Positions 1-64,000 of a stretch of DNA of 64,000 nucleotides are shown in pieces. The notes under the pieces were generated by a model that worked only from the letters and a program-made list of their open reading frames with translations, had not been told where the DNA came from and did no database searches. Position 1 is the first letter of the stretch. The number at the start of each line of letters is the position of its first letter. A program made the translations under genes and the position numbers. The stretch comes from Dyella marensis. GTDB taxonomy: Bacteria > Pseudomonadota > Gammaproteobacteria > Xanthomonadales > Rhodanobacteraceae. The DNA lies in contig NZ_FONH01000002.1 in the NCBI RefSeq assembly GCF_900112865.1, positions 354,713-418,712 on the forward strand. Direction: 5' to 3'.

Positions 1-1
1 A

Positions 2-475
2 CGCACGGGCGAGGAAGCCAAAGTCGACAGCGCGCCCGCGACCGAGGCTACAAATCATGCGGCTACGCCGACTCAAAATGGCGACTACGTCACCTTCGAA
101 TTTCTCCAGGGCTATTCGAAGGAACGTATACGATTTGTTGACATTCCAGTCTGTTTACTAAACAACATTGATGCCTTGCTGAAGTCTTCTATCCGGGTGT
201 TTATAAACCCGACTGATTCTTTGCGAGGCGTGATCGACAAGGGTGACTTGGCATTTGTAGACACCGATGTTCGGCGCGTTGAAGGCGACGGTATCTACGT
301 CTACAAGCTCGCGACAATCCCTCAGATCAAGCGGTTCCAAATTCAGGGGCAAGGGAGTCTGCGCCTGCACGGCACGCACTCGTACGAGGATTCGATCGAG
401 CTGTCGGCAGCGCAGATACAGGGGTTGGAAATTGGCGGGCGTGTTGTTGGGAGCATCGGCTTTTCGCAGTTCTAG
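2..475 (+). CDS. S24/LexA-like phage repressor, C-terminal part
   Basis: The frame is open from the window edge and ends at TAG, so the N-terminal DNA-binding half is missing from view. The visible C-terminal part has the S24 peptidase pattern: a Ser in NPTDSLRG followed by KGDLAFVDT (expected nucleophile), then a Lys in QIKRFQ (expected general base), and the closing strand GGRVVGSIGF. Known: such repressors hold prophage genes off and inactivate by RecA-stimulated self-cleavage. Inferred: it may act on the palindromic operator near 2.6 kb. Both putative catalytic residues are present, so it may still be cleavable. Confidence 0.75.
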   Translation, partial: RTGEEAKVDSAPATEATNHAATPTQNGDYVTFEFLQGYSKERIRFVDIPVCLLNNIDALLKSSIRVFINPTDSLRGVIDKGDLAFVDTDVRRVEGDGIYVYKLATIPQIKRFQIQGQGSLRLHGTHSYEDSIELSAAQIQGLEIGGRVVGSIGFSQF

Positions 476-512
476 CCGCCCCAACTGCAGCCGCGCATTG
501 AACGGATAGGCC

Positions 513-2048
513 ATGCGCAAGGTCGGCTTTAAGGGATTGCTGCTGCTAGTTGGCTACGCTGTTGTTTACGCTCTTCTGCGAGAGATTTCTGTTTCGACCT
601 GGCTGCTCCCGGCCGGGCTACGTTTTGTCGCGCTCCTTTTCCTTCCCTATCGCTATTGGCCGGCAATCGTCGCCGGCGACTTCATAGCTTCTGCCCAATA
701 CCGTGGGCACATGGTTGAGCAGTTCGGAATACCGTGGTTTGTCGTTCAGCTCGTCGGCCCCGTCATATCAAGTGCTGCCCCGGCCGCACTGCTGAAATGG
801 CTCAACTGGGCAGGCGACGTAAGAAACCTAGCTCGAACGATCGCGGGCTTCTTGGTCGGCGGTGTCTTTGCGTCCTTGCTTTCGGCTACAGCGGCGACCT
901 ACAGCCTCACGCTCATGCCTAAGTTCAAAATGCCCTTGTCGTGGGCAGGGTTGTATGGAGCATTCACCCTGGGGGACTTTCTCGGAATCCTGCTTATTGG
1001 CCTGGTGGCGATTTACTGGCTCGTTCGCCAACAGCTACCGGCCGCTTTTGAGAATGACCGCCGTACGCAATCGACATTTGGCTTCGTATGGATCTTGGCC
1101 CACTGCGCATTCTTCATGGTGGTCCTAGTCGCGATTAATCGCTCTTCGACAAGCGAAGAAGCCATTGTGGCGACTCGAGCTCTGATCTTTATCCCTTTGC
1201 TTGTCATGGGTATTCGCCATGGCTGGCTCGGAGCTACCTGCGCGCTACTCATGTGCAACCTAGCACTACAGGCCACTATGCGGAACGTCCTTAGGGCGCC
1301 GCTGATGGAGATGCAATGTTTTATGGCCATCTTTGGGTCAGCAATGCTCATCGGCGGATCGATGATCACCGAATTTCAGCTCCGCGCTTCTGCCCTAGCG
1401 CGCGAAAGTCGGAAGCATCTGGAACTCGCTCGTCAGAACCTGGCGTGGGGCGAGATAAGGGCCCGCCAAAGCGCCAGCATTCTTGAGTCGGCCTATGCGA
1501 TCTTTCAGCAAGAAGATGACCTAGAGCTCATCTCCACTGGAAGCGGGCAGACCGCCACGGTGCGGGCCAACCACCGGTGGCTGGCGTTGGGCGGGGTGAG
1601 GCGCGATATCCGCCAAGCGGTCGAGCTTCTGCAAGTTCAAACGCTGGATACCCATGGCCTGCCCATCGCACTTGCGATCGGACCCATCGCAAGCGCAATG
1701 GAGGAGGCCGGAATCAGCTATGCCGTTCGCGTCTCAGGCAACGTGCGCGCGATCCCAGCAGACATGAATACGCTGGTCTATAGGCTCGTCTACGACTTCA
1801 CGGTGCGCTTGGCGACGAGATATGCGGCTCGGAAAATCCGAGTGCGAATTGTCGCGGGAAAGGAACGCAAGGCATCCTTTGCAATTGTTGTGCGTGCGAC
1901 AACAGGAAAAGGGCCGGCGCCAAAGCTGCCGGCCCCCTATTTTGGCACGCCTGAGATCAAGGGCATCGCCGCCACTTATCACGGCATCTATCACAACCGC
2001 ACGAAACGGCAGCGCCCTACCCTCGCGATCCTGCTACGCGACTCTTAG
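513..2048 (+). CDS. MASE1-domain integral membrane sensor-like protein
   Basis: 511 residues. The first 290 or so hold about eight hydrophobic segments, with the early pattern LREISVSTWLLPAGLRF and FLPYRYWPAIVAGDF typical of MASE1 sensor domains. After residue 290 comes a charged helical linker and a soluble domain that vaguely resembles a histidine-kinase ATPase fold, but no phosphoacceptor H box and no clear N or G boxes are visible. It is therefore probably not an active kinase. It starts 37 bases after the repressor gene. It may be a cargo gene of the element that senses a signal at the inner membrane; the signal is unknown. Confidence 0.75.
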   Translation: MRKVGFKGLLLLVGYAVVYALLREISVSTWLLPAGLRFVALLFLPYRYWPAIVAGDFIASAQYRGHMVEQFGIPWFVVQLVGPVISSAAPAALLKWLNWAGDVRNLARTIAGFLVGGVFASLLSATAATYSLTLMPKFKMPLSWAGLYGAFTLGDFLGILLIGLVAIYWLVRQQLPAAFENDRRTQSTFGFVWILAHCAFFMVVLVAINRSSTSEEAIVATRALIFIPLLVMGIRHGWLGATCALLMCNLALQATMRNVLRAPLMEMQCFMAIFGSAMLIGGSMITEFQLRASALARESRKHLELARQNLAWGEIRARQSASILESAYAIFQQEDDLELISTGSGQTATVRANHRWLALGGVRRDIRQAVELLQVQTLDTHGLPIALAIGPIASAMEEAGISYAVRVSGNVRAIPADMNTLVYRLVYDFTVRLATRYAARKIRVRIVAGKERKASFAIVVRATTGKGPAPKLPAPYFGTPEIKGIAATYHGIYHNRTKRQRPTLAILLRDS

Positions 2049-2503
2049 TTAACGCGACTGCACTCGATCGGGTCACCGTTGCACGTGGACTCATCCATCG
2101 CGCGAAGCTGCGATGAATTGGTCGGTGAGGCAATGACATTGAACCCCGTCGCTCCCTGGACAACGCTGACCATGCCGTCGTCGAAGATCGACTGGCCTCC
2201 GAGCGGCGCAGTTGTCGATGACAGATCGATATGGACCTTGTCCGGATCACCCACCGGAAGCAAAAGGCTTCCAGTCGCCGTGTAGGCGAATGCCAACTCT
2301 GGCTGGCCGCTCGCCGAGTTGACCTGGATATACGTCACCCCTTGACGCTGCCATCGATACACGTGGTGGTACGCGCTACGGCTCACGTCGGCGCTGTTCG
2401 GCCAGTTTGAGCCCAGGCTGGGGGCATCTGCGGCCTCGATCGTAAACAAGCCGGCGACGAAGTAAACAGCGGCAACGACTGCAGCAATTCGCTTGTATTT
2501 CAT
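2045..2503 (-). CDS. exported protein of unknown function
   Basis: 152 residues from the ATG at 2503, chosen over an upstream in-frame start because a strong AGGGAGGGG ribosome site sits about eight bases before it. The N-terminus (MKYKRIAAVVAAVYFVAGLF, then AADA) is a signal peptide or single membrane anchor. The rest is a polar domain with two cysteines close to the C-terminus (TCNGDPIEC), suggesting an oxidised periplasmic disulfide. No family recognised. It ends tail-to-tail with the MASE1 gene, overlapping by four bases, and is divergent from the phage operon. Confidence 0.7.
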   Translation of the reverse strand: MKYKRIAAVVAAVYFVAGLFTIEAADAPSLGSNWPNSADVSRSAYHHVYRWQRQGVTYIQVNSASGQPELAFAYTATGSLLLPVGDPDKVHIDLSSTTAPLGGQSIFDDGMVSVVQGATGFNVIASPTNSSQLRAMDESTCNGDPIECSRVN

Positions 2504-2562
2504 ATACATATCCCCTCCCTTCCAAGCTGCCGAGGCGGCTAAAGTGCTTGTCGGCACGCCAG

Positions 2563-2620
2563 CCGAGTAAACGTAACTAATCATTTTGTTGACTTCCGAC
2601 TAAACACAGTGTTTACTCGG
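2563..2620. promoter_or_regulatory. candidate repressor operator region
   Basis: Two features overlap here. A 15-base perfect palindrome TAAACACAGTGTTTA lies at 2601-2615. The ten-base arms CCGAGTAAAC (2563-2572) and GTTTACTCGG (2611-2620) are perfect inverted copies 38 bases apart. The palindrome overlaps the -10 element of the plus-strand promoter, the usual layout for a CI/Cro-like operator. The binding protein is not shown by sequence; the S24 repressor at the window start is the obvious candidate. Confidence 0.55.
2589..2617 (+). promoter_or_regulatory. sigma70-type promoter for the phage operon
   Basis: TTGACT at 2589-2594 and TTTACT at 2612-2617 are separated by 17 bases, a good -35/-10 pair. 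It points towards the operon beginning at 2654, about 37 bases downstream, and is overlapped by the palindromic operator, so it is probably repressed in the integrated state. Confidence 0.5.
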
Positions 2621-2653
2621 TCCTCAAGCGCTAAACAGCCTGAGGAGTGTGCC

Positions 2654-3016
2654 ATGGAGAGCAGCACCAGCAAGTGCCAGGGACAGCCCGCCAGCCAGGC
2701 GGCACCCTGCCCGCGGTTCGGCGCGAACGAGGCCGTCTTCGAGCTGGCCGGCGGCGTCACCATGCACGTTCAAGTTGAAGCGGATGCCGACGAGATGGTG
2801 GGCGCGTCGCTCTGTCTGGGCCGCTGGCCCAACGGGCCGAAGCTCGCTTTCTTCTGCGCGCCTCGCCACCGCGTCCGCATCGACGACTACCGCTCCCCTT
2901 GGATCGGTTACGCCAGCGTGGATCTGGCCTGGAATGAGCTGATCCGCTTCGCCGACTTCTTCCACCTCGACATCCCCCAGCCCGAGCTTCCCGCAGGGCA
3001 GGAGGTGCCGCGGTGA
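2654..3016 (+). CDS. hypothetical phage protein, first gene of the operon
   Basis: 120 residues from ATG with GGAG seven bases upstream; a longer reading frame starting at 2609 would overlap the promoter and is less likely. Soluble, acidic, with a GRWPNGPKLAFFC stretch and a WIGYASVDLAWNELIRFADFF helix. No family recognised. The next gene starts at a GTG overlapping this stop codon, indicating translational coupling. Confidence 0.65.
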   Translation: MESSTSKCQGQPASQAAPCPRFGANEAVFELAGGVTMHVQVEADADEMVGASLCLGRWPNGPKLAFFCAPRHRVRIDDYRSPWIGYASVDLAWNELIRFADFFHLDIPQPELPAGQEVPR

Positions 3017-3717
3017 TCATTGCCACGCTCCCTCCTCCGATGCGGCCGATCGCCCTGGCCCTCCACGACGCCGACCTGTTCATCGGCGGCTTCCAGGGCG
3101 ACGAAAGCCAGGAAGGCATCGAAGACCTGCAGGACACGCTCCGGCGCGCAGCGGTCGTGCTGGAACGTACCGGCCGGTTGGTCGACCTGGTCTTCCAGCT
3201 GACCTTCACCTCCGCCTTGGTCGGCGGGGCGCAGGTGTGCACCATCAGCGATGCGCAGATGTCAGCGCTACGCGACGCCTGCCTCACGCTTCGGGACGGG
3301 CTGTCCTTTACAGGGCGCGACGACGCACCGGACGAGCAGGCGCAATCCCATCGCGCGGAGCTCGCCCAGCATCATCGCCAGTCCGCGGCACGGCAGGGTG
3401 GCCGCCATCTGGTCGCCGCCGGCGACCGCGATCGCAGCCTGCCCGGCGCGATGGCCTACCTCACCATCAACGGTATCGCCTACGACGCCCAGTTCGTCGC
3501 CGCGGCAGTGCTGCGCGCCGGCGATGTCACGGCGCTGGTCAAGGCTGACCAGGACTACGACGCGGCCTGGGAAGACTGGAAAGAAGTCCTTTCCAAGTAT
3601 GTGCGGGCCGACGACGCCCGCCCCAGCGAGGAGCGGACCGCGGCGAGCGCGCGCGTGACCGAAGTCGCGAGGCGCCGCCGCGAGGCCCTTGCGCGCCTTG
3701 CGGGAGGTGCGCTGTGA
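3013..3717 (+). CDS. hypothetical phage protein
   Basis: 234 residues, GTG start overlapping the previous stop by four bases. The N-terminal 100 residues look globular. A low-complexity linker rich in Gln, Arg and His (about 105-145) is followed by a new module beginning at an internal Met (MAYLTINGIAYDAQF) and a charged C-terminal coiled coil (SEERTAASARVTEVARRRREAL). The linker could mark an ancient fusion of two phage genes or an old compensated frameshift. No function recognised. Confidence 0.6.
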   Translation: MIIATLPPPMRPIALALHDADLFIGGFQGDESQEGIEDLQDTLRRAAVVLERTGRLVDLVFQLTFTSALVGGAQVCTISDAQMSALRDACLTLRDGLSFTGRDDAPDEQAQSHRAELAQHHRQSAARQGGRHLVAAGDRDRSLPGAMAYLTINGIAYDAQFVAAAVLRAGDVTALVKADQDYDAAWEDWKEVLSKYVRADDARPSEERTAASARVTEVARRRREALARLAGGAL

Positions 3718-4316
3718 GCGCCCGTTTTCTTACGCACATCAGGGCATCCAATCGGGCGGTGCCCTCCCACCTGTACCTTGCGCCGGCGACCGAGGGAACG
3801 CCCGTCTCGGCTGCGCCAGGAGCACCACTCTCAGGGGAACACCATGAAAACCATGCTGCTTTCGCTTATCTGCATTTCTCTCATCGGGTGCGCAACGGCC
3901 TCCCCGCGTACCTCCGCGTCGAACTACTCGGCCGTGCCGGATCGCGCGAAGGTGCAGTGCGCGTATATGGCGAACGTCCCGCGGAACATCACGCCGGCGC
4001 AGCGCCGGGCGTATCTGGACAAGATCGCGATCCCGGCGTGCCTGGCTGCGATGGGGTACGACGTGGCTGTCGGGGACCTGCGCGACCTGAAGTAAGCGCG
4101 GGTCACACCCACGCCGAGAACCTGCTGTTCATCAAGCGGCGCCAGCGCGCCGCGCAGGACGCCCACGTTGTGCCGGTGCCCGGCGAGGACGGCGAGCCGC
4201 AATCAATCAGCGAGGGCGTCTTCAACCTCGCTCTGGCGGTGATCGCGGTCGGCGTGATTTGCCTCGCCGTGTGCAAGGTGGTCCAGGCCTATCTGGCCGT
4301 GCGGGGTGCACAGTGA
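3714..4316 (+). CDS. uncertain phage frame; C-terminal part encodes a small membrane protein
   Basis: The frame opens with a GTG overlapping the previous stop and closes where the next gene starts (GTGA overlap), which suggests that at least its end is translated. Only the last 70 residues look protein-like: a basic segment (NLLFIKRRQRAAQ), an acidic linker and one membrane helix (FNLALAVIAVGVICLAV). The middle overlaps the well-formed lipoprotein gene at 3844-4095 in another frame and reads like its out-of-frame shadow. Either the lipoprotein gene was inserted into an older gene, or the real membrane-protein gene starts near 4100 at a weak codon. Confidence 0.35.
   Translation: MSARFLTHIRASNRAVPSHLYLAPATEGTPVSAAPGAPLSGEHHENHAAFAYLHFSHRVRNGLPAYLRVELLGRAGSREGAVRVYGERPAEHHAGAAPGVSGQDRDPGVPGCDGVRRGCRGPARPEVSAGHTHAENLLFIKRRQRAAQDAHVVPVPGEDGEPQSISEGVFNLALAVIAVGVICLAVCKVVQAYLAVRGAQ
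3844..4095 (+). CDS. small phage-encoded lipoprotein
   Basis: 83 residues with a clear lipoprotein signal: MKT, a hydrophobic stretch and LIGC, with Cys16 as the lipidated residue. An AGGGG ribosome site lies about seven bases before the ATG. The mature part has two further cysteines (VQCAYM and IPACLAAMGYD). Known: prophage lipoproteins are often surface-exclusion or lysogenic-conversion factors; here that role is only a guess. It sits in a different frame inside a longer poor-quality frame. Confidence 0.7.
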   Translation: MKTMLLSLICISLIGCATASPRTSASNYSAVPDRAKVQCAYMANVPRNITPAQRRAYLDKIAIPACLAAMGYDVAVGDLRDLK

Positions 4317-4822
4317 CCCGCCGGTATTTCGCCTTCACCTCGCCGGCGGCCGTTGTCGCCAGCCGCACCTTCCTCGCGCAGCGCGCCCTGCTCAAGCAGC
4401 AGGGCAAGGCGATCGCCGATGCCTTCGGCGGCTCGCCGCTCTACTCGACCACGCTGCACGGAAACAGCTTCCTGGGCCTGCGCTTCACCCCGCCCATGGA
4501 ACCGCAGCAGTGGACGGTCCCTGACCCGCTGACCGGCGTGCAGAGGCCGCGCGTCACGAGCGGCAGGCGCGGCGCAGCCCTGGCTTCGCAGGTCGAACTG
4601 CGCGCCCGATTCGAAGCTCTGAAGCCGACCGCTGTCGCCGACCTCCGACCGGTCTATGCGGCCTGCGGCCTGAACAGTTGGGGCGACCTCCCGTTCGGCG
4701 GCGTCGGGTACCACTGCGCCGAGGATGGCGTGTACCTGGCGACCGAACTGGACCTGTCCCACGCTGGCAGCGAAATCACCGGCAGCCAGTTCGACGCCGC
4801 CGTGCGCCGGAGCGATGCATGA
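4313..4822 (+). CDS. hypothetical phage protein
   Basis: 169 residues from a GTG that overlaps the preceding TGA; a longer frame upstream is less likely because it would overlap the previous gene further. Begins TRRYFAFTSPAAVVASRTFLAQRALL. The middle has an aromatic/Pro segment (FTPPMEPQQWTVPDPLTG), and a Cys/Gly-rich stretch (AACGLNSWGDLPFGGVGYHC) comes near the end. No family recognised; soluble by appearance. The start of the next gene overlaps its stop (ATGA). Confidence 0.65.
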   Translation: MTRRYFAFTSPAAVVASRTFLAQRALLKQQGKAIADAFGGSPLYSTTLHGNSFLGLRFTPPMEPQQWTVPDPLTGVQRPRVTSGRRGAALASQVELRARFEALKPTAVADLRPVYAACGLNSWGDLPFGGVGYHCAEDGVYLATELDLSHAGSEITGSQFDAAVRRSDA

Positions 4823-5028
4823 GCGCCTATGCCGACCTGTCGCCCATCGAACGCCGCGCCGCTGACTTCCAGCTGGCCGCGCTGCAGCGAATGCTGGTGG
4901 TCCGCAAGGCCCGCCTCCCCCTTTCCGTTTTGCCGGCCCCGGCGTCGCCCTCTCTCTCGACGATCCCGGAACAAGCCCCCGTTCTCACCGGGGCCGGCGT
5001 CTTCTCCCTGGAGCCTGCCGATGCGTGA
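4819..5028 (+). CDS. small hypothetical phage protein
   Basis: 69 residues, ATG overlapping the upstream stop. The N-terminal half is helical and charged (LSPIERRAADFQLAALQRML), the C-terminal half Pro/Ser-rich and probably disordered. The next gene starts eight bases before this one ends. Function unknown. Confidence 0.6.
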   Translation: MSAYADLSPIERRAADFQLAALQRMLVVRKARLPLSVLPAPASPSLSTIPEQAPVLTGAGVFSLEPADA

Positions 5029-5152
5029 CCTGCACGCCTTGCAGCCCGCCACGCGCGCCGACTGGGTGGCGCTGGCCAAGACCGCGCTGCTGATGGACCT
5101 GGCCATCGTCTTCGGCTGGATTGTCATCGTCGCGCTCGGAGGGCATACCTGA
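5021..5152 (+). CDS. very small single-span membrane protein
   Basis: 43 residues starting at an ATG that overlaps the preceding gene end. One membrane helix is obvious (LLMDLAIVFGWIVIVALGG) after a short polar N-terminus. The stop codon shares a base with the next start (TGATG), so it is embedded in the coupled operon. Function unknown. Confidence 0.55.
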   Translation: MRDLHALQPATRADWVALAKTALLMDLAIVFGWIVIVALGGHT

Positions 5153-5568
5153 TGCCCTTCGTCAGCAAGAAGTTCGTGGATGCGCTGCAGTTCTACGCAT
5201 GCGCCGAATCGTACAAGCGCCGCGGCGTACACCCGAAGGGCTCGCCGGTGCGCTACGAGGCATCGCCTATTGTGCGCGACCACGGCGGCCGGGCTCGTGC
5301 GGCGCTCGAAGAGCTTCATCGCCGGCGCATCTTCACCCGAATCCGTCGCCTGTTTCGGCGCGAGCGCAAGGACTGGGGCCCGCGCGTAATTACGGTTCCC
5401 GGCCCCCTCTTCTCTGCCGACAGCTTCCGGTTGAGCAGCCCCGATGCCGAACACGCGCCGCCATTCACGGTGCGCACAGACGGACAGGTAGTCGTGACCG
5501 GCTGCCTGGATACCGTCGCCAACAGCGTGGCCGCCGCCACAGAACCAACCGATACCCACGAGGCGTAA
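5152..5568 (+). CDS. hypothetical phage protein
   Basis: 138 residues. Starts MPFVSKKFVDALQFYACAES, followed by an Arg-rich basic segment (LHRRRIFTRIRRLFRRERK, about residues 56-74) that could contact nucleic acid, then a beta-rich C-terminus. No family recognised. It directly precedes rdgC. Confidence 0.6.
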   Translation: MPFVSKKFVDALQFYACAESYKRRGVHPKGSPVRYEASPIVRDHGGRARAALEELHRRRIFTRIRRLFRRERKDWGPRVITVPGPLFSADSFRLSSPDAEHAPPFTVRTDGQVVVTGCLDTVANSVAAATEPTDTHEA

Positions 5569-5571
5569 CCC

Positions 5572-6489
5572 ATGTTCTTCCGCGCCCTCACCCTGTTCCG
5601 TTTCTCGCCCGCCGTCGCCGCGGACCTCGTTCGCCTGGATGAAGCTCTGGCTGACAACCGGCTGCCCCCTTGCGGTCCCCTGGAGATGGGCACACGCGGC
5701 TTCGTCCCGCCGATTGGCCGCGGCGATGACGCGGCGCTCACCCACTCGGTTTCCGCCTGCACCATGTTCACCGCCGGCGGCGAAGACAGGATGCTGCCGG
5801 CGGCAGTGGTCAACGACGCGCTGTATCGCAAGGTGCAGAAGATCACCGAGGACGAAGGCCGCAAGGTCGGCAGCCGCGAGCGCAAGCGCATCAAGGGAGA
5901 CCTACTGACCGAACTGCTGCCGCGCGCCTTTGTGCGCAGCTCCCGCCTGAATGGCTACGTCGACACCAAGAACGGATGGGTCGTGCTGGACACGGGCAGC
6001 CTGAAAGCGGCCGAGACGGTCCTCAACCTGGTTCGTTCCGCGCTGGGCAGCTTCCCGGCCGTGCCGTTGGCGCCTGAGGAAGGCCCGCGCGTGCTGATGA
6101 CCGACTGGCTGGCCACCGGCAACCTGCCCGGTGGCCTGGCCCTGGGCGACGAGTGCGAGCTGCGCGACCCGGCCACTTCCACCGGCGCTATCTGGCGCGG
6201 GCGCCGCTCTGACCTCGACGGCGAAGAGGTCAAGGAACATCTTCGCGCTGGCATGCAGGTGTTCAAGCTCGGTCTGGTCTTCGATGACCGCATGTCCTTC
6301 GTGCTCGGCGAGGACCTCGTGGTCCGCAAGCTGAAATTCCTAGACGTCGTGATCGACGAGCTTCCCGACAGCCACCAGGACGCCGCGGCCGAGATGGACG
6401 CGCAGTTCGCCCTGCTCACGCTCGAACTGGAGCGGCTGCTGGGCAAGTTCGAGGAATGGTTCTCCCTTCCCCGCCCGGCGGATGCCTGA
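5572..6489 (+). CDS. rdgC: RdgC, recombination-associated DNA-binding protein
   Basis: 305 residues, close to the 303 of E. coli RdgC, with the family opening (MFFRALTLFRFSP), the GFVPP motif after a PCGPLEMGTRG segment, the charged RKVGSRERKRIKGDLLTELLPRAF helix and a D-T-G-S strand in the middle. Known: RdgC forms a ring-shaped dimer around duplex DNA, limits RecA filament formation and affects replication restart. In phage-like elements it often sits in early operons; the role here would be to steer recombination during replication or integration. It is the most confidently recognised gene of the left operon. Confidence 0.92.
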   Translation: MFFRALTLFRFSPAVAADLVRLDEALADNRLPPCGPLEMGTRGFVPPIGRGDDAALTHSVSACTMFTAGGEDRMLPAAVVNDALYRKVQKITEDEGRKVGSRERKRIKGDLLTELLPRAFVRSSRLNGYVDTKNGWVVLDTGSLKAAETVLNLVRSALGSFPAVPLAPEEGPRVLMTDWLATGNLPGGLALGDECELRDPATSTGAIWRGRRSDLDGEEVKEHLRAGMQVFKLGLVFDDRMSFVLGEDLVVRKLKFLDVVIDELPDSHQDAAAEMDAQFALLTLELERLLGKFEEWFSLPRPADA

Positions 6490-6492
6490 GCC

Positions 6493-6672
6493 ATGCGCAT
6501 CCGCCACTTCGCCCTTCTCCTCCTCTGGGTCGTGTTCCTGGGCTTTTCCGGGCCCTGGCTCATCTCCGCTCCGTCCACAGCCGCCGTGCTGATCGGCCTG
6601 ATGCAGGCCGTCGTGCTGCTGTGGCTCACCCACCGTTGGCTGTTCAAGCCCACATCGAAGGATCCCGCCTGA
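6493..6672 (+). CDS. small two-span membrane protein
   Basis: 59 residues, found by reading between rdgC and the SPFH gene. ATG three bases after the rdgC stop. Two hydrophobic helices: FALLLLWVVFLGFSGPWLI and TAAVLIGLMQAVVLLWL, ending in a basic tail. Its TGA shares a base with the next ATG (TGATG). Position and topology suggest an inner-membrane partner of the downstream SPFH lipoprotein; this is inference. Confidence 0.6.
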   Translation: MRIRHFALLLLWVVFLGFSGPWLISAPSTAAVLIGLMQAVVLLWLTHRWLFKPTSKDPA

Positions 6673-7529
6673 TGAAACGCATGTATCGCTTCCTCGCCCT
6701 TGCGCTGGTGGTGCTGCTCGCCGCTTGCTCGAAGGTGCCCGCCGGCAACGTCGGCGTGAAGTTCAACCTGTACGGCTCGGACAAGGGCGTACAGATGCAG
6801 GAGCTGCAGCCGGGCCGCTACTGGATCGGCTGGAACGAAGAGCTCTACAAGTTTCCTACCTTCACCCAGACGTATACATGGCAGCGCGCCGAGAATCGCG
6901 ACGAATCCCTAACGTTCGGCACCGTCGAAGGCCTGTCCGTGAATGCCGACGTCGGCATCACGTACCACATCGCGCCGGACAAGGTGACGAAGCTCTTCCA
7001 GACCTACCGCAAGGGCGTGGACGAGATCACCGACACCTACCTGCGCAACATGGTCCGTGATTCCCTGGTCAAGCAGGCCAGCACCATCGGTATCGAATCC
7101 GTGTACGGCCGCGGTAAGGCCGACTTGATCGAGGCCGTCGAACGCGACGTCAAAGGCCAGGTCTCTGCCATCGGCATTGAAGTCGAGAAGGTGTACTGGA
7201 TCGGCGACCTGCGGCTGCCACAGAACGTAACCAACGCCATCAACGCCAAGATCCAGGCGACTCAAATGGCGGAGCAGCGCAAGAACGAGGTGGCGCAGGC
7301 CCAGGCCGAAGCTGAGAAAGAAGTCGCTGTCGCCCAAGGCAAGGCCAAGTCGCAGCTCGCGCTCGCCGAAGCCGAAGCGAAAGCCATCGAGCTACGCGGC
7401 GCCGCGCTCCGCAACAACCCCGCCGTGGCCGAACTGAACGCGATCGAGAAATGGAACGGGGCACTCCCCGTGTACCAGCTCGGAGGTGCCACGCCCTTCA
7501 TCCAGATTCCGGCGCGCGACAGCAAGTAG
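6672..7529 (+). CDS. SPFH/prohibitin-like lipoprotein
   Basis: 285 residues. Lipoprotein signal with LLAAC (Cys19), then an SPFH/band-7 domain (about 22-190: VPAGNVGVKFNLYGSDKG near the start, TVEGLSVNADVGITYHI in the middle) and a long Ala/Glu/Gln coiled coil (MAEQRKNEVAQAQAEAEKE, about 197-245), as in HflK/HflC and prohibitins. Ends with TAG TAG. Known: SPFH proteins form large membrane rings that organise proteases and lipids; HflKC restrains FtsH, which controls lambda CII. Inferred: a phage-borne copy could tune host membrane proteolysis or the lysis-lysogeny decision. The lipid anchor would place it in the periplasm or outer membrane, which is unusual. Confidence 0.82.
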   Translation: MKRMYRFLALALVVLLAACSKVPAGNVGVKFNLYGSDKGVQMQELQPGRYWIGWNEELYKFPTFTQTYTWQRAENRDESLTFGTVEGLSVNADVGITYHIAPDKVTKLFQTYRKGVDEITDTYLRNMVRDSLVKQASTIGIESVYGRGKADLIEAVERDVKGQVSAIGIEVEKVYWIGDLRLPQNVTNAINAKIQATQMAEQRKNEVAQAQAEAEKEVAVAQGKAKSQLALAEAEAKAIELRGAALRNNPAVAELNAIEKWNGALPVYQLGGATPFIQIPARDSK

Positions 7530-7597
7530 TAGGGCAACTGTCCTCACGTACCCGCAATACGCCCTGTTTTCCCTCAACCGCAATGAAGGAGCAATAC

Positions 7598-7783
7598 ATG
7601 GACCATCTGCGATTCACCCTCGGCACCAATGTGACGATCACCGCCAGCGGAGAAACCGGCGTGGTGATCGGCCGCGCTGAGTTCACCAACGCCGAGCCGA
7701 GCTACTCCGTCCGCTACAAGGCCGCCGACGGCCGCGCCATCGAATCCTGGTGGGGCGAGTCCGCCCTGCACATCACCAGCTGA
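7598..7783 (+). CDS. small hypothetical phage protein
   Basis: 61 residues from ATG with GAAGGAG six bases upstream. Compact beta-rich sequence (FTLGTNVTITASGETGVVIGRAEF, then YSVRYKAADGRAIESWWGESAL), resembling small SH3-like or KOW-like barrels seen in phage operons. Last gene before the long gene-free structured region. Confidence 0.65.
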   Translation: MDHLRFTLGTNVTITASGETGVVIGRAEFTNAEPSYSVRYKAADGRAIESWWGESALHITS

Positions 7784-7899
7784 GGCAGTAAGGGCCGCCC
7801 AGCCGGCGGTGGCGGCAGTAACACCGGCAGTGATGGATGGCAGCGCCGAAGGTCTCTCCTGGTTCGCAATACCCCGGCGCTGAGCTCCCTTGATGTGTC

Positions 7900-8475
7900 A
7901 CTCACAGCGTGTGTTGAAGCGCCGGGAAGGCCCGGCACGAGCGAGAGCGTACCGCTGCGGCAAAGCATCGCCAGGCCATCACCAGGTGACCCCTTCCTGC
8001 GCGGCACAAGGGGTACAGATCAGGTCACTTGGGAGTTTCCGGTAACCGAGCCGGTGAACACTCGGAGGGTCCCTACCTTGCACTGGGCAAACGAACGGGC
8101 GTAACGGCCCAGCCCAAGTGTCCTGATCTGTACGGCAGTGAATGCGCAGGCTGATGCGCTTCGAGAGCGTCACGGACCCACGAGCCTCTGAAATCGACAT
8201 GAGTCCAAGCCGGGTGAAGTCGAGTGCAGCACCGGCCACTGCCAATGAACGCGATTCAACAGGGAGCGCAAGGGGCAAGACATACCGGCGGATGCGTGGA
8301 CAGGCGCAATCCGCACGAGCTTTAGCCGGTCGCCTGTTCGCCCCGCTCCCGCGCCAAGACGGCCCGCCTATTCGGCTACTGGTGGGCGGAAGACAGGACC
8401 CGGCGCCGCCGAGTTGTAGGGCGCCGGGCACCACCAGACACAACACGCCGGCCTGAAGCCGGCAAGGGATTTCAG
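7900..8475 (+). ncRNA. candidate structured RNA or leader within the phage operon
   Basis: From 7784 to 8475 I see no credible coding frame. It holds many complementary segments: hairpin GCCGGG/CCCGGC (7921-7936); ACCCCTT/AAGGGGT (7989-7995/8008-8014); a ten-pair helix 7982-7991/8023-8032; a 21-pair long-range helix 8013-8033/8113-8133 with one mismatch; nested helices 8262-8268/8344-8350 around 8298-8306/8331-8339; a nine-pair hairpin CCCGGCGCC/GGCGCCGGG (8399-8407/8420-8428); and a hairpin 8447-8463 just before the next ribosome site. Some are mutually exclusive, as in a switch. Transcript ends are unknown and I match it to no known RNA class. Confidence 0.5.
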
Positions 8476-9252
8476 ATGCAAGGGAACACGATCCAGCAGC
8501 TGCTTGCCGACCGCATTGATACCTTCGCGACCGGCGACAAGCCCACCGAGATCATCGACAAGGCCGTCGAAAAGCTCTTCAAGGAGCTGATCGACGAATC
8601 GTTCAAATCGTGGGGTGATTTCGGCACCGCGGTGAAGGCATCCGTGAAGGCTGCCATGCCGTCGAACGTGTCCGACATGTTCGAGCTGACGCGCTACAAC
8701 AGCCTCATCATCAATTCCCTCCGCGAGCGCTGGCAGGCCTCCACGATCGGCGATGACTTTCTGCGCCGCGCCAATGCGGCGCTGGACGAAGTGCTGCGCG
8801 AGGATGCCATTCCCGCCCAGGTTCGCCTGAGCGAACTGCTTGAGGCATTCGTCGAGTCCCACGCCGAAGACGCAGCGGAGAAAGGCTGGGATCGTCCGCA
8901 CGTTCGCATCAAAGAGGACGAGGGAATCGTCTCGGCTCGCTTCATCCATATCGCGTTCGACGAAGAACCGGAAGAAGACTATTTGAGCGGGCGATCGCTT
9001 TCGCGCCTGACGCAAAGCCGGCGCGAGGATCATCAGTTCAAGAACCGAGTGTCCGTGCACTTGCTAGGTGAAACGGACGACAGCCACCCCTTCGGTCGCG
9101 TCTATCACGCACGCCTCGAAGGCCAGCCCGTCGGCCGTGACTTCTCGATTCGCAATCGCTGGGAACGTCTGCTCGCTGCCCTCTACTTCGGCGTTGCGGA
9201 CTTGATCATCGATTGCGACGAGTACGACGTCAGCTATCCGGGCCGAGATTGA
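8476..9252 (+). CDS. hypothetical phage protein
   Basis: 258 residues, AAGGGA ahead of the ATG. The N-terminal half is helical and acidic (ADRIDTFATGDKPTEIIDKAVEKLFKELIDE); the C-terminal half is mixed with a short SFKSW-like aromatic pattern and a D/E-rich end. No motifs recognised. It lies directly downstream of the structured region, so any regulation by that RNA would act first on this gene. Confidence 0.65.
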   Translation: MQGNTIQQLLADRIDTFATGDKPTEIIDKAVEKLFKELIDESFKSWGDFGTAVKASVKAAMPSNVSDMFELTRYNSLIINSLRERWQASTIGDDFLRRANAALDEVLREDAIPAQVRLSELLEAFVESHAEDAAEKGWDRPHVRIKEDEGIVSARFIHIAFDEEPEEDYLSGRSLSRLTQSRREDHQFKNRVSVHLLGETDDSHPFGRVYHARLEGQPVGRDFSIRNRWERLLAALYFGVADLIIDCDEYDVSYPGRD

Positions 9253-9262
9253 GGCGTAGGCC

Positions 9263-9484
9263 ATGCAGCAGCGCGGCGGCGCCCTCCCGAAGGAATGGCA
9301 GTCCTGGCCACAGGACCTGCCGCCGCGCGCCGCGCTGATCCGATGCTGCGGTCACTGCACGCACTTCATCCCCAACCCCCGCAATCCCGCCGCCGGCATC
9401 GGCGACTGCGATATCGGCCGCGGCAATCACTTCCCCATGGAGCAGCACAACTGCTCCGGCTTCCAGCGAGACACGTCCAAGTGA
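9263..9484 (+). CDS. small Cys-rich, probably zinc-binding phage protein
   Basis: 73 residues. Cysteines at 28, 29, 32, 49 and 64 with nearby histidines (CCGHCTHF, GDCDIGRGNHF, QHNCSGF) form a compact metal-binding pattern. Known: similar small zinc-ribbon-like proteins are common in phage operons beside DNA-modification genes. Its stop overlaps the GTG of the helicase-methyltransferase gene, pointing to coupled expression. Confidence 0.65.
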   Translation: MQQRGGALPKEWQSWPQDLPPRAALIRCCGHCTHFIPNPRNPAAGIGDCDIGRGNHFPMEQHNCSGFQRDTSK

Positions 9485-12015
9485 CCGACGCCTACCGCCA
9501 ATTCCTCGAGCGCAAGGTCAAGATGGCTCCCGCGACGGGATTTCCCGTAGCGGACAGCGAGATCCATCCTCTGCTGCTGCCGCACCAGCGTGCTGGTGTG
9601 CGCTGGGCATGCGAGGGCGGGCGCCGCGCGCTGTTCGAGGCCTTCGGTCTGGGCAAGAGCGCGCAGCAGATCGAGATCCTGCGCCTGGCGCGCCAGCACG
9701 CCGGCGGCGCCGCGCTGATCGTCGTGCCGCTGGGCGTGCGCCAGGAGTTCAAGCGCGACGCCGCCATGCTGGGCGTGGAGACGCGGTTCGTCCGCACCAG
9801 CGCCGAGGTTGAACCGGCATTCGACGGCATCTACCTCACCAACTATGAGAGCGTCCGAGACAGCAAGCTCGATCCGAACCTCTTCACCGCCGCCAGCCTG
9901 GACGAGGCGTCCGTGCTGCGCAGCTTCGGGTCGAAGACCTACCAGACCTTCCTGATGCTGTTCGACCAGGTGAAGTACCGCTTCGTCGCCACGGCTACGC
10001 CGAGCCCGAACCGCTACAAGGAACTGATCCACTACGCCGGCTTCCTGGGCGTCATGGACACTGGCCAGGCACTCACGCGCTGGTTCAAGCGCGACAGCAC
10101 CAAGGCCAACAATCTCACCCTCTACCCGCACAAGGAGAAAGAGTTCTGGCTGTGGGTAGCCAGCTGGGCCCTCTTCCTGCAGAAGCCCAGCGACCTCGGT
10201 TTCAGCGACGACGGCTATCAGCTGCCGGAAATCACGGTGCACTACGTGGAGGTGCCGGTCGACCACGCCAGCGCCGACGCCGACCGCGACGGCCAGGGCA
10301 ACCTGTTCCGGGATGCCGCCCTCGGCGTGCGCAACGCCGCGCGCGAGAAGCGCGACACCCTCCCCGCGCGCGTCGCCGCGGTCCAGCAGATCCTGGCCAG
10401 CCGGCCCGACGAGCATTGGCTGCTCTGGCACGACCTGGAGGCCGAGCGCCACGCGCTGCAGGAAGCCATCCCGGATGCGGTCAGCATCTACGGCGACCAG
10501 GACCTGGACGAGCGCGAGCAGGCCGTCATCGACTTCAGCGAAGGCGACATCCGGATCCTGTCGGCCAAACCGGTGATCGCCGGCAGCGGCTGCAACTTCC
10601 AGCGCCATTGCCACCTGGCCGTCTATGCCGGCATCGGCTTCAAGTTCAACGACTTCATCCAGTCCATCCACCGCATCCAGCGCTTCCTGCAAACGCGCCC
10701 CGTCGAGGTCTGGATCGTCTATGCCGAAAGCGAGCGCGAGGTGCTGGCGACCTTGCAGGCGAAGTGGGCGCGTCACGTCGAGATGGTCAACAAGATGAGC
10801 GACATCATTCGGGAGTACGGCCTGAGTCACCAGGCAATGGCCAACATCCTGCAGCGCTCAATCGGCGTGGAGCGGATCGAGGCTTCGGGCGAGGGATGGC
10901 AGGTCTCCAATAACGATAGCGTCTACGAGATGCGGTTGATCGAGGACAACAGCCTCGACCTGATCGTCACGTCGATCCCCTTCGCCAACCATTACGAGTA
11001 CAGCCCCAGCTACAACGACTTGGGGCATACCGACGACAATAAGCATTTCTGGGCGCAGATGGACTTTCTGACGCCGCAGCTGCTGCGCGCGCTCAAGCCC
11101 GGCCGCATCGCCTGCATCCACGTCAAGGATCGCATCCAGTTCGGCGCGGTCACCGGCGCCGGCGTGCCCACTGTCAGCCCCTTCCATGCCGAAGCCATCG
11201 CCCACTACGCCGGGATGCCCGACCTGGGCATCAAAGGGCACGGCTTCGACTACCTGGGCCTGATCACCGTCGTCACCGACGTCGTGCGCGAGAACAACCA
11301 GACCTATCGGCTCAGCTGGTCGGAGCAGTGCAAGGACGCCACCAAGATGGGCGCCGGCTCGCCGGAATACATCCTGATCCTGCACAAGCCTCAGACGGAC
11401 CGCTCGCGCGGCTATGCCGACGAACGGGTGCGCAAGTCGAAGCAGGAATACACGCGCGCCCGCTGGCAGGTCGACGCACACGCCTTCTGGCGCTCCAGCG
11501 GCAACCGCCTTCTGACGCCGGAGGAGCTGGCCAGCCTGCCGCCGGACCAGCTGTCGAAGGTGTTCACCCAGTACAGCCTGGCGGCCACCTACGACTATGA
11601 GGCCCATGTGCGCATCGGCGAGGAGCTGGAAGCGCGCGGCGCGCTGCCGGCGACGTTCATGTCCCTGGCGCCCGGCAGCCACCACCCCGACGTGTGGCAC
11701 GACGTCATCCGCATGCTGACGCTCAACGGTGAGCAGACGCGCAAGGGCCTGGAAAACCACATCTGCCCGCTGCAGTTCGACATCGTCGACCGCCTCATCA
11801 ATCGCTTCAGCAACAAGGGCGACCTGGTCTTCGACCCCTTCGGCGGACTGTTCACCGTGCCGTTCCGTGCCCTGAAGCTTGGCCGCCGCGGCCGCGCCGT
11901 GGAGCTCAGCACGCCTTACTTCATGGACGGCGTGAAGCACCTGCAGGCGGCCGAGCGCGAGCTCGCGATGCCGTCCCTCTTCGACACCCTTCCCGACCAG
12001 GAGCAGGCGGCATGA
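9481..12015 (+). CDS. SNF2-like helicase fused to a DNA methyltransferase
   Basis: 844 residues from a GTG overlapping the previous stop (a longer frame upstream overlaps that gene). Helicase part: Walker A GLGKS (56-60), motif II DEAS (141-144), TATP (171-174) and a final arginine motif QSIHRIQR (394-401). Methyltransferase part: catalytic motif TSIPF (497-501), a variant of the usual SPPF/DPPY, and the AdoMet motif DPFGGLF (785-791), a variant of DPFxGSG. Motif IV preceding motif I is the beta-class amino-methyltransferase order. Known: phages carry such fusions to modify their own DNA or as antirestriction factors. No nuclease domain or separate restriction gene is seen nearby. Confidence 0.85.
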   Translation: MTDAYRQFLERKVKMAPATGFPVADSEIHPLLLPHQRAGVRWACEGGRRALFEAFGLGKSAQQIEILRLARQHAGGAALIVVPLGVRQEFKRDAAMLGVETRFVRTSAEVEPAFDGIYLTNYESVRDSKLDPNLFTAASLDEASVLRSFGSKTYQTFLMLFDQVKYRFVATATPSPNRYKELIHYAGFLGVMDTGQALTRWFKRDSTKANNLTLYPHKEKEFWLWVASWALFLQKPSDLGFSDDGYQLPEITVHYVEVPVDHASADADRDGQGNLFRDAALGVRNAAREKRDTLPARVAAVQQILASRPDEHWLLWHDLEAERHALQEAIPDAVSIYGDQDLDEREQAVIDFSEGDIRILSAKPVIAGSGCNFQRHCHLAVYAGIGFKFNDFIQSIHRIQRFLQTRPVEVWIVYAESEREVLATLQAKWARHVEMVNKMSDIIREYGLSHQAMANILQRSIGVERIEASGEGWQVSNNDSVYEMRLIEDNSLDLIVTSIPFANHYEYSPSYNDLGHTDDNKHFWAQMDFLTPQLLRALKPGRIACIHVKDRIQFGAVTGAGVPTVSPFHAEAIAHYAGMPDLGIKGHGFDYLGLITVVTDVVRENNQTYRLSWSEQCKDATKMGAGSPEYILILHKPQTDRSRGYADERVRKSKQEYTRARWQVDAHAFWRSSGNRLLTPEELASLPPDQLSKVFTQYSLAATYDYEAHVRIGEELEARGALPATFMSLAPGSHHPDVWHDVIRMLTLNGEQTRKGLENHICPLQFDIVDRLINRFSNKGDLVFDPFGGLFTVPFRALKLGRRGRAVELSTPYFMDGVKHLQAAERELAMPSLFDTLPDQEQAA

Positions 12016-12065
12016 ACACCTTGGATGCCGCCTGCTGCTGTCCGGATCCGAAAGCTGATTGCAGG

Positions 12066-12329
12066 TCAGCCGTGCTTCGCCCAACGCTTCCTCAGATTGC
12101 CCACGGTGCTGTCGATGTGCGCCTTCACTCCGCTGGGATAGATGAGCCGGACGCTTCCCTTCGGAAGTTTGAAAACCCGCTCAATCACGTTGACGGCATT
12201 CTGGATGGATCCGTCGTCATGCAGCACGGTCTGCCGACGCGGCTTCACCGCCCTCTTGGCTGTTGCCTTCTTGGTCCCGGCCTTCTTCGAAGCTGCCTTT
12301 GCGGCCTTGGCCGCTTTCTTCACTGCCAT
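12066..12329 (-). CDS. small Lys/Ala-rich DNA-binding-like protein, antisense to the operon
   Basis: 87 residues with an AGAGGGG ribosome site seven bases before the ATG. The first 32 residues are a histone-H1-like Lys/Ala tail (KKAAKAAKAASKKAGTKKA), followed by a small folded region (NAVNVIERVFKLPKGSVRLI) ending in a basic helix. Inferred nucleoid-associated or DNA-compacting protein. It is transcribed against the operon and sits in a gap between plus-strand genes, suggesting an independently expressed cargo gene. Confidence 0.72.
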   Translation of the reverse strand: MAVKKAAKAAKAASKKAGTKKATAKRAVKPRRQTVLHDDGSIQNAVNVIERVFKLPKGSVRLIYPSGVKAHIDSTVGNLRKRWAKHG

Positions 12330-12394
12330 GTGATTACCCCTCTGTGGTACAGCTCGGCTGGCAGCCTAGCACCGGAATTGCGCGGGGTGCACGC

Positions 12395-13078
12395 ATGACC
12401 ATCCCGGCCTATCCCTTGTCCTGGCCGGTGGGCTGGAAGCGTACGCCGGCGGCGGATCGCAGCCGCGCCCGGTTCAATCGCCAGACCGTCACGCAATACC
12501 GCATGGGCGATGGCAGCACCAACAGCTACCGCGGCAAGGCCCAGGTGACGATCGCCGAAGCGACCGGGCGCGTCCGTGCCGAGCTGGTTCGTATGGGAAT
12601 TGCGGACGACGACCTGGTCATCAGCACCAACCTCGCGCTCCGCCTCGATGGCCTGCCGCGCAGTGGCCAGCGCGAGCCGGATGATCCGGGCGTGGCGGTT
12701 TACTGGACCGATCGCTTCGACCTCTCCGTGCCACCCAAATGTATGGCGGTCGACAGATACGATCGGGTGGCCGACAACCTCGCCGCCGTCGCCGCCACCC
12801 TGGAAGCCATGCGCGCGATCGAGCGCCACGGCGGCGCCGAGGTACTCAACCGGGCCTTCGAGGGCTTCGCTGCCCTTCCTGGGCCGGCTGCTGGCCAGCG
12901 CATCCACTGGAGCGAGGTGCTCGGCTGCGCCCGCGACGCGCGGATGTCCGAGATCCGCGACGCGCATCTGCGCGCCCGCTCCGCCGCTCATCCCGACCGC
13001 GGCGGCACCGCCGCCGAGTTCCAGGCAGTCAACCAAGCCTTCAGCGAGGCCTGCCGCGAGCACGAGGTGGAATCGTGA
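12395..13078 (+). CDS. phage protein with a C-terminal J domain
   Basis: 227 residues; ATG chosen because the upstream in-frame part is antisense to the small basic protein gene. The last 55 residues form a short J domain: WSEVLGCARDARMSEIRDAHL, then the diagnostic HPD at 199-201 (SAAHPDRGGTAAEFQAVNQAF). Known: the HPD motif stimulates the ATPase of DnaK. Inferred: the phage recruits host DnaK to a step specified by the N-terminal part, which I do not recognise. Confidence 0.75.
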   Translation: MTIPAYPLSWPVGWKRTPAADRSRARFNRQTVTQYRMGDGSTNSYRGKAQVTIAEATGRVRAELVRMGIADDDLVISTNLALRLDGLPRSGQREPDDPGVAVYWTDRFDLSVPPKCMAVDRYDRVADNLAAVAATLEAMRAIERHGGAEVLNRAFEGFAALPGPAAGQRIHWSEVLGCARDARMSEIRDAHLRARSAAHPDRGGTAAEFQAVNQAFSEACREHEVES

Positions 13079-13323
13079 AGAACTCCCCCGACACCCTTCG
13101 AGCCCGGGCCACCAGCTGCGCGCGGGCGCGCGACACGCTCACCCAGGTCGCCCGCCTGATCGACACCGCCATCAACCATGCCGTCGACGGCCGGTGCCAG
13201 CCCCAGGTCACCGCCGCCCTCACACGCGCTCAGCGCGACATCTCCGCCGCCCAGGGCCATGCCGAAACCCGCAGGCAGCGCTGGCTGAAGAAGGCCGACA
13301 AACAGGACGCTTCCGATGAGTAA
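13075..13323 (+). CDS. small hypothetical phage protein
   Basis: 82 residues, GTG overlapping the previous stop. Almost entirely helical and basic, with a probable coiled coil (TLTQVARLIDTAINHAV and AALTRAQRDISAAQGHAE). The following gene starts eight bases before its end. Function unknown. Confidence 0.6.
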   Translation: MKNSPDTLRARATSCARARDTLTQVARLIDTAINHAVDGRCQPQVTAALTRAQRDISAAQGHAETRRQRWLKKADKQDASDE

Positions 13324-14794
13324 CCACCTTCCACCCCTCTGCATCTACCACGGCAACTGCCTGGACGGCTTCGGCGCGGCATGGGTCGTGCGCCAGGCGA
13401 ACCCCGATGCCGAGTGCATCCCCGCGCGCTACGGCGCGCCGGCGCCGTACGTCGCTGGCCGCACCGTCTACATCGTGGACTTCAGCTATCCGCGCGACGT
13501 CCTGCTCGCCATGGCCGCAAAGGCCCACCGGGTCGTGATCATCGATCACCACAAGTCCGCGGCGGAGCAGCTGATCGACCTTCCTGCGAACGTGCTGACT
13601 GTGTTCTCGATGGAGCAGTCCGGCTGCATGCTGGCCTGGAAGCACTTCTTCCCCGACCAGTGCGCGCCGCCGCTCCTGGTGCACATCCAGGATCAAGATC
13701 TCTGGCAGTTCGAAATGCCACTGACGAAGACCCTAATGGCGGCACTGATGAGCCACCCCTACGACTTCATGCTCTGGGATCGGCTGATGCAGGATCCTGT
13801 GCATATGCTGGCAAAGGATGGCGAGGCGATCCTTCGAAAGCACCGGAAGGATCTGGCGGAGCTGCTTCCCAACGCCCAGCGCATGACCATCGGCGGGCAC
13901 GACGTCCCAGCCATCAATCTGCCCTATCAGTACGCCAGCGACGCCGGCGAAGCGCTCTCCCAAGGCGAGCCGTTCGCCGCGGTCTACATCGACGAGCCGG
14001 ACGGCCGGAGGTTCAGCCTGCGCAGCTCGAAGGCGGGCATGGACGTGGCCGCGATTGCCAGCCAGTACGGCGGCGGCGGCCATGAGCACGCGGCCGGCTT
14101 CAAGGTTACCCGCGATCATTACCTCGTCACCGGCATGTCGCAGGACGCACCACCTGGATGGAAGGTCGTACCGCTCGAACCTATGCCGGAGATCATCGGC
14201 GCGGCGGCTGCCGCAGCATGGCCCGTTCCATCAGCGAAAGACATGGAGCTGGCGCGTAAGGCTGCGTTGATTGTCCTGCACAGCATGATGGCGCCGGCCG
14301 AAGGCGCATCCCTCGATGCATGCGCCGCAGCCATCGCCACCATGGCGCCAGCCTATCGCGCCATGGTCGCAGCCGCCCCGACGCTCGCCGGGCAGCACTC
14401 GTTCCAGTGGCGCGTATCCGAATGGATGCGCCAGTGCTTTATCCCGTCGCTGTACAGCGACATGACCGAACGCGGCGACCGCCTGCTAGAAGAGGTGCTT
14501 GAGCTGCTGCAGGCGCATGGCTACGACCGCTCGCGCGTCGCTACGCTGGTCGATTACGTCTTCGGTCGCCCCATCGGCGACCCCGCGCAGGAAGTCGGCG
14601 GCGTGATGGTGACGCTTGCGGGTTTCTGCTGGATCGCCGGCCTAAACATGCACGCCGCCGGCGAAACCGAGCTGGCGCGGATCTCGCAGCCCGAGGTCAT
14701 GAGGAAAATCCAGCGCAAGCAGCAGGCCAAGAACGCGCTGCACTTCGATACCCCACTGCCCGGCGATGCCAGCGACAAGGTCGGAGTGCCATGA
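13316..14794 (+). CDS. DHH phosphoesterase fused to a MazG-like domain
   Basis: 492 residues. Residues 1-270 are a DHH/DHHA1 phosphoesterase: YHGNCLDGFGAAW, VDFSYP, the signature IIDHHK (DHH at 77-79), QDQDLW, and GGGGHEHAAGF (His256) of the DHHA1 part. Residues about 350-492 look like an all-alpha MazG-type NTP pyrophosphohydrolase, with a metal-binding Glu cluster RLLEEVLELL (392-396) and later DPAQEVGG. Known: DHH/DHHA1 enzymes hydrolyse short oligonucleotides or cyclic dinucleotides; MazG enzymes hydrolyse NTPs or (p)ppGpp. Inferred: a nucleotide-scavenging or signal-degrading enzyme used during phage growth. Confidence 0.8.
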   Translation: MSNHLPPLCIYHGNCLDGFGAAWVVRQANPDAECIPARYGAPAPYVAGRTVYIVDFSYPRDVLLAMAAKAHRVVIIDHHKSAAEQLIDLPANVLTVFSMEQSGCMLAWKHFFPDQCAPPLLVHIQDQDLWQFEMPLTKTLMAALMSHPYDFMLWDRLMQDPVHMLAKDGEAILRKHRKDLAELLPNAQRMTIGGHDVPAINLPYQYASDAGEALSQGEPFAAVYIDEPDGRRFSLRSSKAGMDVAAIASQYGGGGHEHAAGFKVTRDHYLVTGMSQDAPPGWKVVPLEPMPEIIGAAAAAAWPVPSAKDMELARKAALIVLHSMMAPAEGASLDACAAAIATMAPAYRAMVAAAPTLAGQHSFQWRVSEWMRQCFIPSLYSDMTERGDRLLEEVLELLQAHGYDRSRVATLVDYVFGRPIGDPAQEVGGVMVTLAGFCWIAGLNMHAAGETELARISQPEVMRKIQRKQQAKNALHFDTPLPGDASDKVGVP

Positions 14795-14994
14795 GCGAAT
14801 CACTTGCCGAGGCGCTGCCGCGCGAGATCGAGCGCGTGCAAGAACTTCTCCCGCTCTACGACGCGATCCCCACCGGGATCTTCGCCGCCACCATGATGCG
14901 CGAGTCGATCAAAACCGCGCAAGACGCGATGGTCGCCGGTGACGTCGTCCAGATGATCCGAAGCTATGAGGATCTGCAGGGGTACAAGGCATGA
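14791..14994 (+). CDS. small hypothetical phage protein
   Basis: 67 residues, ATG overlapping the upstream stop. All-helical and acidic (LPREIERVQELLPLYDAI, MMRESIKTAQDAMVAGD). Coupled to the next gene by ATGA overlap. Function unknown. Confidence 0.6.
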   Translation: MSESLAEALPREIERVQELLPLYDAIPTGIFAATMMRESIKTAQDAMVAGDVVQMIRSYEDLQGYKA

Positions 14995-15368
14995 GCACGC
15001 ACGGCGGCAAGGTTCCGGGCTCAATTAAAGCGCCTGTCAAGGATTACTTGACGGTTGACTCGCCCTCTTTGGCAACTGCCGAGGATTCCTCGGGGGTTGG
15101 ATCGGCCGCTAACGCCGCGTTGCGGCACGTCACCGTGACGCTCGGCCGCGAGCTTTTTCGCTTCGATTCCTTCCAGCAGTGGGTGAACAAGGCGCAGTCC
15201 TGGTTCATGCGCTCCGGCGTTCCTTCTTCGCAGGTTCTCTGCGTCGACGCCACCGGCCGCATCTGCAGCATGGGTAAGCAATTCATGTCCGCCCGAGACC
15301 GCGGCGCTTTTCCCGTGATCGTCTATCACATCGACCTCGAGCCGATCGCCGCTAAGGAGGTCATATGA
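14991..15368 (+). CDS. hypothetical phage protein
   Basis: 125 residues. A disordered N-terminus is followed by a folded segment (VTVTLGRELFRFDSFQQWVNKAQSWF) and a beta-rich end containing VLCVDATGRICSMGKQFMSARD. No family recognised. A consensus AGGAGGT lies near its 3' end, but the frame that would use it is antisense to two better genes. Confidence 0.6.
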   Translation: MSTHGGKVPGSIKAPVKDYLTVDSPSLATAEDSSGVGSAANAALRHVTVTLGRELFRFDSFQQWVNKAQSWFMRSGVPSSQVLCVDATGRICSMGKQFMSARDRGAFPVIVYHIDLEPIAAKEVI

Positions 15369-15373
15369 GGTAC

Positions 15374-15577
15374 TCAGAACAGCCGGCGCCACGCCATCGT
15401 GGCCAGCACTTGGACTCTGGCGATCACGGCTCGAAATCGCGCCGTCGCGTTCGCTTCAATCCATGCGTCGCGGATATTGCTGATCCAGACCAGCACAAAG
15501 ATCAGAATACCGCCAACCATCATCCAGTCGGGTACCGCGCCACCATAGTGACCGTGCGGCACGAGCACACCAGCCAT
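15374..15577 (-). CDS. small membrane protein, antisense to the operon
   Basis: 67 residues, GGAGG seven bases before the ATG. One membrane helix (WMMVGGILIFVLVWISNI) between a short polar N-terminus and a basic C-terminal tail. It follows the gene at 15599-15853 by 21 bases, making a two-gene minus-strand unit inserted in the plus-strand operon. Confidence 0.6.
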   Translation of the reverse strand: MAGVLVPHGHYGGAVPDWMMVGGILIFVLVWISNIRDAWIEANATARFRAVIARVQVLATMAWRRLF

Positions 15578-15598
15578 GCTGAAACCTCCCGGCTGATG

Positions 15599-15853
15599 TC
15601 AGTCGTTCCGAAACTCGGTGATCAAATCATCTTCGTCATCGTCCGCGAGCTTCTTGATGGTGTCGAGGACAGCCGCACGGACGCCTTCTTCGGTGATGTG
15701 CTCCGGACCCTGCCGGTCGTAAAGGCGTCCGTTGCTGGTTCCAACGAGCGCCCCGCCCTTATGCACCACCGCGGACCAACTCACGTGGTTCTCGATGATG
15801 CCCCAGGTGTATCCGGCCTGGTAATGCCCAAAAATCACAACTGGATTGGCCAT
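15599..15853 (-). CDS. hypothetical protein, antisense to the operon
   Basis: 84 residues from ATG preceded by GGGGGA at seven bases. Compact N-terminal sheet (NPVVIFGHYQAGYTWGIIENH) with a LVGTSNGRLYDRQG loop, then an acidic helical tail ending DDDEDDLITEF. Function unknown. Its start codon overlaps, on the other strand, the start codon of the ASCH-like gene (shared CATG). Confidence 0.65.
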   Translation of the reverse strand: MANPVVIFGHYQAGYTWGIIENHVSWSAVVHKGGALVGTSNGRLYDRQGPEHITEEGVRAAVLDTIKKLADDDEDDLITEFRND

Positions 15854-16541
15854 GCTTGAATCCCCCATCCTGTTCAGTGGGCCCATGGTCCTCCCGACCC
15901 TCGACGGCCGCAAGACGCTCACCCGCCGCGGCATCAATCGCCTGCTCGGCTTCGGCCAGATATCGGAGTTCCAGCCCAGCGACACCCGCGGCTATGACTG
16001 GGCCTTCCACGACCGCCATGCTCGGTGGCATGAGATCAGCCACGAACGTCTGCTTGCGGCCTGCCCCTTCGGCGGACCTGGCGATCGCCTGTGGGGCAAA
16101 GAAACCCATCGCCCCAGCATTGCCCACAGCCACTTCATGGGCGAATGCGACTGCGCCGACGTCAATGTCGAGTACCAGGCGGACAGCGCCGTTCGCTACT
16201 TCCCCGAGAGCCACATCGAATCTCTGTCGCCCGGCTGGTGCATGCCCATGGCCGCCAAGCGCGGCAACTTCGTTCCATCCATCCACATGCCACGCTGGGC
16301 CAGCCGCATTACCCTGGAAGTGACTGGCGTACGCGTGGAGAGCCTGCAGGACATCAGCGAGGCCGACGCGCGAGCTGAGGGAGTCGCGCCCACGGGCTAT
16401 ATGGCAACGAAGGGCGCGGAGCACATCGCAGGCTTTCGACTGTTGTGGGAGCAGATCAACGGCGCCGGCGGCTGGAACGCCAATCCATTGGTGTGGGTGG
16501 TGGAGTTCCGCCGGATTTACCAAGAGGCGCGCTCCGCATGA
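15852..16541 (+). CDS. ASCH-like phage protein
   Basis: 229 residues from ATG at 15852 (a TTG two codons earlier is possible). The opening ILFSGPMVLPTLDGRKTLTRR is typical of widespread phage proteins with an ASCH/PUA-like fold (usually LFSxPMVRAILxGRKTQTRR), followed by GDRLWGKE and PSIHMPRWASRITLEVTGVRVE. Known: ASCH domains are thought to bind RNA or modified nucleotides. Exact function unknown. Confidence 0.75.
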   Translation: MLESPILFSGPMVLPTLDGRKTLTRRGINRLLGFGQISEFQPSDTRGYDWAFHDRHARWHEISHERLLAACPFGGPGDRLWGKETHRPSIAHSHFMGECDCADVNVEYQADSAVRYFPESHIESLSPGWCMPMAAKRGNFVPSIHMPRWASRITLEVTGVRVESLQDISEADARAEGVAPTGYMATKGAEHIAGFRLLWEQINGAGGWNANPLVWVVEFRRIYQEARSA

Positions 16542-16846
16542 CGCTTGACGAAGCCATGGCCCTGGCCAGCCAGGACTGCCCACTACCCCACCGCGCTGGC
16601 GAAGCGCTACGCATCATGCGTGCCCACATCATGCGCCTGCACGCCGACACCGTGCGGCTCGACTGGCTGGAAGCGGAAGCGAACACAGTTCGCGCCTGCG
16701 AGGACGCCGGTGGCGAAGAGATCTACTTCGAGGCTGTGACCTATTACATGGCGACCCCTTCTGAGCGCGTGATCGGAGTTGGCGCGACGCCGCGCGCCGC
16801 AATCGATGCCGCGATGCTCGCGCCACCGGAGGCGCACCATGGCTGA
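16538..16846 (+). CDS. hypothetical phage protein
   Basis: 102 residues from ATG overlapping the previous stop. N-terminal helices (TLDEAMALASQDCPLPHRAG, LRIMRAHIMRLHADTVRLDWL) resemble small phage proteins with the RxDWLE pattern, followed by a short beta segment. Overlaps the DUF5131 gene start by eight bases. Confidence 0.6.
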   Translation: MTLDEAMALASQDCPLPHRAGEALRIMRAHIMRLHADTVRLDWLEAEANTVRACEDAGGEEIYFEAVTYYMATPSERVIGVGATPRAAIDAAMLAPPEAHHG

Positions 16847-17843
16847 TGGCACCAAGATCGAATGGGCAGATGCCACCTTCAACCCGTGGATCGGCTGCAC
16901 GAAGGTTTCGCCGGCGTGCGACCACTGCTACGCCTCGGTCAGCACGCCGGCACGCGCGCAGGGGATCGTATGGGGCGCTGGCCAGCCTCGGCGCCGCACC
17001 TCGGCAGCCAACTGGAAGCTGCCGCTCCGCTGGAACAAGGCCGACAACTACTTCGAATGCCGGTGCGGGCATCGGGGGGGATGGGATCAATTCGCCGCGC
17101 ATCCTACCTGCCCACTTCGACCGGCGCGCCGGCGCGTGTTCTGCGCCAGCCTTGCCGACGTGTTCGACAACGAGGTGCCGGCATCTTGGCGCATCGAGCT
17201 GTTCGACCTGATCCGTGCGACGCCGCACCTTGACTGGCTACTGCTGACGAAGCGGATCGGCAACGCCGAACGCATGATCGACGAAGCCGGCGGCTGGTCT
17301 GGTATGGGTTCGAACGCTCTGCGCAACCCGCTGCCGAACGTCTGGCTCGGCGCCACCGTGGCGAACCAGGCCGAGGCCGACCGCGACATTCCCAAGCTGC
17401 TGCGCGTCCCCGCCATGGTGCGGTTCCTGTCTATCGAGCCGATGCTCGGACCGATCAACTTCCGATGGACTCCGTACGCTCACCAGGCATCCGGCGAGTC
17501 GTATCGCGCCTATCTCGAGCGCCGCGGCGCCGTGAACGTATATGAGGCATTGCGCCAAATCGACTGGGTAATCGCGGGTGGCGAGAGCGGCCCCCAGGCG
17601 CGCCCTGCCCACCCCGACTGGTACCGCTCCCTGCGGGACCAGTGTGCCGCGGCCGGCGTGCCATTCCTGTTCAAGCTATGGGGCGAATGGGCGACCTATG
17701 ACCGCGGTCGAACCGATGGGGCGACCCTGGCCAGCCCCTACTCACTGGATCGCCCGCTGCAGCGATTCGGAAAAAAGGCCGCTGGGCGCATGCTGGACGG
17801 CCGCGAACACAATGGATTCCCGCTGGAGGCTGGCAAGGCATGA
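16839..17843 (+). CDS. DUF5131 (phage Gp37/Gp68-type) protein with three-Cys cluster
   Basis: 334 residues. Opens TKIEWADATFNPWIGCTKVSPACDHCYA, with Cys20, Cys27 and Cys30 in a CX6CX2C pattern like a radical-SAM iron-sulfur site. Further family marks are RVFCASLADVFD, LLLTKR, LGATVANQAEAD, RFLSIEPMLGPI and WVIAGGESG. Known: the family is common in phages and often has a TcmP-type partner; chemistry is not established. Inferred: a possible DNA or nucleotide modification enzyme. No TcmP-like partner gene is obvious here. Confidence 0.85.
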   Translation: MADGTKIEWADATFNPWIGCTKVSPACDHCYASVSTPARAQGIVWGAGQPRRRTSAANWKLPLRWNKADNYFECRCGHRGGWDQFAAHPTCPLRPARRRVFCASLADVFDNEVPASWRIELFDLIRATPHLDWLLLTKRIGNAERMIDEAGGWSGMGSNALRNPLPNVWLGATVANQAEADRDIPKLLRVPAMVRFLSIEPMLGPINFRWTPYAHQASGESYRAYLERRGAVNVYEALRQIDWVIAGGESGPQARPAHPDWYRSLRDQCAAAGVPFLFKLWGEWATYDRGRTDGATLASPYSLDRPLQRFGKKAAGRMLDGREHNGFPLEAGKA

Positions 17844-18358
17844 GCGACCTCTTCTCCCTGCAGAACGACTCGGTCATCTCGCCCTGCGGCCAATGGCGGT
17901 ACCTGATCCGCGAGCGCTGGGCGCCGGGCCCTATCGTCGGCTGGGTGTGCCACAACCCCAGCACGGCGGACCACCTCAAGGCCGACAACACGAAGACCCG
18001 GATGCGCAACTTCTCCATCACCTGGGAATTCGGCGGGTTCTGGGTGGGTAACCGCTACGCCGGCGGCCGCTCGCCGAACCCAGGCGACCTCGACGGGATG
18101 GATGATCCCGTCGGCCCGGATAACGACCGGTGGTTGGCTGAGCTGGCCAGGTCGGTCGACCTGATCGTCGTGGGCTGGGGCGACCTGTTCGCCACGCCGG
18201 AGCGCACCGCGCGGGTGGTCGAGATCCTGCATGCGTCGGGCAAGCCCCTGCACTGCCTTGGTGCCAACCGCAACGGCAGCCCCAAGCATCCCCTCTATGT
18301 CAGCGGCGCCGCCAGGCCTTTGCCTTGGCCGGCGACGCCCAAGGAATCACGCGCATGA
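17840..18358 (+). CDS. DUF1643 family protein
   Basis: 172 residues, ATG overlapping the DUF5131 stop. Family marks: GWVCHNPSTADHLKADNTKTR (usually MLNPSTADxxxDDPTxRR), FWVGNRYAGGRSPNP, DPVGPDND, VVGWGDLF and LHCLGANRNGSPKHPLY. Known: DUF1643 proteins occur mainly in phages and mobile elements; no biochemical role is established. Pairing with DUF5131 suggests a shared task. Confidence 0.82.
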   Translation: MSDLFSLQNDSVISPCGQWRYLIRERWAPGPIVGWVCHNPSTADHLKADNTKTRMRNFSITWEFGGFWVGNRYAGGRSPNPGDLDGMDDPVGPDNDRWLAELARSVDLIVVGWGDLFATPERTARVVEILHASGKPLHCLGANRNGSPKHPLYVSGAARPLPWPATPKESRA

Positions 18359-18618
18359 GCGACAAGCGATTCATCAAGCTACCCGAGGTCCAAAAGAAGA
18401 CCAGCCTGAGCCGTGCCGCGATCTACAAGCGGATCGCGCGCAACGCCTTCCCTGCCCAGGCCAAGCTGGGCACGACGTCGGTCTGGCTCGAGTCGGAAAT
18501 CGACGAGTGGATGCAGGCCGTGCTCGATGGCCGGGTAAAGCTGGAGCCGGGCGAAAAGAAGGAGCGCGGGCCGGCGCGTACGGGCGCTCTTGAGCGTGGC
18601 CAGCCCCTAGGGGCGTAG
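18355..18618 (+). CDS. AlpA/excisionase-type DNA-binding regulator
   Basis: 87 residues. A MerR-like helix-turn-helix: IKLPEVQKKTSLSRAAIYKRI, then FPAQAKLGTTSVWLESEIDEWMQ, the AlpA pattern. Known: AlpA activates integrase expression, and homologues act as recombination directionality factors. Last gene of the operon and convergent with the integrase, the usual excisionase position. Confidence 0.85.
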   Translation: MSDKRFIKLPEVQKKTSLSRAAIYKRIARNAFPAQAKLGTTSVWLESEIDEWMQAVLDGRVKLEPGEKKERGPARTGALERGQPLGA

Positions 18619-18626
18619 CCGGCGCC

Positions 18627-19835
18627 TCAGGCGCGCCGGCCCTTCAGATTCACCACCTTCCCGCCGTCCCTCAGGCTGTCCAGCAGGTCTGCCCAGGCCT
18701 GCATCATCTCCCGCCGGCCGGGCAGGTACTGGGCATAGTTGTAGCTGCCGCGGACACCGTCCTTCTCGCAGTGCGCCAGCTGCCGCTCGATCCAGTCGCC
18801 GTTCCAGCCCATCTCGTTCAGGATGGTGCTGGCCGTGCTGCGGAAGCCATGGGCGGTCGCTTCGTCCTTGGTGTAGCCCATGCGCCGCAGCGACGCATTG
18901 ATGGTGTTATCGGACATCGGGCGGCTTCCCGACCTCATCGAGGGGAACACGTAGCGGCCGCGCCCGGTCAGCGATTGGATCTCTTTCAGCAGGGCAACGA
19001 CCTGCCTGGCCAGCGGCACGATGTGCGGCACGCGCATCTTCATCTTGCCCGCCGGAAGCCGCCACTCCGCGCCATCCAGGTCCAGCTCGGTCCATTCCAT
19101 ATGCCTGAGCTCGCCCGGGCGGACGAACACGTAAGGCGCCACCTGCATGGCCATCCTGGTGACGAAATGGCCCTGGTAGGCCTGAATAGCGCGCAAGAGA
19201 GCCCCCACCTCCTTCCGGTCGGTCAAGGCGGCGTGGTGGACCGCCTTCACGATCTTCATCGCCCCCTTGAGGCTCTCGGCGGGGTTCACGTTCGCCCGGC
19301 CCGTGGTGATGGCGTATCGGCACACCTGGCCGATTCGCTGCCGGATCCGCTTGGCGATGTCGTACTTGCCGGCATGCTCGGCGCGCCTGATCAGGGCCAG
19401 GCACTCGGTCGGGGAGATGCCGCGCACGGGCCGGCGGCCGATCCAGGGGAAGATGTGCTGGTCGAACAGCATGCGCGCCTTGCTGGCGGTCGACGGCTCG
19501 AAGTCCTGCTGCCCCAACCACTCGTTGGCGATCGCCTCGAACGTGTCGTCCTTGGCGACGTTCACCAGAAGCTGCTCTTTGCGCCTAGCCTGGCTGGGGT
19601 CTTCCCCGCGCGCGAGAAGGTGCTTCTGGCGGTCGCGCTCCCGCCTGGCGTCCTGCAGGGACACGCGCGGGTAGTCGCCAAGATCGAGCATATTGGCGCG
19701 TCCCGCGAAGCGGTACCGAAAGCGCCACTTCTTCGCGCCGGTCGGGCGCACTTCGATGCAGAGGCCGCCGGCGTCCGCCTTCCTGTAGACCTTGTGCCGC
19801 GGCTTCAGCGCGCGCACCAGGGTGTCCGTAAGCAT
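18627..19835 (-). CDS. P4-type tyrosine integrase
   Basis: 402 residues, full length. N-terminal arm-binding domain (LTDTLVRALKPRHKVYRKADAGGLCIEV), a core-binding domain from about 95, and a catalytic domain with Arg239 (FVRPGELRH), His329-x-x-Arg332 (AHGFRST), His355 (LAHCEK) and nucleophile candidate Tyr365 (GSYNYAQY). All expected residues are present, so it is probably active. Known: this family integrates into tRNA 3' ends. Its gene starts about 175 bases from the 3' end of tRNA-Leu(UAA). Confidence 0.93.
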   Translation of the reverse strand: MLTDTLVRALKPRHKVYRKADAGGLCIEVRPTGAKKWRFRYRFAGRANMLDLGDYPRVSLQDARRERDRQKHLLARGEDPSQARRKEQLLVNVAKDDTFEAIANEWLGQQDFEPSTASKARMLFDQHIFPWIGRRPVRGISPTECLALIRRAEHAGKYDIAKRIRQRIGQVCRYAITTGRANVNPAESLKGAMKIVKAVHHAALTDRKEVGALLRAIQAYQGHFVTRMAMQVAPYVFVRPGELRHMEWTELDLDGAEWRLPAGKMKMRVPHIVPLARQVVALLKEIQSLTGRGRYVFPSMRSGSRPMSDNTINASLRRMGYTKDEATAHGFRSTASTILNEMGWNGDWIERQLAHCEKDGVRGSYNYAQYLPGRREMMQAWADLLDSLRDGGKVVNLKGRRA

Positions 19836-20009
19836 GTGAGTAAGGCTCCGAGTCGACTCGCTCGGGGCCGGACTGTACTCACTGATTTACTCACTCGCTT
19901 ACGTCGCTGCTCGGAGTCAAGCGGATACGCATGGAGACGCACAAATGGCGCTGTTATGCGGGTTCCGAGGGCTTAGGTAGACTGAGAAAGAGGCGTGAGG
20001 ACGGTCGGA

Positions 20010-20096
20010 TGGTGCCCGGAGCGGGAATCGAACCCGCATAGCCTTTCGGCTGAGGGATTTTAAGTCCCTTGCGTCTACCAGTTTCGCCATCCGGGC
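20010..20096 (-). tRNA. tRNA-Leu (anticodon UAA)
   Basis: 87 nt read on minus. Acceptor stem GCCCGGA pairs with TCCGGGC; anticodon loop ACTTAAAAT gives UAA; a long variable arm follows, with T loop GGTTCGATTCC; CCA is encoded. The 3' end faces the integrase, making this the probable attB/attR target; the gene is intact after integration. Confidence 0.95.
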
Positions 20097-20214
20097 ATTG
20101 CGGGAGATCTCGCGCTGCACGCGACATCGCGGCGCATCCTAGCATGCGCGAATGGTCCGCCCCGCGCGTCGCGCCGCATGAGCCAGCAGCTACCAGCTCG
20201 ATCGCGCGCACAAC

Positions 20215-20238
20215 AAAAAGCCCGCACAAGGCGGGCTC
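20215..20238 (-). terminator. terminator after tRNA-Cys
   Basis: On minus: AGCCCGC, short loop, GCGGGCT, then TTTT. It lies 17 bases past the CCA end of tRNA-Cys. Confidence 0.8.
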
Positions 20239-20254
20239 ATTGACTCATCTGCAA

Positions 20255-20328
20255 TGGAGGCCAGGGTCGGAATCGAACCGGCGTAAACGGCTTTGCAGGC
20301 CGCTGCATGACCACTCTGCCACCTGGCC
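20255..20328 (-). tRNA. tRNA-Cys (anticodon GCA)
   Basis: 74 nt on minus. Begins GGCCAGGTGGCAGAGTGG, anticodon region CCTGCAAAG gives GCA, T loop GGTTCGATTCC, acceptor closes with CCTGGCC then TCCA. Confidence 0.95.
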
Positions 20329-20370
20329 ATTGCCGGCGAATCGTAACCGGAAAGATCACGCTTCGCCTTA

Positions 20371-20402
20371 AAAAACAAAACCCCGGCGATCCGAGGTTTT
20401 GC
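20371..20402 (-). terminator. terminator after first tRNA-Gly
   Basis: On minus: AAAACCTCGG, loop ATCG, CCGGGGTTTT, then GTTTTTT. The stem has one G-U pair. Ends nine bases from the CCA of tRNA-Gly at 20411. Confidence 0.75.
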
Positions 20403-20410
20403 TGAAAAAC

Positions 20411-20486
<76 letters not shown>

Positions 20487-20607
20487 ATCGGAGTCGGAAA
20501 TCATAGCAGAAGATCGGGATTTGTGAAGAGGCCGGCCCGCCTTTTTTACGCGCCGTTACCGTTTTCACCGAGCGCCCGTCCCGGCTTTGAGCCTGGCCCG
20601 AAAACGC

Positions 20608-20633
20608 AAAAGCCCCGGGTTTACCGGGGCTTT
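20608..20633 (-). terminator. terminator after second tRNA-Gly
   Basis: Perfect ten-base arms AAAGCCCCGG/CCGGGGCTTT around a five-base loop, 10 bases from the CCA end of the tRNA at 20644; T-rich tail on minus. Confidence 0.8.
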
Positions 20634-20643
20634 CATCGAAACC

Positions 20644-20719
<76 letters not shown>

Positions 20720-20767
20720 ATCGGAGTCGCGCATTGTAATGGCTAAAGCGCGGTCGTCAAGCCTCTG

Positions 20768-21385
20768 TCATACGGGGTCGTTGGGGGCGTTTACCGGCTC
20801 GCGGCGAGGCGGTTCGCCGCGCAGCATCGGCCACGCGGCACGCAGGTAGTACAAGCCTGACCAGATGGTCAGCACACCGGCCACCACCAGCAGGGCTTCG
20901 CCGATGTGATACAGGCGCAGCGCCTCCGCACTCTTCTCGTGCTGCACGATCAGCACCACCAGCGCGATCATCTGCATCACGGTCTTGAGCTTGCCGATGA
21001 AGGCCACCTTCACCGCGGCGCGCATGCCGATTTCAGCCATCCATTCGCGCAGCGCCGACACGCTGATCTCGCGCCCGACGATCACCGCCGCGGTGACCGC
21101 CATCAGGATGCCTGCCCAGCCGCCGCGATGCGATTCCACCAGCAGGAACAGCGTCACCGCCACCATCAGCTTGTCGGCCACCGGATCCAGGAACGCGCCG
21201 AAGGCCGAGGTCAGGTTCATCCGGCGCGCCAGGTAGCCGTCCAGCCAGTCGGTCAAGGCCGCCAGCAGGAACACCACCGCGGCGGTGATGTTGTGGCCCG
21301 GGAACTGCCAGTAGAACACCACCACCATCACCGGCAGCAGCGCCACGCGGAACAAGGTGAGCCAGGTCGGCAGATTGATGCGCAT
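20768..21385 (-). CDS. pgsA: CDP-diacylglycerol-glycerol-3-phosphate 3-phosphatidyltransferase
   Basis: 205 residues from MRINLPTWLTLFR, the usual PgsA opening; an ATG six codons upstream has no better ribosome site. Several membrane helices and the CDP-alcohol phosphotransferase signature DGYLAR-x8-GAFLDPVADK with all three aspartates. Makes phosphatidylglycerophosphate, the committed step to phosphatidylglycerol and cardiolipin, in the inner membrane. It follows uvrC on the same strand, and the tRNA cluster lies downstream, an order familiar from many gammaproteobacteria. Confidence 0.93.
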   Translation of the reverse strand: MRINLPTWLTLFRVALLPVMVVVFYWQFPGHNITAAVVFLLAALTDWLDGYLARRMNLTSAFGAFLDPVADKLMVAVTLFLLVESHRGGWAGILMAVTAAVIVGREISVSALREWMAEIGMRAAVKVAFIGKLKTVMQMIALVVLIVQHEKSAEALRLYHIGEALLVVAGVLTIWSGLYYLRAAWPMLRGEPPRREPVNAPNDPV

Positions 21386-21456
21386 AGGTTGCTCAGCTCT
21401 CATGGGCGCAGTGTCGCATGCGCCGTCTAGCGCGCTGCCGTGGCAGCCACGTCGGT

Positions 21457-23283
21457 TCAGCCGTGCAGCGCCGCATAGATGCGCTCCGCCAGGCCACGGT
21501 CGATACCCTTGATCTTGGTCAGCTCTTCCACGCCGGCGGCCTCGACCCCGCCGAGGCCGCCGAAGGCTTTCAACAGCGCGGTGCGCCGGCGTGCGCCGAT
21601 GCCCGGCACGTCCTCCAGCACGCTGCGTTCGCGCGCTTTCTCGCGCCGCTTGCGATGGCCGCTGATGGCGAAGCGGTGCGCCTCGTCGCGCACCGCGGCG
21701 ACCAGGTGCAGCGCCGGCGAGGCGGGACCCGGATGCAGCTCGCGGCCGCTGTCGGCCAGGATCAGTGTCTCCTCGCCCGCGCGCCGGCCAGGCCCCTTGG
21801 CCACGCCGACCACGCGGATGCCAGTGACGCCCAGCTCCTTCAGCACGTCCAGCGCCTGCGCCACCTGCCCGCTGCCACCGTCGATCAGCAGGATGTCGGG
21901 GCTGGCGCCCACGCCTTCCGCTACTTTGCGGAAACGCCGCGTCAGCGCCTGGTGCATCGCCGCGTAGTCGTCGCCCGGCGTGATGCCGGCGATATTGAAG
22001 CGCCGGTAGTGCGATTTCTCCGGTCCTTCCGGACCGAACACCACACATGAGGCCACCGTCGCCTCGCCCATGGTGTGGCTGATGTCGAAGCATTCGAGCC
22101 GCCGCGGCGATTCGTCCAGTTCCAGCAGCCGCTGCAGGTCGTCGAAGCGCGCGCCCAGCGTCTGCCGGCTGGCCAGGCGTGCGGTGAGCGAGGCCTGCGC
22201 ATTGCGCTCGGCCATCTGCAGGAAGCGCGCGCGTTCGCCGCGCACGCTGGCCTTCAACTCCACCGTGCGGCCCGATTGCTGGGTCAGCACCTCGGCCAGG
22301 ATCGCCTGGTCAGGAATGGTTTCGCACAGGATCAGCTCGCGCGGCACCGGCCGGTCCAGGTAGTACTGCGCGATGAACTGGGCGATCACGTCGCCGGGCT
22401 CGGCATCCAGCGGCAGGCGCGGGAAGAAATCGCGCGTGCCCAGGCTGATGCCGTTGCGGAAGAACAGCACGCTGACGCAGGCCATGCCCGCCTCGATGCG
22501 GCAGGCGATGACATCCATGTCGGCGCTGGCGCCGTGCACGTGGTGCTGCGCCTGCAGGCCGCGCAGCGCGGCGACCTGGTCGCGCATGGACGCGGCGCGC
22601 TCGAACTCCAGCGACTTGCTCGCCTGCTCCATCGACGCCACCAGCTCGTCGATCACCGCGCTGCTGCGTCCTTCCAGGAACATCTCGGCATGGCGCACGT
22701 CGCTGCGGTAGTCGTCCACCGCGATCAGCTGCACGCAAGGCGCCGTGCAGCGACCGATCTGGTGCTGCAGGCATGGCCGCGAGCGGTTGCGGAAATAGCT
22801 GTCCTCGCACTGCCGCACCTTGAACAGCTTCTGCATCAGGTTGAGGCTCTCGCGCACGGCGAAGGCGCTCGGGTACGGCCCGAAATAGCGGCCCGGCAGG
22901 TTCTTGGCGCCGCGGTGGAAAGCCAGCCGCGGATAGTCCTCTTTACTGGACAGATAGATGTACGGATAGCTTTTGTCGTCGCGCAGCAGGATGTTGTAGC
23001 GCGGCTTCAGCGACTTGATCAGCTGCGATTCCAGCAGCAGCGCCTCGCCCTCGGTGCGCGTGATGGTGATCTCCGCGCGGTCGATCTGCGAGACCATCGA
23101 GGCGATGCGCGGTTCCATCCGCGGCTTGAGGAAATAGCTGCCGACCCGCTTCTTGAGATTGCCCGCCTTGCCGACGTAGAGCAGTTCGCCCTCGGCATCG
23201 AAATAACGATAGACGCCGGGCGAGGTGGTCAGGGTGCTGACGAAGGCCTTGCCGTCGAAGGCCTGCGGCGGAGTGGGCTGCAT
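21457..23283 (-). CDS. uvrC: excinuclease ABC subunit C
   Basis: 608 residues (E. coli 610) from the ATG at 23283; in-frame codons further upstream overlap the phosphatase gene region and are not family-like. GIY-YIG nuclease domain (SPGVYRYFDAEGELLYVGKA, about 17-37), UVR motif (SLEFERAASMRDQVAALR), RNase H-like 5' nuclease domain (ECFDISHTMGEATVASCVVF) and two helix-hairpin-helix motifs at the end (VPGIGARRRTALL, IKGIDRGLAERI). Makes both incisions around lesions handed over by UvrAB. Confidence 0.96.
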   Translation of the reverse strand: MQPTPPQAFDGKAFVSTLTTSPGVYRYFDAEGELLYVGKAGNLKKRVGSYFLKPRMEPRIASMVSQIDRAEITITRTEGEALLLESQLIKSLKPRYNILLRDDKSYPYIYLSSKEDYPRLAFHRGAKNLPGRYFGPYPSAFAVRESLNLMQKLFKVRQCEDSYFRNRSRPCLQHQIGRCTAPCVQLIAVDDYRSDVRHAEMFLEGRSSAVIDELVASMEQASKSLEFERAASMRDQVAALRGLQAQHHVHGASADMDVIACRIEAGMACVSVLFFRNGISLGTRDFFPRLPLDAEPGDVIAQFIAQYYLDRPVPRELILCETIPDQAILAEVLTQQSGRTVELKASVRGERARFLQMAERNAQASLTARLASRQTLGARFDDLQRLLELDESPRRLECFDISHTMGEATVASCVVFGPEGPEKSHYRRFNIAGITPGDDYAAMHQALTRRFRKVAEGVGASPDILLIDGGSGQVAQALDVLKELGVTGIRVVGVAKGPGRRAGEETLILADSGRELHPGPASPALHLVAAVRDEAHRFAISGHRKRREKARERSVLEDVPGIGARRRTALLKAFGGLGGVEAAGVEELTKIKGIDRGLAERIYAALHG

Positions 23284-23350
23284 AGGAGGAATTCTAACGG
23301 GATTCGCCTCTCTCTTATGGAGGCCGGCGTCGCCATTGCAATGGCGTGGC

Positions 23351-23818
23351 TCAGCGGCGGCGCAGGCGCTCGAGCAGTCCCGCCACGCCCCGCTCGGCCA
23401 GCGCCACGCAGCGGGTGAAGCCATCGGCGTCGCCGTAGTACGGATCCGGAAAATCCTCCGGCGGCGCGGCGCCGGACCAGGTCAGGAACCGGCCGGTTTC
23501 GGCCCGTGAGCGCGGCGTGACGAACCGGCCGATGCCGCGCAGATTGTCGCCGTCCATGCCGAACACGAAGTCGTACTCGTCCAGGTCCGCCGCCCGCAGC
23601 TGCCGGGCGCGATGCGCCGAGAGATCGAAGCCGGCCGCGGCCGCGGCACTCAGCATGCGCGGATCGGCGCCCTCGCCCACATGCCAGTGACCGGTGCCGC
23701 AGGAAGCGACTTCCACGGCCAGGCCGGCCTCGGCGCAGCGCCGGCGCGCGACGCCTTCGACCAACGGTGAGCGGCAGATATTCCCGAGGCAGACGAACAG
23801 AATGCGCAGCGCGCTCAT
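23351..23818 (-). CDS. low-molecular-weight protein tyrosine phosphatase
   Basis: 155 residues. P-loop [10 protein letters not shown] (CX5R catalytic loop) near the N-terminus and the general-acid loop DPYYGD near the end. Cytoplasmic phosphatase; bacterial members act on tyrosine kinases of polysaccharide export or on other targets. Its start codon overlaps the stop of kdsB (ATGA), so the two are co-translated, although no capsule genes are nearby. Confidence 0.9.
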
Positions 23819-24594
23819 CCCTGCCCCGCCAGCCATTGCTCCGCGCGGATCACATCGGCTTCGGTATCGATGCCCGGTGGGAACGGCTCCGGCGTCAGGC
23901 GCACGGCAATCGGGTGGCCATGTTCCAGCACGCGCAGCTGTTCCAGCGATTCGGCCTGTTCCAGCGGCGTGCGTTCGAGGCTCGTGTAGCGCTGCAGGAA
24001 ACCGGCGCGGTAGGCGTAGATGCCGATATGGCGCAGGAACGGCACCCCGGGCGGCAGCTGGTCGTGGCTGGCGGCGAAAGCGTCGCGCGCCCACGGCAGC
24101 GGTGCGCGGCTGAAGTACAACGCGCGGCCGGACGCGGTGCGCACCAGCTTCACCACGTTCGGATCGAACAGCTCGTGCGCATCGAGGATGGGCGTGGCCA
24201 GCGTGGCCATCGGCGCATCGTCCTCGGCCAGCGCGCGCGCCACCTCGCGGATGCCGGCGGCGGGTGCGAACGGCTCGTCGCCCTGCAGGTTCACCACGAT
24301 GGCGTCGTCGGCCCAGCCGTAATGCGCGGCGCATTCGGCCAGGCGGTCGCTGCCGGAGGCGTGGTCGGCGCGGGTCATGCAGATGTCGATGCCTTCCTGC
24401 CCCGCCAGCGCAGCGGCGACGCGCGGGTCGTCCACCGCCACCACCACCCGGGCGGCGCCGGCCTGCAGCGCGCGCCGGGCGACGCGCACCACCATCGGCA
24501 CGCCACCGAGTTCGCGCAGCGGCTTGGCCGGGAGGCGCGTGGAGCCGTAGCGGGCGGGGATGGCGACGATGAAGGGGGGAAGCTGTGCGGACAT
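23815..24594 (-). CDS. kdsB: CMP-KDO synthetase
   Basis: 259 residues. Nucleotidyltransferase opening [50 protein letters not shown] and HIGIYAYR, all typical of KdsB. Activates KDO with CTP for lipid A-core assembly in the cytoplasm. Overlaps the phosphatase gene by four bases; an inverted REP pair separates it from aroA. Confidence 0.95.
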
Positions 24595-24659
24595 GAGGAC
24601 CTCGTGCAGAGGCCGCCAAGCCTAACCGCTGGGCGGTGTCCAGACGAGCCCGGGCACGC

Positions 24660-24748
24660 GTAGGTTGGGGTGAGCCGCAGGCGAACCCCAACGGGGCGTC
24701 TGTGATGTGAGGCCTGTTGGGGTTCGCCTGCGGCTCACCCCAACCTAC
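24660..24748. repeat. REP-like inverted repeat pair
   Basis: Two 33-base units at 24660-24692 and 24716-24748 are perfect inverted copies of each other. Each unit is itself imperfectly palindromic (GTTGGGGT and ACCCCAAC near its ends). A close relative lies at 49589-49673, so this is a dispersed family of the REP/BIME type. No RAYT-type transposase gene is in the window. Confidence 0.85.
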
Positions 24749-24763
24749 GCCGGGCGCCTGGTT

Positions 24764-26068
24764 CTATGCAGCGTGCAGATCGAAACCGCAACCGTTGGCC
24801 AGCTCCATGAACCCCGGGAATGACGTGGCCACGTTCGCGCAATCCGCGATGCGGATCGGCTCCTGCGCCACCAGGCCGGCCACGGCAAAGCTCATCGCGA
24901 TGCGATGGTCGCCATGGCTGTCCACCTCGCCGCCACGCAGCGCGCCGCCCTCGATGATGGCGCCGTCCGGCGTTTCCTCAATGCGCGCACCGATCGCCTT
25001 CATGCCGGCAGCCATGGTCGCGATGCGGTCGGATTCCTTCACGCGCAATTCGGCCGCTCCACGCACCACAGTGCGGCCCTGCGCCACCGCAGCGGCAATG
25101 AACAGCGCGGGGAACTCGTCGATCATGTCCGGCACCAGCGCCTCCGGCAGCTCGACGCCGTGCAGCGGCGCATGACGGACGATCAGGTCGCCGACCGGCT
25201 CGCCGCCGCTTTCGCGCTGGTTTTCCACCGCGATATCCGCGCCCATCAGACGCAGCGCCTGCAGCAATCCGGTGCGCCGCGGATTCAGGCCCACCGCCGG
25301 CAGGCGCAGTTCGGCACCCGGCACGATGCTGCCGGCGACCAGGAAAAACGCCGCCGAGGAGAAATCCGCCGGCACCTCCACGTCGGTGGCGCGCAGGCGA
25401 TGGCCGCCGCTGAGGCGCGCGCGGCCCGGTTCGAACTCGATCGGCCAGCCGAACGCCGCCAGCATGCGCTCGGTGTAGTCGCGCGTCGGATGCGGCTCGA
25501 TCACTTCCGTCTCGCCTTGCGCATACAGGCCGGCGAGCAGCAGCGCCGACTTCACCTGCGCGCTGGCCACCGGCAGCGTGTAGCGGATGCCCTTGAGCGG
25601 CTGGCCGCCGTGCACGCGCAGCGGCGGCAGGCCGTCCTGGGTGTCGATGCGCGCGCCCATCGCGGCCAGCGGCTCGGTGACGCGGCGCATCGGGCGCTTG
25701 GACAGGGATTCATCGCCGACCAGGGTGCTGTCGAAGGCCTGTCCCGCCAGCAGGCCGGCGAGCAGGCGCATGCCCGTGCCGGCGTTGCCGCAGTCCAGCG
25801 CCTGCGCAGTGCCACGCAGGCCATGCAGGCCGACGCCGTCGACGATGCGCTCGCCTTCGCTCGGCGTCTCGATGCGCACGCCGAGCTTCTGCAGCACGGC
25901 GGCGGTGGCACGGGTGTCCTCGCCTTCGAGGAAGCCGCGGATATGCGAGCGGCCTTCGGCCAGCGCGGACAGCATCATCGAACGATGCGAAACGGACTTG
26001 TCGCCTGGCACGCGCACATTGCCGTGCAGCGCGCGGGCGGGCTGGCTCAACCAGTCGAGTCGGGTCAC
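24764..26068 (-). CDS. aroA: 3-phosphoshikimate 1-carboxyvinyltransferase (EPSP synthase)
   Basis: 434 residues, GTG start with GGAG six bases upstream. Motifs: VPGDKSVSHRSMMLSALAEG at the N-terminus, DCGNAGTGMRLLAG (about 92-105), and LRVKESDRI near residue 345. Sixth step of the shikimate pathway. Downstream of serC and pheA, an order seen in many gammaproteobacteria. Confidence 0.96.
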   Translation of the reverse strand: MTRLDWLSQPARALHGNVRVPGDKSVSHRSMMLSALAEGRSHIRGFLEGEDTRATAAVLQKLGVRIETPSEGERIVDGVGLHGLRGTAQALDCGNAGTGMRLLAGLLAGQAFDSTLVGDESLSKRPMRRVTEPLAAMGARIDTQDGLPPLRVHGGQPLKGIRYTLPVASAQVKSALLLAGLYAQGETEVIEPHPTRDYTERMLAAFGWPIEFEPGRARLSGGHRLRATDVEVPADFSSAAFFLVAGSIVPGAELRLPAVGLNPRRTGLLQALRLMGADIAVENQRESGGEPVGDLIVRHAPLHGVELPEALVPDMIDEFPALFIAAAVAQGRTVVRGAAELRVKESDRIATMAAGMKAIGARIEETPDGAIIEGGALRGGEVDSHGDHRIAMSFAVAGLVAQEPIRIADCANVATSFPGFMELANGCGFDLHAA

Positions 26069-26107
26069 GAGAATCTCCGGGCGGCGGCGCGAGGCCGCCG
26101 CAGAAAG

Positions 26108-27196
26108 TCAGGGCAAGGCCACCGGGTAGGAACCGAGCACGCGCACCTGTGCGGCGGCGCCGCCCATTTCCTGCATCGCGGCCTGGATCGGCGCGTCCTG
26201 CACATGGCCGGACACGTCGATGAAGAACGCGTACTGCCACTTGCCGGTATGCGCGGGGCGCGATTCGATGCGGTTGAGGCTGACGTCGTGCTTGGCGAAC
26301 GGGCTGAGCACGTCGTACAGCGCGCCGGGCTTGTCGTTCACCGTGATCAGCAGCGAGGTGCGGTCGTTGCCCGAGGGCGGGAACAGCGAGCGGCCGATCA
26401 CCAGGAAGCGGGTGGTGTTGTCGGCGCGGTCCTCGATGCCGGTGGCGAGAGTCTTCAGGCCATACACGCGGCCGGCGGTCTCGCCGGCGATCGCGGCCGC
26501 ATCGTCGGCATGCCGCGCCATGCGCGCGGCCTCGGCATTGCTGCTGACCGCGATGCACTCGACGTCGGGCAGATTGATGCGCAGCCAGGTCTTGCACTGC
26601 TGCAGCGACTGCGCATGCGCATAGACGCGCTTGATGTCTTCCATCCTGCCGCCCTGCGAATGCAGGCACTGGTGCACGCGCAGCTCGATCTCGCCGCAGA
26701 TGGTGGCCTCGGAGGTGAGGAACATGTCCAGGGTGATCTGGATCATGCCCTGCCCGGAGTTTTCCACCGGCACCACGCCGAAATCGGCATGGCCGGCGGC
26801 GACTTCCTGGAACACCTCCTCGATGCTGCCCAGCGGCAGCCCGTAGGCGGCATGGCCGAAGTGCTTGCGCACGGCCTGTTCGCTGAAGGTGCCCTCGGGG
26901 CCGAGGAAGCCCACCTTGAGGGGATCTTCCTGCGCCAGGCAGGAGGACATGATCTCGCGAAACAGCCGCACCATCTCCGTGTCGGACAAGGGGCCGCGGT
27001 TGCGGTCCACCACCATGCGCAGCACGTGGGCCTCGCGCTCGGGGCGGTAATAGTCGATCGCCGACAGGCCCGCGCCTTTCACACGCGCCACTTCCTGGGC
27101 CCAGCCGGCGCGCTCGGAAATGAGCTCCTGGATCTGGCGGTCGATGCTGTCGATGCGTTCGCGCACCTGTTCGAGCGAGGCTTTGGGTTCGGTCAT
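26108..27196 (-). CDS. pheA: bifunctional chorismate mutase / prephenate dehydratase (P-protein)
   Basis: 362 residues from ATG at 27196 (an upstream TTG is less likely). Chorismate mutase domain at about 1-85 (VRERIDSIDRQIQELISERA), prephenate dehydratase from about 92 (GFLGPEGTFSEQA, VPVENSGQG, and DNTTRFLVIG), and an ACT domain near the end (DKPGALYDVLSPF, RIESRP) for phenylalanine feedback. The dehydratase TRF motif is intact. Makes phenylpyruvate; lies between serC and aroA. Confidence 0.95.
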   Translation of the reverse strand: MTEPKASLEQVRERIDSIDRQIQELISERAGWAQEVARVKGAGLSAIDYYRPEREAHVLRMVVDRNRGPLSDTEMVRLFREIMSSCLAQEDPLKVGFLGPEGTFSEQAVRKHFGHAAYGLPLGSIEEVFQEVAAGHADFGVVPVENSGQGMIQITLDMFLTSEATICGEIELRVHQCLHSQGGRMEDIKRVYAHAQSLQQCKTWLRINLPDVECIAVSSNAEAARMARHADDAAAIAGETAGRVYGLKTLATGIEDRADNTTRFLVIGRSLFPPSGNDRTSLLITVNDKPGALYDVLSPFAKHDVSLNRIESRPAHTGKWQYAFFIDVSGHVQDAPIQAAMQEMGGAAAQVRVLGSYPVALP

Positions 27197-27281
27197 GAGC
27201 GGGGATTCGGGAGTAAAGATGTCCAAACGGGGAAACGCATAGTGCCTGATCGGCGGCGGTAAAAGCGATCAACCATGCCGA

Positions 27282-28367
27282 TCAACCATGTCGCGCGGCG
27301 AAGTCGCGCATGAACTGCACCAGCACCTGCACGGCCTCCAGCGGCACCGCGTTGTACAGCGAGGCGCGCATGCCGCCCAGCGCCTTGTGGCCCTTCAGCG
27401 CGAGCAGGCCGGCGGCTTCGGACTCCTTGAGGAAGTCCGCATCCAACGCGCTGTCGTGCAGGGTGAAGGGCACGTTCATGCGCGAGCGCGCGGCCGGGTC
27501 GATCGGATTGCGGTAGTAGCCGCCCGAACCGTCGATCGCCTGGTACAGCAGCCCGGCCTTGTCGCGGTTGCGGTGCGCCATCGCCTCCAGCCCGCCCTGC
27601 TCCTTCAGCCACTGGAAGGTCAGCCCGGCCAGGTACCAGCCCCAGGTATTGGGCGTGTTGAGCATCGAATCGTTCGCCGCGTGCTCGGCGTAGCGGAAAA
27701 TCTTCGCCATCGGACGCGCGGCGCGCTGCAGCAGGTCGCGGCGGATGATCATCACCACCAGGCCGGAGGGGCCGATGTTCTTCTGCGCGCCGGCGTAGAT
27801 CAGGCCGAAGCGGCTGACATCCAGCGGTTCGGCCAGGATGTTGGAGGACATGTCCGCCACCAGCGGCACCTCGCCCACCTCGGGCACGTCGTGGTACTCG
27901 ACGCCGTGGATGGTTTCGTTCGGCGTGTAGTGCACGTAGGCGGCACGCGGATCCAGCTGCCAGCTCGCGCGCGGCGGCAGGCGCAGGTACTGCTCGTTCC
28001 TGCTGCTCGCCGCGACATTGACGCGCACGTAGGACGCGGCCTCGCTGGCGGCCTTCTCGCCCCAGTGGCCATTGACGATGTAGTCGGCACTGTCGCCCTC
28101 GCCTGCCAGGTTCAGCGGAATCTGCGCGAAATGCTGGGTGGCGCCGCCCTGCAGGAACAGCACGGCGTAGTCGGCAGGAATCTTCAACAGCTCGCGCAGG
28201 TCGGCTTCGGCCTGCTCGGCCAGCCCGATGAAACGCTTGCCGCGGTGGGACAGTTCCATCACCGAGGCGCCGCTGCCGTTCCAGTCGAGCAGCTCGCGCT
28301 GCGCGCGCTCCAGCACCGCGGTGGGAATCGCGGCCGGTCCCGCGCTGAAGTTCCAGACCCTGCTCAC
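27282..28367 (-). CDS. serC: phosphoserine aminotransferase
   Basis: 361 residues, GTG start ([12 protein letters not shown]). Class V aminotransferase with [21 protein letters not shown] and the PLP lysine in [12 protein letters not shown]. Converts 3-phosphohydroxypyruvate to phosphoserine and also serves pyridoxal phosphate synthesis. First of the serC-pheA-aroA group. Confidence 0.96.
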
Positions 28368-28448
28368 GTGCGACGCCTTATGAAGGGAATAAGCACCGCA
28401 TTATGCCGCGCCGCAACAACCCAGCGTCAACCGTAGAAAACCGTTGCG

Positions 28449-29219
28449 TTAGAAACGAACGAGCAGGATCAGCGCGATACCCAAGGCCAGCACGGCGGCC
28501 GTGACGATCAGCCACCACACTTCGCCGCGCGGTCCGGCGTCTTCTTCCGGCAGGTGCGAGGGTTCGGGCGGAGGCGGCGGCAACTCGGGCTCGCGCTCCA
28601 TGCCGGGGGCGTCGACCAGGAAGCGATGCATGGCCAGCCCGATCTGGTCCCCTGGGTGCAGCGCGACGCGCTCGACCGGCGCACCGTTGACGCGCAGCGG
28701 ATAGCGCTCCGAAGCCTGCAGCGATTCCAGCCACACCTGCCCGTCTTTCCAGGCCAGCCGGAACGAGGCCGTCTCGTCCTGCGGCAGCTCCAGCGGATAG
28801 CGGCCGAGCGGGCCGAATTCGAGCACGCCGTCGACCGCGATCACCTTGCCCGACAGTGGCCCGCCCATCGCCCGCAGCGCCACCGCGCAACGGGCCGCAT
28901 CCGACACTCCCTCGAGCGGGGGGCGGGCAGCGGGCTGTTCGTCGGAGCACAGCAGCATGCGGCAATCGCCGACGCTCAGGATGTCGCCGGGACGCAGCAG
29001 CGCCCGTTCGCGCACCGGCCGGGCGTTGACGTAGATGCGGTTCCCCTGCGGCAACACCTGCAGCACCCAGCCGCGGCGGTCCAGCTGGATGCGCAGATGG
29101 TGGCTGCCGGCCTGCCTGACGGCCAGCACCAGATCGTTGTCGGGCGCGCTGCCGATCCTCAGCAGCGGCTGCTCCCAACGAAAATCTTCGCGGGCCGAAT
29201 GAGGAAACTCGATGCGCAT
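28449..29219 (-). CDS. FHA-domain membrane-anchored protein
   Basis: 256 residues. N-terminal FHA domain (LRIGSAPDNDLVL, then GSHHLRIQ, VNARPV) and a second degenerate FHA-like unit (about 128-205, YPLRVNGAPVERVALHPGDQIGL). A Pro/Glu linker follows and one C-terminal membrane helix (VWWLIVTAAVLALGIALIL), so the recognition domain faces the cytoplasm. Known: FHA domains bind phosphothreonine or act as scaffolds. No kinase gene is adjacent. Confidence 0.85.
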   Translation of the reverse strand: MRIEFPHSAREDFRWEQPLLRIGSAPDNDLVLAVRQAGSHHLRIQLDRRGWVLQVLPQGNRIYVNARPVRERALLRPGDILSVGDCRMLLCSDEQPAARPPLEGVSDAARCAVALRAMGGPLSGKVIAVDGVLEFGPLGRYPLELPQDETASFRLAWKDGQVWLESLQASERYPLRVNGAPVERVALHPGDQIGLAMHRFLVDAPGMEREPELPPPPPEPSHLPEEDAGPRGEVWWLIVTAAVLALGIALILLVRF

Positions 29220-29360
29220 CTGTGAACCAGTCTAGAGACCGCGGCGACTCTAGCAGATAGACGCGTCCGCTCCATGCGACCCGCGCTGAATGCCGCGCGT
29301 TCGCTGCGCCATGCGCACTCATCGCCGCTAATATGCATGGTTTCCCTGCAGGAACCTGTC

Positions 29361-29636
29361 ATGCCGAAGATCGACATCCGCCGCCCGCACCAGCTTTCCG
29401 TGCCCGAGGCCCGCGCCGTGGTCGAACAGGTGGCGGCGCGCATGCGCGAGAAGTTCGGCATGGAAGGCCAGTGGCAGGGCGACACCCTCAGCTTCCAGCG
29501 CCCCGGGGTCAACGGCTCGATCGAGGTCGAGGCGGACGCCATCCAGGTCCGGGCCGAGCTGGGCATGATGCTGGCCCCGCTTAAGGGCATGGTCGAGCAG
29601 GAGATCCGCCGCAAGCTGGACGAACACTTCGGCTGA
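29361..29636 (+). CDS. polyhydroxyalkanoic-acid-system family protein
   Basis: 91 residues from ATG (MPKIDIRRPHQLS) with AGGAA upstream; the longer frame overlaps the divergent FHA promoter. Family marks: LSVPEARAVVEQVAARM, then GDTLSFQRPGVNGSIEV and a final helix VEQEIRRKLDEHFG. Known: DUF-type cytosolic family named for PHA granule gene clusters but widespread outside them; no PHA synthase is here. Confidence 0.8.
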   Translation: MPKIDIRRPHQLSVPEARAVVEQVAARMREKFGMEGQWQGDTLSFQRPGVNGSIEVEADAIQVRAELGMMLAPLKGMVEQEIRRKLDEHFG

Positions 29637-29719
29637 TGAATCTTTAACCATCCGCCATTCCGTGGCATACTCGCCCGCTTGCGCGGCCGCGACGGCCGCT
29701 CCCTTACCGACCGGAACGC

Positions 29720-29938
29720 ATGGCCAAAGACGACGTCATCGAAATGGAAGGCACGGTCATGGAGACCCTGCCGAACACCATGTTCCGCGTGCAGCTGGAA
29801 AACGGGCACGTGATCACCGCCCACATTTCCGGCCGCATGCGCAAGCACTACATCCGCATCCTCACCGGCGACAAGGTGAAGGTGGAGATGACTCCGTACG
29901 ACCTGACCAAGGGTCGTATCACCTATCGCATGAAGTGA
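29720..29938 (+). CDS. infA: translation initiation factor IF-1
   Basis: 72 residues, exact family length. One S1/OB fold: [20 protein letters not shown], then [21 protein letters not shown] and [18 protein letters not shown]. Binds the ribosomal A site during initiation. Convergent with clpA and separated by a shared terminator, as in other Xanthomonadales and many gammaproteobacteria. Confidence 0.97.
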
Positions 29939-30004
29939 TGACCCGGCCGTCCGCCTGGATGGGCGGGACTGCCGGACCGGCCAGCTGGCCGGGTTCCGAA
30001 AACG

Positions 30005-30034
30005 AAAAGGCCGCGCTGAGCGCGGCCTTTTCTT
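30005..30034. terminator. bidirectional terminator between infA and clpA
   Basis: Perfect twelve-base arms AAAAGGCCGCGC and GCGCGGCCTTTT around a three-base loop, with T-rich flanks on both strands. Confidence 0.85.
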
Positions 30035-30056
30035 TCTGCCTTGCCGAAACCGCGGC

Positions 30057-32327
<2,271 letters not shown>

Positions 32328-32390
32328 CCGGACCTTCTCCGCTTGGATGGCAGGGCGGCTAGCGCCGCGATGACCACGAAATGGGGGCGC

Positions 32391-32717
32391 TCACAGCTTT
32401 TCCATAGTGCATAGCAACGGATGCTGATGGGCACGTGAATATTCGTTCACCTGGGTCACCTTGGTTTCGGCCACCTCCCTCGTGAAGACCCCGCACACGC
32501 CCTTGCCGCGAGTATGCACGTGAAGCATCACCTGCACCGCGCGCTCCTGGTCCAGGCTGAAGAAGCTGCGCAGCACCTCCACCACGAAATCCATGGGGGT
32601 GAAATCGTCGTTGAGCAGGACCACCTGGAACAGCGGCGGCCGTGCCACCTCCGGACGGGAGGTTTCCAATGCCAGGCCATGCCCTGTGCCTTGCTCGTGT
32701 TCGGGTTCGTGCGCCAT
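32391..32717 (-). CDS. clpS: ClpS adaptor
   Basis: 108 residues from [10 protein letters not shown]; the upstream extension in frame is not family-like. Core: [20 protein letters not shown], then [20 protein letters not shown]. Known: NDDxTPM residues form the N-degron pocket, and ClpS delivers Leu/Phe/Trp/Tyr N-end substrates to ClpA. Directly upstream of clpA. Confidence 0.96.
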
Positions 32718-32855
32718 GAGTTCCGCTGTCTCGATCTTGTGGCCAGTATACCGCCCGGCTCGCGCGATGGTTTCCGCGTTCCGGAATAGCACTTTCAGGT
32801 GATGGCACAATGTCATCTTTTCCAGTGCCGGCTTTAGGCGCTATATCCCTCGCCC

Positions 32856-33350
32856 ATGAATGCCTCCCCGAACCCCGTCCCGTCCCCCGTGTGGTGCCCC
32901 CGCGTCACCGTCGCCTGCGTGGTGGCGGACGGCGGGCGCTATCTGATGGTGGAGGAAGAAGTGAATGGCCGGCTGGCCTACAACCAGCCGGCCGGCCATC
33001 TGGACGATGGCGAAAGCCTGATCACCGCTGCCGTGCGCGAAACGCTGGAGGAAACCGGCTGGACGGTCGAGCTCGACGCACTGGTCGGCGTACACCAATG
33101 GCGCAGCACCGAGCATGGCCACGGCGTGCTGCGTTTCAGCTTTGCCGCCAGCCCGGTCAAGCACGATCCGGCCCGCCCGCTGGACAGCGGCATCCGCCGC
33201 GCGCTGTGGCTGACCCGCGCCGAGGTGGCCGCGCTGGGCGACCGGCTGCGCAGCCCGCTGGTGCTCAAGAGCATCGACGCCTGGCTGGCCGGCCAGCGCG
33301 TGCCGCTGTCGGCCCTGAGCAGCCTGCTGCCCGAGGACCGCTATCCGTGA
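32856..33350 (+). CDS. nudJ: Nudix hydrolase (NudJ-like)
   Basis: 164 residues. Nudix box in [20 protein letters not shown] followed by TGW, all catalytic residues present. In E. coli, NudJ (phosphatase of thiamine pyrophosphate and NTPs) is encoded just upstream of mnmA-hflD; the same order here supports the name. The mnmA GTG overlaps its stop. Confidence 0.85.
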
Positions 33351-34477
33351 AAGTGATGCTGGGCATCTCCGGCGGCGTCGATTCCTCGGTCGCCGCGCTG
33401 CTGCTGCAACAGGCCGGCCACCAGGTCGAAGGCCTGTTCATGCAGAACTGGGAAGAAGACGAGCGCAACGGCCCCTGCAGCGCCGACGCCGACCGCAAGG
33501 ACGCCGTCGCGGTGTGCGGGCGACTTGGCATCCCGTTCCATGCGCGCAACTTCGCCGCGGAATACTGGGACGGCGTGTTCGAGCATTTCCTCGCCGAATA
33601 CCGCGCCGGCCGCACGCCGAACCCTGACGTGCTGTGCAACCGCGAGATCAAGTTCAAGACCTTCCTCGACGAAGCGCGTGCGCTGGGCGCGGAAAAGATC
33701 GCCACCGGCCACTACGCCCGCGTGGACCAGCGCGACGGGCAATACCGCCTGCTGCGCGCTGTCGACGCGAGCAAGGACCAGACCTATTTCCTGCACGCGC
33801 TCGGCCAGCGCCAGCTGGCGGCCACGCTGTTCCCGGTCGGCGAGATCGAGAAGTCGCAGGTGCGCCGCATGGCGCTGGAAGCGGCCCTGCCCACGCATGC
33901 CAAGAAGGATTCCACCGGCATCTGCTTCATCGGCGAGCGCGACTTCCGCGAATTCCTGAGCCAGTACATCCCGGCCCGCCCCGGCGAGATGCGCACGCCC
34001 GAGGGCGAGCGCATCGGCGAGCACCAGGGCGTCATGTACTACACGCTGGGCCAGCGCAACGGCCTGGGCATCGGCGGTCGCCAGGGCGCCAGCGGCGAGG
34101 CCTGGTACGTGGTCGGCAAGGACGTGCACGCCAACGTGCTGTACGTGGCCCAGGGCGGCGAGAACCACTGGCTGCATTCGCACCGCCTGCATGCCGAAGC
34201 GCCGACCTGGGTCGCCGGCGCCGCGCCCGCCGGCGAATTCCGCTGCACCGCCAAGACGCGCTACCGCCAGCACGACCAGGCCTGCAGCGTGCGCGTCGAT
34301 GCCGACGGCGTCGAGGTCGTGTTCGACGAAGCCCAGCGCGCCGTCACACCCGGCCAATCCGTAGTTTTCTACGATGGCGCGGCCTGCCTCGGCGGCGCCG
34401 TGATCGCCCGCACCGACGCTCCCTACGGCGGCTGGAACGCCGCCCCTGTCCCCGAAGAGTCCGCACAACGTGTTTGA
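33347..34477 (+). CDS. mnmA: tRNA-specific 2-thiouridylase
   Basis: 376 residues from a GTG overlapping the nudJ stop. PP-loop [15 protein letters not shown] at the N-terminus; nucleophile and persulfide cysteines in [12 protein letters not shown] and [13 protein letters not shown]. Thiolates wobble U34 of tRNA-Lys, -Glu and -Gln using the Tus relay and ATP. Confidence 0.96.
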
Positions 34478-34487
34478 AACCTATGCC

Positions 34488-35111
34488 ATGACCGAGGAGC
34501 GCGTGCTCGCTCTCGCCGGCCTGTTCCAGGCTGCCGCGCTGGCCCAGCAGCTGGCCAACGACGGCCGCTGCGACGAAACCGCGTTCGAGAGCAGCCTGAG
34601 CAGTGTGTTCCGCATCGATGCGCCGTCCGTGGTGAGCGTCTACGGCAAGATCGGCGGCGTGCGCCTGGGCCTGCGCCAGTTGATCGCGCAGCTGGACGAC
34701 ACCGGCCGCGACATGGGCGTCACCCGCATGGCCGTCACGGTGATGCGGCTGGAGCGCAGCCTGTCGCGCCACCGCCACCTGCTGGACGACCTGCAGAAAG
34801 GCATCGTCGCGGCGCAGCGCCAGGTCGAGCATTTCGGCCAGGACTCGCCGCAGGTGGTCAAGCGCCTGGCCGAGCTGTACGCCGCCACGCTGTCCCCGCT
34901 GAAGCCGCGCGTGATGGTCACCGGCAACCCGCAGCAATTGCAGCAGCCGAAGGTGGTCGAGAAGGTGCGTGCCAGCCTGCTGGCGGCGGTGCGCTCGGCG
35001 GTGCTGTGGCGGCAGATCGGCGGGCGCCAGTGGCAGCTGCTGCTGTACCGGCGCCAGTGCAGCATGCTGGCGCGCGGCCTGCTGACCGGGGTGACGCTCG
35101 ACAACGGCTGA
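34488..35111 (+). CDS. hflD: HflD homologue
   Basis: 207 residues from ATG; a GTG at 34470, overlapping the mnmA end, is an alternative. Helical protein with ALAGLFQAAALAQQLANDG and YGKIGGVRLGLRQLIAQLDD, the HflD pattern. Known: in E. coli HflD binds lambda CII and favours lysis; its cellular role is unclear. Follows mnmA as in E. coli. Confidence 0.88.
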   Translation: MTEERVLALAGLFQAAALAQQLANDGRCDETAFESSLSSVFRIDAPSVVSVYGKIGGVRLGLRQLIAQLDDTGRDMGVTRMAVTVMRLERSLSRHRHLLDDLQKGIVAAQRQVEHFGQDSPQVVKRLAELYAATLSPLKPRVMVTGNPQQLQQPKVVEKVRASLLAAVRSAVLWRQIGGRQWQLLLYRRQCSMLARGLLTGVTLDNG

Positions 35112-35117
35112 AGCCGC

Positions 35118-36026
35118 TCAGGCGGCGTCGATCAGCTTCAGTCCCGGACGCTGCCTGGCCAGCTTGCGCAGCAGCTCGGCGAACGCCTGCAGGTCGCTTT
35201 CCCAGGGCGAGGCTTCGCGCCAGTACAGCGCGATCTGCCGGCCCGGCGCCTGGCCCTTGAACTTGGCCAGCGCCACCTCCGGCATCGAGGCCAGCCGCTC
35301 GTGCGCCAGCGCCGGCACCAGGGCGTAGCCGCCGCGCAGGCCGACCAGGGCGGCCAGGCTTTCCAGGCTGACGTCCTGCACATGGCCGCCGCCGAGCACG
35401 TCGTCGGCGCGGCTTTCCGCCATCAGGGTGGCGTCGGCGGCATCGAGCTGTTCCAGGGTCAGGGTGCGGCGGCCAGCCAGCGGATGGTCGGCGCGCAGCA
35501 TCACTTCCCAGGGCTCGAAGAACAGCGGGCGCATGGCGATGCCGCTCACCGGCGGGGCCGGCTGCGCCAGCACCGCGTCCAGCTCGCCTTCCTGCAGGCG
35601 GCGCAGCAGGCCGCGCGGCTTGCCTTCGGACAGGCTCAGCCGGGCGCCCGGGAAATGCTGCGGGAACGGCGCGATCAGATGCGGCAGCAGATATGGCCCC
35701 AGCGTGGCCAGCACGCCCAGCCGCAGCTCGCCGCCGAAGGCGGTCTCGCCCGCACGTGCCGCCTGCTGCAGATGGTCGGCGGCCAGCAGCACCGCATCGA
35801 TCTGCTCCAGCAGGCGCTGCCCGCCGGCGGTGGGCACCACGCGGCGGCCGCCGCGCTCGAACAGCGGCGTACCCAGCGCCTGCTCCACTTTCTGCACCTG
35901 GTGCGACAGGCCCGAGGGACTGATGTGCATGGCGCGCGCCGCGCTGTTGAAGCTGCCGTGGCGGCGCACGGCCTGGACCAGGATCAGGTCGCGCAGGGAG
36001 ACGGCCGATAGGTGGGTGGAAATCAT
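35118..36026 (-). CDS. LysR-family transcriptional regulator
   Basis: 302 residues from ATG at 36026 (the longer upstream frame runs through a repeat). Winged helix at 10-70 (ILVQAVRRHGSFNSAARAMH, SPSGLSHQVQKVEQALGTPLF, ERGGRRVVPTAGG), then a periplasmic-binding-protein-like effector domain. Convergent with hflD, seven bases apart. Target and inducer not visible; no divergently transcribed partner gene. Confidence 0.9.
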   Translation of the reverse strand: MISTHLSAVSLRDLILVQAVRRHGSFNSAARAMHISPSGLSHQVQKVEQALGTPLFERGGRRVVPTAGGQRLLEQIDAVLLAADHLQQAARAGETAFGGELRLGVLATLGPYLLPHLIAPFPQHFPGARLSLSEGKPRGLLRRLQEGELDAVLAQPAPPVSGIAMRPLFFEPWEVMLRADHPLAGRRTLTLEQLDAADATLMAESRADDVLGGGHVQDVSLESLAALVGLRGGYALVPALAHERLASMPEVALAKFKGQAPGRQIALYWREASPWESDLQAFAELLRKLARQRPGLKLIDAA

Positions 36027-36113
36027 CCTGCTGCCTGCGCCTCGTCGCCGCCCCGCATCGAGGCGGCGCAAAGCATAAACGACGAAGCCCGGCATGCGCC
36101 GGGCTCTTGAAAG

Positions 36114-36231
36114 CCCCTCTCCCATCGGGAGAGGGGTTGGGGTGAGGGTACGGCCGGAGCGCAAGAGTGATATGCACCGCTCCGGCCGAACCCTCATCCG
36201 GCTGCCGCCACCTTCTCCCGATGGGAGAAGG
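36114..36231. repeat. compound inverted repeat downstream of acnB
   Basis: Three hairpins in a row: CCCCTCTCCC/GGGAGAGGGG (36114-36136), an eleven-base perfect pair CGGCCGGAGCG/CGCTCCGGCCG in the middle, and CCTTCTCCC/GGGAGAAGG (36211-36231). A related element lies after acnA (41962-42142). Likely a dispersed REP-type element that may also end acnB transcription. Confidence 0.75.
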
Positions 36232-36240
36232 ATTCCACGA

Positions 36241-38832
36241 TTAAGCGTCGACGGTATCCGCGACCTGCTTGAAGTCGGCAATCTGATCGAAGTTCATATA
36301 GCGATAGATCTTCTCGCCATTCGCATTGATCACCCCGATGTCCGCCATGTACTCCTCCTTGGTCGGGATCCGGCCCAGGCGCGAGCAGATCGCCGCCAGC
36401 TCCGCCGAGCCGAGGTACACATTGGTGTTCTTGCCCAGGCGGTTGGGGAAGTTGCGGGTGCTGGTGGACATCACCGTGGCGCCCTCGCGCACCTGCGCCT
36501 GGTTGCCCATGCACAGCGAGCAGCCCGGCATTTCCATGCGCGCGCCGGCGGTGCCGAGCACGCCGTAGTGGCCTTCCTCGGTCAGCTGCTGCTGGTCCAT
36601 CTTGGTCGGCGGGGCCACCCACAGGCGGGTCGGGATATCGCGCTTGCCTTCCAGCAGCTTCGACGCGGCCCTGAAATGACCAATATTGGTCATGCAGGAA
36701 CCGATGAATACCTCGTCGATCTTCGCGCCGGCCACGTCGGACAGCGACTTCACGTCGTCCGGGTCGTTCGGGCAGGCCACGATCGGCTCGTGCACGTCGG
36801 CCAGGTCGATCTCGATCACCGCGGCGTACTCGGCGTCCGCATCCGGCTCCAGCAGCTGCGGGTTGGCCAGCCACTCTTCCATCTTCTTGATGCGGCGCGA
36901 CAGCGAGCGGGCGTCCTGGTAGCCCTGCGCGATCATGTACTTCAGCAGGGTGATGTTGCTGTTGAGATATTCGATGATCGGCGCCTGGTCCAGGCGCACG
37001 GTGCAGCCGGCGGCGGAACGCTCGGCCGAGGCGTCGGACAGCTCGAACGCCTGCTCCACCTTCAGGTTCGGCAGGCCTTCGATCTCCAGGATGCGGCCGG
37101 AGAAGATGTTCTGCTTGCCCTGCTTGGCGACCGTGAGCAAGCCCTGCTTGATCGCGTACAGCGGGATCGCATTGACCAGGTCGCGCAAGGTCACGCCCGG
37201 CTGCAGCTCGCCCTTGAAGCGCACCAGCACCGACTCGGGCATGTCCAGCGGCATCACGCCGGTGGCGGCGGCGAAGGCCACCAGGCCGGAACCGGCCGGG
37301 AAGGAAATGCCGATCGGGAAGCGCGTATGGCTGTCGCCGCCGGTGCCGACGGTGTCGGGCAGCAGCATGCGGTTGAGCCAGGAATGGATCACGCCGTCGC
37401 CCGGACGCAGGCTGATGCCGCCGCGGGTGGAGATGAAGGCGGGCAGCTCGTGGTGGGTCTTCACGTCCACCGGCTTCGGATAAGCCGCGGTGTGGCAGAA
37501 CGACTGCATCACCAGGTCGGCGGAGAAGCCCAGGCAGGCCAGGTCCTTCAGCTCGTCGCGGGTCATCGGGCCGGTGGTGTCCTGCGAACCGACCGAGGTC
37601 ATCTTCGGCTCGCAATAGGTGCCCGGGCGCACGCCTTCGCCTTCGGCCAGGCCGCAGGCGCGGCCGACCATCTTCTGCGCCAGGGTGTAGCCCTTGCCGG
37701 TGTCGGCCGGGTTCTGCGGCAGGCGGAACAGCGTGGACGGGGCCAGGCCCAGCGCCTCGCGCGCCTTGGCGGTGAGGCCGCGGCCGATGATCAGCGGAAT
37801 GCGGCCGCCGGCGCGCACTTCGTCGAACAGCACGTCGGACTTCACCTGGAACTCGGCGATCACTTCGCCGTTCTTCAGCGCCTTGCCCTCATACGGACGC
37901 AGCTCGACCACGTCGCCCATGTCCATCTGGGAGACATCCAGCTCAATCGGCAGCGCGCCGGCATCTTCCATGGTGTTGTAGAAGATCGGGGCGATCTTGC
38001 TGCCCAGGCACACGCCGCCGAAGCGCTTGTTCGGGATGAAGGGGATGTCCTCGCCAGTCCACCACAGCACCGAGTTGGTAGCGGACTTGCGGCTGGAGCC
38101 GGTGCCCACCACGTCGCCGACGTAGGCGACCAGGTGGCCCTGCCGGGCCAGGTCCTGGATCTGCTGGATCGGGCCGCGCTTGCCGTCTTCCTCCGGCTGG
38201 AACGGTGCGCCTTCGCGCTTGTTCTTCAGCATCGCCAGCGCGTGCAGCGGGATGTCCGGGCGGGTGGTGGCGTCGGGCGCTGGCGACAGGTCGTCGGTAT
38301 TGGTCTCGCCCGGCACCTTGAACACGGTGATGGTCAGGCTGGCCGGCACTTCCGGACGGCTGGTGAACCACTCCGCGTCGGCCCAGCTCTGCAGCACGGC
38401 CTTGGCATTGGCATTGCCCTTGTCGGCCTTTTCCTTCACGTCGTGGAAGGAGTCGAACATCAGCAGGGTCTTCTTCAGCGCGTCGGCGGCGATGCCGCCC
38501 ACCTGCGCGTCGTCCAGCAGCTCGATCAGCGGATGGATGTTGTAGCCGCCGAGCATGGTGCCGAGCAGTTCGGTCGCCTTCGCGCGGCTGAGCAGCGGAC
38601 ACGGCTCCTTGCCGAACGCCACGGCGGCCAGGTACGAGGCCTTGACCTTGGCCGCGTCGTCCACGCCGGCCGGCACGCGGTTGCTGATCAGGTCGACCAG
38701 GAAAGCCTCCTCGCCGGCGGGCGGGTTCTTCAGCAGCTCGATCAGGTCGGCGGTCTGCTGGGCCGTCAGCGGCAGCGCGGGGATCCCGAGGGCGGCGCGC
38801 TCGGCGACGTGTTGGCGATAGGCGTTGAGCAT
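36241..38832 (-). CDS. acnB: aconitate hydratase B
   Basis: 863 residues (E. coli 865) from [17 protein letters not shown]-terminal HEAT-like domain of the AcnB type, then swivel and catalytic domains ([26 protein letters not shown]). The [4Fe-4S] cysteines are in [13 protein letters not shown] and [13 protein letters not shown]. Interconverts citrate and isocitrate in the TCA cycle; without its cluster it can bind mRNA in E. coli. Divergent from acnA. Confidence 0.97.
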
Positions 38833-39184
38833 GTGGTTCTCGTCCGTTGGCGTGGCGGGAAGCGGAACGATGCCGGATCCTGGCGAGGAGACCGCAAAGC
38901 CAGTCCCCAAGCCGCTTCCGCAGCGTCGTCACAGCCGCTTATTTTGCCAGCCGCACGCCATCTGCCGCAACGCAAGACGTTGTTTCCGCCTGCGTTCGAT
39001 ATCTTGCAATGACGGCAACCGCGAATCGCCCCGCCGGTAACTTGCGCGTAGCGCGGTTTGCCTCAAACTCCCCGGGATCGGCGAAGCGGGAAGCTCGCCT
39101 TTGCGCCTCCCGCTCACGCCAGCTGCTCTAGCATCCCCCGGCGACGCCTCGTGCGCCGCAGACTCAAGCAACAGGAGCTCACCC
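38833..39184. other. divergent acnB/acnA intergenic region
   Basis: 352 bases between two divergent aconitase starts. No credible coding frame. It must hold both promoters; I could not place convincing -35/-10 pairs. An AGGAG ribosome site precedes acnA. Confidence 0.6.
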
Positions 39185-41935
<2,751 letters not shown>

Positions 41936-41961
41936 GTTACCTCTCAGTCTCCACGCTAGAA

Positions 41962-42142
41962 CCCTTCTCCCTCCGGCGACCCGAAGGTAGTCCCCGTGGG
42001 AGAGCACGCGGGGAGCGCACATGGATGTGCGCGGCTCTGAGGAGCGAGGAAGGTGGCGGCAGCCGGATGAGGGGACGGGCGGAGCGCAACGCATCACTCC
42101 GCCCGTACCCTCACCCCAACCCCTCTCCCGACGGGAGAGGGG
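41962..42142. repeat. compound inverted repeat downstream of acnA
   Basis: Ends with the perfect hairpin CCCCTCTCCC/GGGAGAGGGG (42120-42142) and begins with a related CCCTTCTCCC stretch; the middle carries further complementary GC-rich segments. Related to the element at 36114-36231, so both acn genes are followed by the same repeat family. Confidence 0.65.
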
Positions 42143-42157
42143 CTCAGCGTCGCAGCA

Positions 42158-42592
42158 CTACAACTGCTGCTCCCAGCTCGCGGTAAAGCAGCGCCACTCG
42201 CGCCCTTCCCTGCGCCACCCCGTCTCCACCTTGAACACACCCAGCTCCGCTGGGAACAGCTTGCCGCCGCTGCCCAGGGTGACGGTGAAGCGCGCGATAT
42301 AGCGTTCGCCGCGCGGCTCCACCTCGATCGGACCGAGCACCGCATGCACGGTCTCGCCGCGGAACCGGGCCAGGCGCAGCAGGTTGCCCAGGTCCTTGGT
42401 GGCCATGGCGCCGCCGTTGCCGTCGAAATCCTCGGTCAGCACGCCGGTCAATCCGCCGGCATCCACCTCGGCCGCCGCCGTGCGCGCCACCTCGATCGCG
42501 GCGCGGATGCGCTGCTCGTCGGGCGTGCGGCGGCAACCGGCGAGGCACAGCGCCAGCGCACCAAAAACCAGCAGAAAAAGCACCTTGCGCAT
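42158..42592 (-). CDS. putative lipoprotein
   Basis: 144 residues from [20 protein letters not shown] (lipobox LAGC, Cys20). The mature part starts with a helix ([21 protein letters not shown]) and a beta-rich region ([15 protein letters not shown] and so on), resembling NTF2-like or SnoaL-like exported proteins. Uses TAG as stop. Function unknown. Confidence 0.8.
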
Positions 42593-42720
42593 CGTTCTGG
42601 AAACCCTCGAAAGCCCGCTGCGACGCGGCTTGCCGCTGTACGCGGGCGTATGCTCCAATGCCGCGACACCATGATGCCTCACGTGCGCGCGGGCATTCGA
42701 TACAGGAGCAGGGAATAAAC

Positions 42721-44409
42721 ATGAGCAACGAGCGTCCGTGGCTGGCCCACTACCCGGAAGGCGTACCCGCGCAGATCGACCTCCATGCCTACGCCTCCGT
42801 CGCCGCGGTACTGGAAGAGGCCTTCGCGAAGTTCCGCGACCGCCCCGCCTTCCACAGTTTCGGCAAGGAACTGAGCTACGGACAGATCGATGAGCTGAGC
42901 CGCCAGTTCGCCGGCTATCTCACGGGTGTGCTGAAGCTGGGCAAGGGCGACCGCATCGCGATCATGATGCCCAACGTGCTGCAGTATCCGATCGCGCTGT
43001 TCGGCGCGCTGCGCGCCGGCCTGGTGGTGGTCAACACCAACCCGATGTACACCGCGCGCGAACTCAAGCACCAGCTGGAAGACGCCGGCGCCAAGGCCAT
43101 CGTGGTGCTGGACAACTTCGCCGCCACCCTGCAGCAGGTGGTGGCCGAGACGGAAGTCGAGCACATCGTCACCACCGGCATCGGCGACCTGCTCGGCCTC
43201 AAGGGCACGCTGATCAACTTCGTGCTCAAGCACATCAAGAAGATGGTGCCGGACTACCGGCTGCCGCACGCGGTGCGCTTCCGCGACGCGCTGGCGCAGG
43301 GCGCCGCGCATCCGGTGCCGAAGGTGGACCTGGGCCACGACGACCTGGCCTTCCTGCAATACACCGGCGGCACCACCGGCGTGGCCAAGGGCGCCATGCT
43401 GTCGCACGGCAACATGGTGGCGAACATGCTGCAGGCCGGCGCCTGGATCGGCACCAATGCCAAGCCCGGCGAAGAGGTGATCATCACCGCGCTGCCGCTG
43501 TACCACATCTTCTCGCTCACCGCGAACGGCCTGGTGTTCACGCGCCTGGGCGGCCTGAACTGGCTGATCACCAATCCGCGCGACATGCCCGGCTTCGTCA
43601 AGGAGCTGAAGAAATCGCGCTTCACCGCACTCACCGGCGTCAACACGCTGTTCAACGGCCTGCTCAATACGCCCGGCTTCGCCGAAGTGGATTTCTCGCG
43701 CCTGCACCTGAGCCTGGGCGGCGGCATGGCCGTGCAGCGCGCCGTGGCCGAACGCTGGAAGAAAGTCACCGGCGTGACCCTGGCCGAGGCCTACGGCCTG
43801 ACCGAGACCTCGCCCGCGGCCTGCATCAATCCGTTGGACCTGAAGGACTACAACAGCTCGATCGGCCTGCCGATTCCCTCCACCGATGTGGCGATCTGGT
43901 CCGAGGACAGCCAGCCGCTACCGATCGGCGAAGTGGGCGAACTGATGGTGAAGGGTCCGCAGGTGATGCAGGGCTACTGGAAACGCCCCGACGAGACCGC
44001 CAAGGTGCTCGGCGCGGACGGCTGGCTGCATACCGGCGACATCGCGCGCATGGACGCCAACGGCTATGTCTACATCGTCGACCGCAAGAAGGACATGATC
44101 CTGGTGTCCGGCTTCAATGTGTATCCGAACGAGGTCGAGGACATCGTGATGACCCACCCGGGCGTGGCCGAAGTGGCCGCGGTCGGCGTGCCGGACGAGC
44201 ATTCCGGCGAGGTGGTGAAGCTGTTCGTGGTGCGCAAGGACCCGAACCTGACGGTGGAGGCGCTCAAGGAGTTCTGCCGCGAGAACCTCACCGGCTACAA
44301 GCGCCCCAAGCTGATCGAATTCCGCGATGCGCTGCCCAAGAGCAACGTCGGCAAGATTCTCCGCCGCGAGCTGCGCGACGAGAAAAAGGCCGCCTCGCCG
44401 GCGGCCTGA
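42721..44409 (+). CDS. fadD: long-chain fatty acid-CoA ligase
   Basis: 562 residues from ATG at 42721. AMP-forming signature [20 protein letters not shown] (about 217-236), [10 protein letters not shown], and the FACS motif [20 protein letters not shown] followed by DRKKDMI. Activates exogenous fatty acids for beta-oxidation at the inner membrane. Single gene with a terminator downstream. Confidence 0.94.
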
Positions 44410-44417
44410 AGTCGGCG

Positions 44418-44455
44418 AGGAGCCTGTCCTCCCCAGGGAGTTCGGACAGGCTCCT
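44418..44455 (+). terminator. hairpin downstream of fadD
   Basis: Perfect twelve-base arms AGGAGCCTGTCC and GGACAGGCTCCT around a 14-base loop, followed by GGCTTT. Could be a terminator or a REP-type palindrome; the T-run is short. Confidence 0.6.
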
Positions 44456-44507
44456 GGCTTTCCCCGCCCGCGCTGCGCGGGCTGTTGCAAGCGGTCGACG
44501 CGACGAA

Positions 44508-44876
44508 TCAATCGTCGTGCCAGGTCTCCAGGATGTCGGCGTAGCCGCCCAGCAGGTTCCACAGCGGGACCTGCTTGTCCTCCGGTATGCGCGTGTACGC
44601 GAAACCGATGTGCCGGTCGGAGATGCGCGCCACCTGGGCTTCCAGGTGGATGTGCAGGTCGTGACCGAAGATCATGTCCAGCATCCAGCTCTGCCCCACT
44701 TCCCCCTGCCATCCCAGCGGGCGGCGCAGCAGCGCGCCCGTCGCCGAGATGTCCACCAGTTCCGTCGGCTGTGACTGGCTGCCGCGGCTCATCAGTACGG
44801 TCGTCTCGATGCGCATCCGCGCGGGGCGCAGCTGCTCCGGACCATCGTTAAGGTGCTTGCCGCCGGCTTTGGTCAT
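44508..44876 (-). CDS. PilZ-domain protein
   Basis: 122 residues from MTKAGGKHLNDG with GGGAGGGAAAGG upstream. PilZ pattern: ARMRIETTVLMSRG, then LVDISATGALLRRP and a D-H-x-H-L-E-A-Q-V beta segment. The usual RxxxR c-di-GMP arm is only partly matched (RPARMR), so binding is uncertain. Known: PilZ proteins are c-di-GMP effectors or type IV pilus factors. Confidence 0.82.
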   Translation of the reverse strand: MTKAGGKHLNDGPEQLRPARMRIETTVLMSRGSQSQPTELVDISATGALLRRPLGWQGEVGQSWMLDMIFGHDLHIHLEAQVARISDRHIGFAYTRIPEDKQVPLWNLLGGYADILETWHDD

Positions 44877-45809
44877 GCCTTTCCCTCCCGTCCCCGCTGC
44901 TGCGCAGCGTCTGTCCAACTTATTCGCGGCGGGCGCTAGCGCCCGTGAAGCGATCTGGTCCCGCCCGATCCCCACCGCGCGTGCGAATGTCTTCCTGCAC
45001 GCACCAAGCTACCCGTACCGAAATGCAGATTGATCCGATCCTGCGCCGGTCCATGGCGTCCCCTTGGGACTGGAGGCAAATACGTCCAACCGCCCCTGCC
45101 CCTGGCGTTAAGCAAGCGTCGTGCCACTTCGTAAAATTCTGCCCCCATGTTGCCGGGAGCGCCCAGCCGGGCCTGTGATGCGCTCGTATTTGCTGCAGGC
45201 CAGGGCCTGCAGCATGCCGGCCTGACCTCCCAGCGCCCGGGGCAGACGTACCGGGTCACATGCTGCCCATTTCGCCGATCGCAGGCAGGCGACGCGTAAA
45301 CGTGTTCATGGCGACATGGGTGATCGAACGCCCGGCAGGCTGGCTGCGGCGCATTCTGCCGATGCTCCCGTGCGCTTGGTAGGCCGTACGCACACTGGAC
45401 TTGGCCGCATGCAGCCGTTAACCTTGATCGCACATGAGTCACAGGGTGCGCCTGCCGATCGAGCCAGACGCCGCCGGAGCACCCGCCCGACACTCAGCCG
45501 ACCTCCTGTTCACGCCGTGGCGCAGTGCATCGCGCGATCGGGCTTGGCTGTGGATCGCCTCCCGGCCCGGCACGCAGGAATCGCTCACGGCCAGCCTGAC
45601 CGATGCCGCCGCAGGCGCGGTTTCGTCATGAAGCGCCGCGACGGACGCCAGCCGCCCGTAGTGATCGAGAAGGAGTTTCACGGGTGCCGCGCCGGATGGC
45701 CGCTACCTGCGAGCGGGGGAAGCCTTCAGCGAATGCCGGTGGAATCGAACGGTTCCGAACGTGTTGAACGCACTGCAAGCCGTCATGGGCGGCCCAACGA
45801 CATGTATTG
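44877..45809. other. gene-poor stretch before scpA
   Basis: About 930 bases without a gene I can support. Two overlapping short frames on plus (45434-45631, and 45628-45810, linked by ATGA) have acceptable codons but no recognisable protein features, and longer frames on both strands look like GC-driven shadows. I found no tRNA, RNase P, 6S or tmRNA pattern. It may hold degraded coding DNA plus the scpA promoter. Confidence 0.5.
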
Positions 45810-46712
45810 ATGAGCACTGAGCCAGTCGAGCCTCAGCCGGTGACAGCACCGCAGGACGCTTTCGCGTCGGTACCGCAACAGCAGGAAATGCCGCTGGCCA
45901 TCGTGCGCGGCGAACCCGTGCTGCAGATGCCGCAGGACCTGTACATCCCGCCGGATGCGCTGGAAGTCATCCTGGAGGCGTTCGAAGGCCCGCTGGACCT
46001 GCTGCTGTACCTGATCCGCCGGCAGAACCTGGACATCCTGGACATCCCGATCGCCGAGATCACCCGGCAGTATCTGGAATACATCGACATGATGCGGGAC
46101 ATGCGGCTGGAACTGGCCGCCGAGTACCTGCTGATGGCCGCGATCCTGGCCGAGATCAAGTCGCGGCTGCTGCTGCCGCGGCCGCCGGTGGAAGAAGGCG
46201 TCGAGGAAGATCCACGTGCCGAGCTGGTGCGCAGGCTGCAGGAATACGAGCGCTTCAAGCGCGCGGCGGAGGATATCGACGCCCTGCCCCGCGTGGAGCG
46301 CGACACGGTGGTGGTGCACGCCGACAGCGGCGAGCGCACCGTGATCAAGCTGCCGCCGCCGCTGGAACTGAAGGAACTGCTGCTGGCGCTGAAGGACGTG
46401 CTGCACCGCGCCGAACTGTTCGGGCATCACGCCATCCGACGCGAGGCGCTGAGCGTGCGCCAGCGCATGGGCGAGCTGCTCGGCAGGCTCGGCGACGCCA
46501 GCTTTCACCGCTTCGAGACATTGTTCGACCCGACCGAAGGCCGTCTCGGCGTGGTGGTCACCTTCCTGGCCATGCTGGAGCTGGCCAAGGAAATGCTGGT
46601 GGAAATCGTGCAGGAGGAGCCGCTGGCTCCGATCTATGTGAAGGCGAAGGTCACCCAGGCCGAGGAATCGATCGAAGCCGAAGCGCCCGCGCAGGCGTCG
46701 GCCGCCGATTGA
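45810..46712 (+). CDS. scpA: segregation and condensation protein A (kleisin)
   Basis: 300 residues. After a Pro/Gln-rich start of about 40 residues comes the kleisin N-terminal domain (LEAFEGPLDLLLYLIRRQN, DILDIPIAEITRQYLEYI, AAEYLLMAAILAEIKSRLLL) and a C-terminal winged helix (GVVVTFLAMLELAKEMLVEI). Bridges SMC heads; works with ScpB encoded just downstream. Confidence 0.95.
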   Translation: MSTEPVEPQPVTAPQDAFASVPQQQEMPLAIVRGEPVLQMPQDLYIPPDALEVILEAFEGPLDLLLYLIRRQNLDILDIPIAEITRQYLEYIDMMRDMRLELAAEYLLMAAILAEIKSRLLLPRPPVEEGVEEDPRAELVRRLQEYERFKRAAEDIDALPRVERDTVVVHADSGERTVIKLPPPLELKELLLALKDVLHRAELFGHHAIRREALSVRQRMGELLGRLGDASFHRFETLFDPTEGRLGVVVTFLAMLELAKEMLVEIVQEEPLAPIYVKAKVTQAEESIEAEAPAQASAAD

Positions 46713-46760
46713 CCCCAAGGCCATCCGAGCCCCCATCCAAGCCCCTCAACCGATCAGGCC

Positions 46761-47726
46761 ATGCAGATCGAGCAACTGAAGAACATCATCGAGGCAGCCC
46801 TGCTCGCCGCCACCCAGCCGCTCACCGTGCAGCAGCTGGGCGACCTCTTCGGCGAGGAGGACGAGGTCGACCGCGAGCAGCTGTCGCGGGCGCTGGAAGC
46901 GCTGGCCGAGGATTGCGCCGGCCGCGGCGTGCAGCTGCGCGAGGTCGCCTCCGGCTTCCGCTACCAGGTGCGCCAGGAGGTCCATCCGTGGATCTCGCGC
47001 ATGTGGACGGAAAAACCCAGCCGCTACTCGCGCGCCCTGCTGGAAACGCTGGCCCTCATTGCTTACCGCCAGCCGATCACGCGCCCGGAGATCGAGCAGA
47101 TCCGCGGCGTGGTGGTGTCCTCCAACATCATCAAGACGATGGAGGAGCGCGAGTGGATCCGCGTGGTGGGCTATCGCGACGTGCCGGGCAAGCCTGCCCT
47201 GTTCGGCACCACGCGTGCGTTCCTGGACTATTTCAACCTCAAGTCGCTGGACGAGCTGCCGCCGTTGTCCGAGATTCGCGACATGGAAGACCCGCAGCTG
47301 CGCTTCATCGAGGACCTGCCGGCGCGCGTGGTGCGCGACCTGCCGATCGATCCGGATGCCGATCCGGATGCCGAGGCCGAAGAACCGGCCGGCGAGGCGA
47401 CTGAGAACGAAGCAGGCCGGCACGAAGAAGGCGCCCACGAAGAAAACCAGCACGAAGACGGCACCGATGGCCGCACCGAAGGCGAGGAGGAGTTCCACGT
47501 CGCCGGCGAGCAGCCCGAAGCCGAACCGGCAAGCGTCACGGAGCCAGCGGCTCCCGCCGCCCCGGTCGAAGAACACCACGAAGCCGCTGCGATCGAAACC
47601 GCGTCTTCCGACACCGGCGAGGAAACCCCCGCCGAACCATCCACCCTCACTGCCGACGAGGCAGCGAACGAAGCGGACGCCGGTAACGGCGACGCCACGA
47701 AAGACACCGAGGAGTACCGCGCATGA
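46761..47726 (+). CDS. scpB: segregation and condensation protein B
   Basis: 321 residues. Two winged-helix domains in the first 190 (QLKNIIEAALLAATQPLTVQ; LETLALIAYRQPITRPEIEQ; GKPALFGTTRAFLDYFNLKS). The last 120 residues are a long Glu/Ala/Pro-rich acidic tail absent from short ScpB versions and probably disordered. Forms a dimer on ScpA in the SMC complex. The rluB start overlaps its stop. Confidence 0.95.
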   Translation: MQIEQLKNIIEAALLAATQPLTVQQLGDLFGEEDEVDREQLSRALEALAEDCAGRGVQLREVASGFRYQVRQEVHPWISRMWTEKPSRYSRALLETLALIAYRQPITRPEIEQIRGVVVSSNIIKTMEEREWIRVVGYRDVPGKPALFGTTRAFLDYFNLKSLDELPPLSEIRDMEDPQLRFIEDLPARVVRDLPIDPDADPDAEAEEPAGEATENEAGRHEEGAHEENQHEDGTDGRTEGEEEFHVAGEQPEAEPASVTEPAAPAAPVEEHHEAAAIETASSDTGEETPAEPSTLTADEAANEADAGNGDATKDTEEYRA

Positions 47727-49213
47727 ATGCGCCGCAGAAATCCCTTTTGACCCTCAAGCGCGACACGCGCACCACCGACGCGCCCGCCCTGGAAGAACGC
47801 CTGCACAAGGTGCTGGCCAATGCGGGCCTGGGCTCGCGCCGCATGCTCGAGCAGCGCATCCAGGCCGGCGAAGTCGAAGTCAACGGCAGCGCGGCCGGCA
47901 TCGGCGCCAGCGTGCATGCCGGCGATCGCGTGGTGCTGGACGGCAAGCAGTTCGTCGTCGCCACCGACAATCGCGACGAGACCGAAGTGCTGGTCTATCA
48001 CAAGCCCGAAGGCGTGGTGACCACGCGCGAAGACCCCGAAGGCCGTCCCACCGTGTTCGAACAGCTGCCGCGCCTGAAGGGCGCGCGCTGGGTCGCCGTG
48101 GGCCGCCTGGACATCAACACCACCGGCCTGCTCCTGCTCACCACCGACGGCGAGCTGGCCAACGCGTTGATGCATCCGCGCAGCGCCCTGGAACGCGAGT
48201 ACCTGTGCCGCGTGCATGGCGAGGTGCCGGACGAAATCATCGAGAAGCTCAAGTCGGGCGTGGAGCTGGAAGACGGCCCCGCGCGCTTCGACGAGATCGG
48301 CGTGATCAGCCGCGGCGGCAGCCACAGCTGGTTCCGCGTGGTGATCCGCGAAGGCCGCAACCGCGAAGTGCGCCGCCTGTGGGATTCGCAGGGTTTCCTG
48401 GTCAGCCGCCTCAAGCGCATTCGCTACGGCAGCGTGCAGCTGCCGCGCGCGCTGCGCCGCGGCGATTGCGAAACGCTGGGCGAGGAAGCCGTGAAGGAAC
48501 TGCGCCAGGTCAGCGGCCTCGGCGCGCCGCAGCCGGTGCTGACGCTCAGCCCCGTGCTGCACCAGCGCCGCGCCACCCGCAACGTCACCGAGTACCGCCC
48601 CGAGCGCGGCGCCGGCGGCGCCTGGAGCGGCGCCTATGCCGACGAAGCGCGCGAGCTGCGCGCCTTCGACCGCATCCGCGAAGAACCCGCGCGCGGCAAG
48701 CAGCAGCAGCGCCGCCGCCCGGGCAAGGAAGTGAACGGCAACGTCGCCCGCCCCGAGCGCGGGCCGAATGCGAACGCCGGCCGCCGCAAAGGCGGCGGCA
48801 AGCGCGGCGTCGCGCCGGGCCAGGAACTGCCCTCGGTGCGCACCTGGTTCGCCGGCGAGAGCCGCGAAGGCGGTGGCGGCAGCGGTGGTGGCCAGGGCCA
48901 GGGTTACGGCGGCGGCAATCGTCGCAGCGGCAGCGGTGGCGGCAAGCGCGGTCCGGGCGGCCAGGCCCAGGGCGGCGGCAATCCCTACGGCGGCTTCGGC
49001 GGTGGCGGTGGCGGCGGCAATCGCGGCTATGGCGGCGGCCAGGGCGCTCAGGGCAACAAGGGCGGCCGTCCGCAGGCACGCAGCGGCGGCGGCAACCGTC
49101 CGGGCGGCCAGGGCGGCAATCGCCCGACCCAGGGCGGCGGCAATCGCCACGGCGGCGGTGGCGCTCGTCCGCACGGCGGCGGCCGCGGCGGTCCGCGCGG
49201 CGGCAACCGCTGA
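47723..49213 (+). CDS. rluB: 23S rRNA pseudouridine synthase B with Gly-rich tail
   Basis: 496 residues. S4-like RNA-binding domain (LEERLHKVLANAGLGSRRML), then the RsuA/RluB catalytic domain with the catalytic Asp in VGRLDINTTGLLLLT and REGRNREVRRLW. From about residue 300 a basic, then very Gly/Asn/Arg-rich RGG-like tail of nearly 200 residues follows. Known: E. coli RluB makes pseudouridine 2605 in 23S rRNA; the tail is an extension common in Xanthomonadales and probably binds RNA. Confidence 0.94.
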   Translation: MNAPQKSLLTLKRDTRTTDAPALEERLHKVLANAGLGSRRMLEQRIQAGEVEVNGSAAGIGASVHAGDRVVLDGKQFVVATDNRDETEVLVYHKPEGVVTTREDPEGRPTVFEQLPRLKGARWVAVGRLDINTTGLLLLTTDGELANALMHPRSALEREYLCRVHGEVPDEIIEKLKSGVELEDGPARFDEIGVISRGGSHSWFRVVIREGRNREVRRLWDSQGFLVSRLKRIRYGSVQLPRALRRGDCETLGEEAVKELRQVSGLGAPQPVLTLSPVLHQRRATRNVTEYRPERGAGGAWSGAYADEARELRAFDRIREEPARGKQQQRRRPGKEVNGNVARPERGPNANAGRRKGGGKRGVAPGQELPSVRTWFAGESREGGGGSGGGQGQGYGGGNRRSGSGGGKRGPGGQAQGGGNPYGGFGGGGGGGNRGYGGGQGAQGNKGGRPQARSGGGNRPGGQGGNRPTQGGGNRHGGGGARPHGGGRGGPRGGNR

Positions 49214-49227
49214 GGATCGCTCCGGCG

Positions 49228-49578
49228 ATGAACGCGGTCCGCATCTACCACAACAGCCGCTGCTCCAAGTCGCGCGCGACGCTGGCGCTGCTGCAGGAGC
49301 GCGGCTGCCAGTGCGAGGTGATCAATTACCTCGACACGCCGCCCAGCGTGGAGGAGCTGGTCCAGTTGCTGGACCAGCTCGGCATGACGGCGCGCGAACT
49401 GATCCGCACGGGCGAGGCGGAATACACCGAGCTGGGCCTGGACAATCCTGCGCTGAGCGAGCATGACCTGATTGCAGCGATGTCGCAGTACCCGCGGCTG
49501 ATCGAGCGGCCGATCGTGGTCGCCAACGGCAAGGCGAAGCTCGGGCGTCCGCCGGAGTCGGTGCTGGGTATCCTCTGA
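49228..49578 (+). CDS. ArsC-family reductase (YfgD-like)
   Basis: 116 residues. Thioredoxin-like fold with YHNSRCSKSRATLALL (active Cys12) and the C-terminal ERPIVVANGKAKLGRPPE, closer to YfgD than to plasmid ArsC. Known: the family reduces arsenate with glutaredoxin, but YfgD types may have another role. No ars operon nearby; follows rluB by 14 bases. Confidence 0.9.
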   Translation: MNAVRIYHNSRCSKSRATLALLQERGCQCEVINYLDTPPSVEELVQLLDQLGMTARELIRTGEAEYTELGLDNPALSEHDLIAAMSQYPRLIERPIVVANGKAKLGRPPESVLGIL

Positions 49579-49588
49579 CACGCACGGC

Positions 49589-49673
49589 GTAGGTTGGGGT
49601 GAGCGCAGCGAACCCCAACGTGACGCTGGCGGTGCGAGGTCTGTTGGGGTTCGCTGCGCTCAGCCCAACCTAC
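49589..49673. repeat. REP-like inverted repeat pair
   Basis: Two 31-base inverted units at 49589-49619 and 49643-49673 with one mismatch, clearly the same family as 24660-24748 but with a shorter centre. Confidence 0.85.
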
Positions 49674-49674
49674 G

Positions 49675-49701
49675 AAAAGGCCGCCTTTCGGCGGCTTTTT
49701 T
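49675..49701 (+). terminator. terminator downstream of the ArsC-family gene
   Basis: AAAAGGCCGCC, loop TTTC, GGCGGC then a six-T run on plus; it directly follows the REP pair. Confidence 0.8.
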
Positions 49702-49724
49702 GGGCACAGGTCGCAAACCCTCTC

Positions 49725-49860
49725 CGTCATTCCGGCGCAGGCCGGAATCCAGTTTCGATATCGTCTGCTTGTCGCGATAGCGTGGCCGGCAACCGGCTGG
49801 GCCATCAGGGCGACAATCGAGCGTTACCGTTACTGGATTCCGGCCTGCGCCGGAATGACG
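49725..49860. repeat. second, different REP-like inverted pair
   Basis: Perfect inverted 28-base units at 49725-49752 and 49833-49860, containing CATTCCGG and CCGGAATCC. Known: this CATTCCGGC...GCCGGAATCC type is widespread in proteobacterial intergenic regions. It is unrelated in sequence to the adjacent pair. Confidence 0.85.
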
Positions 49861-49902
49861 AGCAAAAAGCGGGCTACGGCATCTTGAGGAACGAAGCCGC
49901 TC

Positions 49903-50703
49903 TCACGGCTGCAGCGAAAACTCATCCGCATCCATCCACGCCGGAAAGCGCTCGCGATGCGCCAGCAGCGGCGCCGGATCCAGCGTCACCGTCGCCACCT
50001 GCTCCTGCGGGCCCAGCTCGATCAGCGGCTCGCCGACGGCATCGAGCACTGCACTGTCGCCCGCGTACGGCAAGTCGTTGCCGTCCACGCCGACGCGATT
50101 GAGCCCGATCACATAGCTGAGGTTCTCGATCGCACGCGCGCGCAGCAGCGTGCGCCATGGCTGGCGGCGCGGCGCGGGCCAGTTGGCGACGAACACGGCC
50201 AGGTCGTAGTCCATGCCGCCCGCCGCCGCTTCCGCGCGACGGTTGCGCAGCCACACCGGAAAGCGCAGGTCGTAGCAGACCTGCGGCAGGATGCGCCAAC
50301 CCTTCAGCTCCACGACCAGCCGCTCGCGGCCGCCGCCGTAGCGGGTGTGCTCGCCGGCCATGCGGAACAGATGGCGCTTGTCGTACTGCGCGAAGCTGCC
50401 GTCCGGGCGCACCCACAGCAGGCGGTTGTAGACCGTGTTGCCTTCGCGGATGGCCAGGCTGCCACACAGGGTGGCGCCAACTTCCTGCGCCAGCGCGCGC
50501 AGCCATGCCACGCCCTCGCCGTCCATGGTCTCGGCGCTGGCGCGGGTGTCGTTGCTGAAGCCGGAGAGAAACGTCTCCGGCAGCACGATCAGGTCGCTCT
50601 TCCCCGCCACGCCGCGCACCAGCGCGCCGTAGTAGTCGCGGTTGGCCGGCGCGTCGTGCCAGCGCGTGGCGCCCTGCACCAGGCTGACGGTCAGAGCTTG
50701 CAT
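49903..50703 (-). CDS. omega-amidase (carbon-nitrogen hydrolase, YafV-like)
   Basis: 266 residues. Nitrilase triad: Glu in VLPETFLSGF, Lys in YDKRHLFRMAGE and Cys in PQVCYDLRFP. Known: YafV/Nit2-type enzymes hydrolyse 2-oxoglutaramate and 2-oxosuccinamate made by glutamine transaminases. The adjacent aminotransferase gene overlaps its start by 13 bases, supporting a glutamine transaminase-omega-amidase pair. Confidence 0.9.
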   Translation of the reverse strand: MQALTVSLVQGATRWHDAPANRDYYGALVRGVAGKSDLIVLPETFLSGFSNDTRASAETMDGEGVAWLRALAQEVGATLCGSLAIREGNTVYNRLLWVRPDGSFAQYDKRHLFRMAGEHTRYGGGRERLVVELKGWRILPQVCYDLRFPVWLRNRRAEAAAGGMDYDLAVFVANWPAPRRQPWRTLLRARAIENLSYVIGLNRVGVDGNDLPYAGDSAVLDAVGEPLIELGPQEQVATVTLDPAPLLAHRERFPAWMDADEFSLQP

Positions 50704-51836
50704 AGGCGCTCCGCCGCAGCGTCCATGGTGGCATCGCTCTTGGCGAAGCACAGGCGGACCAGACGCGTATCCGGCGCGGTCTCGTAGAACGGCGCCAGCG
50801 GGATCGCCGCCACGCCGCCCTGCTTCACCAGCCATTCGCAGAAGGTCACGTCGGGTTCGTCGCGGATCGCCGAATAATCGACCAGCTGGAAGTAACCGCC
50901 CGGCACGTCCAGCAGCTTGAAGCGCGACGGCGCGATCAGCGCGCGGAAACGATCGCGCTTGGCCTGGTAGAACGCCGGCAGTTCCAGGTAATGCTCCGGC
51001 GTGCTCGCCATGAATTCGGCGAACGCCACCTGCGCCGGATGGAAGGTGCAGAAGGTGAGGTACTGGTGCACCTTGCGGAACTCCGCCGACAGCGCCGCCG
51101 GCGCCACCGCGTAGCCGAGCTTCCAGCCGGTGCAGTGATAGGTCTTGCCGAACGAGGACACCACGATGCTGCGCGCGGCCAGCTCAGCGTGGCGCAGCAC
51201 GCTCTGGTGCAGCGCGCCGTCGAACACGATGTGCTCGTACACCTCGTCGGACAGCACCACGATCTCGGTGTCGCGCACGATCGCGGCCAGCTGGTCCAGG
51301 TCGGCCGCGGACAGCACCGCGCCGGAAGGATTGTGCGGGCTGTTGATCAGGATCATCCGCGTGCGCGGCGTGACGGCGTCGCGCACGCGCTGCCAGTCGA
51401 CGCCGAAGCTGGGCACGGTGAGCGGGATGTGCACCGCCTTCGCGCCCTGCAGCTCGATCACCGGCTCGTAGCTGTCGTAGGCCGGGTCGAACACGATCAC
51501 TTCGTCGCCGGCGCGCACCACCGCGGCAATCGCCGCGAACAGCGCCTCGGTGGCGCCGGAGGTGACGGTGACCTCGCCGGCGGCGTCGATGCGGCGCCCA
51601 TACATGCGCTCGGTCTTCAGCGCGATCTGTTCGCGCAGGGTCGGCAGGCCGATGCCGGGCGCGTACTGATTGCGCCCTTCGGCCATCGCGCGGGCGATCG
51701 CCTCGCGCAATGCCTGCGGCGGTTCGAAATCGGGAAAGCCCTGCCCCAGGTTCACTGCCTGGTGCTCGACGGCGAGCTGGCTCATCACGCTGAAGATGGT
51801 GGTGCCCACCTTCGGAAGCTTGGTGTCGATATGCAT
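50691..51836 (-). CDS. class I aminotransferase, YbdL/methionine-type
   Basis: 381 residues. PLP fold type I: GQGFPDFEPP, SPHNPSGAVLS, DEVYEHIVFD, the PLP lysine in SSFGKTYHCTGWKLGY, and the C-terminal arginine in TRLVRLCFAKSD. Known: YbdL/KAT-type enzymes transaminate methionine, glutamine or kynurenine with 2-oxo acids. Overlap with the omega-amidase gene suggests methionine salvage, where glutamine-driven transamination is pulled forward by the amidase. Confidence 0.9.
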   Translation of the reverse strand: MHIDTKLPKVGTTIFSVMSQLAVEHQAVNLGQGFPDFEPPQALREAIARAMAEGRNQYAPGIGLPTLREQIALKTERMYGRRIDAAGEVTVTSGATEALFAAIAAVVRAGDEVIVFDPAYDSYEPVIELQGAKAVHIPLTVPSFGVDWQRVRDAVTPRTRMILINSPHNPSGAVLSAADLDQLAAIVRDTEIVVLSDEVYEHIVFDGALHQSVLRHAELAARSIVVSSFGKTYHCTGWKLGYAVAPAALSAEFRKVHQYLTFCTFHPAQVAFAEFMASTPEHYLELPAFYQAKRDRFRALIAPSRFKLLDVPGGYFQLVDYSAIRDEPDVTFCEWLVKQGGVAAIPLAPFYETAPDTRLVRLCFAKSDATMDAAAERLCKL

Positions 51837-51912
51837 CGATGCTCTAAGGGTTTGGAAGGCCAAACGGGATGCTAGCACGCGCGCGCTTGCCGGCTTTCCG
51901 GCGGGGCCGCCT

Positions 51913-52878
51913 TCAGACTTCCGGGCATGGCCGCTTGCGGCACTGCTCGTGCTTCTGCAGCGTGGCCTGCGGCAGGCGCTCGGCCAGGAAATCGACGAAG
52001 GCGCGCACGCCCGGCAGCAGGCCGCGGCGGCTCGGATAGACGAAGTGCATGGTGCCCTCGGGCACGCTCCAATCCGGCAGCAATACTTCCAGGTCGCCAT
52101 TGGTGATGGCCGGCGCGCAGACGAATTCCGGCAGCAGCGTGACGCCGATGCCGCGGCGGGCGGATTCGAGCAGCACGGAGAAATCGCCGCAGATCAGTCG
52201 TGGCTGGATGTCCACCACCACGCGCTCGTTGTCCGCGCCAAGCAGTTCCCAGCTGTGCGCGCCCTCGTGCTCGTTCATGGCCAGCGCGGGAATCGTCGAC
52301 AGATCCGACGGCAGCTTCGGGCGCCCCGTCTGCTCCATCAGCTTCGGGCTGGCCACGATCAGCACGCGCGACTGGCCGAAGGTGCGCATCACCAGGGTGG
52401 CGTCCGTATCCAGCTTGGCGCGCACGCGGATCGCCAGGTCCACGCCTTCGCCGATCAGGTCGACGCGGCGGTTGGTGGCCTGCAGGCGCACCTGCACCTT
52501 GGGGTACTGCGCCAAAAAGTCCGGCAGCACGTGGGCGACGATGGTCTGCGCCAGCGAATTGGGGCAGCTCACCCGCACCACGCCGCGCGGCTCGGTGCGC
52601 AGCTCGTCCACGGCGTCCTGGGCGGCGCGCGCTTCTTCCAGCACGGCGCGGCAATGCGAATAGAAGCGCTCGCCCACCTCGGTCACCACGAAGCGCCGCG
52701 TGGTCCGCTGCAGCAGGCGCACGCCGAGGCGGTCCTCCAGCTGCGCGATGCGCTTGCTCAGGCGGGACTTGGGAATCCCCAGGGCCCGTCCGGCGGCCGA
52801 GAAACCGCCGTGCTCCACCACCGCGGCAAAGAAATAGAGGTCGTTGAGGTCCTGCAGGGCGCCGTCGAGTACGCTCAT
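51913..52878 (-). CDS. LysR-family regulator, divergent from azoR
   Basis: 321 residues from MSVLDGALQDLN. Winged helix (YFFAAVVEHGGFSAAGRALG, IPKSRLSKRIAQLEDRLGVR, LLQRTTRR) and effector domain. Known: this LysR subgroup often sits divergently beside quinone or azo reductase genes and controls them. The 120-base intergenic gap with azoR would hold its binding site. Confidence 0.9.
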   Translation of the reverse strand: MSVLDGALQDLNDLYFFAAVVEHGGFSAAGRALGIPKSRLSKRIAQLEDRLGVRLLQRTTRRFVVTEVGERFYSHCRAVLEEARAAQDAVDELRTEPRGVVRVSCPNSLAQTIVAHVLPDFLAQYPKVQVRLQATNRRVDLIGEGVDLAIRVRAKLDTDATLVMRTFGQSRVLIVASPKLMEQTGRPKLPSDLSTIPALAMNEHEGAHSWELLGADNERVVVDIQPRLICGDFSVLLESARRGIGVTLLPEFVCAPAITNGDLEVLLPDWSVPEGTMHFVYPSRRGLLPGVRAFVDFLAERLPQATLQKHEQCRKRPCPEV

Positions 52879-52998
52879 CGTCGTTTCCAATATGAAACAA
52901 TTAGTTCGTCATCACCCGTCTTATCGGGAGATTGTTCCAAGAATATCGTTATTCCCGTCGCCGGCATACCGACCGGCCCCCGAACGAGGCATAGCGCC

Positions 52999-53583
52999 AT
53001 GAAACTCCTGCATATCGATTCCAGCGCCCTGGGCAGCCACTCGGTCTCCCGCGGCCTGACCGCCGCCATCGTAGCCGAGCTGGTCCGCGAACAGCCGGGC
53101 GTCGAAGTGAGCTATCGCGACCTGGCCGCCAAGCCGCTGCCGCACTGGAGCCCGGTGGCCGACGCCGCCGATCCGGCCGCCGTGCTCAGCAGCGAGGTGC
53201 TGGAAGAGTTCCTGGCCGCCGACGTGATCGTGATCGGCGCCCCGATGTACAACTTCTCGGTGCCCAGCGCCCTGAAGGCCTGGATCGACCGCGTGGCGGT
53301 CGCCGGCAAGACCTTCCAGTACACCGCCAACGGTCCGGAGGGCCTGGCCAAGGGCAAGCGCGTGATCATCGCCTCCAGCCGCGGCGGCTTCTACGGCCAG
53401 GGCAGCGCCGCCCAGTCGTTCGACTTCCAGGAGCCCTACCTGCGCGCGGTGCTGGGCTTCCTCGGCATCACCGAGGTGGAATTCGTCCGCGCCGAAGGCG
53501 TGAACGTCAGCGCGGACCACAAGACCGAGGCGCTGAAGACGGCGCAGGCGAGCATCGGCGTGGTGGCTCGCAAGGCCGCTTGA
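52999..53583 (+). CDS. azoR: FMN-dependent NADH-azoreductase
   Basis: 194 residues from ATG at 52999. Flavodoxin-like fold with MKLLHIDSSALGSHSVSR (FMN phosphate), IGAPMYNFSVPSALKAWIDR and FQYTANGPEGLAKGKRVII, all AzoR marks. Reduces quinones and azo compounds with NADH in the cytoplasm. Divergent LysR gene suggests induction by electrophiles. Confidence 0.93.
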   Translation: MKLLHIDSSALGSHSVSRGLTAAIVAELVREQPGVEVSYRDLAAKPLPHWSPVADAADPAAVLSSEVLEEFLAADVIVIGAPMYNFSVPSALKAWIDRVAVAGKTFQYTANGPEGLAKGKRVIIASSRGGFYGQGSAAQSFDFQEPYLRAVLGFLGITEVEFVRAEGVNVSADHKTEALKTAQASIGVVARKAA

Positions 53584-53648
53584 GTTCCGCTGACCCCAGC
53601 ACCTCCATCGAAGGTTCCGAGACTCAGCAATCTGGAGCCGCCGGATGT

Positions 53649-53679
53649 AAAAAGGCCCCGTGCCGAACGGCACGGGGCC
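53649..53679 (-). terminator. terminator pointing left
   Basis: Perfect eleven-base arms GGCCCCGTGCC/GGCACGGGGCC; on minus it is followed by five T. It would end the remnant at 53696-53995. Confidence 0.75.
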
Positions 53680-53695
53680 TGCGCAAGCCAGATGG

Positions 53696-53995
53696 TCACC
53701 CGCCCTGGCCGGGCTTGACTGCCTCGAAAATGGTATTGCAGTTACCCACGATGCCGCTGGACGGCTCGTATAGGTTCCAGGCTCTTGCCACAAAGCCGAG
53801 GTCTTCCAGCTTGCGCATCATCTCGGTCCCGAAAATCGTCCAGACGGGGACTCCCTCGCCTGGACGAACCGGGTCTCCGTGATACAGCTTCTCCGCCAGA
53901 TACCTGATCTCCCCGTTCTCCCATACCGCCCTGCCTGCGCGCGCGGCTGGGCCACGCACCATTCGTCGGGATATCGACCAAGGCCTACGCAGCAT
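53696..53995 (-). pseudogene. remnant of a SAM-dependent methyltransferase-like gene
   Basis: The C-terminal 75 residues look genuine (GEIRYLAEKLYHGDPVRPGE, VPVWTIFGTEMMRKLEDLGF), resembling the end of class I methyltransferases, and a terminator follows. The N-terminal part of the frame is not protein-like and the SAM-binding region is missing; an overlapping frame (53818-54000) may continue the original gene after a frameshift. Most of the gene has been lost up to the adjacent amidohydrolase gene. Confidence 0.5.
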
Positions 53996-54028
53996 CCCAT
54001 GGATGCTGCGCCGTTCCGTCTCGCGGCA

Positions 54029-55693
54029 TCAGTTTTTTCCGGCCTCGTACACGGCCTTGCCGTCCACCCAGGTGCTGAGCGGCTTCAGGTCCGCGATCTG
54101 GCGCGGCGGGATGGTCAGCGGGTCGGCGTTGAGCACCACGAAATCGGCGCGCATGCCTTCCTTCAGCATGCCCACCTCGCGTTCCATGAAAGCCGCGTAG
54201 GCCGCGGTGCGGGTGAAGCCCGCCAGTGCCTGGATGCGGCTGACCTTCTGGTCCGGCAGCCAGCCGCCCGGCGGCTGGCCCTTCAGATCCTGCCGCGTGA
54301 TCGCCGCATAGATGCCCAGCATCGGGTTGGGACTTTCCACCGGGAAATCCGAACCGAAGGCCAGCGGCACCTGCTCGTGCAGGAAGCGCTGCCAGGCATA
54401 GGCGCCCTTCAGGCGCTCCACGCCCAGGCGCTGCGCCGCCCACGGCATGTCGGAGGTGGCGTGGGTCGGCTGCATCGAGGCGATCAGGTGCAGCCGGGCA
54501 AAGCGCGGGATGTCCTCCAGCGCCAGGATCTGCGCATGCTCGACACGCCAACGGTGATCGCCCTGCGCGTCCTTGCCCAGCGCTGCCTGGTAGGTATCCA
54601 GCACCATGCGATTGCCGCGGTCGCCGATCGCATGCGTGGCCACCTGCACGCCGCACTTGTGCGCCTTGTCCACCGCGACGCGGTAATCCTCAGGCGAGGT
54701 GACGAAGATGCCGCGGTTGCCGTGGTCGTCGTTGTAGTCCTGCAGCAGGGCCGCGCCGCGGCTGCCCAGCGCGCCATCCATGTACAGCTTCACCGTATGC
54801 ATGCGCAGGCGGCCGCTGGCATCGCTCCACTGGCCGCCCTGCATGCACAGCCATTCCAGCGCGGCATGGTTGCCGTCGGCCATTTCATACAGGCGCAGCG
54901 GGATATCGCCTTCCTTGACCATCTGCTGCAGCACGCGGAAATCGTCCAGGCTGACACCGGCGTCGTGCACGCCGGTGAGGCCCTGCGCGACCAGTTCCTT
55001 GAAGGCGCGGCGATACATCTCGCGCGTCTGCGCCGGGGTCCGCGGCGGCACCGCACTGCCCACCAGCGGCTGCGCACCGTCGATCAGCACGCCGGTGGCG
55101 CGCGTGCCGACGCGCACGATGCGGCCACCGTCCGGCTGCCAGTCGCCGTCGAGCGACTTGCTCGCCTTCTTCATCGCGGCGGTATTGGCCCAGGAAGCAT
55201 GGCCGTCGATGCGCTCGAGGAAGACCGGGCGATCCGGAAAAGCCTGATCGAGATCGGCCGCGCTCGGAAATTGCTTATCCGGCCACAGGTTCTGGTCCCA
55301 GCCGCGGCCCATCAACCAGGCGTCCTTGGGCAGCTTCGCCGCGAAATCCTTCAGGCGCTGCACGATCTCGGCCTTGGAATGCGCACCGACCAGGTCGGCC
55401 TGCCCGCGGATCATGCCCAGTCCCAGCACGTGTCCATGGGCATCGATCAGGCCGGGGATCACCGTCGCGCCGTGGGCATCCACCGACTCGGTGCCGGCGA
55501 ACTTCTGCTGCAGATCGGCGGTATCGCCTACTGCCAGCAGGCGGCCTTCGCTGTCCCAGGCCAGTGCCGTGGCTTCCGGTCTGGACGGATCGAGCGTATG
55601 CACGCGGGCGTTGACGAGCAGCGTGGCGGCCTGCAGGGGTGCGATGGCGAACGCCAGCAGCACGGCGGCGGCGAGACGGCGGGACAGGTGCAT
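54029..55693 (-). CDS. secreted amidohydrolase (YtcJ-like, amidohydrolase family 3)
   Basis: 554 residues from MHLSRRLAAAVLLAFAIAPLQAA, a signal peptide cleaved after QAA. Metal-binding marks: HxH in GLIDAHGHVLGLG, VATHAIGDRGN, and FGSDFPVESPNPMLGIYAA with the catalytic Asp. Known: YtcJ-like enzymes are zinc hydrolases of unknown substrates. Probably periplasmic. No operon partners. Confidence 0.9.
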   Translation of the reverse strand: MHLSRRLAAAVLLAFAIAPLQAATLLVNARVHTLDPSRPEATALAWDSEGRLLAVGDTADLQQKFAGTESVDAHGATVIPGLIDAHGHVLGLGMIRGQADLVGAHSKAEIVQRLKDFAAKLPKDAWLMGRGWDQNLWPDKQFPSAADLDQAFPDRPVFLERIDGHASWANTAAMKKASKSLDGDWQPDGGRIVRVGTRATGVLIDGAQPLVGSAVPPRTPAQTREMYRRAFKELVAQGLTGVHDAGVSLDDFRVLQQMVKEGDIPLRLYEMADGNHAALEWLCMQGGQWSDASGRLRMHTVKLYMDGALGSRGAALLQDYNDDHGNRGIFVTSPEDYRVAVDKAHKCGVQVATHAIGDRGNRMVLDTYQAALGKDAQGDHRWRVEHAQILALEDIPRFARLHLIASMQPTHATSDMPWAAQRLGVERLKGAYAWQRFLHEQVPLAFGSDFPVESPNPMLGIYAAITRQDLKGQPPGGWLPDQKVSRIQALAGFTRTAAYAAFMEREVGMLKEGMRADFVVLNADPLTIPPRQIADLKPLSTWVDGKAVYEAGKN

Positions 55694-55777
55694 GGGCGCG
55701 TCCTGGGGAGGGAATCGCGCCACTTTGCCCGCGGCCGGGCAGGAATGACAAGAAGCGGATGGTGTCGCGGCGGCGGA

Positions 55778-56032
55778 TCAGCCTGCGACGGCGAACGCTC
55801 CGACCGCACGCGGTCCGATCGCGCGGGTTTCGTACTGGGCCAGCCGGATCGCCGAACCGAGCCCCGGCATCTCCACGCAGACCGCGCGGCCGGAACGCGA
55901 GTGCTCGTCGCGCGCGACTTCCCGCGCCAGCGTGATGGCCGGCCCCAGGCGCAGATCGCTGAACAGGCAGAATCCCGAACGGCAGATATTCCACTGGCCT
56001 TCGGTCGATGGCTTGAGCGCGTAGATGATCAT
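55778..56032 (-). CDS. small hypothetical protein
   Basis: 84 residues from MIIYALKPSTEGQWNICRSG, preceded by AAAGGGGGC. Compact beta-alpha sequence (FCLFSDLRLGPAITLAREVA) like small stress-related DUF proteins that open with a W-x-I/V strand. No family named. Confidence 0.65.
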   Translation of the reverse strand: MIIYALKPSTEGQWNICRSGFCLFSDLRLGPAITLAREVARDEHSRSGRAVCVEMPGLGSAIRLAQYETRAIGPRAVGAFAVAG

Positions 56033-56556
56033 CGTGCGTGCCCCCTTTGGGATGAAGTACGCCGGCCATCGGTCGCGCATCCGTGCAAACGCCCGCTTCG
56101 CCAGCATGACAAGCATGCATTGGCTTGGGGATGCGTCCTATCGGCGAGCGGCACCGCGATGTGTAGGCGATGGACTACGTATTTGTGGGCCAAGTCTCAG
56201 TTTTGCCCTCCAAGACGGGTTTTGGCCTAGGCTTTTGATGTCATGGCAGCGAGACGCTGCCATGCCCGCGGGCACTGCCAGGATTATTCCGCGCAAACAA
56301 AAAGGCGCCCCGGGGTGCGGGGCGCCAAAGCCTGGGGCTCAGGGGCATGAGCCATACAGAAGAACGCCCCGGTCATCGGCTGGCGCGAGCGGGAAGCTCA
56401 CCGCCTGACTCGCGGGACGAATTCAGATTGCGCCTTTTCGCAATGAGCACGTAGCGGCGAACAGCGCGAGTCTTTGTAAGGGATTTCCGATGAGCGTCGT
56501 CGGCATCGCCGCCGGAGCGGCTGGAGTGCGCCATCGAACAGCCCGTCAGCACAGCC
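56033..56556. other. intergenic region with hairpins
   Basis: No credible gene. It holds a perfect ten-base hairpin CATGGCAGCG/CGCTGCCATG (56242-56264) and a left-pointing terminator (56297-56326) that has no obvious gene in front of it. Confidence 0.55.
56297..56326 (-). terminator. orphan terminator
   Basis: Arms GGCGCCCCG/CGGGGCGCC; on minus followed by TTTTTGTTTG. No coding gene precedes it on minus within 230 bases. Confidence 0.7.
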
Positions 56557-56892
56557 TTACCAGCCGCGCGGGCCTATGGATCGGGCAATAAAAAACCCGC
56601 CATAAGGCGGGCTGCGCTTCCAGGCACGAAATGCGGGGTTGCCGTGATCCGGCTGCACTCCTGTGCCCCAAAAAGAAAAGCCCCATCCGTGGGGCTTGCA
56701 GCCATCCGTAGCCGCTTCGTCCTTAGTGTCCGGGGCATCGGCAAAGGAGCCTGACTTGCCGGACGAGAGATAGTTTGCGGATTTGTCGTAGGTAGGTGTA
56801 GAGGTGAAAGGCGCGTCGTTGTGTAGGGGAACCCCTACAAACAGGGATGACAGGCCGCCAGCCGCTACTGCCCAGGGCAAAGCCGGCCTCAT
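56557..56892 (-). CDS. uncertain small exported peptide gene
   Basis: 111 codons with a reasonable ribosome site (GAAGG, seven bases) and a signal-like start (MRPALPWAVAAGGLSSLFVG). After about residue 65 the frame runs through two terminator hairpins (56670-56698 and 56590-56612), so the 3' half is probably not normal coding sequence. It could be a small RNA or a decayed peptide gene. An 18-base palindrome TGTAGGGGAACCCCTACA lies inside at 56822-56839. Confidence 0.3.
   Translation of the reverse strand: MRPALPWAVAAGGLSSLFVGVPLHNDAPFTSTPTYDKSANYLSSGKSGSFADAPDTKDEAATDGCKPHGWGFSFWGTGVQPDHGNPAFRAWKRSPPYGGFFIARSIGPRGW
56590..56612 (-). terminator. left-pointing terminator
   Basis: CCCGCC/GGCGGG arms; T6 tail on minus. 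Confidence 0.7.
56670..56698 (-). terminator. left-pointing terminator
   Basis: AAGCCCC/GGGGCTT arms; TTTTCTTTTT on minus. Confidence 0.7.
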
Positions 56893-56984
56893 CCGCCCAC
56901 CTTCATTTCGCCTTCGTGCGACCTGCGCATTCCCGTTGCGGCATGGCGCCCAAGATGGCCCGACCAGGCCACGTTGAGATCGCC

Positions 56985-57641
56985 ATGACCGACGCCTCGT
57001 TCCTGAAACGCAACGGCCTGAGCATCGCCGTCATCCTGATGATGCTTACCTCCTGGCTCGGCTAGGCCCTGACCGGACATGCCGCGCACAACGATGAGCT
57101 GCACCGGCACGGACAATCGGGCATAGGCTTCGCCGCCTACCTGGCCAGCGGCGACTTCTGGGCCGCTACGTTCGAGAACTGGGAGAGCGAATTCCTGCAG
57201 ATGGGTGTCTATGTGCTGCTGACGGTATGGCTGCGCCAGAAAGGCTCGGCCGAGTCGCGGCCATTCGATGACGACGACGAAACGCCAAAACCGACGCCTC
57301 TGCATCTCCAGCCCAGGGCATGGCGTCACGGCGGCATCCTGCGCTGGCTCTACGCCAATTCGCTGTCGATCGCCTTCATCGCCTTGTTCGGCCTGTGCTT
57401 CGCCGGGCACCTGCTCGGCAGCTGGCGCAAGGCCCTGGAAGAAGCCATCGCGCATGCCCAGCCGGCCATGACGCTGAGCGCGTATGCGACCGATCCATCG
57501 TTCTGGTTCGAATCCTTCCAGAACTGGCAGAGCGAATTCCTGGCCGTCTTCTCGCTGATCGTGCTGTCGATCTTCCTGCACCAGAAAGACTCTCCGCAGT
57601 CCAAGCCCGTCGATGCGCCGCATGGCCAGACGGGAGGTTGA
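56985..57641 (+). pseudogene. DUF6766-type membrane protein with one in-frame amber codon
   Basis: 219 codons in one frame, interrupted only by TAG at 57063-57065. The protein is an internal duplication: each half has a membrane helix (SIAVILMMLTSWLG; SIAFIALFGLCFAGHLL), a FWxxxFxNWxSEFL motif and a second helix (MGVYVLLTVWLRQK; VFSLIVLSIFLHQK). The TAG falls after WLG and before ALTGH, where the family usually has Gln, so CAG-to-TAG is likely. It is either a fresh nonsense mutation or a suppressed amber codon; no frameshift or other damage is seen. Confidence 0.75.
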
Positions 57642-57672
57642 TCACGGGTCCATATCGATCGGAGCAGGCCCG

Positions 57673-58086
57673 TCACTGCTCCCTTGCCGCCTTCGCTCTT
57701 TCGGCACGCCATTGAACCGTCCAGAACAACAAGCCCGATACGGCGGCGGCCGCAGCGTTGATCGGAACATCGCTTGAGAGAATGTGCGTGGGGTGGGCGA
57801 TAAGCATCGTTACCAGCGCTCCAACGGCCGCGCCCGACAGCATGCTGGTCCACCAGCGAAAAGCGTTGATCCGCACCACCAGGCGATAAAGCGGATAACC
57901 GAGTAACACCGTGAATCCGAGAGCCATCGCATAAGCAATCAACGAAAACACGACACTGGTTACAACATCGAAGCTCGCGTAAAAAATCGACTCCACCATG
58001 CCGACGACAATGATGGAAATTGGAGCAATCAAGCACCCCACCACCTCGGCGGCACTTCGAAATATCGCAGATCGATCGGCTTCCAT
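57673..58086 (-). CDS. multi-span membrane protein of unknown function
   Basis: 137 residues from ATG at 58086 with GAAGAGG upstream. Four hydrophobic helices (VVGCLIAPISIIVVGMVES; VVFSLIAYAMALGFTVLLG; MLSGAAVGALVTMLIA; AAAAVSGLLFWTVQW) and a basic tail. Inner membrane. Convergent with the DUF6766 gene. No family recognised. Confidence 0.7.
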   Translation of the reverse strand: MEADRSAIFRSAAEVVGCLIAPISIIVVGMVESIFYASFDVVTSVVFSLIAYAMALGFTVLLGYPLYRLVVRINAFRWWTSMLSGAAVGALVTMLIAHPTHILSSDVPINAAAAAVSGLLFWTVQWRAERAKAAREQ

Positions 58087-58260
58087 GGCTATGCCTCTTC
58101 CGTCCAGGCTCGGCAGCAACCGAGCTGACATCCTCGACACCCCGCCCAAGCGTCACAGCCCTATGCGCACCGTGTTGACCTCACAACGAGCGCGTCACCC
58201 AGGGGCAACTTCGACTATGCCACGGTGCGAGCTGCGGCATTCGCCGCAGCGGAGTACGAC

Positions 58261-58425
58261 ATGAGCAATTCCAACAACCCCAACAACCCCAACAATCCTC
58301 CCCAGAAGGCACCGCCGGTCGACCCGACCAACGATCCGCAGAAGAAGCAGGCAGATGAACAGTCTCAGGAGCAAAAGGACACCAGACAGCGCCAGCCCGA
58401 TCAAGGCGAGCAGCAAGGCAAATAA
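58261..58425 (+). CDS. small Asn/Pro/Gln-rich protein
   Basis: 54 residues, low-complexity: NNPNNPNNPP, then DPQKKQADEQSQEQKDTRQR. Probably disordered. Terminator downstream at 58526. Codon positions look normal for a real gene, but no function can be given. Confidence 0.55.
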   Translation: MSNSNNPNNPNNPPQKAPPVDPTNDPQKKQADEQSQEQKDTRQRQPDQGEQQGK

Positions 58426-58525
58426 ACCCGCCGCTCGCATGCACGGGGCCGCTGTGAAGCGGCCCCGCTTTCCTGGTGTCGCGGAAGTCGGTGACAGTCT
58501 CTGAATACCTTGGATGTCCGGCAAC

Positions 58526-58556
58526 AAAAACCCCGCAAGCAATGCGGGGTTTTTTG
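58526..58556. terminator. bidirectional terminator
   Basis: AAAAACCCCGC, seven-base loop, GCGGGGTTTTTT. Ends the small gene at 58425 on plus and could also have ended a tRNA on minus at the adjacent att-like site. Confidence 0.8.
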
Positions 58557-58585
58557 GAACCGGGATGTCACCCCGGAATTTCAAT

Positions 58586-58602
58586 TGGTGCCAAGGGGAG
58601 AC
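58586..58602. other. possible att remnant (tRNA 3' end fragment)
   Basis: TGGTGCCAAGGGGAGAC read on minus is the last 17 bases of a tRNA-like 3' end: T-stem end, acceptor strand CCTTGGC, discriminator A and CCA. No complete tRNA is present. A terminator sits 30 bases on its 3' side, as after the real tRNAs in this window. Inferred: the scar left by an element that recombined into a tRNA elsewhere, marking the left edge of the right-hand island. Confidence 0.35.
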
Positions 58603-58607
58603 CCAAT

Positions 58608-58739
58608 ATGAAAGTCAACATCTTGATTTTCAAGATAAAAAATGAGCAGCCTTCCAAATTCATGCCCAAATTCATGCCCAAAGGGTGTCGCTTGCATCGG
58701 GACTACCCTAGAACCCATGACCTATCCCCTGCCCCATAG
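58608..58739 (+). CDS. uncertain small ORF over direct repeats
   Basis: 43 codons ending in TAG, with AGGGGAGA upstream of the ATG. It spans the repeat at 58656-58679 and an AT-rich stretch, so it may be attachment-region DNA and not a gene. If TAG were read through, the frame would continue 20 codons to a TGA at 58800. Confidence 0.25.
   Translation: MKVNILIFKIKNEQPSKFMPKFMPKGCRLHRDYPRTHDLSPAP
58656..58679. repeat. tandem 12-base direct repeat
   Basis: AAATTCATGCCC twice without a gap, 54 bases inside the att-like scar. Known: short direct repeats near att sites are often integrase arm-binding sites; that role is inferred. Confidence 0.6.
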
Positions 58740-58816
58740 ATAGCTGATAGGTTCGCCGAGCGCTACCGGTCTCGGTGGTCGGGGCCGGAGTTGCCTCAGT
58801 GAACAGGGAGCGTGCC

Positions 58817-59146
58817 ATGGCAGGTCGATATCTCTTAAGGCGTTCGGGCACTCAGTACGACTTTGTACTGCAAGCAGCCAACTATCAGACCCTCATTACC
58901 AGCGAACGCTATACGACGAAGCAAAGTGCAGAAGCGGGCATCGCTTCTGTACGCGTCAACTCTCCTAACGATGCGCGGTACAACCGACTTACCGCGAAAG
59001 ATGGAAGCCCCTACTTCGTACTGAAGGCCGCCAACGGCGAGCCCATCGGCACCAGTGAGACCTATTCATCCACTGGCGCAAGGGACGGCGGCATCGAGGC
59101 AACCAAAACCGTTGGGCCAACGGCTCCCGTGGTTGACGAAACTTAA
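58817..59146 (+). CDS. YegP-like DUF1508 protein
   Basis: 109 residues from ATG with AGGGAG upstream. Two DUF1508 repeats: YDFVLQAANYQTLITSERYTT and YFVLKAANGEPIGTSETYSS, each ending in a helix with GI. Known: small beta-beta-alpha repeat proteins found widely; function unknown, sometimes linked to stress or phage regions. Terminator just downstream. Confidence 0.85.
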   Translation: MAGRYLLRRSGTQYDFVLQAANYQTLITSERYTTKQSAEAGIASVRVNSPNDARYNRLTAKDGSPYFVLKAANGEPIGTSETYSSTGARDGGIEATKTVGPTAPVVDET

Positions 59147-59168
59147 GGAGCTAATCGGCGTTGCACCG

Positions 59169-59193
59169 AAGGGCGCCATGTGGCGCCCTTTCT
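59169..59193 (+). terminator. terminator after the DUF1508 gene
   Basis: AAGGGCGCCA/TGGCGCCCTT perfect ten-base arms with a two-base loop, then TTTCT on plus. Confidence 0.75.
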
Positions 59194-59270
59194 ACGTCAG
59201 ATAACACTAGTTACACAGCGGCGGAAAGGTCTTGGCGATCAAGCAGCATGACCCACCCAAGCCCACTTCA

Positions 59271-60437
59271 TCACCCGTCGTCCTTCTTTGATTCTTTCTT
59301 AATGGTGGCCACAACAGCCGCCACTATGGTGGATATCTCCTGACTCGGAGAAATTGTCAGCTTATGCCGGTCATAGATCCGCCCAGGTGGGTTGGAGACT
59401 GTGGCTAGCGTGTCCTGGCAAAGTTTTGCCAACGGACTTCCCTCGCCGGCTAACTCTCCCACCTCCTTCATCTGCTGCCGGAAACCTTCAAAGGAAGACG
59501 AAATCGCAGATTTGTAGCCATAGTCCTCCTCCAGTCGCTTGGCGAGCGCAGACTCTCGACCAGAGTGCAGAGTTAGCCAAAGTAGAGCCGCCGCAACAGG
59601 GAATCTGGCTAACCAAAGACGTACCAACTCGTCGTACGAAAGTACCGTCTGCGACGTAAGAGCATGCCAAAGCCCCGTCAACCCTAAAGCAATCAGGGCG
59701 AACAGCGATCCGATGAATACCCACTGCCAACGCCTCTGAGGCATCTTGAATGTTTCGGCCCTTGAATTAAACGCGTGCGCCAGTCCAGCACTCGTTGCGC
59801 CAGGAAGTAATCCAACAATTGTCTTTAACTGCTGATCTGATTCCTCTATGAGCTTCTTCAGGCGCTGCTCATAAGAGAGAATTTCTGCTTCAAGCTTAGA
59901 TGCCTTGTCCGCAAGGGCCTTTGTATCTTTGGATGCCTGCTGAGATGTCTTTAAAGCCTCAGCAATGGCTCCGGAAGAAGCATCCACCGTGGACTTAGCC
60001 GAGGATATTTCCGCAGCCATTCGCACTACATCGTCGGACGCAGACTGACCTCTCGATTTAAGACCATCAATCCCCGAAACATCTGCATTCGCCTTAGCTA
60101 CCGCTTGCGCAAGCTCCCCGCGAAGTCTCTCGGACTCTGCCTGCGCCGCCTGAACTACCTTAAGCTGCCCCTCAACCGTTGTCTGTACAGCATCCACTCG
60201 CGCCGCTGACGAACTCGCCGTACCGCTTAGTAGATTCAAGGCGTCAGCCTTACTATTCATGTCTATCAATACTGCTTCAGCTGCGCGTCGCGCCTCATCA
60301 ATCTTGGTTAGCGCCAGCCCGATTGAATCTTCTACAGAGATTGAATCTTTCAAAACTTGGCTAACTGTCGGCGTTCCCATCTGACTATCGCCCTGGGGCG
60401 GCAAACCAGCCGCCTCCACTCCCTGTTCCTCTGCCAT
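59271..60437 (-). CDS. coiled-coil membrane protein, possible defence or conflict gene
   Basis: 388 residues. A long Ala/Ser/Lys coiled coil (about 40-200, including AVAKANADVSGIDGLKSRG and LADKASKLEAEILSYEQRLK) leads into a conserved-looking C-terminal unit with GLAHAFNSRAETF, two membrane helices (WVFIGSLFALIALGLTGLWH and FPVAAALLWLTLHSG) and a charged domain (EEDYGYKSAISSSFEGFRQQ). No catalytic motif is visible. This type of membrane-coupled coiled coil is frequent in accessory islands; a defence role is only a hypothesis. It is a single gene, convergent with DUF1508. Confidence 0.75.
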   Translation of the reverse strand: MAEEQGVEAAGLPPQGDSQMGTPTVSQVLKDSISVEDSIGLALTKIDEARRAAEAVLIDMNSKADALNLLSGTASSSAARVDAVQTTVEGQLKVVQAAQAESERLRGELAQAVAKANADVSGIDGLKSRGQSASDDVVRMAAEISSAKSTVDASSGAIAEALKTSQQASKDTKALADKASKLEAEILSYEQRLKKLIEESDQQLKTIVGLLPGATSAGLAHAFNSRAETFKMPQRRWQWVFIGSLFALIALGLTGLWHALTSQTVLSYDELVRLWLARFPVAAALLWLTLHSGRESALAKRLEEDYGYKSAISSSFEGFRQQMKEVGELAGEGSPLAKLCQDTLATVSNPPGRIYDRHKLTISPSQEISTIVAAVVATIKKESKKDDG

Positions 60438-60663
60438 ACCCCCTCCCCCATTCGTGAGTGGGCTGACATTAACCGATTTGGGTAATTCAAGACGGGGGCC
60501 AATAAGGCCAAAGGTGCATTGGTTCCACTAGTCAAATAAACCCCGTGTAGGAAACCCCCTATAGTCGGCATCGTCTAATGGGCACTACCCGGCCCAGCTA
60601 GCCAGGGCATAGGATTGGCCCTAACTGGCTGCAACGGCCAGGTCAACCACAGGGGAACAACTC
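60438..60663. other. divergent intergenic region
   Basis: 226 bases between the coiled-coil gene and the exported protein gene. Contains CTATAG and a GTGTAGGAAACCCCCTA stretch resembling half of the 56822 palindrome; no gene. Confidence 0.4.
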
Positions 60664-60918
60664 ATGCGCAAACTCAGCATCTTGCTGGCGGGCTGCTTGT
60701 TGACTCTTTCCTTTGCCGCAGTTGCCAAAGGCGGTGGTCACGGCGGTAGCCATGCCTCGGTCGTCCATGTCAGCGGGCACACGACCAAGACTGGCACCTA
60801 CGTCCCGTCCCATTATCGCACCGGGGCCGACAGCTCCAAGTCAAACAACTGGTCCACCAAGGGCAACGTCAATCCCTATACAGGAAAAGCAGGGACGAAG
60901 AACCCGTATGCGCACTAA
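60664..60918 (+). CDS. small exported Gly/His/Ser-rich protein
   Basis: 84 residues. Signal peptide MRKLSILLAGCLLTLSFAAVA, then KGGGHGGSHASVVHV and a C-terminal WSTKGNVNPYTGKAGTKNP. Known: this NVNPYTGKxGT ending recurs in small exported proteins of proteobacterial prophages and islands, function unknown. AGGGGAAC upstream of the ATG. Overlaps the next gene by 11 bases. Confidence 0.75.
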   Translation: MRKLSILLAGCLLTLSFAAVAKGGGHGGSHASVVHVSGHTTKTGTYVPSHYRTGADSSKSNNWSTKGNVNPYTGKAGTKNPYAH

Positions 60919-61252
60919 GAGCAAACGCATAGGCCTGCATAGCCTTATTGCAGGCTTCCTATTTGTCACCTCTCCTGCGTTCGCAGGCCTTGCTGACGAT
61001 CTTGGCGACTTCGTCGGCTACACGATAATTGCCAGCAAGACTATTGATGGGTGGTATGACCCCGATGGGAAGAAAGGTGATTCCTTCGAGGGATGCGAGT
61101 TTGATAGAACCATCGTCTTCACGGACGGCAAGGTTCTGCATTGCGCAACCTACCGGTATCAATACGGTTACCACCCTAAAGCGGTCATCCTGTCTGACGG
61201 CAGGCAAGTAAAAATGGTTATCGACAACCAGATTTACGACATGCGGCTTTAA
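60908..61252 (+). CDS. exported protein of unknown function
   Basis: 114 residues, ATG inside the end of the previous gene. Signal peptide (IGLHSLIAGFLFVTSPAFA) and a beta-rich mature domain with two cysteines (FEGCEFDRTIVF; VLHCATYRYQYGY). Likely co-expressed with the Gly/His-rich protein. Confidence 0.7.
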   Translation: MRTKSKRIGLHSLIAGFLFVTSPAFAGLADDLGDFVGYTIIASKTIDGWYDPDGKKGDSFEGCEFDRTIVFTDGKVLHCATYRYQYGYHPKAVILSDGRQVKMVIDNQIYDMRL

Positions 61253-61254
61253 AC

Positions 61255-61301
61255 GCAAAAAAGGAGGGGCCAGCCGCACGGCACTGGCGGTTTGGCCCCT
61301 A
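61255..61301 (-). terminator. terminator ending the minus-strand phage genes
   Basis: Arms GGGGCCA/TTGGCCCC with an inner CCGC/GCGG pair; on minus followed by CCTTTTTT. Also lies between convergent units, so it may act in both directions. Confidence 0.65.
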
Positions 61302-61428
61302 AGTTTTCGCTTGAGGTAAAACATGAGTCCGGCAGCGTAGCCACCGGGTCGAGCGGCGAGGCGTCACTTTGCTGCCCGGATCGCAAAGTGAGACAAAGTG
61401 CCACTGAATTTCCCAGGCATGGCGAGGC

Positions 61429-63570
61429 TTACGGATTTCTAGTCGTGGCAATAGCCGGCAATCCATAGACATAGTGGCCCAACAAGCCCTGCTGCTACGT
61501 CGCTCTCTGGCGAGCAAAGTAGGCATCTATCGCATCAGCCGCCGCAGTGGAGTTGGCCATCTTCTAGCCAACCCTATTGGCAATGCGGCTGTTGATCGCT
61601 CCGATGGTGTCCGAAACGCCAAGGCCGGCTGCGGTACCCAGGGCAGTCCCGACAGGACCGAACGAGGATCCGAGAATCCCGCCCGCGGCGGCACCAATGG
61701 CGCGACCTAGGAAGCCGCCCTTCACCCCGAGGCTAGGCCCATAGATAGCCTTTGAGAGCAACCCGGTAGCCTATAAATCGGCCGCCGTGCTCGGACCCGA
61801 TGCGGCTACCTTGGCATCCGAGATAGAGCGTCGCATAAGGCTATCGCGTAGGTTCTCCATCTACGTGCGAGCAGCCTGTGCCATTGGGTACTAGGCGTCG
61901 TCGTCCTGACGAAGCAATTGCTTCACCCTCGCCAGCGCAAGCTACGGATCACCAGAAGCGTTAAGGCTACCTGGAGCATTAGGGTCAAGAAGCCCACCAA
62001 CTGCTTCCATCGTATTGATGGGCTCGGACGCCCTTGCATACGTGGCCAAGTAATCACGATAGCCCGGTGCGACGCGTTCGATAGCGTTGACAATCGAATC
62101 CCTAGCAGGCCCATAACCGAGCGCACCCTAGCCGTTGGTGTTGGCGAGCATCTTGGACGCCTCTTGCCTCACGGCGTCCAGCATGTCCGTTCCAACCTTA
62201 CCACGGATATTTGCAGCCCCATTGATGGAGTCAATGAGTTCACCGAACCGGGCACCATTGTTTCCAAGAACGCCTAGCGGACCATTCTTGAGTGTATGCA
62301 GGACATCCAGAACAGGCTTGGGGTTAACCATGTTGTTGTCGATCGCTTGACGTGCCTGAGCAAATGCATCTTGCGTCTTCTTGCTAAACACGCCGTCTTC
62401 GAGATCCTTGAGCGCAGCCCAAGCATCATCCTCCTGCATGGCACCGCTCTTCACCTGGTCAACGACACTCCTGGCCGATTTGAGCGAGTCAAAGTCATTG
62501 GCTGACATGCGCCCCGGCTTGTTCAATATCGAGTCGAATGCATCCTATGCTCCGGCCCACCGAACAATGGGGCGTGAGTCCGTCAAGTACTGCTGCACGA
62601 ACGGATCAACTGCGGTACGGCGATTTGCTTTGGCAGCCTGCATGTCAGCATCCGTGCCGGCAAGCTGCTGCACCAGCGACAAGCGTGCATTATTGTTCGC
62701 TGCATCCTGGGCAGCAAAGGACGGAGCTGTCGCGGGGTTGTTGCGCAGCGCACGTTCTACCTACACCGCCTCCGGCGTTTGCAACACCTGAGCAACCGAA
62801 GGGCTTTCTCCCGGCACGAGCTGAGGCGCGCTACGCAGGAGCCCGGCCACCACCGGATTGTTACCAGTCATACGCGCCACATTGGCGTTAGCAATGGCGC
62901 TGGGATTTGTGATGTGTTGAACGGCATTCTTGACACCACCTCCCAGTAGGCCGCCAGTATCTAGGCCAACCTTCATCAGCGGCCCCGTGGCCGCGCCAAA
63001 CCCAATCTGCAAGGCCTTCTGGTCAGCGTAGGAGGGCGTAGGAGCCTTACCCTCCACCAAATCCTGCAGGTTGTTCTGCGGGCCGCTGGTGACGGGCTGG
63101 GAGGCGCCAATCAAGGCCCCCTCCGTTGCCAGAGTGCCGAGCTTGCCTAGGTACGTGGTTGCCTTGGGCAGCACACCGAGCGCGCGAAGCTCGCCAATTC
63201 CAGTCAGCCAGGGAAGCGTCTCGCCTACACCGGCGCCAATATACGAACCTGCCGTATCTGGCGTGGCTTGCTGGTAGGCCTGCTCGCGTCGCTGGATATA
63301 GCTGTCGAGGTCGCGCGTCATTCCCTTCAGGCCACCACCAATCGGACTGGCGGCATTGAGGTGCATGACGCCCTAGGCAATGCCAAGAGGGAGATTGCCA
63401 AGATGATGAAGCGCGGCATCCCCCATATTGTTGCCGAAGTCGTTGACTCTTTGGTAAAGCGAGCGCTCGGGCGGCGCCAGCTCGGAAGAAACAACAGCGC
63501 TCGTTCCGGGCTGACTCTAAAGATCGGACAGCTTCTGAGTCTGGCCGTTGAGTTCAGATAACTTGGGCAT
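61429..63570 (-). CDS. phage late/structural gene with eleven in-frame TAG codons (probable stop-codon recoding)
   Basis: One frame of 714 codons from ATG at 63570 (AGGAGGT six bases upstream; ATG shares a base with the previous TGA) to TAA at 61429-61431. It is interrupted by TAG at 63517, 63373, 62761, 62545, 62128, 61942, 61891, 61861, 61771, 61564 and 61495 (lower coordinates), and by no TAA, TGA or frameshift. Between ambers the sequence is continuous phage-protein-like: Ala/Gly-rich helices, a membrane-like segment (IGAAAGGILGSSFGPVGTAL) and Gln/Asn-rich linkers, resembling large virion-associated or ejection proteins. Contexts such as DP-amber-LALARVKQLL and ART-amber-MENLRDS suit glutamine. 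If ambers are read, 713 residues. Confidence 0.82.
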
Positions 63571-64000
63571 CACTGCACCTCCTGCATTTCGGGATCGGTC
63601 GGATCAGACAAGCCAATCACCCTCCATTTCTTGCCATTGACAGTGAGTACCTGTCCAATCATGTAGCGCTTGGCTTTGACATCGCTCCTTTGCATCTGAG
63701 CACTACCCTGCTGTGCCTTGCCTTGATCCTTTCCTGTTCCATAGAGAGCATTGCCGGCAAGCGACTTGATATCGTCCAGCACTTTCTGTTGATCAGTGGA
63801 AAGGATGTTAAGCCGAGAAGCTGCCATTGGACCAAGAGCGGTTACGGCTTGATCATTGATCGCCGTAAGGCGCCCCTGAACAAGATCCGCAAGGGTGCCC
63901 AAGGATCCTTGGAGCTTTTCGATCGGCTGCGACGGATCAAGCATCTGAGCGACATGCTCGCGGTCGGCCAGTGCGGATCCCGTCCCCGCAAACAGCTTTG
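63570..64000 (-). CDS. phage late gene, C-terminal part (runs off the window)
   Basis: 143 codons visible, open to the window edge on the 5' side and ending in TGA. Helical N-terminal part (EKLQGSLGTLADLVQGRL, LSTDQQKVLDDIKSLAG) and a C-terminal SH3-like piece (KRYMIGQVLTVNGKKWRVIG), seen in small phage structural or adaptor proteins. No TAG occurs in this part. Coupled to the amber-rich gene by TGATG. Confidence 0.7.
   Translation of the reverse strand, partial: KLFAGTGSALADREHVAQMLDPSQPIEKLQGSLGTLADLVQGRLTAINDQAVTALGPMAASRLNILSTDQQKVLDDIKSLAGNALYGTGKDQGKAQQGSAQMQRSDVKAKRYMIGQVLTVNGKKWRVIGLSDPTDPEMQEVQ

Follow-up and report, generated by a model that had tools for sequence, protein, structure and literature searches.

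How can a phage-type gene be read when eleven stop codons, all of them amber, interrupt its frame? The gene in question, P1, lies near the end of the window, by which we mean the whole stretch of 64,000 nucleotides of Dyella marensis DNA analysed here (C27:354713-418712 of genome G000, a 5.0-Mb draft in 44 contigs, 99.8% complete). The DNA directly past the window end (C27:418713-438712) is referred to as L003, and the features of both are collected in table 1. A preliminary description of the window had proposed a single minus-strand frame of 714 codons holding eleven TAG and no frameshift. Our reading agrees: 713 codons are followed by TAA, with TAG at codons 18, 66, 270, 342, 481, 543, 560, 570, 600, 669, and 692, and neither an internal TAA or TGA nor a frameshift was found. 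The ATG of P1 overlaps the TGA stop of the upstream gene P2, so that the two genes end in TAA and TGA, as previously stated. Of the P2 reading frame, the part inside the window is free of TAG, all seven lying beyond it. A tblastn search of P1 against GenBank phages gave no match, and P2 retrieved SLT-domain matches only.

Table 1. Position of the features of the D. marensis element, and of unusual suppressor tRNAs in related phages.
Feature	Position	Strand	Remarks
Element part inside the window	window 58575-64000		
Left attachment repeat	window 58575-58592	+	GGAATTTCAATTGGTGCC; copy of tRNA-Leu 3' end, 17/18 exact, then imperfect
388-aa ORF	window 59271-60437	-	coiled-coil, possibly membrane-anchored; standard code; no Pfam match
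P1	window 61429-63570	-	predicted late ejection-module gene; 713 aa, 11 in-frame TAG, TAA end
P2	window 63570-64000 (3' part), start L003:1600 (C27:420312)	-	SLT-transglycosylase gene; 676 codons, 7 TAG, TGA end
P0005	L003:1700-2089	-	129 codons, 2 TAG
P0004	L003:2104-2538	-	144 codons, 4 TAG
P3	L003:2547-3638	-	DNA-ejection gene (phrog_4287); 363 codons, 6 TAG
Leader upstream of P3	L003:3697-3788	-	
SAT293	L003:3981-4862	-	
Early block	L003:4866-7401	-	RepA-type helicase, primase fragment, AlpA
C4 and isrK-type RNAs	L003:9286-9470	-	
Early ORF	L003:9526-10860		TAG end
Large serine recombinase	L003:11398-13104	+	extra to tyrosine integrase
Large serine recombinase	L003:13644-14858	-	extra to tyrosine integrase
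Tyrosine integrase	L003:17598-18899	-	TAG end
tRNA-Leu(GAG)	L003:19065-19149 (C27:437777-437861)	-	attachment site
Suppressor tRNA	L092:41-130	+	class II-shaped, long variable arm
Suppressor tRNA	G239:C1:13694-13782	+	class II-shaped, long variable arm
Suppressor tRNA	G233:C1:15741-15826	-	class II-shaped, long variable arm
tRNA(CUA)	G086:C5:412270-412340	+	71 nt, reduced D-arm region
tRNA(CUA)	G118:C2:239816-239886	-	71 nt, reduced D-arm region

P1 closes a five-gene operon (P3, P0004, P0005, P2, P1), all on the minus strand, whose roughly 2,024 codons include 30 TAG and not a single TAA or TGA. The type of the stops had been put forward as an argument against ordinary decay, and it holds for the whole operon: under transition decay from the CAG, CAA, CGA, and TGG codons present, the chance that all 30 would be TAG is about 1e-4, a figure that rests on stop type only. 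The missing frameshifts and the comparison with homologues are far stronger arguments for recoding. In the early region of the element, seven genes (2,323 codons) are devoid of internal stops, and some of them terminate in TAG.

The meaning of TAG was read from relatives collected in the same host family, in genome contigs, and in IMG/VR. The standard-code comparison set (L087, L089, the fragment L088, and the G158 locus) provides homologous genes without any TAG. In these homologues, Gln is found at 41% of the columns facing an amber of the D. marensis genes (22 usable sites), against 40% at its CAG/CAA codons and 6% at non-Gln columns, and none of 100,000 random draws reached the amber-column value. 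When all related islands (hereafter satellites) are pooled, Gln occupies 42% of 53 amber sites, and no other residue comes close. With Gln equally frequent at amber columns and at true Gln codons, the alignments make it near certain that TAG stands for Gln (code 15) in these genes. The preliminary description had claimed precisely this and had suggested aligning the protein, with TAG read as Gln, to phage homologues; the amber columns do match Gln. It had also taken P1 for a late phage gene of the Xanthomonadales, and its homologues are indeed late virion genes, in phages of the Xanthomonadales/Lysobacterales (Rhodanobacteraceae: Dyella, Luteibacter).

In 16 related phages and prophages, TAG occurs in almost every late gene examined (TerL, portal, MCP, P1, P2, P3); these 16 are 14 IMG/VR contigs and two complete-looking prophages with terminase, portal, and capsid genes, in Dyella sp. 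SG609 (G086) and Luteibacter sp. Sphag1AF (G118). The carriers are temperate short-tailed phages of about 40 kb. Directly upstream of the terminase genes, 14 of the 16 possess a tRNA(CUA); the other two are fragments of 22.9 and 9.3 kb. Most of these tRNAs have U1 opposite C72, G2-C71, G3-C70, and G73, and we take U1, G2-C71, G3-C70, and G73 to be identity elements of tRNA-Gln. In L092 and its relatives the tRNA(CUA) has a long variable arm and C1. Another amino acid was considered for such long-armed suppressors and ruled out, the amber columns of those phages still being Gln. The 71-nt tRNAs of the two complete-looking prophages are missed by ARAGORN at default and, in a scan of the loci, fall below the Rfam gathering threshold; recoded phages listed as devoid of a suppressor tRNA may possess one of this kind. 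Three standard-code sister phages (L087, L089, L088) have neither TAG in these genes nor a tRNA(CUA). In this phage lineage, tRNA(CUA) and TAGs come and go together. The earlier suggestion that recoded temperate phages can sit in standard-code hosts is borne out by sister strains, where full recoded prophages are accompanied by a Gln-type tRNA(CUA). Two short IMG/VR contigs (L083 and L084, 18.5-19.2 kb) were considered as satellites and rejected, since terminase, portal, and capsid genes identify them as phage fragments.

The preliminary description had advised a search beyond the window for a suppressor tRNA with a CTA anticodon. None is present in the window and the next 60 kb, nor did a structure scan with relaxed settings give a tRNA(CUA) in the element. 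The genome has 49 tRNAs according to Rfam, all with ordinary anticodons in ARAGORN, including tRNA-Gln genes with CUG and UUG; three patterns found no tRNA(CUA) in it, and the last of these patterns does recover the phage tRNAs. A pattern match (TCTAA) on contig C28 proved to be tRNA-Arg(TCT). In most satellite host genomes searched whole, a set that leaves out G087, there was no match to a phage-type tRNA(CUA), whereas the same search returned one tRNA(CUA) in each of two hosts of recoded prophages. These absences depend on what ARAGORN, Rfam, and patterns detect in draft assemblies, and divergent phage tRNAs can escape default ARAGORN; ARAGORN at a 60% threshold produced thousands of spurious matches, which were discarded. 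The preliminary description had named, as evidence against recoding, a genome without suppressor tRNA combined with TAA, TGA, or frameshift lesions in neighboring phage genes. The former is what we find, but of the latter there is no instance.

Where, then, do the ambers reside? The preliminary description had placed them in the late region of a recoded prophage, which the architecture of the locus contradicts. The element spans about 24.5 kb (C27:413287 to ~437783), between tRNA-Leu(GAG) and an imperfect copy of its 3' end, and contains no terminase, portal, or major capsid gene. A DNA-ejection cassette, as predicted from the sequences, is its only set of virion genes. In addition to the early block, whose AlpA matches PF05930 and whose primase fragment is of the zinc-primase type, the element carries an int-alpA RNA and a C4 RNA. 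The latter matches RF01695 in G000 and G087 and is below threshold in the other islands scanned. The names of the P4 size-control and activation genes (Sid, Psu, Delta) do not appear in the results of Pfam/PHROG scans of ten G000 proteins. The 388-aa ORF is likely cargo inside the element, and the DNA flanking it is also present in the Dyella G087 island. Relatives of the two serine recombinases take differing positions in other islands. No clean empty integration site was found with the left flank as query.

The element is one of eight islands sharing AlpA, SAT293, the leader, and P3, in G000, G087, Dyella sp. AtDHG13 (G050), Luteibacter sp. UNC138MFCol5.1, L. jiangsuensis CC60, CGMCC 1.10133, G104, and G106. 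TerL, portal, and MCP genes are lacking in the stretches read. Islands with a located edge mostly, not always, adjoin a tRNA gene, which is Leu-GAG in G000, CC60, and AtDHG13, and Leu-CAA in UNC138, G104, and G087; the CGMCC 1.10133 island is near Leu-TAA. The UNC138 and G104 islands share a repeat core of 13-14 bp and measure about 20 and 18 kb, respectively. SAT293 was detected in 11 of 233 genomes of the family and in no viral contig. The DNA that satellites have in common with phages is nearly confined to P3-P2-P1; elsewhere it amounts to a few patches of 100-270 bp. We saw no genome that contains both a satellite and a recoded helper, and no packaging site common to the two was found.

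Approximately 95 nt directly 5' of P3 are common to all eight islands, and comprise GGGACGGAAA..CACC, an AT-rich stretch, and an invariant hairpin, GCCGTGCCGGGNNANGCACGGC. Some of the changes in the outer stems are compensatory. A covariance model of this leader gives a single match per island in all eight and none in phages, and there is no matching Rfam family. In several islands T-rich sequence follows the hairpin, and therefore an attenuator is possible; a promoter or a packaging signal are other candidate roles. The model also detects one degenerate leader in G050, in a second island-like locus (L128, G050:C6:143564-145118) that adjoins tRNA-Asn and includes a SAT293 gene but no P3.

P3 runs intact from MGG to YYL-stop in all eight islands, apart from 3-9 TAG each, and is free of TAA, TGA, and frameshifts throughout. 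P3 is the constant part of the cassette, for its partners P2 and P1 have decayed or disappeared in several islands (G104, G106, G107, G050, and G087). Amber positions differ between satellites, a TAG in one facing CAG in another. Pairs of P3, P2, or P1 gave dN/dS values of 0.08-0.32 where computable, mostly with dS above 1; for P3 of G000 and the nearest phage, L083 (84% nucleotide identity), dN/dS is 0.30 at a dS of 0.56. P3 is under purifying selection. In the P3 tree, satellite sequences occur at no fewer than four places among recoded phages: G000 beside L083/L084/L086/SG609, AtDHG13 with L090, G087 with L092/L093, and the Luteibacter islands near Luteibacter-type phages. Such scattered alleles, in combination with a satellite-specific leader, fit a history in which alleles of local phages have repeatedly taken the place of the ejection gene. 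The idea that satellite P1 and P2 form a lineage apart from phages was rejected, as satellite P1 and P3 interleave with phage sequences; the tabulated tree groups compare satellites with standard phages only, and a single-change line there is no proof of a satellite clade.

The ambers are unevenly placed within the genes. Satellite P3 has its first TAG between codons 6 and 33 (p 0.00025 in comparison with Gln codons drawn at random), at several different early codons, and the five genes of G000 have theirs at codons 17, 9, 27, 12, and 18. In TerL, portal, MCP, P2, and P3 the first TAG is much nearer the start than expected from a random distribution over Gln codons, although the p-values are inflated by shared ancestry. 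In portal it comes at 5% of gene length, against 35% expected, and the MCP of recoded phages (L083-L101, G086, G118) usually has exactly one TAG, at codon 16. P1 shows no early-amber bias. The 5' crowding in terminase, portal, capsid, and ejection genes favors a timing lock over drift.

We put forward that these islands are probably a P4-like satellite family whose virion genes are kept in the code of a helper and are translated only if the tRNA comes from a recoded helper, and a dependence of the satellite on such a helper appears equally probable. The element, integrated at tRNA-Leu(GAG), has early genes in the standard code and a late cassette (P3, two small genes, P2, and P1) in that of the presumed helpers, the temperate short-tailed TAG-Gln phages. 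In the lysogen, an amber within the first 27 codons of each gene would keep the cassette closed. An active recoded phage would open the ambers with its tRNA(CUA), the satellite would make its own ejection proteins, and these would enter the helper virion. Because the decoding tRNA is found only in related phages, the cassette is probably readable only with such a phage active in the cell. The same tRNA would extend the C-termini of early island genes that end in TAG. We lean, if only slightly, towards a dependence at the level of the genetic code itself, in which the early ambers act as locks that the helper tRNA opens and the helper is sensed by translation, with no sensor protein. Mobilisation by these phages, incorporation in virions, and timing and gating in vivo are what we infer from this arrangement.

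Foremost among the rival readings is a defective remnant, in which deletions would have removed the head genes and the suppressor tRNA of a recoded prophage, leaving the ambers frozen and the cassette dead. The genes from terminase to tail and the tRNA are indeed missing, P2 and P1 are decayed or gone in the islands named above, and phages such as L083 have a P3 close to that of G000. Yet eight islands, all of them devoid of head genes, agree in the marker gene SAT293, AlpA, the leader, and the order of genes; the leader 5' of P3 is conserved across satellites and absent from phages; and P3 is unbroken in all eight, with the low dN/dS given above. We therefore consider a remnant unlikely as a general explanation, though single islands may be dead.

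Less probable by far is an expression independent of any helper, the host tRNA-Gln (CUG) reading UAG by near-cognate wobble when RF1 is limiting. The host does have tRNA-Gln genes for CUG and UUG, but at usual readthrough rates up to 11 ambers in one gene would cut the yield strongly, and the tRNA accompanies 14 recoded phages (two fragments being without) and none of three standard ones. A recognised Sup-CTA tRNA was reported in 375 of 715 predicted code-15 phages, about half thus lacking one (PMC11210395), which speaks for wobble; even so, we hold it to be very unlikely. Slightly less credible still is a suppressor tRNA that the strain has and we missed, in an assembly gap, on a plasmid, or by strong divergence. 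The assembly is a draft of 44 contigs and the 71-nt tRNAs of two sister prophages do elude ARAGORN at default; against this, the 49 Rfam tRNAs have ordinary anticodons, and scans able to detect the phage tRNAs gave no such tRNA in G000 or the other satellite genomes tested. Finally, eleven stops in one gene might suggest an ordinary pseudogene with chance ambers. To this we give almost no credence: the stops are 30 TAG against no TAA or TGA in unshifted frames, amber columns hold Gln, selection is purifying, and 16 phages and eight islands repeat the pattern.

Among known systems, capsid-encoding satellites (cf-PICI) take most of the virion from the helper, as the present island would. To our knowledge, no capsid-encoding or minimal satellite with genes that need the genetic code of its helper has been described. 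Work by Borges et al. in 2022 reportedly dealt with recoding and lytic genes. In the open-licence literature we found no relevant paper that connects phage satellites to suppressor tRNAs, to ejection proteins, or to genetic codes. PICMI likewise obtain most of the virion from a helper (PMC10803314). Code-15 phages and suppressor tRNAs are already known (PMC9523058, PMC10879173, PMC11210395). The crAss-like and Lak code-15 phages (PMC9523058, PMC7886860, PMC8346664) resemble the present case in reading TAG as Gln, in the phage tRNA(CUA), in TAG within late genes, and in standard-code hosts; the carriers here, in contrast, are phages of about 40 kb, temperate and short-tailed, of Dyella/Luteibacter soil bacteria, and the D. 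marensis element has TAG genes without any suppressor tRNA. With the P4-like satellites of P2-like phages, it has in common integration at a tRNA, a tyrosine integrase, AlpA, a C4 antisense RNA, its own replication genes, and the lack of head genes. It differs in ejection/virion genes of short-tailed-phage type, which are recoded, and in that no Sid/Psu or P2-type helper was identified.

Standard annotation would split such genes or call them pseudogenes, and hence satellites of this kind have probably been overlooked. Furthermore, since the hosts are culturable soil bacteria, some with a complete recoded prophage, the question of why phages recode, whether as a timing lock or by drift, becomes directly testable. 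The stop-codon recoding described so far concerns phages equipped with a tRNA of their own, whereas here genes in an altered code are found on an element without it, in standard-code hosts. Thus, the genetic code might serve as a signal of dependence between two mobile elements.
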